A stretch of 64,000 nt of DNA from Bacillus sp. 103mf (GTDB lineage Bacteria > Bacillota > Bacilli > Bacillales > Bacillaceae_G): NCBI RefSeq assembly GCF_900116295.1, contig NZ_FPAF01000004.1, positions 1-64,000 on the forward strand, written 5' to 3'. The position numbers and the translations under genes are program-made. Under the pieces are notes generated by a model that saw only the letters and a program-made list of their open reading frames with translations, ran no database searches and had not been told where the DNA came from. Each line of letters opens with the position of its first letter. Within the stretch, counting starts at the first letter, position 1. This document shows positions 1 through 64,000 of the stretch, piece after piece.

Positions 1-17
1 AAAAAAAGAGGTAGGTG

Positions 18-1124
18 ATGACAATGTTGCTCAGCCAAAAGTATGAAATTTTTCCAACTCAAGAACAAAAAGAAATGTTAGAACGTTGGTTACAATATTG
101 TCGTCAAACTTATAACTCTGCTCTTTTAGATAAACAAAGAAAATATAAAGAAAATAAACAATCGTATACACGCTCTGATATGCAAAAACAACAAACAATC
201 GATAAAAAGAGATATCCTTTTCTAAAAGAAGTGCCATCACAGCCCTTACAAGAAGTATTTTTACGACTGAAAAAGGCATATGATGGCTTTTTTCGTGGGG
301 ATGCCAACTATCCAAAAATGAAAAAGTGTAAAGAATATAACAGTCTCACTTTTACTCAATTTGGATTCAAACCGAATGGAAAACACCGCTATGCGATGTC
401 ATTTGCGGATAACGGAAAATTATATAACAAAAGATTAGGAGAAATTGATATCCTTCTTCATCGCCCGATAGAAGGAATCATCAAACAATTCATTATCAAA
501 CGTCAATCTAAGAGATGGTACGCTATTTTTAGTGTCGAAAGACAAGCTGTACCTTCCTCTTTTGTTATGGAGCACGCAATTGGTATAGATGTAGGACTAA
601 ACAAATATGCTGTTCTTTCCAATGAAATGTCAGTTGAAAATCCCAGATTTCTTCGTCAAAAAGAAAAGCAATTGAAAAAAGCACAACGTAATCTTTCAAA
701 GAAAAAGAAAGGATCTGCGAACTATAAGAAGCAAGTAGAGCGGATTCATAATCTTCACGAAAAGGTGGCGAATCAAAGAAAAGATTTTTTACACAAATTA
801 AGTTATCGCCTTACGCAAATGTATTCGGTAATTTGTATGGAAAACCTCGATATCCGAAACATGGTTCAAAATCGAAAGGTGTCAAAGTCGATTTCTGATG
901 CGGGCTGGGGTGCTTTTCGCCGCATGCTTTCGTATAAGTGTGAGAAATTTGGAGGCCTACTAGTAAAAGTAGATTCAGCATATACATCACAAGATTGTTC
1001 AAGCTGTGGGAATCGTGTGAAAAAATCACTTTCTATTCGGACACATATTTGTGCAAAGTGTGGAACGGTATTAGACAGGGATCATAATGCAAGTCTAAAC
1101 ATTTTGCGAAAGGGGTTAGAATAA
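18..1124 (+). CDS. tnpB: IS200/IS605-family TnpB (OrfB), RNA-guided nuclease
   Basis: TnpB proteins are RuvC-type nucleases guided by an RNA made from the element's own 3' end, and they help the element persist at its site. The full RuvC set is visible (numbering from a GTG at base 15): Asp near residue 192 in GIDVGLNKYA, Glu near 276 in ICMENLDI, and Asp near 354-356 in DRDHNASLNI. A CxxC...CxxC zinc finger lies at about 328-349. Length (about 368 aa) is normal. GAGGTAG at 9-14 precedes ATG 18; ATG 24 is also possible. No TnpA transposase is seen, although the left end of the element lies outside the window. The protein looks intact and probably active. Confidence 0.93.
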   Translation: MTMLLSQKYEIFPTQEQKEMLERWLQYCRQTYNSALLDKQRKYKENKQSYTRSDMQKQQTIDKKRYPFLKEVPSQPLQEVFLRLKKAYDGFFRGDANYPKMKKCKEYNSLTFTQFGFKPNGKHRYAMSFADNGKLYNKRLGEIDILLHRPIEGIIKQFIIKRQSKRWYAIFSVERQAVPSSFVMEHAIGIDVGLNKYAVLSNEMSVENPRFLRQKEKQLKKAQRNLSKKKKGSANYKKQVERIHNLHEKVANQRKDFLHKLSYRLTQMYSVICMENLDIRNMVQNRKVSKSISDAGWGAFRRMLSYKCEKFGGLLVKVDSAYTSQDCSSCGNRVKKSLSIRTHICAKCGTVLDRDHNASLNILRKGLE

Positions 1125-1301
1125 TTACGTGTGAGAGCGAATGAAGACTGAAACTGTAGGGCAAGGTTGTGCCCAAACAGTATAAACGACGCCTGCGGAG
1201 AGTATGTAAGACTGCTTGGGAACCCCAAGCAGCAACGCTCTAAGAAACAGGAAGCCCCTTCTTCAAACAGCTCGTAAGAGTGTTAAGGAGGGGTCATTCA
1301 C
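1080..1301 (+). ncRNA. Predicted omega RNA / right end of the TnpB element
   Basis: The DNA after the tnpB stop is GC-richer than its surroundings and can fold. It ends in a hairpin whose arms are GCCCCTTCTT (near 1254) and AAGGAGGGG (near 1285), followed by TCATTCAC, the layout of an IS605 right end. By analogy with known TnpB systems, the guide RNA would start inside the 3' end of tnpB and run through this hairpin into flanking DNA, so the guide would begin near 1302. The exact ends are inferred. Confidence 0.55.
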
Positions 1302-1304
1302 CAA

Positions 1305-1550
1305 TTAAAAAGATTGATTTTGTGCGGGTTTAATAAATTGCTCTGGGTTTTCAATTAATCCACACGCAGCGCATTGTACACGGTATGTAGGACCTTGGTA
1401 AGCCATATGAAATGCACTTATATTATCATTTGTATATTCTTCTTCAATCTGACCAGTCTGTGGATTTAATTTTACCGGTTTTACTGATTGTTCAATAATG
1501 TTGAATCGTGTACGGTTCGTTTTGCAACTTGGACAAAGCATTGGTTCCAT
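1305..1550 (-). CDS. Small double zinc-knuckle protein of unknown function
   Basis: This 81-aa protein has CPSC near its start and CAAC after the middle, enough to make one zinc ribbon. The rest is polar and resembles no family I can name. A strong ribosome site (GGAGGTG) lies just before the ATG. The stop codon sits only a few bases from the right end of the TnpB element, so the element inserted almost exactly at the gene's end without damaging it. It could be a small nucleic-acid-binding or partner-binding protein. No function is assigned. Confidence 0.7.
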   Translation of the reverse strand: MEPMLCPSCKTNRTRFNIIEQSVKPVKLNPQTGQIEEEYTNDNISAFHMAYQGPTYRVQCAACGLIENPEQFIKPAQNQSF

Positions 1551-1669
1551 TTTAACACACCTCCATTGTTAGCATTTGTAACTATGGAGGTGTTTATTCA
1601 TGAAAAAATTATAGAAAGGACTTTTGCGTTTTTTGTCAAATATAGTAGGGATGTGAAGGAGGAAGAAAT

Positions 1670-2018
1670 GTGAATTTACAAATGAAATATATCATTTTAT
1701 CGTGATATTTTACAGTTACCAATAAAGGGGGAGCACGGTGCATATGTTGAGTTCGATACAGGTTCCACAATTTTGGCAATCAATAGTAGAGAAAGTGTTC
1801 AACAGTTACCGGGATTATCAATTCCGAAGATGTTATCAGAATCATCTACATTTGAGATTGGATTTGTGGTTGATGATGTGAATGAAACAATATATACGCT
1901 AAAAAAACATGGTGTAACAGTATTAGTAGAGCCTGTTACAAAGCCATGGGGACAAACCGTTTCTTACGTTTCTGATCCAGACGGGAATTTTATTGAAATT
2001 TGCAGTTCATTAGATTAA
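1670..2018 (+). pseudogene. VOC (glyoxalase/dioxygenase-like) protein, frameshifted by an internal deletion
   Basis: GAAGGAGG at 1656-1664 precedes GTG 1670, which opens VNLQMKYII and then hits a stop at 1703. The reading frame one base over continues FYRDILQLPIKGE and runs to 2018 as a good VOC domain ending SYVSDPDGNFIEI. The two parts join between MKYII and FYRD. VOC proteins of this type normally have a beta strand and about ten more residues at that point, so a small out-of-frame deletion is the likely cause. A protein started at ATG 1773 would lack the first beta-alpha unit and its metal ligand. Probably non-functional. Confidence 0.7.
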
Positions 2019-2030
2019 GGGGGAAAGAGA

Positions 2031-2594
2031 ATGGAAAGGTTTCCTAGTTTAGAAACAGATCGTTTGCAGTTAAGAGAATTAACGTTAGTTGATGCAGATA
2101 CAATGTTTCAATATTTTACAAAAGAACCTGTTATTCGGTATTTTGGAATGGATTCGTTTCAAAATATCGAGGAAGTAAAAAACGTCATCAAAAATTTTAG
2201 GAGCAGATATGAAGAAGGCTCTGCATTCCGCTGGGGAATTGTATTAAAAGGAACAGATCAACTAATTGGAACGTGCGGTTTTCATCTTATTAATAACAGA
2301 CATAAACGAGCTGAAATCGGCTATGAACTTGATGAAACGTATTGGGGAAAAGGATATGCGACAGAAGCACTACAAGCAATTCTTACATATGGGTTTGAAA
2401 CACTTTATTTTGAGAGAATTTCAGCAGTTGTGTACCCGGAAAATGAATCATCGCGCAAATTACTACAAAAAGCAGGCTTTATGGAAGAAGGATTGCTTCG
2501 AAAATATATGATTCAAAATGAAGTGATGCATGATACGATTATGTATTCGCTATTGAAGGAAGAATGGGCGACATTACTTCAAAAAGTACGTTAA
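2031..2594 (+). CDS. GNAT-family N-acetyltransferase (RimJ/RimL-like)
   Basis: A 187-aa single-domain GNAT enzyme, which moves an acetyl group from acetyl-CoA to an amine of a protein or small molecule. The N-terminal LETDRLQLRELTLVDAD is typical of the RimJ/RimL branch. The acetyl-CoA loop is seen as ELDETYWGKGYATEAL, followed by NESSRKLLQKAGF. AAGGGGGAAAG precedes the ATG. It follows the broken VOC gene by 12 bases, so the two may once have been co-transcribed. The substrate cannot be told from sequence. Confidence 0.9.
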   Translation: MERFPSLETDRLQLRELTLVDADTMFQYFTKEPVIRYFGMDSFQNIEEVKNVIKNFRSRYEEGSAFRWGIVLKGTDQLIGTCGFHLINNRHKRAEIGYELDETYWGKGYATEALQAILTYGFETLYFERISAVVYPENESSRKLLQKAGFMEEGLLRKYMIQNEVMHDTIMYSLLKEEWATLLQKVR

Positions 2595-2606
2595 ATACAT
2601 AAAAAT

Positions 2607-2650
2607 AAAGACAATCTAAACCTTTAGTTTCAGGTCTTAGATTGTCTTTT
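2607..2650. terminator. Bidirectional terminator between convergent genes
   Basis: AAAGACAATCTAA at 2607-2619 pairs with TTAGATTGTCTTT at 2637-2649. It lies between two acetyltransferase genes that point at each other and has A/T runs on both sides. Confidence 0.85.
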
Positions 2651-2652
2651 CG

Positions 2653-3147
2653 TTATGAAACGATGTATTTATAAAACTTTTTATCTACTTGCATGATAGG
2701 AAAATTGGTAGGTAACTTGTTAAGTTCTATATTTTCGAAACCATGTTTCTCGTAAAACCTATGGGCCGCTACAAATTGTAACGTCGTTCCTAAGTATATT
2801 TCTTTCACTTCTTTTGTCTTTGCCCATGCAATCGTATTATGTAATAAAAGACTAGCTGTTTGAAATAATTTGCCTCTAAACTCTTTTTTCACAAACATTT
2901 TTCTCAATGCTACTTGACGATTGCCAATATCTAAAAGAGCGATAGTGCCTACAACTTCTCCTTGATAAAGTGCAACCCAAAAATTACCGTTACCAGATTG
3001 ATAAACGCTTTCTATGTTAAGTAAATCAGGTTGATCCTCTTTTGAAATAGGGATATTGTATTCATCTTGTTGGATGGAAAGGATTAAATCTAAAATTTGA
3101 GATTGATAATTAGAAGAGTATTCTTGTAAGGTAAGAGTTTCATTCAT
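2653..3147 (-). CDS. GNAT-family N-acetyltransferase
   Basis: The natural start is probably the ATG at 3147 (MNETLTLQEY), giving 164 aa. The longer open frame to 3240 only adds translated repeat DNA. The GNAT fold is clear: VGTIALLDIGNRQVALRKMF, then FRGKLFQTASLLLHN in the acetyl-CoA loop (a divergent form of QxxGxG/A), and HRFYEKHGFENI near the end. The ribosome site (GGACGGTG) is weak. A family A repeat begins about 20 bases upstream, so the promoter must lie within or beyond that repeat. Confidence 0.85.
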   Translation of the reverse strand: MNETLTLQEYSSNYQSQILDLILSIQQDEYNIPISKEDQPDLLNIESVYQSGNGNFWVALYQGEVVGTIALLDIGNRQVALRKMFVKKEFRGKLFQTASLLLHNTIAWAKTKEVKEIYLGTTLQFVAAHRFYEKHGFENIELNKLPTNFPIMQVDKKFYKYIVS

Positions 3148-3168
3148 ATATAACACCGTCCGATATAT

Positions 3169-3370
3169 TATATAAATACAAATTAAAAAGTCGACATAAA
3201 AACCCTCTTCCTTTCTAGGCAAGCGAGGGCATCTGGCCATGCATAGAAGCGGTCAGGGCCTTTTTCTGCCACATGCAAGGTTTAAAACAAAAGGAGCAAT
3301 CGAGTACTGATCATATTGTATTCTGCATAGCAGCGACTTATATGTCGAAAAATTAAAATGGACATATATA
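3169..3370 (+). repeat. Family A dispersed repeat, copy 1 (full length)
   Basis: This is a full copy of a roughly 200-bp element. It begins with TATAAATACAAATT and GTCGACATAAAAACCCTC, contains GCATCTGGCCATGCATAG, and ends with ATGTCGAAAAATTAAAAT and GACATATATA. The two ends are imperfect inverted repeats of about 28 bp. It resembles the non-autonomous bcr elements of the B. cereus group; I cannot say which numbered family it is. Confidence 0.85.
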
Positions 3371-3527
3371 GATTTTCATTACTGCTTTCATTATACCAGA
3401 TTTTATATTGACTATTCTAATAATTCGACAATAAAAACCTTTGTAATTTCATCAGAAAGTGTCGGATAGGAATGTTTAAGGTTTTATATGTAATTGAATA
3501 ACAAGTGTAAAGGAGAAGAATAATTGT

Positions 3528-4097
3528 ATGAAAAAAATATTATTTCTTGCTTATCCACAATACGCTGATTTTGAAATAGCTCACGCATTATTTTTGCTTA
3601 GAAAAATAGGTAAAGCAAAAATTACTACTGTCTCCGTAGATGGTAAACCAGTAGAAAGTATTGGTGGGTTATGGAGTCAAGTCGAAGCTTCTTTATCTGA
3701 AATTAAAGTAAATGAATTTGATCTAGTCCTTATTTCTGGAGGAGATGGTGTTCATGAAATAGTAGATGAGGGAATTGTTAGTGAGACATTAATGAACGCC
3801 TTTAACTTACATATTCCCATTGCTTCTATATGTGCTTCCGCCATTTTGTTGGGGAAAGCAGGGGTACTTAACGGTAGAAATTTTACGTGTCTCCAGCATA
3901 CATATGAGAATAACAAAGCCCTGTTTGAAACATCAGTATATACAGGTACAGATATTGAAGTAGAAGACACAATAATAACTGCAAAAGGTACTGCATTTGC
4001 AGAGTTTGCAGTAGCTGCTTGTCAATTAATGGACTTGCTGAAAGAGAAAGAAAAATTAGACTCAACATTAAAGTTTTGTAAGGGAATAACCTCTTAA
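3528..4097 (+). CDS. DJ-1/PfpI family protein
   Basis: A 189-aa protein of the DJ-1/PfpI superfamily, whose members act as glyoxalases, chaperones, amidases or stress proteins. The nucleophile elbow is visible as ASICASAILLGKAG, with Cys near residue 102. An acidic stretch (DLVLISGGDGVHE) and the conserved Tyr/Asp/Glu residues near the N-terminus fit the fold. AAGGAGAAG precedes the ATG. It stands alone between a repeat and small ORFs. The exact activity is open. Confidence 0.88.
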   Translation: MKKILFLAYPQYADFEIAHALFLLRKIGKAKITTVSVDGKPVESIGGLWSQVEASLSEIKVNEFDLVLISGGDGVHEIVDEGIVSETLMNAFNLHIPIASICASAILLGKAGVLNGRNFTCLQHTYENNKALFETSVYTGTDIEVEDTIITAKGTAFAEFAVAACQLMDLLKEKEKLDSTLKFCKGITS

Positions 4098-4181
4098 TTT
4101 AATGATCTTTTAAGTAGAATATTAACAATGAAAATTAATATAACCTAATAATATAAAGCAGAAATAGGAAGAATAAACAGG

Positions 4182-4364
4182 ATGATAGATCAGTTTTCAA
4201 TCATAACTATCATTTCTATTATTCTTCTTTTCGTTTTAATAGTATTATTTTTGTCTTGCTTGGAGCGTTTATATGATCGCGATTCATTAATCAATTTAGT
4301 CAAATTTAGTCAAAGGACTTTTTTGGTTTACATTTACATAGAATACATCCTTTACAGGGAGTGA
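4182..4364 (+). CDS. Possible small single-pass membrane protein
   Basis: A 60-aa frame with one strong hydrophobic helix at about residues 7-27, followed by a charged segment. AGGAAG lies some 12 bases before the ATG, which is far for a ribosome site. It has no recognisable family and could be chance. Confidence 0.35.
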   Translation: MIDQFSIITIISIILLFVLIVLFLSCLERLYDRDSLINLVKFSQRTFLVYIYIEYILYRE

Positions 4365-4433
4365 AAATACTGATAATTTAAAACGTTTAAAATAAATATA
4401 ATATTCTGTTGCGTTTTTTAGTTTTTTTACATA

Positions 4434-4524
4434 TGATAAGTAATAAGTAATAAGTAATAAGTAATAAGTAATAAGTAATAAGTAATAAGTAATAAGTAAT
4501 AAGTAGTAAGTAATAAGTAGTAAG
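4434..4524. repeat. Heptamer tandem repeat, 13 units of TAATAAG
   Basis: Thirteen head-to-tail 7-bp units run without interruption. The first is TGATAAG, most are TAATAAG, and two near the end are TAGTAAG. The array ends 28 bases before the ribosome site of the GPP34-domain gene, so it lies in that gene's promoter or leader. Such arrays change length by strand slippage. Confidence 0.95.
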
Positions 4525-4566
4525 TGCTGAATTGCAAATCCATTATAAAAACGGGAGGTAAGTCAA

Positions 4567-5241
4567 TTGTTAAAAGAATTAACTATTCCTGAAGAATTTG
4601 TATTATTATCTTTAGACCGTGAAACGAATAAACTAAAATCTATTTTCCGACAACATATCGCACTCTATACTGTTATGGCTTGTATAGTGGAGTTGTCTTT
4701 AAAAGGTAAGGTGAAATTTGAAGACGACGATACAGTAACGATTCTAGATTTTACTTCAACAGGAGATAAGTCTCTTGATCGTTTATTAGGAATTATGACT
4801 TCGGAAAAACCGAAAAAATTGAAAAAATGGGCATCTTATTTCTATAACCACATGTTTAAGCAACGTGAAGTTTATAAGTTAGTTGTAGAGGGGCTTGTAG
4901 AAAAAGATGTTCTAGAAGTGGAAAATACAGAAATCTTGTTTGTTGTACCAAAGAAAAAATATGTAGATGTAGCAAACACTCGCAATTACATTGTGGAAAA
5001 AATTCGTGCTGAACTATTAGAAGAAGGTAATCTGGAAGAGCATACTATTGTGTTGGTACTGTTTTTAAATGCGAAGAAAATGTTAAACGATTATTTTTCT
5101 GAGTTTGAGCGTAAGGCATTGAAACAAAAAATTGAGCAACTCCGTAAAGAAGAAATGTTTGAAACCATTAAATCTATTGATAAAGCAATTAAGAATATTG
5201 ATGCCTCTATTGCTACAATTGCAGCATCAGCAACAACATAA
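4567..5241 (+). CDS. GPP34 (GOLPH3/Vps74-like) domain protein
   Basis: A 224-aa protein with the helical GPP34 fold. In eukaryotes this domain binds phosphatidylinositol-4-phosphate at the Golgi; the bacterial versions are uncharacterised. Signs include the N-terminal LTIPEEFVLLSLDRETNK, then ACIVELSLKGKVKFEDDD, and late KKYVDVANTRNYIVEKIRAELLEEG. The start is TTG 4567, after GGGAGGT at 4553-4559. An alanine- and isoleucine-rich tail follows. A MerR-like gene begins 13 bases downstream, so the two probably form an operon. Length variation of the upstream heptamer array may alter expression. Confidence 0.82.
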   Translation: MLKELTIPEEFVLLSLDRETNKLKSIFRQHIALYTVMACIVELSLKGKVKFEDDDTVTILDFTSTGDKSLDRLLGIMTSEKPKKLKKWASYFYNHMFKQREVYKLVVEGLVEKDVLEVENTEILFVVPKKKYVDVANTRNYIVEKIRAELLEEGNLEEHTIVLVLFLNAKKMLNDYFSEFERKALKQKIEQLRKEEMFETIKSIDKAIKNIDASIATIAASATT

Positions 5242-5254
5242 TAGGTGATAAGTG

Positions 5255-5512
5255 ATGGGAAGACAGCGAAGTTTAGAGATAATACAGAAATCAGAGTATG
5301 TAAGTATTAGTGAATTGGTTCAACTTTCAGGTATTCGCTACAGTACTATTAAATATTACACCGAGGAAGGACTCGTTCCGTTTGAACAAGAAGATACTAG
5401 GCTAACGAGAAGATATCCTCGTGTGAAGGCACTTGAACGATTGGCAGAGATTAAAGATTTGAAAGAGTATCAGGGATTAACGATAAAAGAAATTAAAGAG
5501 AAATTGTTGTAG
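5255..5512 (+). CDS. Small MerR-type DNA-binding protein
   Basis: About 85 aa, consisting of a winged helix-turn-helix of the MerR kind: ISELVQLSGIRYSTIKYYTEEGLVPF, then an Arg-rich wing (RLTRRYPRVKALERL) and a short helix. The dimerisation coiled coil and effector domain of full MerR proteins are absent, so it resembles the free-standing MerR headpieces. AGGTGAT lies just before ATG 5255. It follows the GPP34 gene closely, so it may regulate that operon; this is inferred. Confidence 0.8.
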   Translation: MGRQRSLEIIQKSEYVSISELVQLSGIRYSTIKYYTEEGLVPFEQEDTRLTRRYPRVKALERLAEIKDLKEYQGLTIKEIKEKLL

Positions 5513-5555
5513 CTTTAAAAGAAAAAAATAATATTTTCAATAATAGAAGTTAGAA

Positions 5556-5597
5556 AAGAACAAGAAATGTGGATAAACCATGTTTCTTGTTCTTAAT
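5556..5597 (+). terminator. Rho-independent terminator of the GPP34-MerR pair
   Basis: AAGAACAAGAAA at 5556-5567 pairs with TTTCTTGTTCTT at 5583-5594. Confidence 0.75.
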
Positions 5598-5750
5598 CGT
5601 AATTTATTTTTTATGTTTATTAGGAGTGTCAGGGGTTATACGATTGTATGAATAGAACTGAAGATACATTATCTTTTTTCTCTCCCTTAATACTAGTCCA
5701 TGAACTGTTATATTAGTAGTATACGAAACATATAAAGTTAAGTAAGAAAC

Positions 5751-5949
5751 TATATAAATTCATTTTCATTTTTCGACATATCAGTCACTGCTATGCAGAA
5801 TGCAATATGAGCGCTACTTGCTTTCTTCTTTTGTTTTCAACCTTGCATGTGGCAGGAAAAGGCCCTGACCGCTTCTATACACGGCCAGATGCTCTCGTCC
5901 TCCCCTAAAAAGGAATGGGTTTTTATGTCGTTTTTTTTACTTATATATG
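5751..5949 (-). repeat. Family A dispersed repeat, copy 2 (full length, inverted)
   Basis: A reverse-oriented full copy that begins next to TTTTTCGACATATCAGTCAC and ends GGGTTTTTATGTCG. It ends a few bases from the lsrF stop codon and may help end transcription there. Confidence 0.85.
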
Positions 5950-5954
5950 AATGC

Positions 5955-6737
5955 TTAGTTTGTAATCGTATTATATAATTCTAGAGCTTCTTTTACATTT
6001 AATCTATTTTTTACGATACCATGAATCGATTGAATCATCGCAGCCGGATGTTCAGATTGCCAAATATTTCGCCCCATATCGACACCGACTGCCCCTTCTT
6101 GCAGTGCATTGTATGTAATCGTAAGCACTGCTTCAATGGTGTCTAACTTTGGCCCACCTGCAATCACAACTGGAGCCGGACATGTACTTGTGATTTTTTC
6201 AAAGCCTTCACAGTAATACGTTTTAATGATATCAGCACCCATTTCAACACATACACGTGAAGCTAACGCCAAAAAACGTGCTTCTCGTTTTTGAAGTTCT
6301 TTTGCTACTGCGGTGATTCCGAGTACAGGTAAGCCGTAATCATGTGCTTCAGATACAACATTAGCAAGGTTTGTTACAGTTTGTGTTTCATAATCAGATC
6401 CAACAAAGACAGATACGCCAACGCCAGCTACATTATGACGCAAAGCTTCTTTTATTGGAGTAACGATTGTTTCATTCGCAAGATCTTTTCCAACTACAGT
6501 CGCACCGCCTGACACACGAAGAACCATAGGGGTTTTACAATCTTCAGGTATACAAGAATTAAGAACGCCTCTCGTTAAAAAGAGGGAGTCGGTATATGGA
6601 AGTAAGCTTTTTACTGTTTCATGAGGCTGTTCCAATCCATGAATGGGTCCTAAAAAGTAACCGTGATCAATTGCTAACATAACTGCTTTTCCATCAGGCA
6701 AAATAGTGTTTAGGCGATTTTGAAATCCCCAAGTCAT
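5955..6737 (-). CDS. lsrF: LsrF-type aldolase/thiolase of AI-2 breakdown
   Basis: LsrF is a class I aldolase-fold enzyme that transfers an acetyl group from the phospho-AI-2 product 3-hydroxy-2,4-pentadione-5-phosphate to CoA. The 260-aa protein shows the family signs: MLAIDHGYFLGP at the start, TRGVLN, then AGVGVSVFVGSDYE, and DIIKTYYCEGFE with the Schiff-base lysine region, followed by VVIAGGPK and GVDMGRNIWQ. AGGAGTGAT precedes the ATG. It is the last gene of a minus-strand set with lsrK and a cupin gene, opposite lsrACDB. The assignment is strong. Confidence 0.92.
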   Translation of the reverse strand: MTWGFQNRLNTILPDGKAVMLAIDHGYFLGPIHGLEQPHETVKSLLPYTDSLFLTRGVLNSCIPEDCKTPMVLRVSGGATVVGKDLANETIVTPIKEALRHNVAGVGVSVFVGSDYETQTVTNLANVVSEAHDYGLPVLGITAVAKELQKREARFLALASRVCVEMGADIIKTYYCEGFEKITSTCPAPVVIAGGPKLDTIEAVLTITYNALQEGAVGVDMGRNIWQSEHPAAMIQSIHGIVKNRLNVKEALELYNTITN

Positions 6738-6750
6738 AGGGTATCACTCC

Positions 6751-7107
6751 TTAATTACAGTTTGGATTTTCTGTTTGTACAGTATCTTTTTCTTGTAAAT
6801 GAGGCGATTTAATAAAGAGCGCTTTAAAATTTTGAGAAGAGCGATTGATGAGATAGTGAGATTCATGAGGATGAACTTGTAAGACGTCGCCTTGCTTAAT
6901 AGGAACTTTTACGTGATTAATATAGAAATCTATCTCACCTTCTAATGCATAGAAAATTTCTTCGCAAGTTGTATGATAATGATTTTGAAAATCTTGCCCT
7001 GGTTTAATGACAACTACACCTATATCAATATTAGGACCCTTTACTAAATATTTTGGCCCATTATCACCAAAGCGATAGGAGAAATCTTCTTCATTCACCT
7101 TTAACAT
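6751..7107 (-). CDS. Cupin-domain protein of the lsr locus
   Basis: The start is ATG 7107 (MLKVNEEDFSY), after AAGGAGTG, giving 118 aa; the longer open frame has no ribosome site. It is a single cupin barrel with metal-binding residues visible in NHYHTTCEEIFYALEGEIDFYI and, later, GDVLQVHPHESHYLIN. It sits between lsrK (25 bases upstream) and lsrF (13 bases downstream), where enteric bacteria have LsrG, an ABM-fold isomerase of phospho-AI-2. By position, the cupin may do the LsrG step or bind a pathway intermediate. That role is inferred. Confidence 0.85.
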   Translation of the reverse strand: MLKVNEEDFSYRFGDNGPKYLVKGPNIDIGVVVIKPGQDFQNHYHTTCEEIFYALEGEIDFYINHVKVPIKQGDVLQVHPHESHYLINRSSQNFKALFIKSPHLQEKDTVQTENPNCN

Positions 7108-7132
7108 ACTTTTCACTCCTTTTTGTAACAAT

Positions 7133-8695
7133 TTACAGAGCGCCGGGTGCAATCCACATATGAGAAGTAAATCCTTGATCAGCTAATTGGAGTTGCTGCT
7201 GATATACATCCTTCCAGTTTTTGTATAGCTTTTGATATTGTTTATGATTTTCATTGTTCGGTATATAAGTTGTTTCCCATTTTACAAATTGTTCGGAAAT
7301 AGATTCCATTGAATGATACATACCGACACCAATCCCCGCCACAATTGCTGTTCCTAAAGCAGCTGCTTCCTTGACCACTGGTACTTTTACAGGAACGCCT
7401 AATACATCAGCAACAATTTGGCACCATAACTTTCCCTTTGAAGCCCCTCCGGCAAAAGTTACTTCTTTCGGGAACTGTCCTGTTAATTCTTCAATTAACT
7501 TTAAATTTCCATATGTTACGAAAGCTGCATTTTCTTCAATTGCCCGAAACATTTCTTTCTTCCCGCACTTTTCAGAATCTAAGTTTAAATTTATAAAAGA
7601 GGGAGATGCATGTCGCCAAGAAATATAGTTCATAACATTAGAAAAAATCGGAATGATACCGTGTGATCCAACTGGGACATGTTTTGCTTGTTCCTCTAAT
7701 AATTCGTAAGCATCGATACCTAGTTCTTTTGCTCGTTGCTTTTCCTCCTGACAGAAAGCGTCCCGAAACCAGCGCATAACAAGACCGGGAAAAAAGGCAA
7801 TTGTTTCGTACTGCCAAAGAGTAGGAAGAACGTGACAATTTACACGAATGCGAGCGTTTGGATCTAGTACAGGGTTGCTTACGTTTACTTCTTGTTGCCA
7901 AAAACTTCCGCCGCAAATGAATGTTTGCCCGCTCTTGACAACTCCAGAACCGAGAGAAGCCATTTGCGCATCTCCGCCTCCAGTAACAACAGGCGTTCCT
8001 TCGAATAATCCAGTTTCTGCTGCACATTGTTTTGTTACGTTTCCAATAATAGTTCCGGCTTCGTTTATTTTCGGTGAGAGTACTGATGAGAGGTTGCATT
8101 TCTCTATTAATTCTGGAGCCCAATTTCTAGTATGTAAATTAAAAATTCCCGTCGTACATCCATTGGAAGGATCCATTTGTAATACACCGCAAAACTTATA
8201 TAAAATCCAATCGTTTAGCATTGTAATAGAATGTGCTCTTTCATAAATGTCAGGTTGATGTTTCGCAATCCATTTTAATCTTGGTAATGCACCTAGAGCG
8301 AATGTTTGCCCTGATATTGTATATACATCTTGTTCAAGGTGAGATCGTATTTGTTTAAGTTGTGTAACTTCCGCCGCCGCACGGTTATCAACATTGGCAC
8401 ACGCCCAAATTTCAGTACCATTCTTGTCATATAAAACAAATCCTTCGCGCATGCTTGTTGCACTAATTCCTTGAATAAAAGAAGGGGGAATCCCACTTGT
8501 TTGTAGTACATCTCTTGTGCAGTCTTGAATAAGTTTCCAATTTTCCTTTACATCAAAATCCATTGAACCCGGATATCGGGAGTTTTCTATGTGAACCCAT
8601 TCTCGTTGACTAACAGCAAGTTGATTACCTTGTAAATCAAATAAGACAGCTCGGATACTACCAGTTCCGGCATCATAAGCTAATAGAGCAGCCAT
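7133..8695 (-). CDS. lsrK: Autoinducer-2 kinase
   Basis: LsrK phosphorylates imported AI-2, trapping it in the cytosol. The protein (520 aa from ATG 8695) is a FGGY-family sugar kinase: N-terminal LLAYDAGTGSIRAVLFD (phosphate-1 loop), then SMREGFVLYD, WACANVDNRA, MLNDWILYKF, VTGGGDAQMASLGSG (phosphate-2), and TFAGGASKGKLWCQI (adenosine site). The longer frame to 8800 only reads into a repeat. GAAGGAGAG lies upstream of the ATG. First gene of the minus-strand lsr operon. Confidence 0.92.
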   Translation of the reverse strand: MAALLAYDAGTGSIRAVLFDLQGNQLAVSQREWVHIENSRYPGSMDFDVKENWKLIQDCTRDVLQTSGIPPSFIQGISATSMREGFVLYDKNGTEIWACANVDNRAAAEVTQLKQIRSHLEQDVYTISGQTFALGALPRLKWIAKHQPDIYERAHSITMLNDWILYKFCGVLQMDPSNGCTTGIFNLHTRNWAPELIEKCNLSSVLSPKINEAGTIIGNVTKQCAAETGLFEGTPVVTGGGDAQMASLGSGVVKSGQTFICGGSFWQQEVNVSNPVLDPNARIRVNCHVLPTLWQYETIAFFPGLVMRWFRDAFCQEEKQRAKELGIDAYELLEEQAKHVPVGSHGIIPIFSNVMNYISWRHASPSFINLNLDSEKCGKKEMFRAIEENAAFVTYGNLKLIEELTGQFPKEVTFAGGASKGKLWCQIVADVLGVPVKVPVVKEAAALGTAIVAGIGVGMYHSMESISEQFVKWETTYIPNNENHKQYQKLYKNWKDVYQQQLQLADQGFTSHMWIAPGAL

Positions 8696-8728
8696 TATAC
8701 TCCACTCTCCTTCAGTCCGTTCCTTCTT

Positions 8729-8856
8729 TATATAAATACAAATTAAAAAATCGACATAAAAACCCTCTTTCTTTTTAAGCGGACGAGAGCATCTGGTCAT
8801 GCTGTATTCTGCATAGCAGTGACTGATATGTCGAAAAAGTAAAATGGATATATATA
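8729..8856 (+). repeat. Family A repeat, copy 3 (internally deleted)
   Basis: Both ends are kept, but the middle, from GGTCATGC straight to TGTATTCTGCATAGCAG, is missing about 75 bp. It lies between the divergent lsrK and lsrA genes, just upstream of lsrK. Confidence 0.85.
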
Positions 8857-9161
8857 GTAAACGGACAACCTTATTTCTAGATATATGTAGTAAGGAGACA
8901 ACTTCTTGTTTGATAAGATGATCTTTTTAATAATGCCAAGCAGCTTTCGTTAACAAATTTTCTTCAAAGTTTAGCTACATTATGCTTGCCATCTCTTCAA
9001 CATATGTACATGAATTTTTATTTATACCGTCAGCAGTTGGAAATTACTTGAGAAAGATAAGTTCTAGATATGAAGAAAAAGATATACAATGCTACAAAAC
9101 AAGTAGAGCAAAACATAAGAGCTTGAAAAATTGTTTTTTGTTAAAGGTAGGTGAAAGAAGT
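8857..9161. promoter_or_regulatory. Divergent lsr intergenic region
   Basis: About 300 bases between the repeat and the lsrA ribosome site. It must carry the lsrACDB promoter. I see AT-rich sequence but no convincing -35/-10 pair and no clear operator palindrome. A frame through it (from 8982) is open but lacks a ribosome site, so I treat it as non-coding. Confidence 0.45.
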
Positions 9162-10655
9162 TTGGAACCATTTCCTTTATTGGAAGTTAAAAATGTAAAA
9201 AAATCATTCTTACAGCAACCAGTACTAAAAGGAATCGATTTAACAGTAAAGAAAGGGGATATTTTTGCATTAGTTGGTGGTAACGGGGCTGGAAAGTCAA
9301 CGTTTATGAAGATATTGACAGGATTGTACACATATGATGAAGGAGAAATCAAAATAAAAGGGAGACCTGTTACATTTTTTAATCCATCTGAAGCTCATCG
9401 AAATGGTATTTATTTAGTTCCGCAAGAACCGCTTATTTTTCCGAATATGACTATTGAGGAAAATATTTTATTAGGTATGAAGCAAAATAAGAGACAGCTT
9501 CGAACGAAATTAGAGGTACTTATGAGGAAACTTGGCTGGAATTTACAGCTAGAGGAACGTGCGTCATTGTTGTCTATTGCCCAGCAGCAATTAGTAGAAA
9601 TAGTTAGAGGATTAATAAGAGAGGCAGAGATTCTGATTTTAGATGAGCCTACATCGACGTTAACAGCAAACGAAATTAAAAGTCTATTTGTTGTAATGAA
9701 AAATTTGAGTGAACAAGGAATTGGAATGATTTATATTACACATAGGCTTTCAGAGATTTTTGCAATTGCAAATCAAGTAGCTATTTTACGTGATGGGGTA
9801 CTTTCTAATCAAGGTAAGGTAAATGAATTTACTTACGATATGTTGTTAAAAGGATTATTACCGGAAGGATACCAGGAAATGCAAAAGGAAGAGAATCTGT
9901 ACAGAGAAAAAGCAGAGTTAAAACGAGTACTTCAAGTGAATGGTTTATCTAGTCATAAATTTCGAGATATTTCACTAGAAGTAAAAGCAGGAGAGATTGT
10001 TGGAATTGCAGGCGTTGTGGGAGCGGGAAGAACGGAACTAGCTGAAGCATTATATGGTATTACATCTGTAACAGCAGGAAATATTCTATTGGAGAAGACA
10101 GAAATTACAGCGTGGACAACAAAAAGGAGAATTGATGCAGGAATGATCTATGTACCTGAAGACCGAGCGGGGCATGGGATTTTCTCAATTGCTTCTGTTC
10201 AGCAAAATATAACTTCTGTCCTCCTATATCGTTTAAGTACATTTTTTTTAAAACAAGAAAAAGAAAGCGCTTTAACGAACGAGTATATTAAAAAATTTCG
10301 AATTACGGTTCATGATACAAAGCAAAGAATAGAATCTTTGTCGGGAGGGAATCAACAAAAAATAGTGTTAGGAAAATACCTCGCTTGCGAGCCAAAACTC
10401 ATTATTTTAGATGAACCAACGCGCGGTATAGATGCAAAGGCGAGGCTAGAAATATATGAAACAATTAATAAACTAAGAGAAAATGGATTAGCTGTATTAT
10501 TGATCTCCTCAGATTTAGAAGAAATTATGAATTTAGCAAATCGTGTGTATGTAATGAGAAATGGTAATATCGTTTCACATTTAGAACAGAAAGAAATTTC
10601 ATTAGACTGCATTACACGTACTGCTTATGGTGGAGAGGAGGTTTCAAAAGAATGA
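9162..10655 (+). CDS. lsrA: AI-2 ABC importer, ATPase subunit
   Basis: The preferred start is TTG 9162 (MEPFPLLEVKNVKKSF), 8 bases after AGGTAGGTG, giving 497 aa, close to enteric LsrA. It is a double ATPase of the sugar-importer type. Domain 1 has Walker A GGNGAGKST and Walker B ILILDEPTSTL; domain 2 has a degenerate Walker A (GVVGAGRTE), the signature LSGGNQQK and LIILDEPTRGID. Degenerate second sites are normal in this family. It powers AI-2 uptake through LsrC and LsrD and overlaps lsrC by four bases. Confidence 0.92.
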   Translation: MEPFPLLEVKNVKKSFLQQPVLKGIDLTVKKGDIFALVGGNGAGKSTFMKILTGLYTYDEGEIKIKGRPVTFFNPSEAHRNGIYLVPQEPLIFPNMTIEENILLGMKQNKRQLRTKLEVLMRKLGWNLQLEERASLLSIAQQQLVEIVRGLIREAEILILDEPTSTLTANEIKSLFVVMKNLSEQGIGMIYITHRLSEIFAIANQVAILRDGVLSNQGKVNEFTYDMLLKGLLPEGYQEMQKEENLYREKAELKRVLQVNGLSSHKFRDISLEVKAGEIVGIAGVVGAGRTELAEALYGITSVTAGNILLEKTEITAWTTKRRIDAGMIYVPEDRAGHGIFSIASVQQNITSVLLYRLSTFFLKQEKESALTNEYIKKFRITVHDTKQRIESLSGGNQQKIVLGKYLACEPKLIILDEPTRGIDAKARLEIYETINKLRENGLAVLLISSDLEEIMNLANRVYVMRNGNIVSHLEQKEISLDCITRTAYGGEEVSKE

Positions 10656-11620
10656 AATATGTTACATATGCACTCAAAATGCGTGAAACCTCTATTGTAG
10701 GGTTGTTAGTTCTTTATATTATACTTGTTAGTATGATAAATCGAGATTTTCTTCAATTCGATTCTTTTTCGATTATTTTAAAATCAAGCCTTATTTTAAT
10801 TGTTCTTGTAATTGGTCAATCGTTTGTATTATTTACAAAAAATATTGATGTATCAGTTGGATCGATAATGGGGTTATGTGCTGCTTCATGCGGAATGTTT
10901 TTGAAGAGTGGGAATAACTCTTTTTATGCAATTATAATTACACTTTTACTTGGTGCGTTTATTGGAATTGTAAATGGTGTAGGTGTGACAAAATTTCGTG
11001 TCCCGGCAATTATTATGACTCTCGGTATGCTCGGTATTATTCGAGGTTTGATGATTATATATACAGAAGGAAAATGGATTGAAGATATTCCACACGACTA
11101 TAAAAAATTGTCTTCTGTAACATGGTTAGAGATTCCTATAACGGTTTGGTTCATTGGACTTTTGTTAATAGTCACTTATCTTTTTTTAACAAAGATATCG
11201 TTTGGAAGATATTTTTATGCGGTAGGAGATAATAAAGAAGGTGCAAGATTGATTGGGATTCAAGTAGCGTTAGTGCAAATTTTGGCCTTTATGATTTCAG
11301 GAATAACCGCTGCGATTGCTGGATGCTTATTTGTGATGAATATTGGATTTGTACCGAATCAAACAGGAACAGGAATTGAGCTGCAAGTAATCGCTGCTGC
11401 AGTGCTCGGAGGTATTCGTTTAAAAGGTGGTACTGGATCAGTTTTTGGTGCAACTTTAGGAGCATTGTTTTTAGAGGTGATTAGTAGTTCATTAGTATAC
11501 TTGAAAATCCCAGCCTTTTGGAACAACGCAATTTCAGGATTTTTATTATTACTCATTATTATTCTAGATAGTGTAGTGCAAAAATGGAGGAAACAGGAGC
11601 GGAGGGAGGTTGAAATATGA
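10652..11620 (+). CDS. lsrC: AI-2 ABC importer, membrane subunit C
   Basis: A 322-aa permease with about nine to ten hydrophobic helices and the BPD_transp_2 (ribose/LsrC) pattern: [16 protein letters not shown] near residue 60, GIVNGVGVTKFRVPAIIMTLG, and LQVIAAAVLGGIRLKGGTGSV near 250. It forms the channel with LsrD. The ATG overlaps the lsrA stop and the next gene's ATG overlaps this stop, so translation is coupled. The name follows gene order, because LsrC and LsrD are alike. Confidence 0.9.
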   Translation: MKYVTYALKMRETSIVGLLVLYIILVSMINRDFLQFDSFSIILKSSLILIVLVIGQSFVLFTKNIDVSVGSIMGLCAASCGMFLKSGNNSFYAIIITLLLGAFIGIVNGVGVTKFRVPAIIMTLGMLGIIRGLMIIYTEGKWIEDIPHDYKKLSSVTWLEIPITVWFIGLLLIVTYLFLTKISFGRYFYAVGDNKEGARLIGIQVALVQILAFMISGITAAIAGCLFVMNIGFVPNQTGTGIELQVIAAAVLGGIRLKGGTGSVFGATLGALFLEVISSSLVYLKIPAFWNNAISGFLLLLIIILDSVVQKWRKQERREVEI

Positions 11621-12612
11621 AATCTTTTCGCTGGATTTTTCAGTGGGAGGGAGCACTCCTTCTTTTGTTATTTACCGAGTTTATCGCTTTTAGCCTATTA
11701 AATGCTGATTTTTTTAATATAGGAAATTTATTGTTTAGTATGAACGATTTTATTTTTATTACAATTGCTGCGATACCGATGACATTTGTCATTATGACAG
11801 GGGGAATCGATGTTTCAGTTGGATCAATTATGGGACTTACATCTATTCTTATTGGTGTATTGTGGATGAATGGGATATCTATTGTTATTGCTGTAATGAT
11901 TGCTCTTGTCATAAGTATACTAGCTGGTTTTTTAAACGGACTTATTATTCAAATGACATCTGTCGAACCACTGGTTGTAACATTAGGAACAATGTTTTTA
12001 TATTCTGGTATTGCTCTTGTCATTTCAGGAGGATCTAAAGCAACTGGATATGAGGGAATTAGTGGATTGCCAGATTCGTATGTTCAACTTGCAAATGGAG
12101 CATTATTAGGGATTCCGAATTTATTTTGGTTACTTCTTATTATGACAATTTTGTTCTCTATTCTCTTGCGTCATACAAAATACGGTCGATATGTAGTTTT
12201 AACAGGTATAAATGAAAAAACAGCTAAGTATTCTGGAATTCAAACGAAGCGCATTGTCATTTTAGCCTATATGCTTTCAGGGTTAGGAGGTGGATTAGGG
12301 GGAATATTCCTAACTGCTTATTTTGGATCAGCTCGAGCAGATTTAGGAAATGAAGCAATTTTACCAGTCATTACAGCAGTTGTATTAGGCGGTGCTCTTA
12401 TTACTGGTGGAAAAGGAAGTATAGTAGGAACCGTTCTTGCCAGTATCGTTATTGGAATCATGCAATATGGATTACAGATGACGGGGTTAACAAATGAGCA
12501 ATCTAATGTAGTAATTGGCATTATTTTAATTCTTTCAGTTATAATGCGCCATTCAAATATAAGGTATTTCTTCACTAAAAAAAGTGTCTCATATAAGGAG
12601 GAAACAACATGA
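11617..12612 (+). CDS. lsrD: AI-2 ABC importer, membrane subunit D
   Basis: A 331-aa permease paralogous to LsrC, with the matching motifs [38 protein letters not shown] and [20 protein letters not shown]. It has multiple membrane helices throughout and a short charged C-terminal tail. It overlaps both neighbours by four bases. It pairs with LsrC to form the pore. Confidence 0.9.
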
Positions 12613-13652
12613 AAAAGAAGATAAGTGTATTTATCGTTCTATTGTTGTTTGTTGCTTCTATCATGGCATGTACAAATACAAAATCAAATAGTAAAAAATC
12701 AAAAGATGTGAAATTAGCCTTTATTCCAAAATTAACTGGAGTCGGATTCTTTACATCGGGCGGAGAAGGTGCAAAAGAAATGGCTGATAAGCTCGGTGTA
12801 AATTTAAAATATGATGGACCTTCTGAAGCAAGTGTATCAGGGCAGGTAAAATATATTAATAACTTTATTAACCAAAATTATGATGCAATTATGGTTTCAT
12901 CCACTTCTGTTGATGGTTTATCTCAAGCTTTGCAGCGCGCCAAGAAAAAGGGGATTACCGTATTAACGTGGGATTCTGATGTGAACCCGAAAGATCGTTC
13001 TTTCTATATTAGTCAAGGAACATCTGAGCAATTGGCGAACTTGCTTATTCAAATGACAGCTTCACAAATTGGAGATAAAGGAAAAGTAGCATTCTTCTAT
13101 TCTAGTCCAACAGTAACGGATCAAAATCAATGGGTTTCAAAAGCGAAAGAGATAATAAAGGAAAAATATCCAAATTGGGAAATTGTGACGACCCAGTATG
13201 GTGAAAACAATGCTCAAAAATCATTAGCAGTAGGCGAAAGTATTTTAAAAACGTATCCAGACATTCATGCAGTTATTTGTCCTGATGCAACTGCATTACC
13301 AGCAATGGCACAGGCTGTAGAAAATTTGAAAATGGATAAGAAAGTTGCTGTTACTGGATTTTCAACCCCTAATGTTATGCGTGATTACTTAAAACGCGGG
13401 ACAGTTCAACAGTTTGGTTTATGGGATGTAAAGCAACAAGGTGCACTTGCAACTTATGTTGCAAATGAGATGGTGGTGAAGGGTAAAAAGTTAAAAGTAG
13501 GTGATACTTTTGAAGTGCCTGGCGTTGGAAAAGTTAAAGTAGAACCAAATTCGATTCAAGGATATGAATATGAGGCAGAAGGAAATGGAATTATCGTATT
13601 GCCAGAGCGAGTTGTGTTTACGAAGGATAATATTGAAAAATATGATTTTTAA
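12609..13652 (+). CDS. lsrB: AI-2 binding lipoprotein receptor
   Basis: LsrB captures AI-2 outside the membrane. The 347-aa protein begins with a signal peptide and lipobox ending SIMAC, so it is lipid-anchored. Residues matching the AI-2 contacts known for LsrB are visible in order: Lys in [11 protein letters not shown], Asp in LTWDSDV, Asp-Gln in TVTDQNQW, and Pro and Ala in [11 protein letters not shown]. This pattern separates LsrB from ribose-binding relatives; functional LsrB orthologues are established in the B. cereus group. Last gene of lsrACDB. Confidence 0.94.
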
Positions 13653-13704
13653 TAGAGTATTTATAAAGAAAAATTAATTATATTGATGAATATTTTTATA
13701 TGAC

Positions 13705-13732
13705 GAGCAGCCTAATATGGTTGTTCTTTTTT
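13705..13732 (+). terminator. Terminator after lsrB
   Basis: GAGCAGCC at 13705-13712 pairs with GGTTGTTC at 13719-13726 (two G-U pairs), followed by six T. Confidence 0.7.
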
Positions 13733-14111
13733 ATGAAAAAAATGAACCTTTTTGAAAATCGAGCGAATATAGCGTGAAAGCTTTTACAGATAATCTCTTT
13801 GTCTCTCCAGGGATTGCCTTGATTTTTGGAAGTGTTTTTGAAACAAGCCTGTCGATTTACTGTAAAATCTACAATTCACAATACATTAGATCTTTTGATT
13901 TAAAAGGGAAATATATAATGATTTTTATATGGTTCTTATATAAATGTAGTGTAATATTAAGATTAATAAGTTTTTAAGATTAGTTTTATTTTGTGTAAAA
14001 TTATCTGACCATAGTGGAATATAAATTTCCTTAACAATCCTTCTTTTCATCAAGGAAGGGTTATTCTATTAAAAGTCGAACACAATAATGTTGCAAGAGA
14101 GGAGTGACTAT
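13733..14111. other. Intergenic stretch with no supported gene
   Basis: AT-rich DNA between lsrB and a broken acetyltransferase gene. A 67-codon frame from 13774 lacks a ribosome site and a recognisable fold. A hairpin (AACAATCCTTCTTTTC / AAGGAAGGGTT) near 14033-14062 may be a weak terminator or attenuator. GAGAGGAGTG at 14097-14106 is the ribosome site of the next gene. Confidence 0.5.
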
Positions 14112-14827
14112 ATGATATTTCAAGAAGGGGAACTAACCATTCGATACGTAACAGAAAATGATGTTCGAACATTATCAAACTGGTTATCAAGCCCTGAGGC
14201 TTTACGCTTTTATCCCGCATTAACGGGCAGTAAGACCCCCACCTCAAGATTCAGAGAGAAACGAGGAAGAAACTGCCCGTAAAAGCCCGATTGGTTCAAC
14301 TAACCATCAGTGGGAGATGAAAAAACTCTCCACTGATGGAAGTTTCACTTTATGAAGGACGAGACAAACCACAATCACCACAGCAAGTTCGAGAGCGTTA
14401 TATAAGTAATTCAGAAGATAAAAAGAAGAAGTGTATTGTAGAATATCAAAACAAACCTATTGGATATATACAAATGTATCCTTTAAATCCAGAATGGAAA
14501 GCGTTATATGGATATGATGAGAGAGAAAATGTGTGGGGAATGGATCAATTTATCGGAGAAACAGCGTACTGGAACCGAGGAATTGGTGCAGAGCTCGTGC
14601 AAGCTGCAATTACATATATTAAGAATGAATTAGGAGCATTCGCAATTGCGATGGATCCAAGAGTAAGGAATGAAAGAGCAATTCATTGTTACGAGAAGTG
14701 TGGGTTTCAAAAAGTGAAAGTATTAAAAGAACATGAATTGCATGAAGGGGTAGTGGAAGATTGTTGGATGATGGAATATAAAAACAGAGGGAGCGATTGT
14801 AATGAAACAAGCACTTATAGTAATTGA
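14112..14827 (+). pseudogene. GNAT acetyltransferase gene interrupted by a bcr1-like insertion
   Basis: ATG 14112 opens MIFQEGELTIRYVTENDV and reads to ALRFY; the gene resumes as EGRDKPQSPQQVRERYI and runs to 14827. The 140 bases between are a repeat plus a 5-bp duplication. Removing them restores CGC TTT TAT GAA GGA in frame and a 191-aa GNAT protein of the AAC(6')-like kind (GIGAELVQAAITYI, then NERAIHCYEKCGF). The insertion shifts the frame, so the product is lost unless the C-terminal part is made from ATG 14336. The 3' end overlaps the next gene by 26 bases. Confidence 0.9.
14209..14353 (+). repeat. Family B (bcr1-like) repeat with TTTAT target duplication
   Basis: A 135-bp element (14214-14348) flanked by TTTAT at 14209-14213 and 14349-14353. 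It starts CCCGCATTAACGGGCAG and ends GAAGTTTCAC. A TTTAT duplication is the known mark of bcr1 in this group. It can fold through GGGCAGT / ACTGCCC and CCATCAGTGG / CCACTGATGG. Confidence 0.92.
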
Positions 14828-15323
14828 CGTACAAGAAGGAATGTATACAGTAGGTATACCTGTACATAATGGCTCTGACTTATTGCAGAATTTACAGGAA
14901 GTTATTCAAAAATGTCGCACGCATGATATTCCTGTTATTTACGTGCAGCATAATGGATCTAAGGGTCATCCGTTAGAAAAAGGAACAGCAGGTTGGCATA
15001 TTCATTCTAAAATTGCTCCAATGTCAAATGAGGTTATAGTGGAAAAAGAAACGCCGGATTCTTTTTATGAAACAAATCTTCGGGAAGTTTTGCGAGAAAA
15101 AGGAATTGAACATCTGTTCATTTGTGGATTGCAAACAGAATATTGCGTAGATACAACTGTTCGCCGTGCGTTTAGTGAAGGATATAAAGTAACGTTGATT
15201 CAAGGGACGCATAGTACGTTTGATTCGAAGCAACTACGTGCAGAAGAGATTATTCAACATCATCAAACAATATTAGGATGGTTTGCGGATATAGTCGATA
15301 TAAAAGAAGTAAAGTTAGCCTAG
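14802..15323 (+). CDS. Isochorismatase-family cysteine hydrolase
   Basis: A 173-aa alpha/beta enzyme of the isochorismatase/nicotinamidase group. The catalytic Asp is in LIVIDVQEGMYT, Lys in IVEKETPDSFYETNL, and the nucleophile Cys in QTEYCVDTTVRRAF, preceded by LFICGLQTEY. The group also includes nicotinamidases, and the substrate here is unknown. GAGGGAG precedes the ATG, which lies inside the 3' end of the interrupted acetyltransferase gene, so the upstream insertion could reduce its transcription. Confidence 0.9.
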   Translation: MKQALIVIDVQEGMYTVGIPVHNGSDLLQNLQEVIQKCRTHDIPVIYVQHNGSKGHPLEKGTAGWHIHSKIAPMSNEVIVEKETPDSFYETNLREVLREKGIEHLFICGLQTEYCVDTTVRRAFSEGYKVTLIQGTHSTFDSKQLRAEEIIQHHQTILGWFADIVDIKEVKLA

Positions 15324-15358
15324 ACATGCTACATGTGTTTTCGGTTAGAAGAAAAATG

Positions 15359-15403
15359 AAGCCAACACTTTTAGGATAAGCTTCTAGAAATGTTGGCTTA
15401 TTT
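15359..15403. terminator. Terminator between convergent genes
   Basis: AAGCCAACA at 15359-15367 pairs with TGTTGGCTT at 15391-15399, then ATTTG. Confidence 0.75.
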
Positions 15404-15449
15404 GTTAATAGGATTTTCATATAGTCTTATTCATGCATTTGATAAATAC

Positions 15450-16004
15450 TTAAAAAGTAGGAGGGGTAATCGCAAAGATGACTACCGCTTTCTTTTTATA
15501 TGGATTTTCCCATTTATGTTTCATATAAGAAGGGATTTTGACACTATCTCCTTTGTATAAAGTTACTGTCTCTTGATTTAACTGTAGTGTCACAGTTCCC
15601 TCTAAAACAAATGCGATTTCTTCACCTTTATGCTCGATTGGTTCTTCAGAAGAAGAGGATTGCGGTAATAAAGTCATAAGAGCAAGCTCGAGGGCTCCAC
15701 TTAAATCGGGAGAAAGTAACTCGTATGATAAACTTTCACTTTCAGGAAAGGTAATTTTTTTTCGCCTGTCAGCTCTTACAACTAAACTTTGGGCATTTGT
15801 ATCTTCCAAAAAGAAATTAAACATAGGAATATTTAATGCGTTAGATATTAATTTAAGAGTTTGTAGAGATGGATTGGCTGATCCCTTTTCAATTTGGCTT
15901 AACATAGAAGGAGTGATATTGACGAGTGTTGCCAGTTCTCGACTACTTAATCCTTGTGCTTTTCGGTATTCTGCTATTTTCTCTCCAACATTTATATCAT
16001 TCAT
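15450..16004 (-). CDS. XRE-family regulator with C-terminal cupin domain
   Basis: ATG 16004 (MNDINVGEKIAEYR) follows AAAGGAGAG, giving 184 aa. Residues 6-60 form a helix-turn-helix (LSSRELATLVNITPSMLSQIEKG); residues 100-180 form a cupin (HKGEEIAFVLEGTVTLQL, GDSVKIPSYMKHKWEN). Proteins of this build sense a small ligand and repress nearby catabolic genes. The facing gene across the intergenic region is a D-serine dehydratase, a likely target; this is inferred. A family A repeat separates the two. Confidence 0.88.
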   Translation of the reverse strand: MNDINVGEKIAEYRKAQGLSSRELATLVNITPSMLSQIEKGSANPSLQTLKLISNALNIPMFNFFLEDTNAQSLVVRADRRKKITFPESESLSYELLSPDLSGALELALMTLLPQSSSSEEPIEHKGEEIAFVLEGTVTLQLNQETVTLYKGDSVKIPSYMKHKWENPYKKKAVVIFAITPPTF

Positions 16005-16027
16005 ATTTACTCTCCTTTTACTATACA

Positions 16028-16222
16028 AATCTATTTTAATTTTTCGATATATAAGTCGCTGCTATGCAGAATACAACATGACCGCTACTTACTTTCTCTT
16101 TTTGTTGTAAACCTTGCATGTGGCAGAAAAAGGCTCTGACCGCTTCTATGCATGGCCAGATGTTCTCGTCCATCTAAAAAGAAAGCGGGTTTTTATGTCG
16201 ATTTTTAATTTGTATTTATATA
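16028..16222 (-). repeat. Family A dispersed repeat, copy 4 (inverted)
   Basis: A near full-length reverse copy between the XRE-cupin gene and dsdA. It begins CTATTTTAATTTTTCGATAT and ends TTTATGTCGATTTTTAATTT. It is followed by about 100 bases of very AT-rich DNA that must hold the dsdA promoter. Confidence 0.85.
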
Positions 16223-16362
16223 GTTTAAATTAAATTTAATTAAAATTTATTAATTTATATTTAATTATTTTTGTTTGTGTGTTAAATTTATTTTAATTAT
16301 AATAAATAAATTTAAACTTTGAAATGATAACATGGTAGGAATGAAGAAGGGAGAATAGACGA

Positions 16363-17694
16363 ATGAAGAAATATGACAGCGAGGTTATACAAACGTTAAA
16401 AGAAAAGCATCCTTTATTAAATCAACTCGTTTTGACAGAGGAAGTATTTTGGGTGAATCCGAATAAAGAAGAATTCGAAACAGGAATTCAAAAAGCACCT
16501 CTTACTAAAGATGATGTAAAGGATGCGGAGGAAAGATTAAAACGTTTTGCGCCGTATATTGCGAAAGCTTTTCCTGAGACAAAAGATACAAATGGAATCA
16601 TTGAGTCTCCTTTAGTCGCAACTCCTTCTATGAAACAACATTTAGAACAAGAGTATGGTCAGCATATCGCGGGTAATGTATTACTAAAATGTGATAGCCA
16701 CCTTCCGATATCAGGATCTATTAAAGCAAGAGGCGGGATTTATGAAGTTCTGAAACATGCAGAAGATTTAGCCTTGAAACATCAATTATTAAATAAACAA
16801 GATGATTATTCCGTTTTAGATAGTGATACATTCCGTGCGTTCTTTTCGCAATATTCAATTGCAGTAGGTTCTACGGGGAATTTAGGTCTTAGTATTGGCA
16901 TTATGAGTGCGAAACTTGGATTTAATGTGACGGTTCATATGTCCGCTGATGCAAAACAGTGGAAGAAAGATTTACTACGCAGTAAAAATGTTACAGTTGT
17001 CGAATATGCAGCGGATTATAGTAAGGCAGTCGAGGAAGGAAGAAGGCAAGCAGAAGCGGATCCAATGTGTTATTTCGTTGATGATGAGAATTCAAAAAAT
17101 CTATTCCTTGGATACGCTGTAGCAGCTTCTCGTTTACAAAAGCAACTGCAAGATCAAAACGTTATTGTTGATGCTGATCATCCGTTATTTGTTTATTTAC
17201 CATGTGGTGTCGGCGGCGGACCTGGCGGTGTAGCGTTCGGTTTAAAATTATTGTTTGGTGATCATGTACATTGCTTCTTTGCGGAGCCAACTCATTCTCC
17301 TTGTATGTTAATTGGTTTACTGACAGGCCTTCACGATGAAATTTCTGTCCAAGACTTTGGCATTGATAATGTAACAGAAGCTGACGGTCTTGCGGTAGGA
17401 AGAGCATCAGGATTTGTAGGAAAAGTGATGGAACCGTTATTAAGTGGCTGTTACACAGTTAGTGACCAAGAGTTATATAGATTACTAAAGGCTATGGCTG
17501 ATACAGAAGGAATAAAATTAGAGCCGTCAGCATTGGCTAGTGTATACGGACCAGTTCAACTCTTTAAGAAACAGCAATATATGCAAGGAAATCAAATGCA
17601 AGAGAAAATGAAACAAGCAACGCATATTATGTGGGCAACAGGTGGCGGAATGGTACCACCGCAAATTATGGAAGAATATTATCAAAAAGGATAA
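16363..17694 (+). CDS. dsdA: D-serine dehydratase (D-serine ammonia-lyase)
   Basis: This PLP enzyme turns D-serine into pyruvate and ammonia, removing a toxic D-amino acid. The 443-aa protein has the PLP lysine in [15 protein letters not shown], a phosphate-binding glycine loop in [17 protein letters not shown], and [17 protein letters not shown] in the fold-type II core. Length matches DsdA. GAAGGGAG precedes the ATG. It faces an XRE-cupin gene that probably controls it. Confidence 0.93.
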
Positions 17695-17712
17695 ACAATC
17701 TTTTTCTAATGT

Positions 17713-17854
17713 ATGTATAAATACAAATTGAAAAAACAACATAAAACCCTTTTCTTTTTCGAAGGGCGAGTGTACCTGGTCATGCATAGAAGCGGTCAGG
17801 GCTTTTTCCTGCCATGTGCTAGATGTAAAACAAAGGGAGAAAGCGAGCGTGAGT
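17713..17854 (+). repeat. Family A repeat, copy 5 (3' half lost)
   Basis: The left end and middle are recognisable (TGTATAAATACAAATTG, CATGCATAGAAGCGGTCAGG), but the copy stops after GAAAGCGAGC and lacks the right inverted repeat. Confidence 0.8.
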
Positions 17855-17900
17855 AACCCAAAAAGGATTCTGTATAAGAATCCTTTTTGGGTTATTTTTT
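17855..17900 (+). terminator. Strong terminator downstream of dsdA
   Basis: AACCCAAAAAGGATTC at 17855-17870 pairs perfectly with GAATCCTTTTTGGGTT at 17878-17893, followed by ATTTTTT. The next roughly 265 bases to the YoaK-like gene are AT-rich with no other feature seen. Confidence 0.9.
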
Positions 17901-18164
17901 ATAAATTGTTCTATTTAATTATAACGATTTACGCATTTTAGGTTATATTGAAAAATATGAACGAAATTAAACAATTATAATATGTTAAATAATTGTGTTG
18001 ATTGTAGGTGAAAATCTTGGTATGGTATTATATCATATTAGGAAAAAGTATAAGAAAGCGACATCAAGATATAAATTGCGAATATCTTGTGAAGGATTTC
18101 ATAAGGGTGTTGTTTTTATATAAATGGATAATATCTGTAACATAAGGTACAAGGAGATAATAAT

Positions 18165-18869
18165 ATGAAAGACAAACTAGGTACAATCCCCTCATTATCT
18201 TCAAACTCTGTTTATTTGGGTGTTTTGTTAGCTGGAGTTGGAGGCTTTTTAGATGCGTATACTTTCATCAGTAGGGACGGAGTATTTGCTAATGCACAAA
18301 CAGGGAATGTAGTATTACTCGCTATAAGAGCAGCTAACGGAGAATGGCATAATGCTTTGCTTTATATCCCGCCTATTTTAGCTTTTATGTTAGGAGTTTT
18401 AATATCAGAAGTAGTAAAGATTCCTCATATAAGACATGCATTGCATAGTTATAGACGCTCTATTCTTATTCTAGAATGTATCGTTTTAATCATTGTAGGG
18501 TTCTTGCCAAAAAGTATTCCTAACATAGTAGTTACAGTATGCATTTCGTTTGTATCATCTTTACAGATCTCTACTTTTAATAAACTTGACAAGTGGGCTT
18601 ACAATTCAACGATGACAACAGGAAATCTTCGAACTTTGACGCAGGCTGCATATTTAGCGTTTATAAAACATGATCAGGAAGAGAAAAAACGATTTAATGA
18701 ATTTTTTGTTATTATTTTTTCTTTTATAATTGGTGCACTGTTAGGCACATTTACTACCACTCATATAGGGCACAGAGCTATTTGGATTGCATCAGGAATT
18801 TTAGTGATTGCTCTTATTTTGTATCATAAAGATAGAGGGTATTGGAGAAAACCTCAAATGTTGAAATGA
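18165..18869 (+). CDS. YoaK-like DUF1275 membrane protein
   Basis: A 234-aa protein with about six hydrophobic helices. DUF1275 signs include AGVGGFLDAYTFISRDGVFANAQTGNVV near the start and FNKLDKWAYNSTMTTGNLRTL in the second half, two related (D/N)xxTGN-type repeats. The function of the family is not known; transport has been suggested. AAGGAGAT lies before the ATG. Confidence 0.87.
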   Translation: MKDKLGTIPSLSSNSVYLGVLLAGVGGFLDAYTFISRDGVFANAQTGNVVLLAIRAANGEWHNALLYIPPILAFMLGVLISEVVKIPHIRHALHSYRRSILILECIVLIIVGFLPKSIPNIVVTVCISFVSSLQISTFNKLDKWAYNSTMTTGNLRTLTQAAYLAFIKHDQEEKKRFNEFFVIIFSFIIGALLGTFTTTHIGHRAIWIASGILVIALILYHKDRGYWRKPQMLK

Positions 18870-18996
18870 AAAGTTTTTTAAAATGTTGCTTTAATAATAT
18901 CTCACTATTGTATTTCGTTCATTACCAGCTTCTTCATAAAAGACATGTGAAGTGAATGAATTGTTGTTTGATAAACAAATGATCTCAATTTGACAG

Positions 18997-19033
18997 AAAA
19001 TCCTGAGAAATCGTAATTCTCAGGATTTTTCTT
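18997..19033. terminator. Bidirectional terminator
   Basis: AAAATCCTGAGAA at 18997-19009 pairs with TTCTCAGGATTTTT at 19017-19030. It serves the convergent YoaK-like and YndM-like genes. Confidence 0.85.
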
Positions 19034-19085
19034 TTCGTTCAAGAGAGTGTAGTATTGTTTAACTCACATCTGTATATTCGTTACA

Positions 19086-19538
19086 TCATTTCCGTTTTTT
19101 CGTATCAGTAACATCTTGCTCCTCAGCAAACTCTGTTCCATAAGCTAATGATCTGTTGAAAGTGAATGGTTTTCTTTCAATCGTTTGATAAGTAGCGATG
19201 CGATCCATTAAATAGCGGTGAACAAAAATTTCTGCCCCTGTAATTATAATTGCTGATAAAATACTCCCCCAAGCAATTTGCATATAATTATCTAAAAGTA
19301 CGCTGCCGAAAATCCATACACTCATATAAGTAAAAAGAAAATCAATCATGAGTGCAGCAGTATTTCCCGCTCGCGGTAAGATAATTTGATCTCCTAGCAT
19401 ATACGAAGCGATTGTAACAAATAAACTAAAAGAAAAGATGTCAACAATTGTTGCATCAAAGAATAAATCCAAACCAATTGCAAAAGCAATCATACAGGAT
19501 ATAAATTTGATCAGCATAATCGTAATATGATTCATCAT
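19086..19538 (-). CDS. YndM-like DUF2512 membrane protein
   Basis: A 150-aa protein with four hydrophobic helices in the first 110 residues (for example IKFISCMIAFAIGLDLFF and LGDQIILPRAGN between helices), then a polar tail rich in charged residues. It matches the small Bacillus YndM/DUF2512 family, which has no known activity. AGAGAGGTTC is the weak ribosome site before the ATG. Confidence 0.85.
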   Translation of the reverse strand: MMNHITIMLIKFISCMIAFAIGLDLFFDATIVDIFSFSLFVTIASYMLGDQIILPRAGNTAALMIDFLFTYMSVWIFGSVLLDNYMQIAWGSILSAIIITGAEIFVHRYLMDRIATYQTIERKPFTFNRSLAYGTEFAEEQDVTDTKKRK

Positions 19539-19828
19539 TTGAACCTCTCTTTTTCTATTTAGTTTGAATGAAAAAAGGGACTTTATGCATGGGAATTTAA
19601 AATTGCAACTTGCAAGGTGTTTTTTAAGAAGGAAGATGAATACGTTAAATCAATCTGATTTTTTTAGTACTTATTCTGTTTCCTTTATTAACAGTTATTT
19701 CATGTGCAATTTTTTATATAAAATTTAAATTTTATATTATATTTTACTTGTCTAAATATTAAAAAAATAAAAAGAAAATGTTATATTAGAAAGAGAAAAT
19801 TAACATTTTTAGGTAAGGAGGGATCGGG

Positions 19829-22800
19829 GTGTGGATTACTTCAGAAGTAGAAATTCCAGATGAACTATTTGATAAACTTGAACAAGGGAAACTGGTTTTA
19901 TTTGTTGGAGCTGGAGTATCTATGAAAGGTAATTCAAACTTACCAAATTTTGATGATTTAGTGGATGATATTGCGAACGCTCTATATGTAGAAAAACGTG
20001 AGGAAAATGAACCGCACGATTATTATCTTGGAAAAATTGCAAAAACGAAAGATGTTCATCAAGTTGCGAAGAATCTTGTTCATGTAGCATATTCAACGCC
20101 AAATCCATTGCATTATTCTATTTTGCAATTATTTGCAGTTGATGAGAATGTTCGGATTGTTACTACAAATTTTGATCAACATTTTACAACGGTACTTGAG
20201 GAATCAAAACGTAAAGTAAATATATACTATGCTCCGGCACTTCCAACAGGAAGAGCCTTTAAAGGATTGGCATATATTCACGGTAATGTGGAACAAGAGG
20301 AAGAAAATTTAATTTTGACAGATGGTGATTTCGGAAGAGCTTACTTAACAGAAGGATGGGCTAGACGGTTTTTAGTTGATCTATTTTCTAATTATACAGT
20401 TTTGTTTATTGGATATAGTCATAATGACCCTGTTATGAAATATTTAGCAACTGGATTACCACCGAGTACGAGGCGGTATGCTTTTGTGGCTCACGGGGAA
20501 AATACATATCATTGGGAACATTTAGGGGTGAAGCCCATTGTATATCCGAATAAGACGCAAAATCATCAATCATTAGCAAAAGCAGTGCAGCGATGGGCAG
20601 AGTTAATGGGAGATAATTATATTACAAAAAGAACACGAATTCGTGATATCGTAACGGTTCCGCCATCTTTAGAACAAGAGCAGCTGTCTTACATTAAGCA
20701 ATCTATAAAAAAGATTGAGACACTTCGTTATTTTGTAGAATTTGCAAGAGACTACGAATGGGTGGAATGGTTAGAAAAAGAGGGACAATTGCGAAATTTA
20801 TTTTCGGAGGAAGCTGAGACTTCTGAGAAAGATCAGTTGCTTGCAAAGTGGATTGTTGATCATTTTTTAGTAAGCCACCAAAATGAATTATTTCAGTTAA
20901 TGTATAAAAATAATACAGAAATATCTGCCTTGTTATGGAATACGATATGTACATTTTTAGTAGAGATGGAACAGCCGATACATATAGTTTCGTTTGCGAA
21001 GTGGCTTTTATTATTGTTAGAAAAGGCAAAAAGAAATGAATGTTTCATTGAAAATCTACCTCCTTTGCTTCATAAATGTACGTATCCAGAGCATAAAGAA
21101 ATTATGGTTCTTTTACTAACCTGTATATTAGATGGAAAACTAAAATTGAAGCGACTTCGGCAATGGGAACAAGAGATGCAAGATGTTGTAGAGTTAGCAG
21201 AAACAAACCATCTATCAGCTGCAACCTTTTCAAAGATGCAGCACATATGGGAAGCGAAAGTAAAGCCGCATCTTTCTTATTTTTCGATCCCAATTTTACA
21301 GATTGGATTAGAAAAACTACAGAGATTAACGCTAAAACAACAGGCACTTCAGATCTACGATTCAGTTAGTGAGTCGCGAAGTGCAATTGAACCGCATGAG
21401 CAAGATAGTCAACCGCGTGAATTTTCTTTTTTAATTAATATTGTTAGAGATTGTATGGACTATGTTTGTTCTCATTTTGAAGATAAAGCAAATTTTTATA
21501 TTTCTTTTATGATTGAATTTGGAAATACTCTGCAAAAGCGAATTGCGGTGCATAGTATGAACCATACTGTTTTCCGAAAGCAAAATGAAAAAATAGAATG
21601 GGTGTTACAACATCAATTGCTTACTGAAGACACTTGTAAGCATGAAGTGTTCCAACTGTTAAAGAATCATTATGAGCATGCATCTGAACACACGAAGGAA
21701 AAAGTGCTGACAACCATAGTGAAACAGTTTGAAGAAAAGACATGTTATGTAGCTTGCAACTTAATCGACTGGATTTATATGTGCAATCCAAATCATGAAT
21801 CTACGAAACAAACATATGAATCCATGAAACAGAAATTCCCTCATTTTTTATCGAGGCAGTTTCCAGATTTACAAGAAGAGCGAACATTACAACCAATTAC
21901 ATGCAATTTAACAACAGATAGTTTATTACATATGAAAGAGGAAGAAATGATAAGACAAGTTCTTCAATATTCACAAGAAGGATTGTTTGAGAAACATCAT
22001 TTTTTAGAAATGCTTTCAAAGGCTTGTAAAACAAATGTACAATGGAGTATTTCACTTGCGTATCAATTAATTAGCTATAAAGAAGTGAGTAAAGAAGTAT
22101 GGTTTATATTCATGAGAGAGTGGCGCAATAATCGACAATTAACGGATAAGCAAATACAAAAGCTTTTACCACTGCTGCATCAATTTGTAAGGCATACCAC
22201 TTACCATTGGCTTATTAGTAGTTTTCTGTATGAAAAGAGCAATCAGTTAGAGGAATTTCAAGAAGACACAATTCGAGCAGTAAAACAGCTTGCATTTTCA
22301 TTGTTTCCTCATGTTATGAAAGGAGAGCAAGGAAGAGGTAAAGAGCAAACAGATTACTATAATGAAGCTGCTTTGCATCCAGTAGGGAAAATAACAGCAG
22401 TTTTATTAAAACTTCTTGCATATGAACATTTATATGATCGAAATATACATGCTTATTTGTGTGTATTTGAAGAGCAAATGCGGAAAAAATCATACTACGT
22501 AAATATTATGATTGCGAGGTTAACAGCTGATTTAACATTTCTCTATCATATCGAAAAGCATTGGTGTAGAAAGCATATGATTCCGTATTTAAATTTGCAG
22601 AAAAACGAAGAGGAAACAAAGTATGCATGGGCAGGGTTTGTGAATACACAAATCAATTTGCCTTTATTTATACAAACAAAGAAACATATTGCTTTTGCTG
22701 TTCGGCATTTACATTTGTTGAATGGACAAACACAAGAAGTATTTATGAAATGGCTAAGTCTCGTCTTTTTAAAATGTATTTTATATTGGGATGAACAAAT

Positions 22801-23344
22801 AGATTGGTTGTACACTCTTTTTATACAGGGAAAAGAGATAGAGAAAGTAAAGTTTGTAGAAAATGTATCGTATTATGTAAAAACGTTGAGCATAAGAGAA
22901 CAACAAAAATTTTGGCAAGATTGGCTTGCAGATTTTTTAATAGAACGCCCTAAAATGAGTATAATATCAGAGAAAGAATATATTATCTTTTTGCGGTTTG
23001 TGTTATACATGGATGTTATTGCTGAAAAAGGGATTGAAACTGTTTTATCGTATTTTTCTATATCTTCACTGCAAGAAGAAAAACAAGCATTGAAGTATTT
23101 ATTTAAACAGCTGTTGGAAAAAAACGAGTTGATTCATCAAAGTCCTACAGTATATGCAACATTATTTTTCGTTTTATTAACAAAGATAAATGATGCAGAT
23201 TGTATTGAAAATGAAGTGATTCATCTCCGGCAATTGTTTGATGAGACAAAGCTTGAAAGTACGTTATTGGAACGTATTCAAAATGAGATGATGCGCATTG
23301 GAATGATCAATCGCAATGCAAATGATTCACATTTGTTATTATGA
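19829..23344 (+). CDS. Very large SIR2-domain protein, likely anti-phage NADase
   Basis: An 1171-aa protein with an N-terminal SIR2-like domain (about residues 15-270) and a roughly 900-residue, helix-rich C-terminal part with no family I recognise. The NAD site is intact: LFVGAGVS (27-31), TTNFDQHF with Asn 114, AYIHGN with His 151, and LFIGYSHNDPVMK near 195. The Asn/His pair is what NADases of this group use. The build resembles the defence-associated sirtuins (DSR), single proteins that empty the cell of NAD when they sense a phage protein. GTG 19829 follows TAAGGAGGG. It stands alone, with no toxin or helper gene beside it. The defence role is inferred from architecture. Confidence 0.8.
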   Translation: MWITSEVEIPDELFDKLEQGKLVLFVGAGVSMKGNSNLPNFDDLVDDIANALYVEKREENEPHDYYLGKIAKTKDVHQVAKNLVHVAYSTPNPLHYSILQLFAVDENVRIVTTNFDQHFTTVLEESKRKVNIYYAPALPTGRAFKGLAYIHGNVEQEEENLILTDGDFGRAYLTEGWARRFLVDLFSNYTVLFIGYSHNDPVMKYLATGLPPSTRRYAFVAHGENTYHWEHLGVKPIVYPNKTQNHQSLAKAVQRWAELMGDNYITKRTRIRDIVTVPPSLEQEQLSYIKQSIKKIETLRYFVEFARDYEWVEWLEKEGQLRNLFSEEAETSEKDQLLAKWIVDHFLVSHQNELFQLMYKNNTEISALLWNTICTFLVEMEQPIHIVSFAKWLLLLLEKAKRNECFIENLPPLLHKCTYPEHKEIMVLLLTCILDGKLKLKRLRQWEQEMQDVVELAETNHLSAATFSKMQHIWEAKVKPHLSYFSIPILQIGLEKLQRLTLKQQALQIYDSVSESRSAIEPHEQDSQPREFSFLINIVRDCMDYVCSHFEDKANFYISFMIEFGNTLQKRIAVHSMNHTVFRKQNEKIEWVLQHQLLTEDTCKHEVFQLLKNHYEHASEHTKEKVLTTIVKQFEEKTCYVACNLIDWIYMCNPNHESTKQTYESMKQKFPHFLSRQFPDLQEERTLQPITCNLTTDSLLHMKEEEMIRQVLQYSQEGLFEKHHFLEMLSKACKTNVQWSISLAYQLISYKEVSKEVWFIFMREWRNNRQLTDKQIQKLLPLLHQFVRHTTYHWLISSFLYEKSNQLEEFQEDTIRAVKQLAFSLFPHVMKGEQGRGKEQTDYYNEAALHPVGKITAVLLKLLAYEHLYDRNIHAYLCVFEEQMRKKSYYVNIMIARLTADLTFLYHIEKHWCRKHMIPYLNLQKNEEETKYAWAGFVNTQINLPLFIQTKKHIAFAVRHLHLLNGQTQEVFMKWLSLVFLKCILYWDEQIDWLYTLFIQGKEIEKVKFVENVSYYVKTLSIREQQKFWQDWLADFLIERPKMSIISEKEYIIFLRFVLYMDVIAEKGIETVLSYFSISSLQEEKQALKYLFKQLLEKNELIHQSPTVYATLFFVLLTKINDADCIENEVIHLRQLFDETKLESTLLERIQNEMMRIGMINRNANDSHLLL

Positions 23345-23392
23345 AACATACGATGCAGTGAGAATGAAAATATAAAAAATAATGAAAAAGTG

Positions 23393-23422
23393 TTGACATA
23401 TTTTGAAAAGACATTTTATAAT
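23393..23422 (+). promoter_or_regulatory. SigA-type promoter of the aromatic operon
   Basis: TTGACA at 23393-23398 and TATAAT at 23417-23422, spaced 18 bases, directly upstream of the first T-box leader. Both hexamers are perfect consensus. Confidence 0.85.
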
Positions 23423-23434
23423 ACAAATCATACT

Positions 23435-23698
23435 TAATAAAAACAAAGCATTGAAGGGAACAAAGTAGTGTTTATCCTCCCTGTTATAGAGAGCTGATGG
23501 TTGGTGGAAATCAGTACAAAGGTAAACATGAATTACAGTCCTGGAGCATCTTTTTCGTAGTAAAGACAGATATCTTTATGAAGGAAAAGACGGTCAAAAT
23601 GATCGTTAACAATGAAGAGAGGTAGACGAATGTGTCTACAACTAGGGTGGTACCGCGATAATCATCGTCCCTACTGATTGGATCAGTAGGGATTTTTT
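23435..23698 (+). promoter_or_regulatory. T-box riboswitch 1 (Tyr, UAC specifier)
   Basis: The leader has stem I (GAGAGCTGATGG, GGTTGGTGG), specifier TAC at 23534-23536 in GAATTACAG, the T-box TAGGGTGGTACCGCG at 23643-23657, and a terminator CCCTACTGAT / ATCAGTAGGG with a T run ending at 23698. Uncharged tRNA-Tyr should stabilise the antiterminator and switch the operon on. T after TGG in the T-box fits tRNA with discriminator A, as tRNA-Tyr has. Confidence 0.92.
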
Positions 23699-23732
23699 GC
23701 ATATACGCGGACCTACATGATAATAAAATAAT

Positions 23733-23988
23733 AAACGCAATGATAGGAAATAGAGTAGTGGTTGTTTCCCTGTAACAGAGAACTGGTGGTTGGTGTGAAC
23801 CAGTACATAAACAAGCATGAATTACAATCCTGGAGCATCTTTTTCGTAGTAAAGGCCGATGTCTTTATGAAGGGAAAGACGGTCAAAATGATCGTTAACA
23901 ATAAAGAGAGGTAGACAAATGTGTCTGCAACTAGGGTGGTACCGCGATAATTATCGTCCCTACTGATTGGATCAGTAGGGATTTTTTT
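23733..23988 (+). promoter_or_regulatory. T-box riboswitch 2 (Tyr, UAC specifier), tandem
   Basis: A second complete leader, very similar to the first, with specifier TAC at 23823-23825, T-box TAGGGTGGTACCGCG at 23932-23946 and terminator ending in a T run at 23982-23988. It lies between T-box 1 and the DAHP synthase gene, so both must be passed for expression. Confidence 0.92.
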
Positions 23989-24108
23989 ATATATTTCATA
24001 TGAGAAATCGTTATCAACCTTGTTTTGTTATAAGTATCAAGTTCAGAAAATAGGGAATTTTCAATCCCTTATTATATAAATTTAAAAAGATACAAGGAGG
24101 AATTTTCA

Positions 24109-25185
24109 ATGGGAAATCATGAATTAGAACAATTACGTAAACAGGTGGATGAGATTAACTTACAACTTCTGCACTTATTGAATGAGCGTGCAAAGGTTGT
24201 ACAAGAAATCGGACAGCAAAAGAAATTGCAAGGTACGAAACGCTTCGATCCTGTTCGTGAGCGTGAAGTACTCGATATGCTTGCAGAGCATAATGAAGGA
24301 CCATTTGAAACATCTACAGTGCAACATATTTTCAAAACAATTTTTAAAGCCAGCTTAGAACTGCAAGAAGATGATAATCGTAAAGCCTTATTAGTTTCAC
24401 GTAAAAAGAAACAAGAAAATACGATTGTTGATGTAAAAGGTGAATTGTTAGGAAGCGGCGTGCAAACGTTCATTATGGGGCCATGTGCAGTGGAAAGTTT
24501 AGATCAAGTTCGTCAAGTTGCTCAGGCGATGAAAGAACAAGGAATCAAATTAATGCGCGGCGGTGCGTTCAAACCGAGAACATCTCCATACGACTTCCAA
24601 GGATTAGGAGTAGAAGGGCTGCAAATTTTACGCCAAGTAGCAGACGAATTTGATTTAGCGATTATTAGCGAAATCTTAAATCCAAATGATGTAGAAATGG
24701 CACTTGATTACGTTGATGTGATTCAAGTAGGCGCTCGTAATATGCAAAACTTTGATTTATTAAGAGCGGTAGGAAAAGTGAATAAACCAGTATTACTGAA
24801 ACGTGGTTTAGCAGCGACAATTGATGAATTCGTGAATGCAGCAGAATACATTATTGCACAAGGAAATGATCAAATTATTTTATGTGAACGAGGCATTCGC
24901 ACATATGAAAGAGCAACGCGTAATACGCTTGATATTTCCGCAGTTCCAATTTTAAAGAAAGAAACACATTTACCGGTTGTTGTAGATGTAACGCATTCAA
25001 CAGGGCGAAAAGATTTACTTTTACCAACTGCGAAAGCAGCATTAGCAATCGGTGCAGATGCCGTTATGGCAGAAGTGCATCCAGACCCAGCGGTTGCTTT
25101 ATCAGATTCAGCACAGCAGATGGATATTCCGCAGTTTCATGCCTTCATGGAAGAGTTAAAAGGGTTTAAAAATAAGTTATCATAA
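24109..25185 (+). CDS. aroA: Bifunctional chorismate mutase / DAHP synthase
   Basis: The first enzyme of the shikimate pathway: DAHP synthase joins PEP and erythrose-4-phosphate. Residues 1-90 form an AroQ-type chorismate mutase ([23 protein letters not shown]), which in Bacillus serves as the feedback sensor for prephenate and chorismate. Residues 110-358 form the DAHP synthase barrel ([37 protein letters not shown]). Length matches Bacillus AroA (AroG). AAGGAGGAA precedes the ATG. Controlled by two tandem tyrosine T-boxes. Confidence 0.95.
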
Positions 25186-25191
25186 TAAAAT

Positions 25192-25452
25192 AAACATTGC
25201 GTTGATAGGGAAGCAGTAGCATGTATCTTCTTGTTTCAGAGAGCTGATGGTTGGTGGAAATCAGTACAGAGATATATGTGAATTACAACCCTGGAGCATC
25301 TTTTTCGTAGTAAAGACGGAAGTTTTTATGAAGGAGAAGACGGTCAATATGATCGTTAACAATAAAAAGAGGTAGACACATTTGTCGATAACTAGGGTGG
25401 TACCGCGATTATTGTCGCCCCTACTGAACAGAATCAGTAGGGTTTTTTTTAT
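25192..25452 (+). promoter_or_regulatory. T-box riboswitch 3 (Tyr, UAC specifier), inside the operon
   Basis: A third leader lies between the DAHP synthase and chorismate synthase genes. Specifier TAC at 25284-25286 in GAATTACAA, T-box TAGGGTGGTACCGCG at 25393-25407, and terminator CCCTACTGA / TCAGTAGGG ending in eight T. It gives the downstream genes separate tyrosine control. Confidence 0.92.
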
Positions 25453-25477
25453 ATAAAATCGTAAAGGGGAAATAGAA

Positions 25478-26650
25478 ATGAGATATATAACAGCTGGAGA
25501 ATCACATGGTCCGCAGTTGACAGTTATTTTGGAAGGTGTTCCTGGAGGGCTATCTTTAACTGCAGAAGATATAAATATAGAGCTATTCAGACGCCAAGAG
25601 GGCTATGGCCGCGGAAGACGTATGCAAATTGAAACGGATACTGTGGAAATTGTAAGTGGCGTGCGACATGGCTATACCCTTGGTTCACCGATTACATTGG
25701 TTGTGAAAAATGATGATTTCAAACATTGGACAAACGTAATGGGAGCACAGCCGATTTCTGATCAAGAAAGTAAAGAAATGAAACGAACGATTACAAAACC
25801 ACGTCCAGGGCATGCTGATTTAAATGGAGCAATTAAATATGGTCATCGTGATATACGCAATGTATTAGAACGTTCTTCTGCAAGAGAAACAACTGTGAGA
25901 GTAGCTGCAGGTGCTGTTGCGAAAAAGATTTTAACAGAATTAGGAGTAAATATTGCAGGGCATGTCCTTGAAATTGGTGGTGTAAAAGCTAAGCAAGTTC
26001 TAGACAAATCATTAGCAGAGATGCAGCTGATTTCAGAACATTCGCCTGTCCGCTGCTTAGATCAAGAAGCAGAGAAAGCGATGATGGAAGCAATTGATGC
26101 AGCGAAACGTAATGGAGATTCTATTGGTGGAACTGTTGAAGTGGTTGCAGAAGGAATGCCGATTGGTGTTGGTAGTTACGTTCATTATGACCGGAAACTA
26201 GATGCAAAGCTAGCGGCGGCTGTCATGAGTATTAATGCATTTAAAGGTGTTGAAATTGGCATTGGTTTTGAGGCAGCGAGGCGACCAGGAAGTGCTGTAC
26301 ATGATGAGATTTTGTGGGATGAAGAAACGGGTTACACGCGAAAAACGAATAACGCTGGTGGATTAGAAGGTGGAATGACAACAGGAATGCCGATTGTTGT
26401 CAGAGGTGTTATGAAACCAATTCCTACATTATATAAGCCACTAGCAAGTGTAGATATTGATACGAAGGAAGTGTTTCAAGCAAGTATCGAACGTTCAGAT
26501 AGCTGTGCAGTACCAGCAGCGAGTGTAGTGGCAGAAGCAGTTGTCGCTTGGGAACTGGCAACGGCGTTAGTAGAACAATTTGGGCAAGATCGTATGGATC
26601 TTATTAAACAAAATATTGCTCAGCATAAAAAGTACGCGAAAGAATTTTAA
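25478..26650 (+). CDS. aroC: Chorismate synthase
   Basis: Converts EPSP to chorismate using reduced FMN. The 390-aa protein has all signatures: [18 protein letters not shown] at the start, [46 protein letters not shown], and [30 protein letters not shown] lies before the ATG. It is followed after 14 bases by the aminotransferase gene. Confidence 0.96.
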
Positions 26651-26664
26651 AGAGGGGGATTTTC

Positions 26665-27759
26665 ATGAAAGTAAAAGAACAATTACGTGCGCTGCATCCC
26701 TATAAACCAGGTAAATCAGCAAAACAAATGCAAGCAGATTATGGTGTCCATTCATTTGTAAAATTAGCTTCAAATGAAAATCCATTTGGCTGTTCACCTT
26801 GTGTGATGGAAGGATTACGAAAAGAGTGGAATGAACATGCTTTATACCCGGACGGGGGAGCGGTAGAACTTCGTGAAACGATTGCGGAAACATTGCATGT
26901 TAAAAAAGAAGAAATTTTATGTGGAAGCGGTCTTGATGAAGTCATTCAAATTATTAGCCGAACACTGCTTTGCCAAGGTGATAATATTGTAACGGCTGGA
27001 GAAACATTCCCGCAATACCGCCATCACGCAGTAATCGAAGGGTGTGAGGTAAAGGAAGTTCCCCTTCAAAATGGAGTCTATCACTTAGATGAAATTGCGG
27101 CAGTCATGAATGAAAAAACAAAAATTATTTGGATTTGTAATCCGAATAATCCAACAGGCACATATGTGAATGACCGAAAATTACGTGAATTTATGAAGCA
27201 AGTTCATAAAGAAACATTAGTTGTAATTGATGAAGCGTATTATGAATATGTCACAGCTTGTGACTTTTCAGATACCATTTCACTTTTGAAAGAGTATAAG
27301 AACCTTCTGATCTTAAGAACATTTTCAAAGGCTTATGGATTAGCAGCATTTCGAGTTGGTTATGCAATTGGAAATGAAACAATTATTGAGAAACTAAATG
27401 TCGTTCGTCTTCCGTTTAATGTGTCATCACTGGCACAAAAAGCTGCCGTACTTGCATGGAATGATGAATCATTTTTACAAAGGACAATTCGTGCAAACCG
27501 TGAAGGCTTGCAGCAATATGAAAGCTTTTGTAAAGAAAATGAGATTCGATTTTATTCATCTCAAACGAACTTTATCTTTTTACCGTTAGACAATGCCGAG
27601 GAAATTTACGAACTTTGTGCACAGGCTGGATATATCGTTCGCCCATTTTCAAATGGTGTTCGTATTACAATCGGTACGAGTAAGCAAAATGAAGGAGTGA
27701 TTGCAGTGTTAAAACAACACTTTAATAATAGTAGGTCTCGAGATGAGGTACATGTGTAA
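26665..27759 (+). CDS. hisC: Histidinol-phosphate / aromatic aminotransferase
   Basis: A 364-aa fold-type I PLP aminotransferase. The lysine region reads RTFSKAYGLAAFRVGYA, the Asp and Tyr that contact PLP are in VIDEAYYEYV, and NPNNPTGTYV is the substrate and cofactor loop. In Bacillus, HisC makes histidinol phosphate but also aminates phenylpyruvate and 4-hydroxyphenylpyruvate, and the position between aroC and tyrA supports the aromatic role. AGAGGGGGA precedes the ATG. It overlaps the next gene. Confidence 0.93.
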   Translation: MKVKEQLRALHPYKPGKSAKQMQADYGVHSFVKLASNENPFGCSPCVMEGLRKEWNEHALYPDGGAVELRETIAETLHVKKEEILCGSGLDEVIQIISRTLLCQGDNIVTAGETFPQYRHHAVIEGCEVKEVPLQNGVYHLDEIAAVMNEKTKIIWICNPNNPTGTYVNDRKLREFMKQVHKETLVVIDEAYYEYVTACDFSDTISLLKEYKNLLILRTFSKAYGLAAFRVGYAIGNETIIEKLNVVRLPFNVSSLAQKAAVLAWNDESFLQRTIRANREGLQQYESFCKENEIRFYSSQTNFIFLPLDNAEEIYELCAQAGYIVRPFSNGVRITIGTSKQNEGVIAVLKQHFNNSRSRDEVHV

Positions 27760-28852
27760 AAAAGTTGTATTAATTGGAACAGGATTAATTGGCGGTTCAC
27801 TTGCTTTAGCAATAAAGCGTGAACACAATGTAATTATTACTGGTTATGACATTCAAAGTGAGCAAGTGGAACGGGCAAAACGATTGAACGTAATCGATGA
27901 GGTGGGAGTGAACTTACAGACAATATGTGAAGAAGCGCATTTGATTATTTTTGCATCTCCTGTCGAAGAAACAACTAAGTTACTAAAAAAGTTTACTTCG
28001 TACCAATTACGTGAAGATGTCATTGTGACAGATGTTGGTAGTACAAAAGGCACAATTATGAAAGAAGCAGAAATGTTACTGACAAACGGTGTTACGTTTA
28101 TTGGCGGACACCCGATGGCGGGATCTCATAAAACGGGAGTAGAAAGTGCAAAGGCGCATTTATTTGAAAATGCATACTACATTTTAACGCCGATGCGTCA
28201 TGTTCAGACAGAGAAGGTTGAACAATTAAAAGATTGGTTAAAAGGAACGCGTTCGCATTTTCTTGTGTTAAATACAGAGGAGCATGATTATGTAACAGGT
28301 GTTGTCAGCCATTTTCCTCATTTAATTGCAGCAGGGTTAGTGAAGCAAGTAGAGAAACATGCCGGAGATAATCCGTTAATTCATATGCTGGCAGCTGGTG
28401 GTTTTAAAGACATTACCCGCATCGCTTCTAGTAGTCCGAAAATGTGGAGTGATATTGTAAAACAAAATCGTTTTCATTTATTACAATTATTAGAGGAATG
28501 GATTACAGAAATGAAGCAACTGCAGCATACGGTTGCAGAAGGAGATGCCGAAGTATTACACACTTATTTCGCAAAGGCAAAAGAATATCGTGATTCTATG
28601 CCTGTCCGCAAAAGCGGAGCAATTCCCGCTTATCACGATTTATACGTTGATGTTTTAGATAAAGTCGGTGCGTTAGCGCATATTACAAGCATACTTGCAA
28701 GGCACCAAATTAGTATTACAAACCTACAAATATTAGAAGCACGCGAAGGGTTACTCGGAGTATTACGTATTAGTTTTCAAACAGAGGAAGATCGTATGAA
28801 AGCAACGCAATCTTTACAGCACGAACGGTATCAAACGTATGAAAATATATAA
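27743..28852 (+). CDS. tyrA: Prephenate dehydrogenase
   Basis: Oxidises prephenate to 4-hydroxyphenylpyruvate with NAD. VVLIGTGLIGGSLALAIK is the Rossmann loop, GGHPMAGSHKTGVESA holds the catalytic His, and residues 295-369 are an ACT domain (DVLDKVGALAHITSILARHQISITNLQI), probably for tyrosine feedback. The start is ATG 27743 or 27752, and both lie inside hisC. Committed step to tyrosine, fitting the Tyr T-boxes. Confidence 0.94.
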   Translation: MRYMCKKVVLIGTGLIGGSLALAIKREHNVIITGYDIQSEQVERAKRLNVIDEVGVNLQTICEEAHLIIFASPVEETTKLLKKFTSYQLREDVIVTDVGSTKGTIMKEAEMLLTNGVTFIGGHPMAGSHKTGVESAKAHLFENAYYILTPMRHVQTEKVEQLKDWLKGTRSHFLVLNTEEHDYVTGVVSHFPHLIAAGLVKQVEKHAGDNPLIHMLAAGGFKDITRIASSSPKMWSDIVKQNRFHLLQLLEEWITEMKQLQHTVAEGDAEVLHTYFAKAKEYRDSMPVRKSGAIPAYHDLYVDVLDKVGALAHITSILARHQISITNLQILEAREGLLGVLRISFQTEEDRMKATQSLQHERYQTYENI

Positions 28853-28873
28853 AGGAAAGAAGGTGTCATAAAT

Positions 28874-30166
28874 ATGAAAACTGTACAGGCAGCTATAGAA
28901 GGGTTACAGGGAACGATTGTCATTCCAGGTGATAAATCCATTTCGCATCGTTCTGTCATGTTTGGTGCAATCGCCCAGGGAAAAACAACGATTAAGGGCT
29001 TTTTACCAGGAGCAGACTGTTTAAGTACGATCTCTTGTTTTCGTGAGATGGGGGTATCGATAACGCAAAATGGAGATGAAGTAGAAGTAATTGGAACAGG
29101 AATTGAAGGTTTACAAGAAGCGGAGCACGTACTTGATGTTGGGAATTCTGGTACAACGATTCGTTTATTACTTGGCATATTAGCGAATACGAACCTTCAT
29201 TTTTGTTTGCAAGGTGATCATTCGATTGGAAAACGACCAATGAAACGTGTTACAAAACCGCTCAGTCTAATGGGCGCAGTAATTGACGGAAGAGAAGACG
29301 GGACGTATACACCGCTAACGGTACGAGGAGGTAATCTTCAAGCAATTGATTATATTTCGCCGATTGCAAGTGCGCAAGTGAAATCGGCTATTTTATTAGC
29401 AGGTCTAGGAGCGCGGGGGGTAACAAGTGTCACAGAACCTCATGTATCAAGGGATCATACAGAGCGAATGCTTCAAGCATTTGGCGTGCAAGTGAAGCGA
29501 GATGGAACAAAAGTTTCAATAGGAGGTGGACAACAACTAATAGGAACGAACATTCATGTGCCAGGAGATATTTCATCGGCTGCATTTTTCTTAGTAGGCG
29601 GAGCGATTACTCCAAATAGCAAGCTTACATTACAAAACGTTGGAATGAATCCAACAAGAACAGGAATTATCGATGTTCTTATAAAAATGGGAGCAAAATT
29701 AACAATTGAACAATACGATATAGATGCTGTCGAACCCGCTGCTAATCTTACAATTGAAACATCAAAGTTAAAGGGAGTTGAGATTGGCGGTGATATGATT
29801 CCAAGATTAATTGATGAAATTCCAATTATCGCTCTTGCAGCAACGCAAGCAGAAGGAGTTACTATTATTAAAGATGCACATGAGCTGAAGGTAAAGGAAA
29901 CAAATCGAATTGATACAGTTGTAGAAGAACTAACAAAACTAGGGGCACGTATAGAAGCAACAAATGATGGGATGATTATTTATGGGAAAACATCATTAAA
30001 GGGAAATACCGTAAATAGTCATGGTGATCATCGGATTGGAATGATGCTAGCAATTGCTGGATGTATTGCGAATGGAGAAACGCTGATCGTTGATGCGGAA
30101 GCTGTTGGAGTATCGTATCCACGTTTTTTTGAAGAGATTGAGAAATTAAAGTTAGAAACCCGGTAG
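28874..30166 (+). CDS. aroE: EPSP synthase (3-phosphoshikimate 1-carboxyvinyltransferase)
   Basis: Adds the enolpyruvyl group of PEP to shikimate-3-phosphate. The 430-aa protein has the twin-domain signatures: [16 protein letters not shown] at the start, [15 protein letters not shown] for PEP contact, [10 protein letters not shown], and [11 protein letters not shown] near residue 340. It is named aroE in Bacillus and aroA elsewhere. AAAGAAGGTG precedes the ATG. Last gene of the operon; a terminator overlaps its stop codon. Confidence 0.95.
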
Positions 30167-30192
30167 ATTGATAGAAGATCTATCGGGTTTTC
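30157..30192 (+). terminator. Terminator of the aromatic operon
   Basis: AACCCGGTAGA at 30157-30167 pairs with TCTATCGGGTT at 30179-30189 (one G-U). It begins inside the last codons of the EPSP synthase gene. Confidence 0.85.
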
Positions 30193-30218
30193 ATTTGCGA
30201 AAAGATATTCTGGTGTGT

Positions 30219-30350
30219 TATATAAATACAAATAAAAAAACGACATAAAAACCCTCTTTCTTTATAGGGGGGAGGAGAGCATCTGGCCGTGCATAGCAGC
30301 GGTCAGGGCCTTTTTCTGCCACGTGCAAGGTAAGGAGAAAGCGAGTTCAT
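30219..30350 (+). repeat. Family A repeat, copy 6 (3' part lost)
   Basis: The left end and centre are present (TATAAATACAAAT, AGCATCTGGCC, GCGGTCAGGGCC). The copy stops after GAGAAAGCGAG and lacks the right terminal repeat. The remaining roughly 195 bases to the MFS gene are AT-rich promoter-type DNA. Confidence 0.8.
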
Positions 30351-30546
30351 TTAAACATTAATGCACTGTCTACAGCATTTTTCAGTTACAAAAGTCTATG
30401 GGAATTATCTCAAATAGGTGTCATGTACTAATTTCTTGGGTTTATATTTTGAATACTCTTATTATTATTTCAGTTCCTGTTTCTTTTTAATAATATTTAT
30501 TTTATAATTATTTTAATTAAATTGTATTTCTTATCTGGAGGTGACA

Positions 30547-31755
30547 ATGGAAAATTATAGGTTTTATTCATTTTGGATCGCTCAAACAAGCATTTCGTTA
30601 GCGGATGTTGTATATATCATGGTTATTACGACGTACATTTATCAGAAAACGGAATCCATATTATTCGCTTCATTATTTCCTTTTTTAAAAGCCGTTACAA
30701 GATTAATAGCTGGTTTATCAGCACCATTGATTCTACAAAATACTTCTATGGCAAACGTGCTTGTAAATTTACAAATTACTAAAGCCATTTTGATTACTTT
30801 ATTATTATTAGGATTTACATTCTTAACTTCTCATATTTATATTTTACTCACTTACATATTGATACTTTCTTTTGTTGAAGGATGGGGCAGTCCCTTATTA
30901 AATTCTATCGTTCCTAAAATTGTTTTAAAAGAAGAACTTGTAAAAGCTAATAGTTTGTTATCTATCTCCAATCAAGCGGTACAAATTGGTGGCTATACGC
31001 TGACAGGATTTATTGTCGTAAAAATAGGATATACTCCTCCTTTACTAATAACGGCTGTTTTGTTATGGGTTTCAATTGTTTGTTTATACATAGCAATTCG
31101 TTCTCTTTACAATCAGTTAACAGAAAATCAAGGAACATCTAAATCTATTCTTATGAAGGAAGGTTGGATTCATCTTTGGAATAACGCAACTTTGCGATTC
31201 GTTACATTAATGGATGTAATTGAGGGGATTGCAGGTCAAATATGGGTTGGAGCGATTACATTGGTTTATGTAAAAGAAATACTTCACAAAGGAGAACAAT
31301 GGTGGGGTTACATTAACGCGAGTTATTATATCGGTACAATTGTAGGAGGAATTATAACGATATATCTAGCGAAAAAGATTCAAAAAAATCTTGTACTTAG
31401 TATGGCAGCTGGCTCTTTTTTATTCAGCGTTCTTACTTTGTTATACGGGCTTAGTAGTATGCCTCTCTTATCGCTTATACTCTGTATTGCCATGGGACCG
31501 GCATATCAAATACGGGATGTAGCACAGCAGACTGCATTTCAAACAAATATAGATGTGTCATTGCTTCCGAAAGTATATGCCTCTCGTGACGTTCTATTAT
31601 CAACGGTTTCAAGTATTTCTATTTTTATAGTCGGAGTTATAGCTGAATATTTAGGTATTAGAGTGGTGTATATGTTTGGAGCTGCACTAATCTGTATCTC
31701 GGCAGGGGTATCTTTTGTTTTATTTAAAACAAAAAATACGAATTTACAATGTTAA
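30547..31755 (+). CDS. MFS transporter, likely drug-efflux type
   Basis: About 402 aa from ATG 30547, which follows GGAGGTGAC. It has some 10-12 hydrophobic helices. The shape (short N-terminus, SFVEGWGSPLLNSIVPKIVLKEELVKANSLLSISNQ in the first half, ASRDVLLSTVSSISIFIVGVIAEYLG near the end) matches the MFS_3 / enterobactin-exporter-like group common in Bacillus. The substrate is unknown. It has no close operon partner. Confidence 0.85.
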   Translation: MENYRFYSFWIAQTSISLADVVYIMVITTYIYQKTESILFASLFPFLKAVTRLIAGLSAPLILQNTSMANVLVNLQITKAILITLLLLGFTFLTSHIYILLTYILILSFVEGWGSPLLNSIVPKIVLKEELVKANSLLSISNQAVQIGGYTLTGFIVVKIGYTPPLLITAVLLWVSIVCLYIAIRSLYNQLTENQGTSKSILMKEGWIHLWNNATLRFVTLMDVIEGIAGQIWVGAITLVYVKEILHKGEQWWGYINASYYIGTIVGGIITIYLAKKIQKNLVLSMAAGSFLFSVLTLLYGLSSMPLLSLILCIAMGPAYQIRDVAQQTAFQTNIDVSLLPKVYASRDVLLSTVSSISIFIVGVIAEYLGIRVVYMFGAALICISAGVSFVLFKTKNTNLQC

Positions 31756-31780
31756 GGAAATCCGCAATTACCATCGTCAG

Positions 31781-31812
31781 ATAAAGTGAAACTTCCATCA
31801 GTGGGGGATAAA
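31781..31812 (-). repeat. Remnant of a bcr1-like element between ATAAA repeats
   Basis: ATAAA, then GTGAAACTTCCATCAGTG and GGGG, then ATAAA. The 22-base core matches the GTGAAACTTCCATCAGT terminus of the full copies, so this is probably an internal-deletion remnant that kept its target duplication (TTTAT on the other strand). Confidence 0.7.
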
Positions 31813-31880
31813 AGAGAAATGGGAACTGATGCATAACGTAAATCAAACGGTGAATAACGAAATAATAAGAGTTAATTCAT

Positions 31881-31908
31881 AAAAAAAAGACCTAATAATA
31901 TTAGGTCA
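31881..31908 (-). terminator. Perfect hairpin with A-run, terminator-like on the minus strand
   Basis: GACCTAAT AAT ATTAGGTC at 31889-31907, preceded by eight A. It would work as a minus-strand terminator, but no minus-strand gene enters here. Confidence 0.55.
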
Positions 31909-32236
31909 GAAGAATAGGGTAACCACATATTAACATTTTTGTCAGTAGAGGTCTATATATATCATATTGAGAAAAATAAAAGCGACTTGTGCCGAAAATA
32001 GGAGAATAAACAAACGAATGCAATTACGTGAAGGACTACAGGATAGAAATCTACATAGAGAAGTTGATCCGGCGAAACGTATTCAAGATTCCACTAGAAG
32101 ATACATTGCTCATATCACTTTTAGTTTTAGAAAATTTCAATCACTCTTTTTTGTTTTTTATCACGGTTAATAGCATTTATTTGATCAAACTTTATTTAAA
32201 AGTTAAAACAAAGGCATTATTTGATGGAGGTGCAGT
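31909..32236. other. Stretch without a supported gene
   Basis: Two overlapping short frames (from 31967 and 32028) lack ribosome sites. One contains RMQLREGLQDRNLH, faintly like the start of Spo0E-type phosphatases, but the match is too weak to name. Near 32226 a good ribosome site (GGAGGTG) precedes ATG 32237. Confidence 0.4.
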
Positions 32237-32246
32237 ATGAAAAAAG

Positions 32247-32526
32247 TTTATCCCGCTATTTTGGGGCAGTAATACTCCCATCTCAAAATTCAGCGAAAGC
32301 ATTGTCCAGCTCTAGCGGCTAGAATCTCCGGTCGTTTCGCCCCCTCGGACGAGGCAAAAAACGCCTCTCTGTCAGGGGCGTGGGCGTCCTGCGATTCTGG
32401 GCAAGCCGCTTCCGCTTTTCTAAAGAAGTTAGGTGGGAGATAAACTGCTGGCATGCGCCCGATTGGTGAGGGCTGATAATCAGTGGGGGATGAAGAAAAC
32501 CTCCACTGATTAAAGTTTCACTTTAT
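32247..32526 (+). repeat. Family B (bcr1-like) repeat, with a nested repeat
   Basis: TTTAT at 32247-32251 and 32522-32526 flank a 270-bp element with the family B start (CCCGCTATTTTGGGGCAG) and end (TAAAGTTTCAC). About 121 bp of a different repeat sits inside it; without that the element would be about 149 bp, normal for the family. Confidence 0.88.
32301..32421 (+). repeat. Family C repeat nested inside the bcr1-like copy
   Basis: Starts ATTGTCCAGCTCTAGCGG and ends CGCTTCCGCTTTTCT. It is much GC-richer than its surroundings, with hairpin arms CCCCTCGGACGAGGC / GCCTCTCTGTCAGGGGC. A related sequence lies at about 60030-60153. Confidence 0.8.
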
Positions 32527-32616
32527 GTAATGTTGGATGTTTGGAATATCAGTACATTACAGCAGCAAGAAAAAAACTGAACAAAATCATTATCTTGTAG
32601 AAAAGGGGAATGAGAG

Positions 32617-34267
32617 ATGTTAAATTTACAAGGAAAATACAATGAAGCAAAAGTATTTACTAATCATGTTGAAGAGATTGCCATGGGGCAAATTATTGAC
32701 CTTTGTAACCAGGAGTTCGTCAAAGACAGTAAGATTCGTATTATGCCAGATACACATGCCGGAGCTGGGTGTACGATTGGAACAACAATGACAATTCAAG
32801 ACAAAATCGTACCGAACTTAGTCGGGGTTAACTAATCGGCTCAGACTTTAAACTACTCACTCAATTGACTGGGAACCCTAACGTAAAGTCGAGGGTAATC
32901 AGCAGCCAGTGGTCATGGTGACATGATCGAATGGTTCAGAGACTTGTATCAGGTTGGCAGACTGGGATACAGAATTATTCCTCATCCTTTTACTCTGAAA
33001 CGTGGAATAGACGATGGTTGCGTTACATTAATAGTAAGAAACTATTAATGTATAAGGAGTGATAGAAAATGAGTAAGAAGATTAATGATGGTTTGACAGC
33101 AAAACAAAGGTATTTTAAGAAGGTCTACGAGAATGCACCCGTGATAGCGACCTGTTTTGTTCAAACTGTCATAGACTTCACCATTGGCTAGAAGAGGAAT
33201 AATTAATACGGTGAGCCTACGGTAGAGACTGCATATCTCGATGACCGTAGAGAAGGTATAGTCCACTCCTCAAGAAATTGGGGGTTAAGTGTGATATTGG
33301 CTGTGGTATGGAAGTTGTTGTGATTAATAAGAAAAAAGAAGAAATTAACTTTGATCAATTAGATGACACGATTCGTAAATACGTTCCAAGCGGCTTCAGT
33401 ATCCGAGATAAAGAACATAGATTTTCAAAAATGATTCATTTTGACGGCGTGAGAGCACCATTTACATTACAACGTGCTCAAAAGAGTATTGGTACCCTTG
33501 GAGGAGGAAATCATTTTATTGAACTTAACGAGGATGATAAAGGTAATGTATATATCGTTATTCATAGCGGTTCCCGTAATTTAGGTAAACAAGTAGCAGA
33601 GTACTATCAAAACTTCGCATATGAGCAACTTATAGATGTTAAATCTGTTAAAGACGAAATCATTGAACGATTAACAAAAGAGGGCAGACAAAAAGAAATA
33701 CATGAAGCCTTACGAGAAGTTAAAAAGCCTAATGTTCGCAAAGAACTAGCTTATTTAGAAGGTCAAGGGTTCAAAGATTACATGAATGATATGAAGATTG
33801 CTCAAAAGTATGCTGAATTAAATCGTAAAGCAATGATTGATGAAATCGTCACTAGAATGGATTGGAAAGTAACTGATCAATTTACTACAATCCATAACTA
33901 TATAGACATGGAAAATATGATTCTACGAAAAGGAGCTATTTCCGCTCAGAAAGATGAACGAGTAATCATTCCAATCAATATGAGAGATGGTTCAATTATC
34001 GCATTCGGTAAAGGGAATCCGGATTGGAACTTTTCTGGACCACATGGAGCGGGTCGTATTATGAGCCGAAAGAAAGCTAAAGCGGTACTTAACTTAGAAG
34101 ACTTTCAGAATACAATGACTGATGTTTGGACAACTTCTGTTGCCGAAAGTACTTTAGATGAAGCACCAATGGTATATAAACCAATGGATGAAATTGTAGC
34201 AAATACTAAAGATACAATTGATATCAAACGTATTATAAAACCGATTTATAATTTTAAAGCTAATTAA
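32617..34267 (+). CDS. rtcB: RtcB RNA-splicing ligase, two exons split by a group I intron
   Basis: RtcB joins RNA 2',3'-cyclic phosphate or 3'-phosphate ends to 5'-OH ends, using GTP and Mn(II). Exon 1 is 32617-32828 and exon 2 is 33292-34267. Joined, they give 396 codons in one frame (395 aa, usual size). The junction restores NLVGV-DIGCGM, which holds a metal-binding Asp and Cys. Later motifs are GTLGGGNHFIEL, IHSGSRNLGKQV and GPHGAGRIMSRKKAK, with the guanylated His. AAAGGGGAATGAG precedes the ATG. Without splicing, translation stops two codons past the junction. No RtcA or archease gene is beside it. Confidence 0.92.
32829..33291 (+). ncRNA. Group I self-splicing intron in rtcB
   Basis: The 463-nt insert shows the conserved group I elements in order: P (AATTGACTGGGAACCCT, 32863-32879), Q (AATCAGCAGCCA, 32897-32908), R (GTTCAGAGACTTG, from 32934) and S (AAGGTATAGTCC, 33253-33264). 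GACT of R (32941-32944) pairs with AGTC of S (33260-33263) as P7. P1 forms between exon AGTCGGGGT (32820-32828) and GGCTCAGACT (32838-32847), placing the usual U-G wobble at the 5' splice site. The intron ends in G 33291. The position inside a protein gene is unusual for bacterial chromosomes. Confidence 0.95.
33069..33202 (+). pseudogene. Decayed HNH homing-endonuclease gene within the intron
   Basis: AAGGAGTGATAG precedes ATG 33069, which opens MSKKINDGLTAKQRYFKKVY and stops at 33191 after 40 codons. A neighbouring frame then reads FCSNCHRLHHWLEEE to a stop at 33202, which looks like the C-terminal end of an HNH nuclease (CxNCHR...HHW). The middle, with the catalytic core, is missing and the frames disagree, so the nuclease is dead. 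It lies between R and S, probably in the P8 region. Confidence 0.8.
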
Positions 34268-34269
34268 TT

Positions 34270-34531
34270 CAGAGATGTAGTTGACTTGAGTATTGAGCGC
34301 GCTGAAAAAGCCGGCGATGTATTTACCAGGGAAGATTTAACATATAATACGCGGCGATACGTCGATGCATTCGAAGTAGATTACGTGGTTAATAATGTTG
34401 GGACCATAATCAGTTTGACGAGATTATGCGAAAATTAGGAGTGCAGCCGGTCAGCAGTTGTGAGATTATGACGGATGCTTTTGCCAACTTGAAATCGATT
34501 GTATATTACGGCAGTGGGCATCCGCATAATT
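34270..34531 (+). pseudogene. Remnant of an unrecognised gene, frameshifted
   Basis: One frame reads RDVVDLSIERAEKAGDVFTR and on to VVNNVG; another picks up HNQFDEIMRKLGVQPVSSCE and ends YYGSGHPHN with a stop at 34531. They differ by a one-base shift near 34400. There is no start codon. The stretch is clearly GC-richer than its neighbours, hinting at transfer from another genus. I do not recognise the family. Confidence 0.6.
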
Positions 34532-34545
34532 AGGAGGCGTGTTTA

Positions 34546-34848
34546 TTAACATAATTCGCAATAATAGCAACAGCTTGCAGGACTTCCTCCGCTTCGGATA
34601 CATCGGCGATAACATTCCCAACGGTTGGCCATTGGACTACCATAGGTATAATACGGATATGGCTGTGTAGTTGGAATATTAGAGACGGCTTGATTTAAAT
34701 TATAAGGTGCTATAGGTACTGTATAAGCCGTTGGCACTAAGTAGGAATCGGTAGGGATTGCAGTAGGTGGATAACACCATATTTCACATTCTTGGTACGG
34801 TTTTCCGTGTGCTAAACAAGATTCCATACAAGTTGGACGACGAAACAC
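34546..34848 (-). CDS. Cysteine- and tyrosine-rich small protein
   Basis: The preferred start is GTG 34848 (VFRRPTCMESC), 6 bases after AAGGAGTG, giving 100 aa. It has ten cysteines, in two N-terminal pairs (CMESC, CEIWC) and a C-terminal cluster (CYRRC, SCCYYCELC), with a Pro/Tyr/Thr-rich middle. The style is that of small Bacillus spore-coat or surface proteins, but no family is recognised. Confidence 0.6.
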   Translation of the reverse strand: MFRRPTCMESCLAHGKPYQECEIWCYPPTAIPTDSYLVPTAYTVPIAPYNLNQAVSNIPTTQPYPYYTYGSPMANRWECYRRCIRSGGSPASCCYYCELC

Positions 34849-34974
34849 GTTTATCACTCCTTGTTTTAATCTTAGTTTCGTTATAGTGTATTGAGTTCTG
34901 TATATATTAGATGATTGTCTTTGCATAATTGGGTAGTTGTCTAAAACGATGAGACCAACAATTATTGTATAGAT

Positions 34975-35061
34975 TTAATATTTGATTGAATTTGAACAAG
35001 CATTAAGAACTCCAGTCATTAGTGCTCCAACTGTCACTGTTTTGATTAAATTGTTTTTCAT
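34975..35061 (-). CDS. Very short lipoprotein-like peptide
   Basis: A 28-aa frame: Lys-rich start (MKNNLIK), hydrophobic core (TVTVGALMTGV), then lipobox LNAC and an eight-residue tail. AAGGGGG lies about 13 bases before the ATG, rather far. If made, it would be a lipid-anchored or cleaved peptide. Too short to name. Confidence 0.45.
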   Translation of the reverse strand: MKNNLIKTVTVGALMTGVLNACSNSIKY

Positions 35062-35087
35062 TACTAGTCTAGTCCCCCTTAATATAT

Positions 35088-35113
35088 AAAACCGCCTATG
35101 TTAGGTGGTTTTA
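35088..35113 (-). terminator. Terminator hairpin of the 99-aa membrane protein gene
   Basis: AAACCGCCTA at 35088-35097 pairs with TAGGTGGTTT at 35102-35111 (with one G-U). A/T runs lie on both sides. Confidence 0.7.
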
Positions 35114-35117
35114 TATA

Positions 35118-35417
35118 TTATCTCTTTAAAGCTCTGCGTTTTCTTATTTTTTCCTTAATATAAATTACGTTATTTATACCTAGACGAATTGAAGCAATGA
35201 TAAGGTAAATCATTGTAATGGAATAGGCTACAATCCAACTCGTATAAATATATGTATCTTGAAATCCATTTTCAATAAGCCAGTGAGTGACTAACATTCC
35301 ACCGAAGTAAGCCGGAATTGCTAGTAAGCTCACGTCTCTCGGATCAGTTGCAAGATAAATCATAAAAAATAGAAAAGCAAGAGATCCTATCGTATTCGTG
35401 TCATCCAAAATCATCAT
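35118..35417 (-). CDS. Small membrane protein of unknown function
   Basis: A 99-aa protein with about three hydrophobic helices (SLAFLFFMIYLA, LLAIPAYFGGMLVTHWLI, IVAYSITMIYLIIASI) and a basic tail (KEKIRKRRALKR). AGTAGGTGC lies before two adjacent ATG codons. No family recognised. The gap upstream to 35675 holds no other gene. Confidence 0.6.
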   Translation of the reverse strand: MMILDDTNTIGSLAFLFFMIYLATDPRDVSLLAIPAYFGGMLVTHWLIENGFQDTYIYTSWIVAYSITMIYLIIASIRLGINNVIYIKEKIRKRRALKR

Positions 35418-35675
35418 AATAATGCACCTACTTTATAGATAATAATATAGCTACAATTCACTATCGTCATTCAATACAAGTTAACTTTTTACAGATACTA
35501 CAAGTAATTTTTCTGTACCTTTACGTACAATTTGCTTCCACTTATAATTCAGAAAATCTCCCCGTGGTTTATCTACGTTAAGGATAACAAATATTACGGT
35601 AAATTTTTCTAATAAAAAGAACGCTTACTGAGCGTGTTACTGTCTATGAATGTACAAGATGGGGGGGGGAACACA

Positions 35676-35780
35676 ATGCTAACAAAATTAAACGATTATT
35701 TTAGTTTAGAATCACAGTCTGATTGCGTTTGGTATTGGGGTACATTTATTGTTGGTGCTACGTGTTACCAACCCTTTTAA
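35676..35780 (+). CDS. Candidate 34-aa peptide gene behind a poly-G tract
   Basis: ATG 35676 is preceded by nine consecutive G (35661-35669), which take the place of a ribosome site. The peptide has a polar start (MLTKLNDYFSLESQSD) and a hydrophobic, aromatic end with two cysteines (CVWYWGTFIVGATC). The layout recalls leader-plus-core peptides, but no modification enzymes are adjacent. Confidence 0.35.
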   Translation: MLTKLNDYFSLESQSDCVWYWGTFIVGATCYQPF

Positions 35781-35827
35781 CTTTCGTATTAGAAGAAAAT
35801 TCTCTTCTTACTACAAATAACCTTATC

Positions 35828-35862
35828 TAGCCCAACAACATTATTTGGATGTTATTGGGCTA
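35828..35862. terminator. Inverted repeat at the end of the APH-like gene
   Basis: TAGCCCAACAACAT at 35828-35841 pairs with ATGTTATTGGGCTA at 35849-35862 (one mismatch). No clear T run follows. It overlaps the last codons of the minus-strand gene. Confidence 0.5.
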
Positions 35863-36800
35863 ACTGATGTATGAGTTAAATAACTACTTGATTCATACCA
35901 TGTAGGTTTTAGAATTTCAAAATTTTTGTGGTCTTCCAGTATAACGTATAATCGGCCTATCATTTCTTCTAACTGTTCTGGCGCAAAACGTAAGGACCAT
36001 ACAACCGATGAAAAGATAACCATTCCAGAATAGATAGAATAAAGCATCCAAAAATCTTCGGGAACATTGTTATTAAAATATCCCTCAATTTGTCCGATTG
36101 AAAACGGGACACTTCGTTCTCTTTGGAATAAAGCTACTTTTACAAAGTCATGAAGTGGATCTCCCCAATCAAAATTATTAAAATCAATGACACCAGCAAA
36201 TTTTTTATCTTTCACAATAATATTTTCTAGATGAAAATCATCATGTTGAAATCGATTAGGACGTTTTTTTATATGCTGTTTATTTTCCTCAATGAAATCA
36301 ATAATTTTTTCATCATTTTTAATCTTTATACCACAAGACTTGTAAGCATTTAGGTATCTATAATGCTTTTCCATCGCTCGGTCATACCAGGTATTAATTG
36401 TTGAAGGCGCTTCATACGAATGCATCCTAGATAGTTGTATTCCTGCTTCTATTCCAATTTTATATTGATCTTCCTTTGTTAGCGTTTGTATCATATCTTT
36501 TGCGTCTACGCCATCTATAAAAGAGTATATATTATAGCAGGAGTTGAACTCTTCAATCATACCTATATCAATAGGCTGAGGAGATTTAACTCCGAGATTT
36601 TTTATATTTTGTAGTATTTGGAACTCGGTTTTCTTCTTTTTATAGCCCTGTATATCACCTACCCGTAATAATAATTTTTCATTATCAAGATGAGCTACAT
36701 ATTTTTTATCTGGTGAGTATCCTTTTGATAATCCTTCAATTTTTTTAGCGTTTTGAAGTAATTTTACTCTTTCTTGAAGAGTCTGTATAACATCGTTCAT
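35841..36800 (-). CDS. Aminoglycoside-phosphotransferase-like kinase (APH family)
   Basis: A 319-aa protein with the kinase-like fold. The catalytic loop is HDDFHLENIIV (Asp as base, Asn for metal) and the metal Asp is in GVIDFNNFDWGDPLHD. The N-terminal lobe has LLRVGDIQGYKKKKTEFQIL. Members phosphorylate aminoglycosides, choline, fructosamines or macrolides; this one is not close enough to any resistance enzyme to name. The ribosome site is weak (GGAGGCAG). A 307-base AT-rich gap separates it from the divergent ABC-F gene; I see no feature there except a 5-bp hairpin (CGCTG/CAGCG) near 37080. Confidence 0.85.
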   Translation of the reverse strand: MNDVIQTLQERVKLLQNAKKIEGLSKGYSPDKKYVAHLDNEKLLLRVGDIQGYKKKKTEFQILQNIKNLGVKSPQPIDIGMIEEFNSCYNIYSFIDGVDAKDMIQTLTKEDQYKIGIEAGIQLSRMHSYEAPSTINTWYDRAMEKHYRYLNAYKSCGIKIKNDEKIIDFIEENKQHIKKRPNRFQHDDFHLENIIVKDKKFAGVIDFNNFDWGDPLHDFVKVALFQRERSVPFSIGQIEGYFNNNVPEDFWMLYSIYSGMVIFSSVVWSLRFAPEQLEEMIGRLYVILEDHKNFEILKPTWYESSSYLTHTSVSPITSK

Positions 36801-37068
36801 ATATTAACTGCCTCCATCATTCCTTCTATATTTTTATAAAATTAGCAAAAACTACTATATTATAACTTTAATATACCCAGAAAGTATGAGATTAGTAAAC
36901 TATCGATATAGAATTTAGTATGTAGTAATTGATATGAATAGTTCGCTAATAATTCAGTAAAGTCAAGCGTTTAATATATCTATTGTCTTTCCTATATTTA
37001 CTACTGTATAATGTGAATACAGTTTAAAATACGTGAATCGTAATCTGTCTTTTTGAATGAATGTGTGA

Positions 37069-38736
<1,668 letters not shown>

Positions 38737-38741
38737 ATAGT

Positions 38742-38773
38742 AACATCCCCTACATTAAGGGGATGTTTTTTTT
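38742..38773 (+). terminator. Terminator of the ABC-F gene
   Basis: AACATCCCCT at 38742-38751 pairs with AGGGGATGTT at 38758-38767, followed by a run of T. Confidence 0.9.
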
Positions 38774-38854
38774 GTTTTATTTTTAAAAATTTCTCCTTTC
38801 AATATGTCACAAGTAAATAGGTGAAATCGTTTTAAGGGTAAAGGGGGAATGAAG

Positions 38855-39246
38855 ATGAAACATATTGTTATTTTAGGCGGAGGATTTGCTGGTATTAATC
38901 TGTTAAATGGATTAAAGAAAGAATTGGGTCACTCACTAGGAAAAGAAGTGAAAATTACGTTAGTGGATAAAAATTCATTTCATTTTCGGAAGGTTTTATT
39001 ATTTAAGTCAGTTGTTGAAGAGGCTGATTTAAAAGTTCCATTAAAAAGGTATTGTACAAATGGAATGGAATTTCTATGATGCAAACAGAGGTAAACGGTT
39101 CTTCTGGAATTGTAATAAGAAATCACACTGGAATACAAGCAGTAATGAGTTTTGAATTTGAAGGGGATAAAATTAAATCCATTTATAATATTGTAAATCC
39201 TGATAAACTAAGAGGTTTTCATATGGATACTCATCCTGCAGATTAA
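38855..39246 (+). pseudogene. Deletion scar: oxidoreductase N-terminus joined to ECF41-like sigma C-terminus
   Basis: The first part (from ATG 38855, after AAGGGGG) reads KHIVILGGGFAGINLLNG, a FAD-binding loop of NDH-2-type oxidoreductases, on to KVPLKRYCTNGMEF. Near 39075 the sequence switches, in another frame, to MMQTEVNGSSGIVIRN and SIYNIVNPDKLRGF, the SnoaL-like C-terminal domain of ECF41-type sigma factors. Most of both genes is gone. ECF41 genes are known to sit beside oxidoreductase genes, so one deletion of neighbouring genes explains the structure. Confidence 0.8.
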
Positions 39247-39289
39247 AAAATAAGTTAGAAAAGTAGATATTTCATACGGAGCATGCATG

Positions 39290-39405
39290 TATATAAATAC
39301 AAATTTAAAAATCGACATAAAAGAGCCCTCTTTCTTTTTAGGGGGGAGAGCATCTGGCCATGCATAGAAGCGACTTATATGTTGAAAAATTAAAATAGAT
39401 ATATA
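39290..39405 (+). repeat. Family A repeat, copy 7 (internally deleted)
   Basis: Both ends are kept, but the copy jumps from GCATAGAAGCG to ACTTATATG. In full copies, GCATAGAAGCG and GCATAGCAGCG occur about 90 bases apart, so recombination between these short direct repeats explains the loss. Confidence 0.85.
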
Positions 39406-39410
39406 ATTAT

Positions 39411-39455
39411 AAAAGGGCTGATTCCTATCATATAGAAATCAGCCCTTTTATATAT
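39411..39455. terminator. Strong bidirectional terminator
   Basis: AAAAGGGCTGATTCCTAT at 39411-39428 pairs with ATAGAAATCAGCCCTTTT at 39432-39449 (one mismatch). Confidence 0.9.
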
Positions 39456-39456
39456 G

Positions 39457-40284
39457 TTAAATTCGTTTATCATGCCAAAAGTTTACTTCGAAATGTTCGT
39501 TTTCATTATAGCTGTCAAACTCATAGCCTTTTTCCTTTAATCCTTTAATAATAGCAGATACAGCAGAAACAGATTGTGGGTGAATATCGTGTAAAAGAAT
39601 GACTTCTCTGTTTGTTTTTGCGCCTGCAACTACATTTTCTACAATTTTAGCAGAAGCAGCATCCACTGGCATTTTATTATATCTCCAATCTAAAGAATCA
39701 ATAGTCCAGTCCCATACTCGCAGACCGTTTTCAGCGACCTGATTTCGCAATGCATCAGTAAGGCCTGGCATGGAACCGTATGGTGGACGCGTTAATTTTG
39801 GAGCTTGTCCAATAATATTAGAAATTAATTTTTGATCTTCTTTCATTTCGTTCACATAACCGCCTTGTTTATATAGCTTCGCGTAATCATGTGACATACT
39901 ATGCATGCCGACATAGTGACCTTCTGATAATTCGCGTTTTACTAAATCTGGATATTCTTTAACGTTAGAGCCAATAAGGAAAAAAGTAGCTTTCGCATCA
40001 TTTTGTTTTAATATATCTAATAATTGAGCGGTATGCTTTCCTGGACCATCGTCAAAAGTAAGATAAGCTACTTTTCTAACTTGACCATTGTATTGTTGTG
40101 GTGTTTCTTTTGGAGCTAGTGCAGTTTGTATTTCACTTACTAGCTGAACAGATTGTGGGGAATCTTCTGTATTGGCACTTACAATATACTTCGATCCTAC
40201 AGATGCTTCGTATATGCATGAAATTCCTACACACATAATAAGAGTTCTTTTAAATAAAGTTCTGAGAGATGATTTGTTACGCAT
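39457..40284 (-). CDS. Polysaccharide deacetylase (NodB domain)
   Basis: About 275 aa from ATG 40284 (MRNKSSLRTLF), after AGAAGGAC. An N-terminal membrane or signal segment (TLIMCVGISCIYEASVG) sends it out of the cytosol. The NodB domain spans about 80-260: VAYLTFDDGPGKHT holds the catalytic Asp, GMHSMSHDYAKL the metal-binding His residues, LTRPPYGSMPG the Arg, and VILLHDIH the base His. Bacillus relatives deacetylate peptidoglycan GlcNAc. Substrate not determined. Confidence 0.9.
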   Translation of the reverse strand: MRNKSSLRTLFKRTLIMCVGISCIYEASVGSKYIVSANTEDSPQSVQLVSEIQTALAPKETPQQYNGQVRKVAYLTFDDGPGKHTAQLLDILKQNDAKATFFLIGSNVKEYPDLVKRELSEGHYVGMHSMSHDYAKLYKQGGYVNEMKEDQKLISNIIGQAPKLTRPPYGSMPGLTDALRNQVAENGLRVWDWTIDSLDWRYNKMPVDAASAKIVENVVAGAKTNREVILLHDIHPQSVSAVSAIIKGLKEKGYEFDSYNENEHFEVNFWHDKRI

Positions 40285-40490
40285 AAATGTCCTTCTTTCT
40301 ATTTCTAATAATCCCATTCTATTTCATTCTATTATATTAGTAATTCTATGTATAGTACTGTGAAAAAATATATTTACAAGTAAAGATGTGATTTATGGAA
40401 TAGATGCAAGATTTTTTGGATTTTGTTTATCAATTGTGTAGCTAAATCATACATTTAAAAAAACGTATGATTTAGAGGGGAAGTGGAATT

Positions 40491-40673
40491 ATGAAGCTCT
40501 TTCATTTAAAGGATAAGAAATTCCCTTTTTTTCAACGATTTATACAGAGGGAAAACTTAAACACACATGTAATTATTATGGGAGCAATTCTGCAAAAACA
40601 AAAACGTAGTGAAGGAAACGAACAAAGTGGCGGGAGTTTTCATTATATAAAGAAGAAAGTATTATACTTTTGA
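40491..40673 (+). CDS. Possible small protein, unknown function
   Basis: A 60-aa basic frame (KLFHLKDKKFPFFQRFIQRE...) with GAGGGGAAGTGG upstream of the ATG and a clear terminator right after the stop. Signals at both ends favour a real transcript. No family recognised. Confidence 0.5.
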   Translation: MKLFHLKDKKFPFFQRFIQRENLNTHVIIMGAILQKQKRSEGNEQSGGSFHYIKKKVLYF

Positions 40674-40675
40674 AT

Positions 40676-40710
40676 GAAACAGCCATTGATTCCTCAATGG
40701 CTGTTTCATT
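40676..40710. terminator. Bidirectional terminator
   Basis: GAAACAGCCATTGA at 40676-40689 pairs with TCAATGGCTGTTTC at 40694-40707. Shared by the 60-aa ORF and the convergent PCYCGC gene. Confidence 0.88.
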
Positions 40711-40737
40711 TCGTAATAGATTATTTTATCATGCATA

Positions 40738-41274
40738 TTATGCACTTGGCATGGGAGTTGGAGTTGGTTTTGCATAACCTTCTTTATACTGTTTATCGAT
40801 ATATTGGCGAATTTCTAGTGTAGACATTCCATTTTTCTTCAGTGAGACAGATTGTAGAGCGATTTCTAAACAATTGGCACAAGTTGTTGCGTGAGAGTCC
40901 CAGATGATTTCACCATTGTCTTTAACTTCACGAACAAAGCAATTTTTATTGCTTTTATGTCTAACGCTTTCTCCACATCCACAATAACAAGGAATCCACT
41001 CTAATAATTCATGATCCTCTCCTGCCATTTGATAAATTTTTTGTATCTGTTCAGGCTTTGTAGATAGGAATGAAGGAAGAGTATTGGCTCCCTTTGTTGT
41101 TTCTGCAATATCAGTTGCCGTGTAATTATCTCCTGTGGCATGTTCTTGTTCACTTTTTTGTGTTGGAGTTGGTTTTTCTGAAGAAGCTTTCTCTTCATTC
41201 GAAGTGCATCCTGCTAAAGAAATTAGAATAAAAAGACAGATTAATAGTAGGATAGGAAAAAGTGTTTTTTTCAT
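40738..41274 (-). CDS. PCYCGC-motif lipoprotein
   Basis: A 178-aa protein with a signal peptide and lipobox (SLAGC), a Ser/Thr/Lys/Glu-rich linker, then the family motif WIPCYCGCGESVRHKSNKNC, followed by TTCANCLEIAL. The cysteines suggest metal or copper binding on the outer face of the membrane. It lies 31 bases after the Sco gene and likely shares its transcript. Family function is unknown; copper delivery to oxidase with Sco is plausible. Confidence 0.88.
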   Translation of the reverse strand: MKKTLFPILLLICLFILISLAGCTSNEEKASSEKPTPTQKSEQEHATGDNYTATDIAETTKGANTLPSFLSTKPEQIQKIYQMAGEDHELLEWIPCYCGCGESVRHKSNKNCFVREVKDNGEIIWDSHATTCANCLEIALQSVSLKKNGMSTLEIRQYIDKQYKEGYAKPTPTPMPSA

Positions 41275-41305
41275 ATGCGTTCGCTCCTTGTTTTCATATT
41301 ATAGG

Positions 41306-41890
41306 TTAACGAATCGTTTTAATATCTTGAATAATTTCTTCGTAAGGTGTATTTGTAAGGGCTGGGTAGCTCTTTACAACAGTTCCGTTCTTATCTACAA
41401 GATAGAATTTTGTTCCGTGAATGACTTGTGTTGTACTTGCTGGTTTATCTATCAATGTTTGGAAGCTATTTTTAGCAAAAGCAGTGATTTCTTCTTGTGT
41501 ATAATTGGTTAAAAAATGCCACTTAGACATATCGGTGTCATATCGGCCCATAAACTCTTTTAATTTTTCTGGCTTGTCCACAGTAGGATCAACACTGAAT
41601 GAAACAAATTCTACATCTTTGATTCCTTCTTCTTTTAACATATTTTTAAGTTTTGTCATATTGGCTGTCATAGGAGGACAAACAGTTTCACAACTTGTGA
41701 AAATAAAGTCTGCTACCCATACTTTTCCTTTTAAGCCCGAGAGACTAAAAGGTTTTCCATTTTGATCGGTATATGAAAACTTCTCCACTTTCCAGTCCAA
41801 TGAATCTTTCAATTTTTTTTCACCACATGCACTTAAAAATACAATCATGCCAACAATCATCAGTAATCCCATAGTACGAAACTTTTTCAT
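41306..41890 (-). CDS. Sco/SenC-family copper-binding thioredoxin-fold lipoprotein
   Basis: A 194-aa protein with a lipobox (FLSAC), then a Sco domain: copper-binding VADFIFTSCETVCPPMT (CxxxC) and, later, the conserved His in TQVIHGTKFYLVD. Sco proteins deliver copper to the CuA site of cytochrome c oxidase or act as membrane thiol oxidoreductases. AAAGGGGATAC is the ribosome site. It precedes the PCYCGC gene, a frequent pairing. Confidence 0.9.
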   Translation of the reverse strand: MKKFRTMGLLMIVGMIVFLSACGEKKLKDSLDWKVEKFSYTDQNGKPFSLSGLKGKVWVADFIFTSCETVCPPMTANMTKLKNMLKEEGIKDVEFVSFSVDPTVDKPEKLKEFMGRYDTDMSKWHFLTNYTQEEITAFAKNSFQTLIDKPASTTQVIHGTKFYLVDKNGTVVKSYPALTNTPYEEIIQDIKTIR

Positions 41891-41922
41891 ATGTATCCCC
41901 TTTCATTTTTTCGTTTTGTATA

Positions 41923-41945
41923 AGGAGGCTATGTGATAGCCTCCT
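41923..41945 (-). terminator. Hairpin after cadA
   Basis: AGGAGGCTAT at 41923-41932 pairs with ATAGCCTCCT at 41936-41945. Only a short T stretch follows on the minus strand, so it may be an attenuator between cadA and the Sco gene. Confidence 0.6.
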
Positions 41946-41951
41946 AACAGA

Positions 41952-44513
41952 TTACTTGTTTCGTAATAAGCGCATACTATTTAAAATAACTATGAGTGCA
42001 GCACCTGTATCGCTAAGTACAGCAATCCAAAGTGTGAGCCATCCTGGGAAAATAAAGGCGAGGGCAATGAATTTAACAATCAATGAGAACCAGATGTTCT
42101 GCTTGATTATGTGCAATGCTTTACGACTTAACTTCATTGTATAAGGAAGTTTTTCAAGATTGTCTGCCATTAATACAATATCTGCCGTTTCCATTGCGGT
42201 ATCAGTGCCTGCACCGCCCATAGCAATTCCAAGGTCAGCTGCAGCAAGGGCAGGGGCATCATTAATGCCGTCCCCAATCATAGCTACTGTTTTCCCTTCA
42301 GATTGAAGGTGCTTTACAGAATGGACTTTATCTTCTGGAAGTAAGTTAGCGAAATAACGATCCACCTTCGCTTCCTGTGCAATGTGTTCTGCTGTTCCTT
42401 CGTTATCTCCCGTTAGCATAACAGTTTCCTGAATACCTGCTCGTTTTAATTCTTGGATTGTTTGATAAGTAGTCGGACGAATGGAATCTGCTACCGAAAT
42501 CATTCCTAAAATGACTTTGTTAGTTCCAACGAGTATCACTGTTTGACCAATTCTTTGCATCTCTCGGATTGGTTCATTCCACATCTGAAGAGAAACTCCA
42601 AAATCTTCATATAAGGTTTTATTTCCAGCATAGTATATTTCTCCATCTAGCGTTACTTGAGCACCTTTTCCTACAATTGAGCGGAAGTCAGTTCCCTTTT
42701 GGATAGGGATTTGATGTTCTTTCGCATATGCTGTAATTGCTTTTGCAATTGGATGATTGGAATATTCTTCGATTGTTGCTGCAATTGATAGTAATTCATT
42801 TTCAGTACAATTTAGGCTTCGTATATGCATTACCTTTGGTTTTCCTTCGGTCAATGTACCTGTTTTATCAAATGCAATAGCATTTAATGAACCTGCAATT
42901 TCTAGAGCTGTACCGCCTTTAATGAGTACACCGTTTCTTGCTGCATTTCCAATCGCAGATACAATTGCAACAGGAGTTGAGATGACTAAAGCACAAGGGC
43001 ATGCGACAACAAGAAGTTCCAGTCCTTTATAAATCCAATCCATCCATGCACCCATACCAAGAAGGGGAGGAATAATCATTACGCCAATTGCCAATACAAA
43101 AACGATAGGGGTATAGATTTTCGCGAAACGATCCACAAATGCTTCTGTGGGTGCTTTCTTTTCTTGTGCTTCCTCCACAAGGTGAATAATTCGAGATAAT
43201 GTAGTATCCTCAACGAGTTTAGTTACTGTAATCTCAAGAGAGCCTTCTTCATTAATCGTTCCTGCATATACAGAATCACCAATTTGTTTATCAATTGGGA
43301 TAGATTCACCAGTAATAGGTGCTTGGTTTACAGTAGAAGTTCCCCCTATAACTGTGCCATCTAATGGGATTTTTTCACCAGGTTTCACAACAATAGTTGT
43401 ATTCACCGTAATATCATCTACAGATTTTTTTATAAGTTCAGTTCCAATTTTCACCCATGCTTCTGAGGGTGCTAAATCAATTAATCCACGAATAGATTCA
43501 CGCGTACGTTCAATGGATTTATTTTGTAAGGTTGCTCCTAATGCGAATAGCCAAACAACTGTTGCACCTTCTAGCCATTGACCAATTAGAGCTGCACCAA
43601 TAGCGGCAGATATCATGAGAACATTCATATCCAGCGCTTTACTTCTTATTGCATAAAAGGCACTTTTGGCGGGTTTATAGCTACCAATTAGAATGCTTGC
43701 TGCATAGAGAAGTGTAATAAGAAGAGGTGGTGTGTTTGTAAAACCTCCCCCAAATCCTAAAGCTAAAAATAACCCTGAGAGAATCAAAGTTGTATTTTTT
43801 GATTTTGAAACAGGTATTGCACCTCTACGAGCTCCTGCTAAAGAGGCTTCAAAGCCTGCATTAGATACTTCTTTTATAATGTTATCTACATTTCGATTAT
43901 GACGAATTTGCATTTTTCCTGTAGCGAAGTTGACTCGAACTTCCTCTACGCCAGAAACATTTTGTAGATGTTTTTCGATTGTTAAGGCACAAGCTCCGCA
44001 GTCCATGCCATTGACTACATATGTTTGTACGTCATCACCTTTTATTTTCGGAGTATCAAGAAGAGGTGATGTGTCTTCGCATGAGCTATCACCACAGCAA
44101 GAAGCTTTTGATGTCATTTCTTCTTTTTGTAGGGCTAATTCAGGTGTGCAACAGGAAGAGACCTTTTCGGATTCGGGTTCACAACAAGAATCGGAAGTGT
44201 TATTCTCTTTTTTTATCGTATCGGTGTTACTACTGCAGCAAGAAGTTTTCTTAGCAACGGGCACAATTAGAATCTCTTCTTTAGAGGAACAACATGACGA
44301 TGTTTCTTTTGTTGTTTCTTCTTTTACCGTATCGGTTTTACTACTACAACAGGAAGTCCCTTTAGTAGCAATGGGAACAATCGGAATCTCTTTTTTAGAG
44401 GAACAACATGATGATGTTTCCTTCGCTACTTCTTCTTTAACAGGAGTTGGTGAAGAGTCACTGTACGAAGAAGTTTGACAACAACTCGCCTGTTTCTCTT
44501 TCTTATCTGTCAT
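41952..44513 (-). CDS. cadA: Heavy-metal P-type ATPase (CadA type) with long Cys-rich N-terminus
   Basis: Pumps Cd(II), Zn(II) or Pb(II) out of the cell. The start is ATG 44513 (MTDKKEKQASCC), after AGAGGAG, giving 853 aa. Residues 1-160 are a polar tail with seven SCC pairs in imperfect repeats (TSSCCSSKEEI...). Residues 165-230 are a heavy-metal-associated domain (GMDCGACALTIEKHL). Then come the membrane CPC (VVACPCALVIS), the phosphorylation site FDKTGTLTEGKP, VMLTGDN, and MIGDGINDAPALA. CadC overlaps its start by 11 bases. The N-terminal tail is far longer than usual for CadA. Confidence 0.93.
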   Translation of the reverse strand: MTDKKEKQASCCQTSSYSDSSPTPVKEEVAKETSSCCSSKKEIPIVPIATKGTSCCSSKTDTVKEETTKETSSCCSSKEEILIVPVAKKTSCCSSNTDTIKKENNTSDSCCEPESEKVSSCCTPELALQKEEMTSKASCCGDSSCEDTSPLLDTPKIKGDDVQTYVVNGMDCGACALTIEKHLQNVSGVEEVRVNFATGKMQIRHNRNVDNIIKEVSNAGFEASLAGARRGAIPVSKSKNTTLILSGLFLALGFGGGFTNTPPLLITLLYAASILIGSYKPAKSAFYAIRSKALDMNVLMISAAIGAALIGQWLEGATVVWLFALGATLQNKSIERTRESIRGLIDLAPSEAWVKIGTELIKKSVDDITVNTTIVVKPGEKIPLDGTVIGGTSTVNQAPITGESIPIDKQIGDSVYAGTINEEGSLEITVTKLVEDTTLSRIIHLVEEAQEKKAPTEAFVDRFAKIYTPIVFVLAIGVMIIPPLLGMGAWMDWIYKGLELLVVACPCALVISTPVAIVSAIGNAARNGVLIKGGTALEIAGSLNAIAFDKTGTLTEGKPKVMHIRSLNCTENELLSIAATIEEYSNHPIAKAITAYAKEHQIPIQKGTDFRSIVGKGAQVTLDGEIYYAGNKTLYEDFGVSLQMWNEPIREMQRIGQTVILVGTNKVILGMISVADSIRPTTYQTIQELKRAGIQETVMLTGDNEGTAEHIAQEAKVDRYFANLLPEDKVHSVKHLQSEGKTVAMIGDGINDAPALAAADLGIAMGGAGTDTAMETADIVLMADNLEKLPYTMKLSRKALHIIKQNIWFSLIVKFIALAFIFPGWLTLWIAVLSDTGAALIVILNSMRLLRNK

Positions 44514-44862
44514 GACAATTCTCCTCTTTTTGAGATAAGCATGCATCGTTTTTATCACATGATGCTACTTCGTTCTGTACTTCATGAAATACAACATCAA
44601 ACATTGTGAGTAGCTGCTCGATTTGTACGTTTCGCAAAGAATAATAGACATATTTTCCTTCTTGTCTTCCAAGGATAATGCCACACCCTTTCAAGCAATT
44701 CAGGTGTTGAGATATATTGGATTGATTCCCTTTAATGATTTCTACAATTTCGGATACCGTTTTTTCGCCATCCATCATACACTGAAGAATCTGAAGTCTT
44801 GTTTTATCAGCAAAACCACGAATAAATTTGGCTTTTATATCTAAATCATTTGCGTTACACAA
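44503..44862 (-). CDS. cadC: ArsR/SmtB-family metal-sensing repressor (CadC-like)
   Basis: A 119-aa winged-helix repressor that releases DNA when it binds metal. The recognition helix is in GNQSNISQHLNCLKGCGII, and cysteines near the N-terminus (MCNAN) and in CLKGC, plus a Cys/His tail (CDKNDACLSQKEENCHDR), can ligate metal. It begins the cad operon and overlaps cadA. Two operator-like palindromes lie just upstream. Confidence 0.9.
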   Translation of the reverse strand: MCNANDLDIKAKFIRGFADKTRLQILQCMMDGEKTVSEIVEIIKGNQSNISQHLNCLKGCGIILGRQEGKYVYYSLRNVQIEQLLTMFDVVFHEVQNEVASCDKNDACLSQKEENCHDR

Positions 44863-44878
44863 TTGTATTCACTCCATT

Positions 44879-44935
44879 CGTATTAGTCATTACTAATATG
44901 TTTATTCTTCATTCATATTAGCATTGACTAATATG
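44879..44935 (-). promoter_or_regulatory. Twin operator palindromes upstream of cadC
   Basis: CGTATTAG at 44879-44886 with CTAATATG at 44893-44900, and CATATTAG at 44914-44921 with CTAATATG at 44928-44935. Both are imperfect dyads of the same half-site, as expected for an ArsR-family repressor. Confidence 0.75.
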
Positions 44936-45056
44936 TGTGTCAAAATATTTTTAAAAATTCTGATAAAAATTCTTTTACTCTATATTTGCTTTGAACAGTT
45001 AAGGATAAATAGAGTTTTTGTAGAATGTATTTTACGAATAATTGGATAAAAACCCC

Positions 45057-45125
45057 TTGACGCGTGAGAAGGAGTTGCTATAATAAATGAAAATACATGA
45101 ACATATGAACATATATTCATATGTT
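45057..45125 (+). promoter_or_regulatory. Promoter and palindromic operator of the flavoprotein gene
   Basis: TTGACG at 45057-45062 and TATAAT at 45079-45084 (spacer 16), then the perfect dyad AACATATGAA (45100-45109) / TTCATATGTT (45116-45125). The dyad overlaps the likely transcript start, fitting repression. Confidence 0.75.
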
Positions 45126-45156
45126 GTTTCGAAAAATAGGTAGTGGAGGTGAAGGT

Positions 45157-46194
45157 GTGTTAGATGTTGTTGTGATTGGTGCTGGGCAAGCTGGATTAAG
45201 TATGGGTTACTATTTGAAGCAAGGAGGCTATGATTTTGTAATACTTGATGGAGAAAAAAGAATTGGAGATTCATGGAGAAACAGGTATGATTCTTTAGTT
45301 TTATTTACACCTAAATCATATAGTTCACTGCCAGGAATGAAATTAGAAGGAGATGAAAATGCATTTCCTACAAAAGATGAAATTGCAGACTATCTTGAAA
45401 CATATGCAAACCGTTTTTTGTTACCAGTACAGATGGAAATAACTGTACATAAAGTACAAAAAGTAAAAAGTACATTTGAAGTATCTACCGATAAGGGAGT
45501 ATTTCATTCCAAACATGTCATCATCGCATCTGGTGCTTTTCAGAAACCGTTCATTCCCTCAATTTCTCAAAGTCTTTCACAAGAGGTGTTTCAAATTCAT
45601 TCTTCTCAATATCAATCACTAGAGACGATTCCAGATGGTCCTGTCCTTGTGGTAGGGGGAGGGAATTCTGGTACACAAATTGCGACTGAACTTGCAGAAA
45701 GTCGCGATGTAACCATTGCTATTAGCCATCCACTTAAATTTTTACCACTTAAAATCATGGGTAAAAGCATTTTTCACTGGTTAGAAAAGATGGGTTTCTT
45801 ATATGCAGGAACTACTACAAAACGAGGATCATGGTTTCAAAAACAAAGTGACCCTATTTTTGGATTTGAATTTAAAAAAATGATACGTAAGGGAAAAATA
45901 GAAATCCACTCAAGAGTGATACAAGCACAGGGAGGAGAAATAACTTTTAATGATAGAAGCAAAATAAATGTGCACAATATTATATGGTCAACGGGTTTTG
46001 TTCCTCATTACAAATGGATAGACATAGAAGGAATTTTAGATGAAAAAGGATTTCCTCTTCATAAAAGGGGAGTGAGTCCAATTCAAGGTTTATATTATAT
46101 TGGATTACCGTGGCAATATCAGAGAGGATCAGCACTTATTTGTGGAGTGGGAAGAGATGCTGAGTTTTTATATTCAATTATACAAGGGACTTAA
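45157..46194 (+). CDS. Flavin-dependent monooxygenase-like NAD(P)/FAD protein
   Basis: The start is GTG 45157 (VLDVVVIGAGQAG), behind GGAGGTGA; the ATG at 45121 lies in the operator. The 345-aa protein has a FAD loop VVIGAGQAGLSMGYYL, GDSWRNRYDSLVLFTP, and an NADPH loop PVLVVGGGNSGTQIATEL. It resembles the CzcO/ArsO group of flavoproteins that occur in metal and arsenic clusters, and it lies between the cad and ars genes. Chemical role not known. Confidence 0.85.
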   Translation: MLDVVVIGAGQAGLSMGYYLKQGGYDFVILDGEKRIGDSWRNRYDSLVLFTPKSYSSLPGMKLEGDENAFPTKDEIADYLETYANRFLLPVQMEITVHKVQKVKSTFEVSTDKGVFHSKHVIIASGAFQKPFIPSISQSLSQEVFQIHSSQYQSLETIPDGPVLVVGGGNSGTQIATELAESRDVTIAISHPLKFLPLKIMGKSIFHWLEKMGFLYAGTTTKRGSWFQKQSDPIFGFEFKKMIRKGKIEIHSRVIQAQGGEITFNDRSKINVHNIIWSTGFVPHYKWIDIEGILDEKGFPLHKRGVSPIQGLYYIGLPWQYQRGSALICGVGRDAEFLYSIIQGT

Positions 46195-46227
46195 AAAATA
46201 ACTTAAATGACATTATTAAATCAAAAT

Positions 46228-46257
46228 AAAAAAGTAGCTGTTTTAGCTACTTTTTTA
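46228..46257. terminator. Bidirectional terminator
   Basis: AAAAAAGTAGCT at 46228-46239 pairs with AGCTACTTTTTT at 46245-46256. Confidence 0.85.
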
Positions 46258-46354
46258 TTTTGAAAACGCCAGTTGATAATTTTTATTTCTATAAAATAGA
46301 GTATATATTACTACGAATCTACATTACGCATAATGCTTTGAGTAGCGTGCTTAG

Positions 46355-47413
46355 TTATCCTTTTATACAAGTAGTATGGGAAAACTTTTTTTGTAATTTC
46401 AAAGCAACGTTGACGAGTGTGATTAAGACAGGCACTTCCACTAACGGTCCAATAACAGCGGCAAAAGCTGCACCCGAATGAATACCAAATACTCCAACAG
46501 CTACAGCGATAGCTAATTCAAAGTTATTACTTGCTGCTGTAAAGGATAATGAAGTTGCAACGGGATAACTTGTTCCCATTTTCTTTGATAAGAAGAATGA
46601 AACAAAGAACATGAAGATGAAGTAAATCAGCAATGGAATTGCAATCCGTACAACGTCTAATGGTAATTGAATAATCATTTCGCCTTTAATAGAGAACATC
46701 ACAACGATTGTGAATAATAAAGCGATTAAGGTTAATGGACTGATACGAGGAACGATCGTTGAATCATACCATTCACGTCCTTTTGTCTTTACAAAAATAA
46801 ATCGTGTTAACATACCTGCAATAAATGGGATTCCTAGGTAAATGAAGACACTCTTCGCAATTTCCGCCATTGAAATATCAACGACATAGCTCTCCATTCC
46901 TAACCATTTTGGTAACACTGTAACGAATACATATGTGTATACAGAATACAGTGAGATTTGAAAAATAGAATTAAAGGCAACAAGACCTGCTGTATATTCA
47001 CGATCTCCTTGTGCGAGGTCATTCCATACGATAACCATAGCAATGCAACGCGCTAAACCAATCATAATCAAACCAGTCATGTATTCTGGATAACCTTGTA
47101 GAAAAATGATTGCTAATATAAACATTAAAATTGGTCCAATGACCCAGTTTTGAAATAAAGATAATAATAGCACTTTCCAGTCTTTAAATACACGCCATAT
47201 TTCTTCGTAGCGAACTTTTGCTAGTGGTGGGTACATCATAATGATGAGTCCAATGGCAATTGGAATGAAAGTTGTTCCTACTTGTAAGGAATTTAGATGA
47301 TCAACAAAGTTAGGTGATACATAACCAATTAACACACCTAATGCCATAGCCAGAAAAATCCATAGTGTTAAATAACGATCTAAAAAGGATAGGTTCTTAC
47401 TGACATTCCCCAA
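46355..47413 (-). CDS. acr3: ACR3-family arsenite efflux permease
   Basis: Exports As(III) using the proton gradient, alone or with ArsA. The 352-aa protein has ten hydrophobic helices, with the conserved Cys in [16 protein letters not shown] and [25 protein letters not shown] with the essential Glu region. GGAGGAG lies before the ATG. It faces arsRCDA across a shared control region with two copies of the same operator. The more usual single-operon arsRBC order is not kept. Confidence 0.93.
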
Positions 47414-47448
47414 TTTATTCTCCTCCTTGAAAGATATTGTTGTTCACT

Positions 47449-47648
47449 TATATAAGTATACGCTTATATTAGTGTTTGATTATATGTTTTTCAAGTATTT
47501 TTAATGAATGGAAGTTTTTCTTTTTAAGGAATCAGTGAAATGTCGTTTATGGCGTAGAAGAAAAGGAAACCTTATAAAAGAGGATTTGTTGCTTAAGTTT
47601 TTGAGCTATTAGTATTTTTTAGTTGAATATATAAGTAAATGCTTATAT
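47449..47648. promoter_or_regulatory. Paired ArsR operators in the divergent ars control region
   Basis: The same dyad occurs at 47449-47469 (toward acr3) and 47628-47648 (toward arsR): TATATAAGTA, three bases differing or kept, then GCTTATAT. The two copies share 19 of 21 positions. A single ArsR can thus control both transcripts. Confidence 0.82.
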
Positions 47649-47676
47649 ACTTATGGTGAGAAAAGGAGGTTGAGAT

Positions 47677-48006
47677 ATGCAAAAGACAATATTAGAAATT
47701 GAAAAGGTATCAAGTATCCTTAAATTATTAGGGGATAAAACGCGATTAGCGATGATGCGAATGGTATATGAACAAGAATATTGTGTTTGTAATTTTGTAG
47801 ATATATTCGAAATGAGTCAACCTTCTATTAGTCAACATGTACGCAAGCTGAAGGATGCAGGGCTTGTGAAAGAAGAAAGACGTGGACAATGGATTTATTA
47901 CTCCATTAATAACGAAAGTGAATATTACGAATTGATTCAAGATGTGATTCGTCATGTAGCTCTTCCGCAAGGTGCAGATACTTGTGATGATAACTGCTGT
48001 AATTAA
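47677..48006 (+). CDS. arsR: ArsR arsenic-sensing repressor
   Basis: A 109-aa winged-helix protein of the ArsR/SmtB family. The metal-binding pair lies in EYCVCNFVDIFEMSQPSISQHVRKL, the classic ELCVCDL-type site, just before the recognition helix. The tail ends CDDNCCN, possible extra ligands. AAAGGAGGTTG precedes the ATG. First gene of arsRCDA. Confidence 0.94.
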   Translation: MQKTILEIEKVSSILKLLGDKTRLAMMRMVYEQEYCVCNFVDIFEMSQPSISQHVRKLKDAGLVKEERRGQWIYYSINNESEYYELIQDVIRHVALPQGADTCDDNCCN

Positions 48007-48031
48007 AAGAAATAATAGGAGATGAACAGAC

Positions 48032-48433
48032 ATGACAAAGAAAACAATCTATTTCTTATGTACAGGTAACTCTTGTCGTAGCCAGATAGCTGAAGGGTTC
48101 GGGAAAAAGTATTTGGGTGATACATGGAATGTGTACTCTGCAGGGATTGAAGCACATGGCGTGAATCCAAATGCAATTAAAGCAATGAATGAAGTAAATA
48201 TTGATATTACAGGTCAAACATCAGATATCATCGACCTTGACATTTTAAATAAAGCAGACTTTGTTGTGACATTATGTGGACATGCGAGAGATGTATGCCC
48301 AACAATTCCTCCACATGTGAAACATGAACATTGGGGATTTGATGATCCAGCAGGGCAAGATTGGTCAGTGTTTCAACGTGTGCGTGATGAGATTGGTACA
48401 CGCATTAAGAAATTTGCGGAAACAGGTGAGTAA
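48032..48433 (+). CDS. arsC: Arsenate reductase, thioredoxin-coupled
   Basis: Reduces As(V) to As(III) for export. The 133-aa low-molecular-weight phosphatase fold has the P-loop [16 protein letters not shown] (nucleophile Cys near residue 10) and the redox pair in [15 protein letters not shown] (Cys near 82 and 89), typical of the Staphylococcus pI258 / Bacillus type that uses thioredoxin. TAGGAGATG precedes the ATG. Confidence 0.95.
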
Positions 48434-48442
48434 TCAAAACAT

Positions 48443-48470
48443 AGCCGAGAAGAAGTTCTCGGCTTCTTGT
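48443..48470 (+). terminator. Hairpin between arsC and arsD
   Basis: AGCCGAGAA at 48443-48451 pairs with TTCTCGGCT at 48456-48464. The T run is weak, so it may partly attenuate or stabilise RNA rather than stop it. Confidence 0.65.
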
Positions 48471-48488
48471 ATATAGGGGGAAAAGAAA

Positions 48489-48848
48489 ATGAAAAAAATT
48501 GAAATTTATGATCCAGCAATGTGTTGTTCAACAGGTGTTTGTGGACCAAGTGTAGACCCAGAATTAATTCGAGTTTCTGTGGCTGTTAACAATTTGAAAA
48601 ATAAAGGATTTGATATCACACGCTATAATTTAGCAAGTGAACCAGATGCGTTTGCATCAAATGAAATCATCAGTAAATTGTTAATGGAAAAAGGTCCTGA
48701 AGTACTTCCTGTTACTCTTGTTGATGGTGAAGTGGTAAAAGAAAAAGAATACTTATCAAATGATGAATTTGTTGCATTAACAGGATTAACAGAAGAAGAG
48801 TTAAGTCAAAAGCCTCGTGTACGTTTAGGATTAAACGTGAAAAAGTAA
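48489..48848 (+). CDS. arsD: ArsD arsenic metallochaperone
   Basis: Passes As(III) to ArsA. The 119-aa protein has MKKIEIYDPAMCCSTGVCG with the Cys12-Cys13-Cys18 site that binds arsenite and GPEVLPVTLVDGEVVKEKEY in the thioredoxin-like fold. The C-terminal vicinal Cys pairs of the plasmid R773 ArsD are absent, as in many Firmicutes. AGGGGGAAAAG precedes the ATG. Confidence 0.94.
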   Translation: MKKIEIYDPAMCCSTGVCGPSVDPELIRVSVAVNNLKNKGFDITRYNLASEPDAFASNEIISKLLMEKGPEVLPVTLVDGEVVKEKEYLSNDEFVALTGLTEEELSQKPRVRLGLNVKK

Positions 48849-48867
48849 AGAGAAAGAAGGAATAGAC

Positions 48868-50634
48868 ATGACTCGTTTATATAATCCACAGACAATGGAA
48901 TTTACACCATTTCTATTCTTTACGGGAAAAGGTGGTGTGGGAAAAACATCAACTGCATGTGCAACCGCAATCACATTAGCTGATAAAGGAAAGCGTGTAT
49001 TGCTTGTAAGTACAGACCCAGCTTCGAATTTACAAGATGTGTTTGGTATGGAACTAACGAATCAACCAGTAAAAATTCAAAGTGTAAATAATTTATTCGT
49101 AGCTAATTTAGACCCTGAAACAGCAGCAATCCAGTATAAAGAACGGATTGTAGGACCTTATCGTGAAAAACTTCCAGAAGCGGTTATTAATCAAATGGAA
49201 GAACAGCTTTCAGGGGCATGTACGGTTGAAATTGCAGCATTCGATGAGTTTTCATCTTTATTAACAAATAAAGAACTAACAAAACAGTACGATCATATTA
49301 TTTTTGATACAGCACCAACAGGACATACGTTGCGCCTTCTTCAACTTCCAACAGCATGGAGTGGATTCTTAGAAGAAAGTACACATGGTGCTTCTTGTCT
49401 TGGGCCACTTGCTGGATTAAGTGAGAAGAAAAAACTGTATGAAGAAACAGTTGCCAAACTGTCTAGTGGAGAACAAACAACATTAGTGTTAGTAACACGT
49501 CCAGACATATCTCCATTACAAGAAGCTGCAAGGGCTTCAAAAGAACTTGGAGAAATTGGGGTACAGAATCAAGTGCTACTTATCAATGGGATGATGCAAA
49601 ATCATGTGAAAGAGGATGAAGTATCCCAAGCTTTTTATGAGAGACAAACAAAGGCATTAGAACAAATACCAGACGAATTAAAGCAGGTTATGACTTACGC
49701 TGTTCCTTTAGCGTCGTTTAATATCACTGGTATTGAAAATCTTCGTAAATTATTTATGAACAGTGCGATATTCGATGTGATGACATTAGAATCAAAAGAC
49801 ATGAAAACAGCACCTTTAAAAGATTTGATTGAGAATATACACAAAACTGGTCAAAGTGTTATTTTCACGATGGGGAAAGGCGGCGTGGGAAAAACAACGG
49901 TCGCATCTACGATTGCGGTTGGTTTAGTGGAAAAAGGGCACAAGGTTCATTTAACGACTACTGATCCAGCAGCACACTTAGATCATGTCATGCACCATGA
50001 ATTTGTACATGGCAACTTATCCGTAAGCCGTATTGATCCAAAAGTCGAAGTGGAAAAGTATCGAGAAGAAATTCTGAATCAATCAAGAGAGTTGTTAGAT
50101 GAGGAAGGATTAGCTTATTTAGAAGAAGATTTACGATCCCCTTGTACAGAAGAAATTGCGATTTTTCGTGCGTTCGCCAACATTGTAGAAAAGGCAAGTA
50201 ACGAAATCGTTGTTATTGATACAGCACCAACAGGACATACATTATTATTGCTTGATGCAGCACATTCGTATCATAAAGAAATCGAACGTTCGACTGGTGA
50301 AGTTCCAGTTTCAGTACAACAATTATTACCACGTCTTCGCAATACAAAAGAAACAGGTGTTGTGATTGTAACATTAGCAGAAGCTACACCTGTGCTTGAA
50401 GCAAGTCGTTTGCAAGAAGATTTAAAACGAGCAAACATCACACCAACTTGGTGGGTAATTAACCAAAGTTTATATGCAACGCATACGAAAGACCCTATCC
50501 TACATGGCAGAGCAATGTCAGAAATAGAATGGATGTGTGAGGTCGAAAAAAGATCGAATGGACAATATGTTGTGATCCCTTGGAAAGCACAAGATATTGT
50601 TGGCTATAAAAATTTAAAACATTTAACAGTGTAA
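48868..50634 (+). CDS. arsA: ArsA arsenite-stimulated ATPase
   Basis: Drives the arsenite pump. The 588-aa protein is a tandem repeat of two ATPase halves, each with a deviant Walker A (FFTGKGGVGKTSTACA; FTMGKGGVGKTTVAST) and DTAPTGHT signature (near 149 and 452). Cysteines for As(III) appear in SGACTVE and SPCTEE. With ArsD upstream and Acr3 opposite, it completes the efflux system. Confidence 0.95.
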   Translation: MTRLYNPQTMEFTPFLFFTGKGGVGKTSTACATAITLADKGKRVLLVSTDPASNLQDVFGMELTNQPVKIQSVNNLFVANLDPETAAIQYKERIVGPYREKLPEAVINQMEEQLSGACTVEIAAFDEFSSLLTNKELTKQYDHIIFDTAPTGHTLRLLQLPTAWSGFLEESTHGASCLGPLAGLSEKKKLYEETVAKLSSGEQTTLVLVTRPDISPLQEAARASKELGEIGVQNQVLLINGMMQNHVKEDEVSQAFYERQTKALEQIPDELKQVMTYAVPLASFNITGIENLRKLFMNSAIFDVMTLESKDMKTAPLKDLIENIHKTGQSVIFTMGKGGVGKTTVASTIAVGLVEKGHKVHLTTTDPAAHLDHVMHHEFVHGNLSVSRIDPKVEVEKYREEILNQSRELLDEEGLAYLEEDLRSPCTEEIAIFRAFANIVEKASNEIVVIDTAPTGHTLLLLDAAHSYHKEIERSTGEVPVSVQQLLPRLRNTKETGVVIVTLAEATPVLEASRLQEDLKRANITPTWWVINQSLYATHTKDPILHGRAMSEIEWMCEVEKRSNGQYVVIPWKAQDIVGYKNLKHLTV

Positions 50635-50655
50635 AATAGAAGAGGAGAGATTAAC

Positions 50656-50937
50656 ATGATTATTACAGATGGAGCAAAAACATATATTGGAGAAATTATG
50701 AAAGAGCATGGTGTATTCACATTACGTTTTTCATTTGAAGGTACAGGATGTTGTGGACCAAGCTGGGGAATGTCGTTAGCTGCAGTACAAGAAGACGATG
50801 TTGTACAAACAATTAATGGGCTAGAGATTGCAATTGATAAAAAGGTTTTAGATACAGTAGATAAACTTACTCTTGATTTTGAAGGCAACGGGGAAGAAGC
50901 AGGTTTGGTCTTCCACGGAGGAGAAAGCTGCTGTTAG
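50656..50937 (+). CDS. HesB/IscA-like small protein of the ars operon
   Basis: A 93-aa protein with a HesB-like fold: FSFEGTGCCGPSWGMSLAA in the centre and a GGESCC tail, giving cysteines for metal or Fe-S binding. It follows arsA by 21 bases and is often found at the end of such ars operons. It may bind arsenite or help assemble Fe-S clusters; no direct evidence. Confidence 0.85.
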   Translation: MIITDGAKTYIGEIMKEHGVFTLRFSFEGTGCCGPSWGMSLAAVQEDDVVQTINGLEIAIDKKVLDTVDKLTLDFEGNGEEAGLVFHGGESCC

Positions 50938-50962
50938 AGATAGAAAAAAGGTCTCCTTAAAC

Positions 50963-51019
50963 GGGGCTGTTGACAAAAAGGGGGAGCGCTTTGCGTTTCC
51001 TCTTTTTGTCAACAGCCCC
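50963..51019. repeat. Long inverted repeat after the ars operon
   Basis: GGGGCTGTTGACAAAAAG at 50963-50980 is matched perfectly by CTTTTTGTCAACAGCCCC at 51002-51019 (18 bp), with a shorter hairpin inside (GAGCGC / GCG). It may end the ars transcript, but the GGGGCTGTTGAC-type end also looks like an IS terminal repeat, so it could be a minimal mobile remnant. Confidence 0.8.
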
Positions 51020-51191
51020 TTATCGACAGGTTCTCTTTTTCTATGTGATTTTATTCGTTTTTATGAAAGTTATTTATTTAAAAGAATAAAATAAATTGTC
51101 ACGGTGAAGGAGTAGTAGTGGTATAAAAATTTATTAGAAATTTATTTTTATTTTGTATCCTTTCAATATAATAGCTTGAAAGGAGAATTCT

Positions 51192-52175
51192 ATGAGAAAA
51201 TTATTTAAAGTATTAAAAAATGTATTTGCTATGTTCATTTCAGTTCTTTTGCTTGTATCAGTATCTGTATGTATATACCATAACTACAAATTAAGTAAGG
51301 AATCAGCGTTAATTAAAAGTAAGGGGACGTTAGTTCAATTTAATAACAAAAAAATCAATGTATATAATGAAGGGAGCGGTGAGGATACATATGTATTTAT
51401 GTCTGGTGCTGGGATAGCTGCTCCTGTTTATGAGTTTAAAGGTTTGTATAGCAAATTTTCAAAAGAGAATAAAATAGCTGTCGTAGAAAGAGCGGGTTAT
51501 GGTTACAGCGATGCTTTTGAAGATAACAGAGATATTGATACAATATTAGAACAGACTAGGAAGGCACTTATTCAAAGTGGGAATAAGCCACCATATATAT
51601 TAATGCCACACTCTTTATCAGGCCTAGAAGCTATCTACTGGGCACAAAAGTATCCGCATGAGATAAAGGGGATCATTGCTTTAGATATTGGCTTGCCGCA
51701 ACAGTATGTAACGTATAAACGAGATCTAGTTGATACACTAAAAATAAAAGGAATGAATATTTTCACAAAAATCGGATTGCATCGATTCGTACCATCTTTA
51801 GCTTATAATCCTGAAGTAATTCGGCAGTCTTTTTTAACTGAACAGGAAAAAGAAGTGTATAAAGCGATAGCCAATAAACAATTTTTTAATGATGATATGG
51901 AGCAAGAGCTTTTACAGGCATATGAAAATGGGAGGAAATCAATTCATCTACCGTTTCCAAAAGAAACACCGATATTGTTTATAGACGCGGTTGCTGAACA
52001 ATATAAAAACTCGAAATATGCAAAACAAAATTATAAAGATTATAAGCACTTTGCCAAACAACTGTTAAGATCAGAAGTTATAAAAGTTAGCGGTACACAC
52101 TGTATTTATTTATACGAACCAGATGAAATCTACAATCTTACAATGGAGTTTATGAATAAAAAAGATAAAAAATGA
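51192..52175 (+). CDS. Membrane-anchored alpha/beta hydrolase
   Basis: A 327-aa protein with one N-terminal membrane helix (VFAMFISVLLLVSVSVCIY) and an outer alpha/beta-hydrolase domain. The oxyanion region reads FMSGAGIAAPVYEF, the nucleophile Ser is in LMPHSLSGLEAIYWAQKY, and the base is probably His in KVSGTHCIYLYEPDEI. GAAAGGAGAAT precedes the ATG. It is followed after 10 bases by a two-component system, so its expression or product may be linked to the signal sensed. Confidence 0.87.
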   Translation: MRKLFKVLKNVFAMFISVLLLVSVSVCIYHNYKLSKESALIKSKGTLVQFNNKKINVYNEGSGEDTYVFMSGAGIAAPVYEFKGLYSKFSKENKIAVVERAGYGYSDAFEDNRDIDTILEQTRKALIQSGNKPPYILMPHSLSGLEAIYWAQKYPHEIKGIIALDIGLPQQYVTYKRDLVDTLKIKGMNIFTKIGLHRFVPSLAYNPEVIRQSFLTEQEKEVYKAIANKQFFNDDMEQELLQAYENGRKSIHLPFPKETPILFIDAVAEQYKNSKYAKQNYKDYKHFAKQLLRSEVIKVSGTHCIYLYEPDEIYNLTMEFMNKKDKK

Positions 52176-52188
52176 AGGGTTTTACGTG

Positions 52189-52860
52189 ATGAAGGGATAT
52201 AACATTTTAATTGTTGAAGATGATTTGATGATTGGTGATTTATTGCAAAAAATTTTGCAGCGCGAAGGGTACAATGTATGTTGGAAGAAAGAAGGAAAAG
52301 ATATTACTGAAATCATCCATGAGATAGATTTAGTTATAATGGATATTATGTTACCAGGTGAAGATGGTTATCAAATTACGAAGAAAATAAAAAATCTTGG
52401 ATTAAATATCCCGGTTATCTTTTTATCTGCTCGAAGTGATATGGATAGCAAACTCCAAGGATTGACTATTGGGGAAGATTATATGATAAAACCTTTTGAT
52501 CCTAGAGAGCTGTTACTAAGAATGCAGAAAATGTTAGAGAATCAATACGGTACGTTTACGCAAATCAAACATTTATATATTGATGCAGAACATAAAAAGG
52601 TTTTCAATACTAGCTTGCATAATGAAGTTGCTTTTACTACGATTGAGCGTAAAATATTCTTCTATTTATATGAAAATAGGGATAGAATTTTAACGAAAGA
52701 ACATTTTTTTGACTATTTATGGCAACTAGAAGACAGAAATCCCAATATCGTGAATGTACATATTAAAAAAATTAGAACAAAGATTCATGATAAAACGGGT
52801 GAAATTATTCAAAATATATATGGAGAAGGGTATCGACTAAATACCTATATGAAGAAATGA
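52189..52860 (+). CDS. OmpR/PhoB-family response regulator
   Basis: About 223 aa. The receiver domain (5-115) has acidic residues in IVEDDLMIGD, the phospho-Asp in DLVIMDIMLPGEDG and Lys in MIKPFDPREL; the winged-helix DNA-binding domain (130-222) has RILTKEHFFDYLW and NIVNVHIKKIRTKI. It overlaps the sensor-kinase gene by four bases. Target genes unknown; the adjacent hydrolase gene is a candidate. Confidence 0.92.
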   Translation: MKGYNILIVEDDLMIGDLLQKILQREGYNVCWKKEGKDITEIIHEIDLVIMDIMLPGEDGYQITKKIKNLGLNIPVIFLSARSDMDSKLQGLTIGEDYMIKPFDPRELLLRMQKMLENQYGTFTQIKHLYIDAEHKKVFNTSLHNEVAFTTIERKIFFYLYENRDRILTKEHFFDYLWQLEDRNPNIVNVHIKKIRTKIHDKTGEIIQNIYGEGYRLNTYMKK

Positions 52861-53858
52861 AATTAAAGAAGAAATACCAATTATTATTATTTTCCGCTAT
52901 TATTAGCGTACCATTGTTATTGCTATTGATTAGTGTCTCTATGTCAATAATTTATAATATTGCCTTTAAAGCGAAGAACAAGCACATTCCTTTTCATGAA
53001 TCATTTGCATATCCTACAATGCTAGTTATCTTTTTTGTATCACTATTATTGTTAGCCTTTTTATTTTCGAAATCAATTAATTCACTATTAAATAAGGTAA
53101 ATATACTAAATAAAACGATTCGACATTTAGCTAGCGATAAAAAGATCCCGAATACATTAGATGTTAAAAGGGATGATGAAGTAGGGGAATTAATTCGCTC
53201 AGTAAATTTATTAATTGAAAGAACTATATACCGAGAATTAGAACTTAAACAGCAAGAGGAAATGAAGAAGGAACTTTTAAATAAACTAAGACATGATATT
53301 AATACACCTTTAACAGCTATGAGATTACAACTATTTTATTTAGAAGACCAATATAATGCTCAAACACAAGTACTAGAATCGTTATATCAACAAATACAGT
53401 ATATTGCTGAATTAACCAATGAATTTAAATTACAATCTACAGATGCATTAGAGAATTCTTATATTGTAAATGATGATGTGAATATACATAATGTATTAGA
53501 AACGATGGTTAAAAAATGGAGTTATCTGTATAGTATGCATGATATCGAATTAGTATATAATCCAATACGTAAAGATTTGATATGGACTAGTAACGATTTG
53601 TGGCTTCAAAGATTATTTGATAACATTTTTCAGAATACGTTACAACATTCAAAAGCTAAAAAACTTGTGATAACGATTGAAAATAGTGTTGTTTCTATTA
53701 GGGATAATGGAATTGGTTTTGATATGAATGGTCAAAGTACGGGACTTGGATTAAAAATAATTGAAGATATATCTAGATTGCTCAATATTAAATATACTTT
53801 ACAGTCAAATAAAGATGGGACTATATATTGTTTTACCGCAATCGAAAATAATATATAA
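52857..53858 (+). CDS. Sensor histidine kinase
   Basis: A 333-aa kinase with two membrane helices (LLLFSAIISVPLLLLLISVS; YPTMLVIFFVSLLLLAFLF) and only a short outer loop, so it may sense the membrane or a partner. A HAMP-like linker is followed by the H-box ELLNKLRHDINTPLTAMRLQ, N-box LFDNIFQNTLQHSKAK, and GLGLKIIEDIS. It is shorter than typical sensor kinases (intramembrane-sensing type). Partner of the upstream regulator. Confidence 0.9.
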   Translation: MKLKKKYQLLLFSAIISVPLLLLLISVSMSIIYNIAFKAKNKHIPFHESFAYPTMLVIFFVSLLLLAFLFSKSINSLLNKVNILNKTIRHLASDKKIPNTLDVKRDDEVGELIRSVNLLIERTIYRELELKQQEEMKKELLNKLRHDINTPLTAMRLQLFYLEDQYNAQTQVLESLYQQIQYIAELTNEFKLQSTDALENSYIVNDDVNIHNVLETMVKKWSYLYSMHDIELVYNPIRKDLIWTSNDLWLQRLFDNIFQNTLQHSKAKKLVITIENSVVSIRDNGIGFDMNGQSTGLGLKIIEDISRLLNIKYTLQSNKDGTIYCFTAIENNI

Positions 53859-53925
53859 GGGATACTTATTATTATTTTGTAAAGGAATATGGTTTGAATA
53901 TTTTGTAATTTAAATAGTTGAATTA

Positions 53926-53967
53926 AATCCATTTTGATCATTCTCTTTTCAAAATGGATTCTTTTTT
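53926..53967 (+). terminator. Terminator of the two-component operon
   Basis: AATCCATTTTGA at 53926-53937 pairs with TCAAAATGGATT at 53949-53960, followed by CTTTTTT. Confidence 0.88.
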
Positions 53968-54007
53968 AGTAGATTTAAGTTTAGGGTTTATCAAAAATAA
54001 ACCTGTG

Positions 54008-54149
54008 TCAACTGACCCGCCACCTACTCGCTAATGCTCCTTGAGGTGGGGGCTTGTAACTACCCAGAAGTGCAGACGATTCTTACGGATCTCCTTCCTT
54101 CAATTGGTGTTTACATAAGGGCAGGTTGACAGCTACCCAACAAGGGAAG
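54008..54149 (-). ncRNA. Predicted omega RNA / right end of the second TnpB element
   Basis: Past the tnpB stop (minus strand), DNA is GC-rich and foldable, ending in a hairpin with arms CCCCCACCTCAAGG and the complementary TAGGTGGCGGG, then TCAGTTGAC. This is an IS605 right end; the guide would begin just below 54008. Limits inferred by analogy with other TnpB systems. Confidence 0.55.
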
Positions 54150-55268
54150 TCATGCTTCCTTTGTTACTTCAACGATGTACTCCATTCCTTTTCGTTGAAG
54201 ATTCATCGCTCCGATGCGGTCGTCATTGGAGGTATATGCACATGTTTTGCAACAAAAAATATGCTTCTTTTTATTACGATTTGCTTTTTCTGCGTGTCCG
54301 CATTTTGGGCATATTTGAGAAGTATAGGCAGGATCTACCGCAATAACCTTTGATTGTTCCATTCGAGCTTTGTATTCCAGCATTTGACGTAATTGAAAGA
54401 ATGCCCAAGAAACAGAAACATAACGGTCTTTGCATTTTACTCGTTCTGTTGCTACACGAATGCCCGTTAAATCTTCAATCACAAATAGCGTATCTGCTCC
54501 GTATTCAGAAACGAGTGCCTTACTGACACAATGATTTACATCGGTCATCCAACGGTTTTCTCTGTTTCCAATCTCTTTCAATCGTTTACGGGCAGATGGA
54601 GTTTGTTTACGCTGCAATTGTTTGCGGATTGCTTTGTATCTTGCTCGTTTATGTTTGATTATTTTCCCATTAAAGAAGGATGTATTCCCCTGAGAATCAT
54701 AAGAAGTCGCAACAAAATTGATTCCAAAATCAATTCCTACTACTTGTTTGATATTATGGACGGACGCTTCTTGTATCTCCTTTGTCATAGGAATGTGCAA
54801 AAACCATTTCTTATGCTTGTACACTAACTTAGCTGTTCCAAAAGACCATGATCCATCGAAGTATTGTTCCATTCCTTTTGTTTCGAATGGAATTTTGACA
54901 CGACCTTGCAATGTATTAACTGAAAATGTACCTACCGAAAGAGTGTAATCACGATTCCAAACAAGGTCATACTCCGGTTTTTTAAATTGTACCAAAGACC
55001 AATCATGTCCATTGCTTTTGTTCGTTTTATATCTTGCAATCACTGTCTTCATAACAGACTGTGCCATTTGCGAACGCAAGCCATAAGAAGAACGTAACAC
55101 ATGATATGTAGCTTTGTGTAAAGAAACCTGTACAAGGTTCTTGCTTTCAAATACAATGCGAGAAACAAAATTACATCCTTTCCGGTATGCAAAAATCGTT
55201 TCCTCCAACAGTTTTGCTTGTTCGATTGTAGGGTTCATTTTTAACTTAGCTGTAATGGTTATATTCAT
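54150..55268 (-). CDS. tnpB: IS200/IS605-family TnpB (OrfB), second element
   Basis: The start is ATG 55268 (MNITITAKLKMNPT), behind GTAAAGGAGGTGATTC, giving 372 aa; the longer frame includes the left-end DNA. The RuvC acids are in GIDFGINFVA, FVIEDLTG and NDDRIGAMN; the zinc finger is CPKCGHAEKA...CCKTC. It differs strongly from the TnpB at the start of the window, so the two are separate elements. No TnpA is near. Apparently intact and possibly active. Confidence 0.93.
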   Translation of the reverse strand: MNITITAKLKMNPTIEQAKLLEETIFAYRKGCNFVSRIVFESKNLVQVSLHKATYHVLRSSYGLRSQMAQSVMKTVIARYKTNKSNGHDWSLVQFKKPEYDLVWNRDYTLSVGTFSVNTLQGRVKIPFETKGMEQYFDGSWSFGTAKLVYKHKKWFLHIPMTKEIQEASVHNIKQVVGIDFGINFVATSYDSQGNTSFFNGKIIKHKRARYKAIRKQLQRKQTPSARKRLKEIGNRENRWMTDVNHCVSKALVSEYGADTLFVIEDLTGIRVATERVKCKDRYVSVSWAFFQLRQMLEYKARMEQSKVIAVDPAYTSQICPKCGHAEKANRNKKKHIFCCKTCAYTSNDDRIGAMNLQRKGMEYIVEVTKEA

Positions 55269-55352
55269 ATTCGAATCACCTCCTTTACTAAAATAATTAT
55301 ATCTTTTATTTAGTAAAGAACATATACCAAATAAGGAAAGGAGGATGTGCAG

Positions 55353-55442
55353 GATGTTTTTTGCTACGCAAAAAACATCCTGCACATCCTCCCCGACTTA
55401 CTCATTGGGCTACGCCCTACTCATTCCTTGAAGTTGGAGTAT
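55353..55442 (-). mobile_element. Left-end hairpins of the second TnpB element
   Basis: Two hairpins lie upstream of tnpB: GATGTTTTTTGC / GCAAAAAACATC near 55353-55380, and GGGCT ACG CCC with longer flanks (ACTCATT...) near 55400-55440. Such subterminal hairpins are typical of single-strand IS200/IS605 elements. The whole element spans about 54008-55440. Confidence 0.55.
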
Positions 55443-55526
55443 CCTGTACGAAAAATTTGATGAATGTATTGGTCAATGAAATAAAACGGTACGAATTTGT
55501 TTCAAAGCTACAGCAGTAATAAGAGC

Positions 55527-55550
55527 CAACTCCTAAGAGTCGGCCCCTCA
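55527..55550 (-). terminator. Terminator of the crystallin-like protein gene
   Basis: GAGCCAACTC and GAGTCGGC (one mismatch or G-U) lie about 20 bases after the stop on the minus strand. Confidence 0.6.
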
Positions 55551-55570
55551 TTGTTTCTATTAGTTTAGTA

Positions 55571-56116
55571 TTAATTTGCCTTCACAATAGCAGAGGAAAC
55601 TTGATCATTCCATGTTCTTGCGCCATCTCCCATACTAACTGTTGTTAAATTAATATATTTCCCATTGTTTACAATAGCAAGCGCGCGTCCTTTTGCATTA
55701 CTATGTTCATAAATTGTTGTATAGTCTCCAAATGGATGCGTAAGGATAGATGAAACCGCATCGTTATTTGAACCACCAAAGTTAGCTAAAATAACAGGGT
55801 TTCTACTCGAGTTCACAGTAAAACGCGCTCCCTTTAAATCTATGTCATAATAAAAAGTAGAATAAATCTGTGATGAAGATTGTAGAGATTTTGTAACATT
55901 TGGAGAAACTGGATGTGTCTTTAAGTATGTTTCAAATTCGGCTTTGTTATCAAATCCAATTGTTGTAGGATTTTCATTCAATTCACCCGGTGTTACAACT
56001 TTATATGGCTGTGAAGAAGAATCTGCATAAGCCGCCGTATTTGATACACCAAACAACATTGTGCCAGTTAATAAAGCAGTAGAAAGTACACCCATAACAC
56101 GTTTCAAATTTATCAC
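55571..56116 (-). CDS. Secreted beta/gamma-crystallin-like protein
   Basis: A 181-aa protein with a signal peptide cut after AYA (residues 1-31), then a spacer and a C-terminal domain of the beta/gamma-crystallin or peptidase-inhibitor I36 kind: YYDIDLKGARFTVN, ILANFGG and TTIYEHSNAKGRALAIVNNG with a Gly-rich turn pattern. The family binds calcium or inhibits proteases in some cases. AGGAGTGATAAA precedes the ATG. Exported; role unknown. Confidence 0.78.
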   Translation of the reverse strand: MINLKRVMGVLSTALLTGTMLFGVSNTAAYADSSSQPYKVVTPGELNENPTTIGFDNKAEFETYLKTHPVSPNVTKSLQSSSQIYSTFYYDIDLKGARFTVNSSRNPVILANFGGSNNDAVSSILTHPFGDYTTIYEHSNAKGRALAIVNNGKYINLTTVSMGDGARTWNDQVSSAIVKAN

Positions 56117-56291
56117 TCCTATAATAGAATACGTACAAGTTCATTGTACAATTATTTTCCTTTTATTGGTAAGTGGTTAATTTATTTCTCAACAAGGGAT
56201 TTGATCGAGATATATGTAATTATATTAATATTCGGTTTATGGTCTATGTACAATGTAATGAAAGGATTTTTTAATTAAAATCACTCCCAAA

Positions 56292-56448
56292 ATAAAGTGA
56301 AACTTCCATCAGTAGGGGTTTTCTTCATCCCCCACTGATGGTTAGTTGAACCAATCGGGCTTTTACGGGCAGTTATCCCCCATCCATCTTCTTCGATTCT
56401 CTCCCACTCTTGAGGTGGGGGTCTTACTGCCCGTTAATGCGGGATAAA
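56292..56448 (-). repeat. Family B (bcr1-like) repeat with ATAAA/TTTAT target duplication
   Basis: ATAAA at 56292-56296 and 56444-56448 flank a 147-bp element beginning GTGAAACTTCCATCAGT and ending TTAATGCGGG, the reverse of the copy at 14214. It lies between genes and appears harmless. Confidence 0.92.
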
Positions 56449-56621
56449 AAGTCTCAAATGACTGTTTCTAATTTTATCTTTGCTAGAAATATGTTTTTGA
56501 AATATATGAGTTAGCTTAAAGATAACTAAGTTTGTGAAGGATCACATTTAAGAATGATCGTACGAAAGGATTGAACTTTATTCAACAGCTATATTTATAT
56601 AGTTCAAAAAGTAATCTATCA

Positions 56622-56814
56622 ATATAAGCTAAAAAACGACATAATCCCTCTTTCTTTTAGAGGAGAACGAGAGCATCTGGCCATGCATAGAAGCGGTCAG
56701 GGCCTTTTTTTCACATACAATGTTTAAAACAAAGAGAGCAAGTACGGGGGGATAGGTCCGGTTGTATTTTGCATAGCATCGATTTATATAGTGAAAAATT
56801 AAAATGTTATATAA
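56622..56814 (+). repeat. Family A repeat, copy 8 (diverged)
   Basis: Recognised by AACGACATAATCCCTC, AGCATCTGGCCATGCATAG, GCGGTCAGGGCC, TTGTATTTTGCATAGCATC and GTGAAAAATTAAAATG. The left end is more worn than in the others. The following roughly 140 bases to the next gene are AT-rich. Confidence 0.8.
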
Positions 56815-56958
56815 GAATAAATGAGGATTAGTTTTAAAATTTCACATACCGTATTTTTATTAAAAAATAGGAAAATCAAAAAGTAATGTCGAATATATCA
56901 TAAGTGGTAATAGATAGTAAAAAATATATATAACAATGAACGAATAGGAGAGGTACAT

Positions 56959-57669
56959 ATGGAACCAGTAGAAGCAGCTAAACAAATTCTTGCATCTCAA
57001 TTTCCAAATTGTGACGCGGCTCTTTTAGGAGGAAGCATTGCAAGGGGAGAAGGAACGAAAACTTCTGATTTGGACATTATCATTTTTGATAGAACTCTTT
57101 CTTCAGCGTATCGTGAATCTTTTATAGCCTACGAATGGCCTGTTGAAGTATTTGTGCACAACTTTACGTCTTATAAAGACTTTTTTGCAAGTGATTGTAA
57201 ACGTGGTCGTCCTTCTTTGCCGCAGCTCGTTGTAGAAGGAATTGTGCTAAAAGATATGAAAGGGATTATACCAGTTATAAAGAAAGAAGCGCAGCAACTA
57301 TTAGAAAAAGGGCCTGAACCTTGGACAAAAGAAATGATACAACAGAAGCGGTATTTTATTACAGATGTGTTAGACGACTTTATTGGTGCAACAAAACGAG
57401 AAGATGAATTGTTTATCGCGAATCATCTTGCAGGTCTTGTTCATGAGTTCGTATTGCGAATAAATAATTGTTGGACTGGGCAATCAAAGTGGTTTATGAA
57501 GACACTGAGGAAATATGATGAACAGTTTGCTGCAGAGTTTGCAGCGGTGTTTGAACAATTTTATAAAACAGGAGCGAAAAAGCAAGTTATCGCGTTTGTT
57601 AATGGTATTTTAGGTATGTATGGAGGACGACTTTTTGAGGGATTTTGTATTGGAAAGGTTGAAAAGTGA
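56959..57669 (+). CDS. Nucleotidyltransferase-domain protein
   Basis: A 236-aa protein with the minimal nucleotidyltransferase motif LLGGSIARGEGTKTSDLDIIIFD (GS...DxD) at residues 21-46; the third acid is in VEVFVHN. The rest is helical (VLDDFIGATKREDELFIANHL). Aminoglycoside adenylyltransferases share this build, but so do other enzymes. TAGGAGAGG precedes the ATG. It overlaps the next gene. Confidence 0.85.
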   Translation: MEPVEAAKQILASQFPNCDAALLGGSIARGEGTKTSDLDIIIFDRTLSSAYRESFIAYEWPVEVFVHNFTSYKDFFASDCKRGRPSLPQLVVEGIVLKDMKGIIPVIKKEAQQLLEKGPEPWTKEMIQQKRYFITDVLDDFIGATKREDELFIANHLAGLVHEFVLRINNCWTGQSKWFMKTLRKYDEQFAAEFAAVFEQFYKTGAKKQVIAFVNGILGMYGGRLFEGFCIGKVEK

Positions 57670-58334
57670 TGGGACTTAAAAATCTTTTGATAAAGGATGT
57701 ACAACAACTCATTCCTTCTTCTGTAGAAATAGGTTTGTATTTGTATGACACTAAAACAAATGAAACTTTATGTATAAATGAAAATCAAAAGTTCCCTTTA
57801 GCGAGTTTGACAAAATGGATTGTAGGTAGTATTGCTTTTCAGAAAAGTGAGCATATAGCACCAATGACAATCAAAGAGGCTATTCGTAAACATTCGAGAG
57901 AAGCATATGATTGTATTTTAGAAAAAATTGATATAAGAGAGATGAATATTGAATTACAGCATATGAAACTCGATATACTCGTTAATAAGGATAATACGAA
58001 TATAACTAAAAATTGTGGAACACCAGCTAGTGTATTTCAATTCATGAAATTCTTATATAAGCATGAAAAAGAGAATATGTTTATCTTCGAATCTTTAAAA
58101 GAACAAGAAGACCCAGATGGTTTCCAATTCTCAAATCAATATGAATGGTTACATATGACTGGTGGGCTTGAAACAGTTTGTAATGATGTTGGTTATTTAT
58201 ATTTAGAAGATCGAGTGTTATTTTGTATTGGATTTGTTCGAGCATACGATGAAAATACAGCGTGGTATCAACTAGAACAAGTACTGAAAAATATAGGAGA
58301 ATTAATTGTACAAACATATAAAAATAAGGAATGA
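57669..58334 (+). CDS. Serine beta-lactamase-like (class A fold) protein without signal peptide
   Basis: About 221 aa. FPLASLTKWIVG gives the SxxK pair of the penicillin-binding/beta-lactamase family, and LHMTGGLE a possible KTG-like strand (with Met for Lys). No signal peptide is present and the protein is short. True resistance activity is doubtful; it may be a peptidase-like cytosolic hydrolase. The start overlaps the previous stop (GTGATG). Confidence 0.65.
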   Translation: MGLKNLLIKDVQQLIPSSVEIGLYLYDTKTNETLCINENQKFPLASLTKWIVGSIAFQKSEHIAPMTIKEAIRKHSREAYDCILEKIDIREMNIELQHMKLDILVNKDNTNITKNCGTPASVFQFMKFLYKHEKENMFIFESLKEQEDPDGFQFSNQYEWLHMTGGLETVCNDVGYLYLEDRVLFCIGFVRAYDENTAWYQLEQVLKNIGELIVQTYKNKE

Positions 58335-58338
58335 TTAC

Positions 58339-58893
58339 ATGGTTAGTTTACCGAATATTCAATTAAGGGAATTGTCATTAGAGGATATAGAAGACCGTTA
58401 TCAATGGTCATTAGATAAAGAAGTAACACGTCACCTAGTAGTTCCAGATCAATATCCGCCATTCACACGTGAAGACACAAGAAGATGGATTGAAATGTGC
58501 ATCAATCGAACAAATGGTTATGAACAAAGAGCAATTTGTTCCAAAGAAGGTGTGCATATCGGCTGGATCGATTTGAAAAATTTCGATAGAACAAATAAAA
58601 ATGCAGAGCTAGGAATTGCGATTGGAGATAAACGATATTGGGGAAAAGGTTACGGAATGGCCGCTTTATACGAAATGCTGCAAATTGGCTTTAAACAGTT
58701 CGGTTTAGAAAAAATTTGGCTGCGAGTAGATGCAGATAATACAAAAGCGATGAAAAGTTATGAAAGAGCTGGGTTTGTATGTGAAGGATTAATGAGAAAA
58801 GATCGACTAAGACACGGAGAATTTGTCGATCGTTATCGTTTTAGTATGTTAAAAGAAGAGTTAATGGAACTGTTGGCTATCATGAAGCAGTGA
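58339..58893 (+). CDS. GNAT-family N-acetyltransferase (AAC(6')-like)
   Basis: The start is ATG 58339 (MVSLPNIQLRELSLED), behind AAGGAATG, giving 184 aa. The acetyl-CoA loop is IGDKRYWGKGYGMAALYEML, then NTKAMKSYERAGFVCEG. It follows the two genes upstream with only four bases between, so the three may be one operon. Relatives acetylate ribosomal proteins or aminoglycosides. Confidence 0.88.
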   Translation: MVSLPNIQLRELSLEDIEDRYQWSLDKEVTRHLVVPDQYPPFTREDTRRWIEMCINRTNGYEQRAICSKEGVHIGWIDLKNFDRTNKNAELGIAIGDKRYWGKGYGMAALYEMLQIGFKQFGLEKIWLRVDADNTKAMKSYERAGFVCEGLMRKDRLRHGEFVDRYRFSMLKEELMELLAIMKQ

Positions 58894-59090
58894 CGAATCA
58901 ACTTTTGTTAGTTGCACAAGGAGAAGGGTATGGGTGTGGAGAGAATAAAGAAAAGATTTATATTCAGGTGGGAGAGGCTGCTTTTGGAAAAATGCTGAAA
59001 ATCACGGAATAAGTACAAGTGCGGGTCTAATGGCAATTGTAATAGAAGGAGAAGAGATGTTGGTGAATATGCCTATACTACAAAAGTAGT
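58894..59090 (+). pseudogene. Possible decayed gene fragments
   Basis: Short open stretches HEAVTNQLLLVAQGEGYGCG..., reading through GEAAFGKMLKITE to a stop at 59010, and then in another frame GISTSAGLMAIVIEGEE to 59087. They read like protein but have no start and shift frame. No family recognised. The first overlaps the end of the acetyltransferase gene. Confidence 0.4.
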
Positions 59091-59179
59091 AAATTCCTTA
59101 TCCCTCTTTCAGTGGATTCCTTTACGAAGTATCTTTTATACACTAGTAATAAAAGTATAAACATTGTGAGGGATGCTAG

Positions 59180-59944
59180 ATGATTACACATTTTGCAGAT
59201 ATAGAATTACAAACATTATCTATTGAAGGCGCAAAGCAAGTATATGCTGATATACTGCAATTTCCTATTGCAAAGCAAACAGAAACGTTTATTCAGTTTC
59301 AAGTTACTCCTTTTACAACCATTAGTTTCAAAGAAATATTAGAACCAATTGTGCCAACTCATTTTGCTTTTCAAGTGCCGTACTCTCTGTTTGATGAAAT
59401 TGCATTGTGGCTCACACAATCGGGTGTACAAATTTTAAAGGATAAACAAGGTGAAAAAGTTACTTATCATTCTTCAATCAGTAAAGCCGTATATTTCAAA
59501 GATAGTGATGGAAATATTCTCGAGATTATTTCACATGAATATGTAAAAGAAGAGGTTTTACAAAGGAAGGGTCCTTTACAAGTTATGTATGTAAGAGAAG
59601 TTGGATTTCCAGTTCCGTCTGTTCCTATGTTTCGAGAATGGTTGAAAAATACATTGCAAATGAAGACAATGCATGACCAAGATATATTCAATTTTGTAAT
59701 TGGAGGAACTGCACATGCAGTTGTTGTGAAAGAAGGAAGGCCATGGATTCCAATTGATATGAGAGCATTAATGCCGAAAATGAGCATTACTTTTGGAACT
59801 CCGGATATAGAATTTATCCAAAACGTAAATAAAAAAGAAGACACATTACAATTTATACAACATTCTTATTCTATTACGCTGAAACATACATCAGAGTTTT
59901 TACACGCTATTCCGAAACAACTGCATTTACCTTTATCTTTGTAA
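59180..59944 (+). CDS. Two-domain VOC (glyoxalase/dioxygenase superfamily) protein
   Basis: A 254-aa protein with an N-terminal VOC unit (FADIELQTLSIEGAKQVYADILQFP; AVYFKDSDGNILEIISHE) and a second, weaker one (VMYVREVGFPVPSVPMFREWL). Such proteins catalyse ring cleavage or isomerisation, or bind antibiotics. GTGAGGGATG lies before the ATG. Substrate unknown. Confidence 0.83.
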   Translation: MITHFADIELQTLSIEGAKQVYADILQFPIAKQTETFIQFQVTPFTTISFKEILEPIVPTHFAFQVPYSLFDEIALWLTQSGVQILKDKQGEKVTYHSSISKAVYFKDSDGNILEIISHEYVKEEVLQRKGPLQVMYVREVGFPVPSVPMFREWLKNTLQMKTMHDQDIFNFVIGGTAHAVVVKEGRPWIPIDMRALMPKMSITFGTPDIEFIQNVNKKEDTLQFIQHSYSITLKHTSEFLHAIPKQLHLPLSL

Positions 59945-60002
59945 ATAAATATGAAGTTATTATGGGGAAATATGGGCTATAGTTGTAAACTTATAGTGTA
60001 AA

Positions 60003-60326
60003 TATATATCTATTTTAATTTTTCGACATCTTTGTCTAGCTCTGCCTCCTAAGCCCTCATGTCTAAGAACCTTCCACACGAGAAGGTAAAAAACACCTTC
60101 TGTGTGAAAGAACCTTAGCCAACGGGCCTAAACAGTCGGCTCCGCTTTTCTTTATAAGTCGCTGTTATGCAGAATACAGCATGACCTACGCTCGCTTTCT
60201 CCTTTTGTTTGAAACCTTGCATGTGGCAGCAAAAGGACCTGACCGCTTCTATGCTTTTTAGATGCTCTCGACCATCTAAAAAGCAAGAGGGTTTTTATGT
60301 CAACTTTTTAATGTGGATTTATATAG
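60003..60326 (-). repeat. Family A repeat, copy 9, split by a family C repeat
   Basis: The element runs from CTATTTTAATTTTTCGACAT, is interrupted at 60030-60153, resumes at ATAAGTCGCTG, and ends TTTATGTCAACTTTTTAA. Removing the insert restores the usual CGACATATAAGTCGCTG-type order. Confidence 0.85.
60030..60153 (-). repeat. Family C repeat nested in copy 9
   Basis: Begins TTTGTCTAGCTCTGCCTCC and ends CAGTCGGCTCCGCTTTTCTT, with a hairpin CACACGAGAAGGT / ACCTTCTGTGTG. It resembles the nested insert at 32301-32421. Direct orientation is chosen by the host repeat; its own strand is uncertain. Confidence 0.75.
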
Positions 60327-60353
60327 ATTCTTTAAAAAATGGGGGATACATAG

Positions 60354-61322
60354 ATGGTTCAAATATTAGTAATGGGTGGTACACAGTTTGTTAGTGAAGC
60401 ATTAGCAAAGTTTTTAATTTCTAAAGGATATGAGGTAGATATTTTCACTAGAGGAACACGAGAAATTACTTATGAAGGAGTACGTACACATCTTATTGGA
60501 GATCGTAATGTTTCATTAGATATACAGAAGAATATTTCAGATAAACAGTACGACTTTATTTTTGATATTACGGCTTATCATAAGAATCATGTAAAAACAT
60601 TGCTTGATTATATAGATACAAGTAAATTAAAGCGATATGTATTATGTAGTTCAGGAGCAGTGTATGCTCCTTCTAATCAAACTTTATTTGAAAATTTTGA
60701 GCGAACAGAAAATTATAATTGGGGACAATATGGACTCGATAAAAAAGAAGCGGAAGATTATTTATTTTCCTTACATAAACAAGAAGGATTTCCAATTACG
60801 ATTTTTAGACCTTCGTATATTTATGGTGAAGGCAATAATTTGTATAGAGAAGCGTACATATTCGATCGCTTGACAAAAACCCTTACTATTCCTATTCCCA
60901 AAAATGTGGGTCCAGTGCAATTTGTACATATTGATGATGTAGTTCAAGTGATGGAAAGTGTAATAGGTTCAGAGCAATCTAATGGACAAGCTTATAATTT
61001 GTCGTATCCAGAAGATATTACATGGAAGACACTCGTCGATACAGCAAGTCATATAGTAGGAATAGATGCACATACTGTGGAAATAGATGAAACAGCATTA
61101 GACCCTGCCATTTCAACACGAAATTATTTTCCGTTCCGTAATGTTACTTACACGATGAATATAGAAAAATTAAATGCATATCATTTATATGTGCCACAAG
61201 TAAATTTGCACACTGGTCTACAGAAGGCATATCATTTTTATCAAACTGAAAATATTCAGTTAAGTGATGCTAATATGAATAAAGTTGATGAGGTACTTCG
61301 TATTTTTTCATTTCAGAGGTAA
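60354..61322 (+). CDS. NAD-dependent epimerase/dehydratase (SDR, extended type)
   Basis: A 322-aa Rossmann enzyme. ILVMGGTQFVSEALAKFL is a variant cofactor loop (GGTxF rather than GxxGxxG, as in mRNA-binding/isoflavone-type SDRs), the catalytic Tyr-Lys pair may be YGLDKKEAEDYL, and FRPSYIYGEGNNLYREAYIFD is a substrate-binding region. AATGGGGGATAC lies before the ATG. Substrate unknown; likely a sugar nucleotide. Confidence 0.85.
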   Translation: MVQILVMGGTQFVSEALAKFLISKGYEVDIFTRGTREITYEGVRTHLIGDRNVSLDIQKNISDKQYDFIFDITAYHKNHVKTLLDYIDTSKLKRYVLCSSGAVYAPSNQTLFENFERTENYNWGQYGLDKKEAEDYLFSLHKQEGFPITIFRPSYIYGEGNNLYREAYIFDRLTKTLTIPIPKNVGPVQFVHIDDVVQVMESVIGSEQSNGQAYNLSYPEDITWKTLVDTASHIVGIDAHTVEIDETALDPAISTRNYFPFRNVTYTMNIEKLNAYHLYVPQVNLHTGLQKAYHFYQTENIQLSDANMNKVDEVLRIFSFQR

Positions 61323-61397
61323 AAATTTAAAATAATATTGTTATGTAAACTAAATGTTTGTTCATAATATAAAGGAAAAGATCTAATTTTGTAGAAC

Positions 61398-61422
61398 CTG
61401 TCTAAAGGCAGATTTTTATTTT
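61398..61422 (+). terminator. Weak terminator after the epimerase gene
   Basis: CTGTC at 61398-61402 and GGCAG at 61407-61411 form a short stem, followed by ATTTTTATTTT. Confidence 0.55.
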
Positions 61423-61446
61423 ATATGTAAGAAAGGATGTAGCCGG

Positions 61447-61947
61447 ATGATTAGAATGTTAGCTGAAGTAGATGCAGAAAATTATTGGAATTTACGCTTA
61501 GAAGCATTGCAAAAAAATCCAGAAGCATATGTTACTACATATGAGGAAGCAATCAAAAAAGAAGAGCCGATTCAAGAAGTAATAAAAAATTTACAAGGGG
61601 AACATAGCTATACATTTGGTGCTTTTGATGAGAATAATAAGTTAGTAGGAATTGTAACATTATTAACAGAATCAAGAGCAGTACTGCGTCATAAAGGGCA
61701 CATTGTTGGGATGTATGTAAGTGCTCAAAGTAGAGGAAGAGGGTATGCACGTAATCTAATACATGAAGTCGTCAAAAAAGCAAAGAAGTTAAGTATAGAG
61801 CAAATTGGCTTATCAGTTGTTTCGGATAATATGGCAGCAAAAAAATTATATCATTCAATTGGATTTGAATCGTATGGTGTAGAAAAAAGGGCATTGAAAA
61901 TGGATGAAGTCTATCGAGATGAAGAATATATGGTTTTATTTTTATAA
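61447..61947 (+). CDS. GNAT-family N-acetyltransferase
   Basis: A 166-aa GNAT protein. IVGMYVSAQSRGRGYARNLIHEVV is the acetyl-CoA loop, and SVVSDNMAAKKLYHSIGFESYG follows. The start MIRMLAEVDAENYWNLRLEAL is typical. GAAAGGATG precedes the ATG. Stands alone; substrate unknown. Confidence 0.9.
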   Translation: MIRMLAEVDAENYWNLRLEALQKNPEAYVTTYEEAIKKEEPIQEVIKNLQGEHSYTFGAFDENNKLVGIVTLLTESRAVLRHKGHIVGMYVSAQSRGRGYARNLIHEVVKKAKKLSIEQIGLSVVSDNMAAKKLYHSIGFESYGVEKRALKMDEVYRDEEYMVLFL

Positions 61948-62343
61948 GAAATTTAATGTCACTGGGAATTATACATGAAAGCGATTATATTTCCCACTAA
62001 AAATAGGAGAGGTTTAACAATTTGTTGAATAATTAAATTCGTTAATACAAAGGAAAATATAGTGTTTCAAGTACTCTTATCCAAATTCATGTCAGAAAGC
62101 AACATTCCAATCCTAATAATTGTGTTATCCAAGTTGGAGCCCTGCCGATTTTCATCCGTCGAATAAATCAAGTAGTTCACTTTGAAGTGAACTGTTCAAA
62201 AACGTTATTTTTTCTAATCTAGCTTGTTTAGAAAGAATAACGTGGGGGTATTAAAATACCTTAAGTTGATGGGCATGGGGTACCCGCCAGCATTTTGGAA
62301 AAAACCCACGCTAAGAGAGTACAAAGGTAAAATCTAATTGATG
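61948..62343. other. Gene-free, highly structured stretch
   Basis: No supported gene. It contains a perfect dyad GTTCACTT TG AAGTGAAC (62175-62192), a long stem ACGTTATTTTTTCTAA (62202-62217) / TTAGAAAGAATAACGT (62228-62243, one mismatch), and a GC-rich run ATGGGGTACCCGCCAGC near 62274. It resembles the edge of a lost insertion element or a structured RNA; not identified. Confidence 0.5.
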
Positions 62344-62373
62344 AAAAAGACGACTACGCACAAGTAGCCGCCT
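62344..62373 (-). terminator. Terminator of the 138-aa beta-rich protein gene
   Basis: On the minus strand GGCGGCTAC (62372-62364) pairs with GTAGTCGTC (62357-62349) with G-U pairs, then TTTTT. The U-run and G-U pairs make it work only in this direction. Confidence 0.75.
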
Positions 62374-62382
62374 TTCGCACAC

Positions 62383-62799
62383 CTAAGTCATTGTTGAAGG
62401 AAGCACTTGACCTTCTGGGTACAGAGTAGCGGTTAATGTACGACTTCTTATATCGGTAACAGTTCCCGTTGGTACAGCTAGCGCTATCCTTATCTCATAG
62501 GTATGAGTTCCTGATGGTGGTACATCAACCCACGTAATGTTAGGAGTTATTTCTATACTACGGTGTGCAATGTCAGATTGTGACGTAAAAGCTATGTAAG
62601 TTCCGTCACGATATAAAAGGTAAGACAGTAAAAATTCAAAATTAGTAGGATTAGGACCAGGTGAACCCAAGTAAACAGTTGCCATTGATTCTAGTTTTAC
62701 AATTTGGCGAGATGTAGGAAAAGGCGGGAGAGTAAGAATGGCTACATTGGCTGGTGGTATAGGAATCCTTGTTAGGCTTTCTACAAAAGCAAATTGCAT
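62383..62799 (-). CDS. Beta-rich protein of unknown function, possibly spore-surface
   Basis: The start is ATG 62799 (MQFAFVESLTRIP), with TTAGGGGGTGT about 12 bases upstream, giving 138 aa; the longer frame has no good signal. It reads as beta-strands (VAILTLPPFPTSRQIVKLES, FLLSYLLYRDGTYIAF, HTYEIRIALAV), with no Cys and a Thr-rich end. No family recognised, but the neighbourhood suggests exosporium or coat-like proteins. Confidence 0.6.
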   Translation of the reverse strand: MQFAFVESLTRIPIPPANVAILTLPPFPTSRQIVKLESMATVYLGSPGPNPTNFEFLLSYLLYRDGTYIAFTSQSDIAHRSIEITPNITWVDVPPSGTHTYEIRIALAVPTGTVTDIRSRTLTATLYPEGQVLPSTMT

Positions 62800-63006
62800 A
62801 ATAGTACATACACCCCCTAATATTAAGCAATCAATATATCTTATTAGTGATTTTAATAAGATAGACCTTTCATCAATCTTTACTAACGGATAGCAAATGT
62901 TAAATAAACTAAATACATTAACTTCTGATAATGTTATGTTAACTATTGATGTATGGGGTATACAAAAAGAAACTTCATGTCCTCCTTTAACAGTCATATC
63001 GCGCAC

Positions 63007-63360
63007 TTAAGTTTGAATATTTAGAAAGTAATGCATTTGAACCTTTTCTTCTTTCCAAGGTTCAAATGCATAAAAAGGCTATCAATAATAGACAAGCGTA
63101 GATTCATTTGCCAACACCTATCAATATATTGTTAATGTAACCACATTTAATGTTCAGAGCGATTTGCTTTGTCACAAGCCCCTTTACCCCAATTTTACGA
63201 TTCGATTTCGTTGAGCATTGCGCAAGGAGGCGCTGGCGGTACTGCAGGTACTTTTAGTGAGTGACTATAGTGGCGGTGGTAGGGCGAAACAGAATTCACT
63301 ACAATTAGTTGTAGTGGTGGACATTGAATTTATCTCGATGAAAGTGAGGTATCATATATT
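63007..63360. other. Intergenic stretch with strong hairpin and short glycine-rich frame
   Basis: ATGCATTTGAACCTT at 63031-63045 pairs with AAGGTTCAAATGCAT at 63057-63071, a 15-bp perfect stem with no T run. Near 63190-63260 an open frame without a start reads PLPQFYDSISLSIAQGGAGG and ends TAGTFSE, like the tail of a lost gly-rich protein. GAGGTATC at 63345 precedes the next gene. Confidence 0.5.
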
Positions 63361-63981
63361 GTGAAATTTGAGGATAATACAGATCCAAACTCAATTTTGT
63401 CCGATGCTTTAAAAAATCTCGAAAACGCTGAAGCAATCAATCAGGCTGCAGATAACGTGCAACAAGTTCTGGGGACTGAACCGGGATCTACAGGAGGTCC
63501 AGTTACCGTTAATGATCTTCTTGCAGTTGATGAATTAGCAGATGAGACTGTACAACATGCGATTGCTGATGAGCTTGCCCCCCCTTGTGGATGCGTTTTG
63601 TCGATCTATTTAGCTTCAAGTGCATCATCACTTCTAAGTGGTAATTTCATCGGACTAGGTACTGATGGAGGTAATTTATTCCAAAATAGTGTAGTAATAG
63701 CACAGACAGCAACCATTACGGGTCTCGTTTTAAGTGTCCGCGATGAAACTATGGCTAATAGGTTCCCGGTAGCAGGTACAATATTTATAAGTAGAGATTG
63801 TACGAATACTCCTGTGAATACAAGTATTACTGCAACGGTAACAGCAGGAAATTGTTACGCATTCGCACCTGCTAATTTAGTTGTCAATCAATATGATTTA
63901 TTATCTGTTCAAGTTGTTACTAGTGACGACGGTGCCCTAACGGATGGAGCGGCAGCCACTATCCTGTATACTATCCCTTAA
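63361..63981 (+). CDS. Probable spore-surface (exosporium-like) jelly-roll protein
   Basis: A 206-aa protein started by GTG 63361. The first 80 residues are helical and acidic (SDALKNLENAEAINQAADNV); the rest, after CGCVLSIYLASSASSLL, is a beta-rich domain with Ser/Thr/Gly/Asn repeats, similar in style to the jelly-roll domains of B. cereus exosporium proteins such as BclA and ExsF. There is no signal peptide, as is common for spore proteins. Exact family uncertain. Confidence 0.55.
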   Translation: MKFEDNTDPNSILSDALKNLENAEAINQAADNVQQVLGTEPGSTGGPVTVNDLLAVDELADETVQHAIADELAPPCGCVLSIYLASSASSLLSGNFIGLGTDGGNLFQNSVVIAQTATITGLVLSVRDETMANRFPVAGTIFISRDCTNTPVNTSITATVTAGNCYAFAPANLVVNQYDLLSVQVVTSDDGALTDGAAATILYTIP

Positions 63982-64000
63982 CTCAATCTATAAATCAAAG

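Follow-up and report, generated by a model that had tools for sequence, protein, structure and literature searches.

Group I introns of Bacillus species have been described in the recA, nrdE and nrdF genes, and some of them resemble phage introns (PMC3984707). The same article also names flagellin genes, and the word rtcB is absent from its main text. Moreover, group I introns occur in the Bacillus phages SPO1, SP82 and Bastille, in the case of SPO1 and Bastille in the DNA polymerase gene, according to titles cited therein (PMC3984707). Here, we describe a group I intron in the rtcB gene of Bacillus sp. 103mf, which is located in the first 64,000 nucleotides of contig NZ_FPAF01000004.1 (the window). 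Judged by description, it resembles the recA, nrdE and nrdF introns in being a group I intron of a bacterial protein gene, but the host gene is rtcB. It can likewise be compared by description to the SPO1, SP82 and Bastille introns, which are group I introns accompanied by homing endonucleases, whereas gene and site differ.

The same gene is interrupted at the same nucleotide in the phages CM1 (LC785692), vB_BsuM-Goe20 (OM728301) and vB_BsuM-Goe27 (OM728304), and the intron core of the window copy is 92.5% identical to that of CM1 and 80% identical to that of the two Goe phages. The phage inserts are longer (825 nt in CM1 and 841 nt in the Goe phages). In all three records, rtcB is split and no intron feature is given at the site. 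In LC785692, rtcB is annotated as two genes (CDS BEU14704 and BEU14706), the larger of which starts after the D and the C of the metal site. A literature search on group I introns in connection with rtcB, tRNA-splicing ligase, phage RNA ligase and the cereus group, and on rtcB inteins, returned titles and opening parts of abstracts in which the site is not named. Tourasse and Kolsto are said to have surveyed 29 genomes of the cereus group in 2008. Since this survey may list the rtcB intron under a hypothetical protein, no first report is claimed here.

The interrupted rtcB gene

The rtcB gene of the window lies in two pieces on the forward strand (32617 to 34267) and encodes the RNA-repair ligase RtcB. 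The initial annotation had placed a group I intron at 32829 to 33291, and both sequence and structure support this site, its two junctions and the reading frame. Exon 1 (32617 to 32828, forward strand), which was aligned to relatives, comprises codons 1 to 70 plus the GT of V71 and matches the Pfam family RtcB (PF01139, E 1.3e-6). Exon 2 (33292 to 34267, forward strand) supplies the T of V71, continues with DIGCGM to the stop and matches the same family with an E value of 5.4e-55. As claimed, removal of the 463 nt between them leaves 212 and 976 nt, that is 396 codons including the stop, and the intronless relative L085 encodes an RtcB of 395 aa in a single frame, which is the residue total of the two joined exons. 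Exon 1 ends with GTC GGG GT at 32828 and exon 2 starts with T GAT ATT GGC TGT GGT ATG at 33292; the insert thus splits the gene between the GT and the T-GAT of VDIGCGM, at the metal-binding motif. The frame of exon 1 runs into a stop 7 nt inside the insert. A decayed reading frame, as it looks by eye, lies directly 3' of rtcB (34268 to 34530). Moreover, a repeat that occurs many times in genome G012 and a few times in G007 is present just upstream of rtcB (32422 to 32534), and a dispersed repeat with many copies in G007 follows aroA (30218 to 30345).

The comparison with intron-free rtcB genes agrees with this arrangement. In 122 of 135 loci (L001 to L135), the matches to the two exons are 6 nt apart, corresponding to the V and D codons, and no insert is present. 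The remaining 13 comprise six loci with an insert at the same site, three with an in-frame insert at DIG/C, two with inserts or breaks at other places in RtcB (L129 and L131) and two incomplete alignments (L133 and L134). The six same-site inserts are found on five contigs (L001, L002, L003, L088, and L084 together with L090 on one contig).

The metal-site motif of RtcB would be a target of two kinds of mobile element, located 10 nt apart. Whereas the intron splits the V codon, the DIG/C inserts downstream of it are in-frame protein inserts of 936 nt directly before the C (L007:1034-1975, L103:4211-5152 and the same place in L105). They look like inteins and give weak matches to intein_Nterm that stay below the curated cut-off, and we regard them as putative RtcB inteins. 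The rtcB gene of Goe20 and Goe27 also contains a second group I intron near the GGGNHF motif (L002 and L003:4049-4296; 67 to 72 bits in Rfam), which is followed by a LAGLIDADG ORF in L002.

Structure of the intron

As judged from its sequence and predicted fold, the insert (32829 to 33291, forward strand, 463 nt) belongs to subgroup IA of the group I introns and has a degenerate endonuclease ORF inside. The unaided minimum-energy fold contains P1, P3, P4-P6, P7.1, P7.2, P8 and P9, with a z score of -3.95 and none of 100 shuffled sequences folding equally well. The structure used here consists of the minimum-energy pairs, while P7, one pair of P1 and P9 were set by hand. All elements are on the forward strand. 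In P1 (32820 to 32847), which is present in the fold and in the alignment of related introns, 32820-32829 pairs with the internal guide at 32838-32847, and the wobble U32828-G32839 is located at the 5' splice site. P3 (32856 to 33215) is formed by 32856-32861 and 33210-33215 in the alignment of 14 introns. The P4-P5-P6 domain (32866 to 32935), the P7.1 hairpin (32945 to 32971) and P8 (33217 to 33250) are present both in the minimum-energy fold and in this alignment. The hand-placed P7, which harbours the G-binding site (32939 to 33264), joins 32939-32944 to 33260-33264. In the P7.2 stem (32973 to 33204), 32973-32983 pairs with 33194-33204, and its loop contains the endonuclease remnant. P9 (33268 to 33283) is the weakest helix with 76% of the cells paired. 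The intron ends with a G at 33291. The P3-P8 and P4-P6 core is present, as are the U-G wobble of P1 and the terminal G that had been claimed. P7.1 and P7.2 between P7 and P3 have been named, together with P9.1 and P9.2, as features of subgroup IA2 (PMC4227781). The window intron has the P7.1 and P7.2 hairpins at this place; P9.1 and P9.2 were not seen in it, and its subgroup is given as IA without a finer class.

The pairs were evaluated in a MAFFT alignment of 14 introns from the same site (82 pairs, 1147 cells). Altogether, 92.9% of the cells were paired, 26 of the 82 base pairs had changed on both sides, and the covariation score was 0.241 as compared to 0.127 after shuffling. Each of these three measures was unmatched in 500 shuffles, a control that is lenient because the aligned introns are kin and those of L002/L003 and L088/L090 are near-identical. 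Sliding the partners by one to three columns left 33-42% of the cells paired and zero to six pairs changed on both sides; this control leans to the structure, since the latter was derived from one of the aligned sequences. Among the five pair measures, the number of further pair types showed no excess (47 versus a shuffled mean of 49.9). All cells of the six P3 pairs were paired, and one of these pairs occurs in four types (GC in seven, AU in four, UA in two introns and GU in one). The five P7 pairs are invariant in all 14 introns, which neither supports nor refutes pairing. In P1, the U-G pair at the 5' splice site belongs to two tandem U-G pairs that are both invariant (14/14), one exon-guide pair covaries (UA in ten introns, CG in four), and the position G32824-A32843 is unpaired in four introns including the window copy. 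The register of P9 seems to differ between groups of introns.

Detection by covariance models

A match to a group I covariance model had been named beforehand as a check of the intron, and the outcome depended on the model. In a scan of 901 nt around the insert, Rfam RF00028 aligned to 32809-33284 with 36.7 bits (E 1.3e-7), which is below the curated 50 bits. A scan of the whole window at the gathering threshold reported three T-boxes only, and not the intron; these T-box leaders, which include a tandem pair, are located at 23442 to 25425. The same-site intron was also reported in none of 13 same-site loci at this threshold, the second intron of Goe20 and Goe27 being the only one found. With permissive filters, the same-site intron of L090 reached 57.5 bits, and that of L144 had no match at E 0.1. 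Part of the score deficit of the window copy may be due to the long P7.2 loop, which the Rfam consensus lacks, as L090 without the ORF scores higher, yet L144 is unmatched. By contrast, our covariance model R1, which was built from ten same-site introns with the window copy excluded, matched the latter end to end (32817-33297, 254.4 bits, E 1.7e-75), and no second match arose in the window at E values up to 1. Over 199 genomes, R1 yielded three full-length and 22 weaker matches; 12 of the weaker ones were examined as loci, and rtcB was alongside in none of them.

Distribution of the same-site intron

The intron is real, but it is not the one-off for which it could be taken from the window. One copy each is present in eight of the 19 whole genomes of the Priestia taiwanensis family, the nearest family compared, and a set of 397 genomes drawn from the order yielded the same eight genomes plus a ninth match of just 48 nt. 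Among the phages, three of the 149 records with a match to exon 1 carry the intron, and among 51 loci of viral contigs it was found in L088 and L090. The intron belongs to a mobile family that is common to Bacillus phages and relatives of Bacillus sp. 103mf. The compared genomes match the window DNA at 66-71% over tyrA-aroA. A close rtcB (at least 62% identity) is present in ten of the 19 family genomes, of which G001 and G002 lack the intron. It had been argued that RtcB depends on splicing to be made. This would apply to the present gene, but seven of the eight intron-bearing family genomes encode a second, distant RtcB (45-48%).

Searches with the 5' junction were narrower. The pattern used for the viral contigs, whose spacing fits the family-genome type only, gave seven loci, none with the P7 of the intron or the DIGCGM codon run; a similar pattern, whose spacing admits neither the window type nor G021, gave seven matches in the 397 genomes of the order. 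Among plasmids, rtcB retrieved 19 records, none of which covers 80% of the query, and the L144 intron retrieved one record with 61 nt. Plasmid synteny was not found for L165, and for the window it was limited to two records, over about 1.5 kb in each, at the ABC-transporter gene.

Endonuclease remnant and movement of the intron

In CM1 and in Goe20 and Goe27, the P7.2 loop carries ORFs of 164 and 170 aa, respectively. Those in CM1 and Goe27 have matches to HNH endonucleases (PHROGs phrog_2255, E 1.9e-22 and 2.5e-22), while Pfam gave nothing above cut-off for the loop ORFs. The insert proposed as a group I intron proved to include a remnant of such a homing endonuclease gene (33069 to 33191, forward strand), which consists of 40 codons and a stop and was recognised by alignment with the phage ORFs: it has the same beginning, after which the core is lost and the frame shifted. 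No family match was obtained for the remnant itself, and an intact homing endonuclease gene is absent from the window intron. Ten short same-site copies have gaps at the columns of the endonuclease ORF.

The window and CM1 copies share 92.5% of the intron core, whereas the exon DNA is 74.8% and 69.8% identical. In the comparison of the window with L090, the values are 90.2% for the intron core and 83.3% and 87.1% for the exons; the window intron is thus nearer to CM1 than to L090 by a small margin. Relative to exon 2, the divergence of the intron is about a quarter in the window-CM1 pair and 0.6-0.8 times in window-L090 and L143-L144. The mismatch in the CM1 comparison indicates that the intron has crossed between distinct rtcB lineages. 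Vertical inheritance together with rtcB, with no such move, would suit the family genomes, where identities in the three pairs compared are 0.91-0.94 for the intron and 0.87-0.95 for the exons and the intron is somewhat more conserved in most pairs. However, it does not account for an intron that is far more similar between the window and CM1 than the exons at 70-75%, nor for the mixed state of the four nearest viral contigs (intron in L090 and L088, none in L085 and L086), and we consider it improbable.

The window rtcB probably arrived with a prophage. Two fragments of the segment 31882 to 32086 match a phage-type region of L085, in which a DnaC-like loader is encoded as well, and rtcB follows tail and endolysin genes in the L090 record. 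The stretch from 31800 to 32620 had no match in phage records.

Splice sites

The 3' junction at 33291/33292 is supported by P10, in which the exon UGAU pairs with the intron AUCG; this element is weaker in seven of the eight family genomes, where the guide is AACG. With the junction kept in frame, the last intron base is G in three of the 14 introns (window, Goe20 and Goe27) and A in the other 11 (CM1, L088, L090 and the eight family genomes). To our knowledge, group I introns very rarely have A as the last base. The A-ending relatives would gain a terminal G (in L144, CG replaces AG) if exon 1 ended with U32829 and the intron with the G of AAG (33289), giving one extra residue before DIGCGM (C here, Y in the GUA-ending relatives), and the invariance of both tandem U-G pairs of P1 would be compatible with such cuts. 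Nevertheless, this shift is very unlikely: V immediately precedes D in 111 of 117 instances of the motif, 108 of which have VGV, P10 would pair poorly, and the copies of Goe20 and Goe27 could not use these sites in frame. Moreover, three of the six instances without V are read-through of the intron.

Selection on rtcB and proposed history of the intron

Both window exons are open, with a dN/dS of about 0.04 in the comparison with L090. The 28 pairs formed by the eight family genomes have medians of 0.033 for exon 1 and 0.044 for exon 2; L088, whose exon 2 aligns in two frames, was left out of the test. These ratios indicate strong purifying selection on both exons, which argues that the exons are joined and that the window intron most likely splices. 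That the intron has ceased to splice and the gene is a pseudogene of a decayed prophage, as the fragmentary match to L085 and the decayed endonuclease ORF might suggest, is very unlikely in view of the open exons, their low dN/dS, the formed core helices and the terminal G.

Taken together, we consider it highly probable that a subgroup IA intron of an HNH-mobile lineage entered rtcB, lost its endonuclease core and still splices to give an RtcB of 395 residues. The lineage would have been mobile through an HNH homing endonuclease encoded in the P7.2 loop, and we infer that homing by the phage enzyme brought the intron into the window gene, with the rtcB lineage of the Bacillus phage CM1 or a similar one as donor rather than recipient. 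The core of the endonuclease would then have been deleted, leaving an intron that is presumably unable to home by itself. In the transcript, the intron would fold, bind guanosine in P7 and be cut after U32828, which is paired to the guide in P1. U32828 would subsequently be joined to U33292 at the 3' site that is aligned by P10 behind the terminal G.

Implications

The intron without an endonuclease has been kept in eight of the ten close rtcB orthologues found among the 19 family genomes. If the A at the end of most known members of this intron family made the second splicing step slow or conditional, the intron could act as a switch that limits the amount of RtcB; this idea is speculative and unlikely, and the window copy has a G. 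The A-ending relatives provide a natural test of how strict the requirement for a last G is. Moreover, the presence of the intron accounts for the annotation of rtcB as two genes in phage records such as that of CM1. With rtcB, the bacterial protein genes that harbour group I introns now include one for RNA repair, and a single intron is seen in three stages, with an HNH gene in phages, a gutted gene in the window and none in chromosomes.
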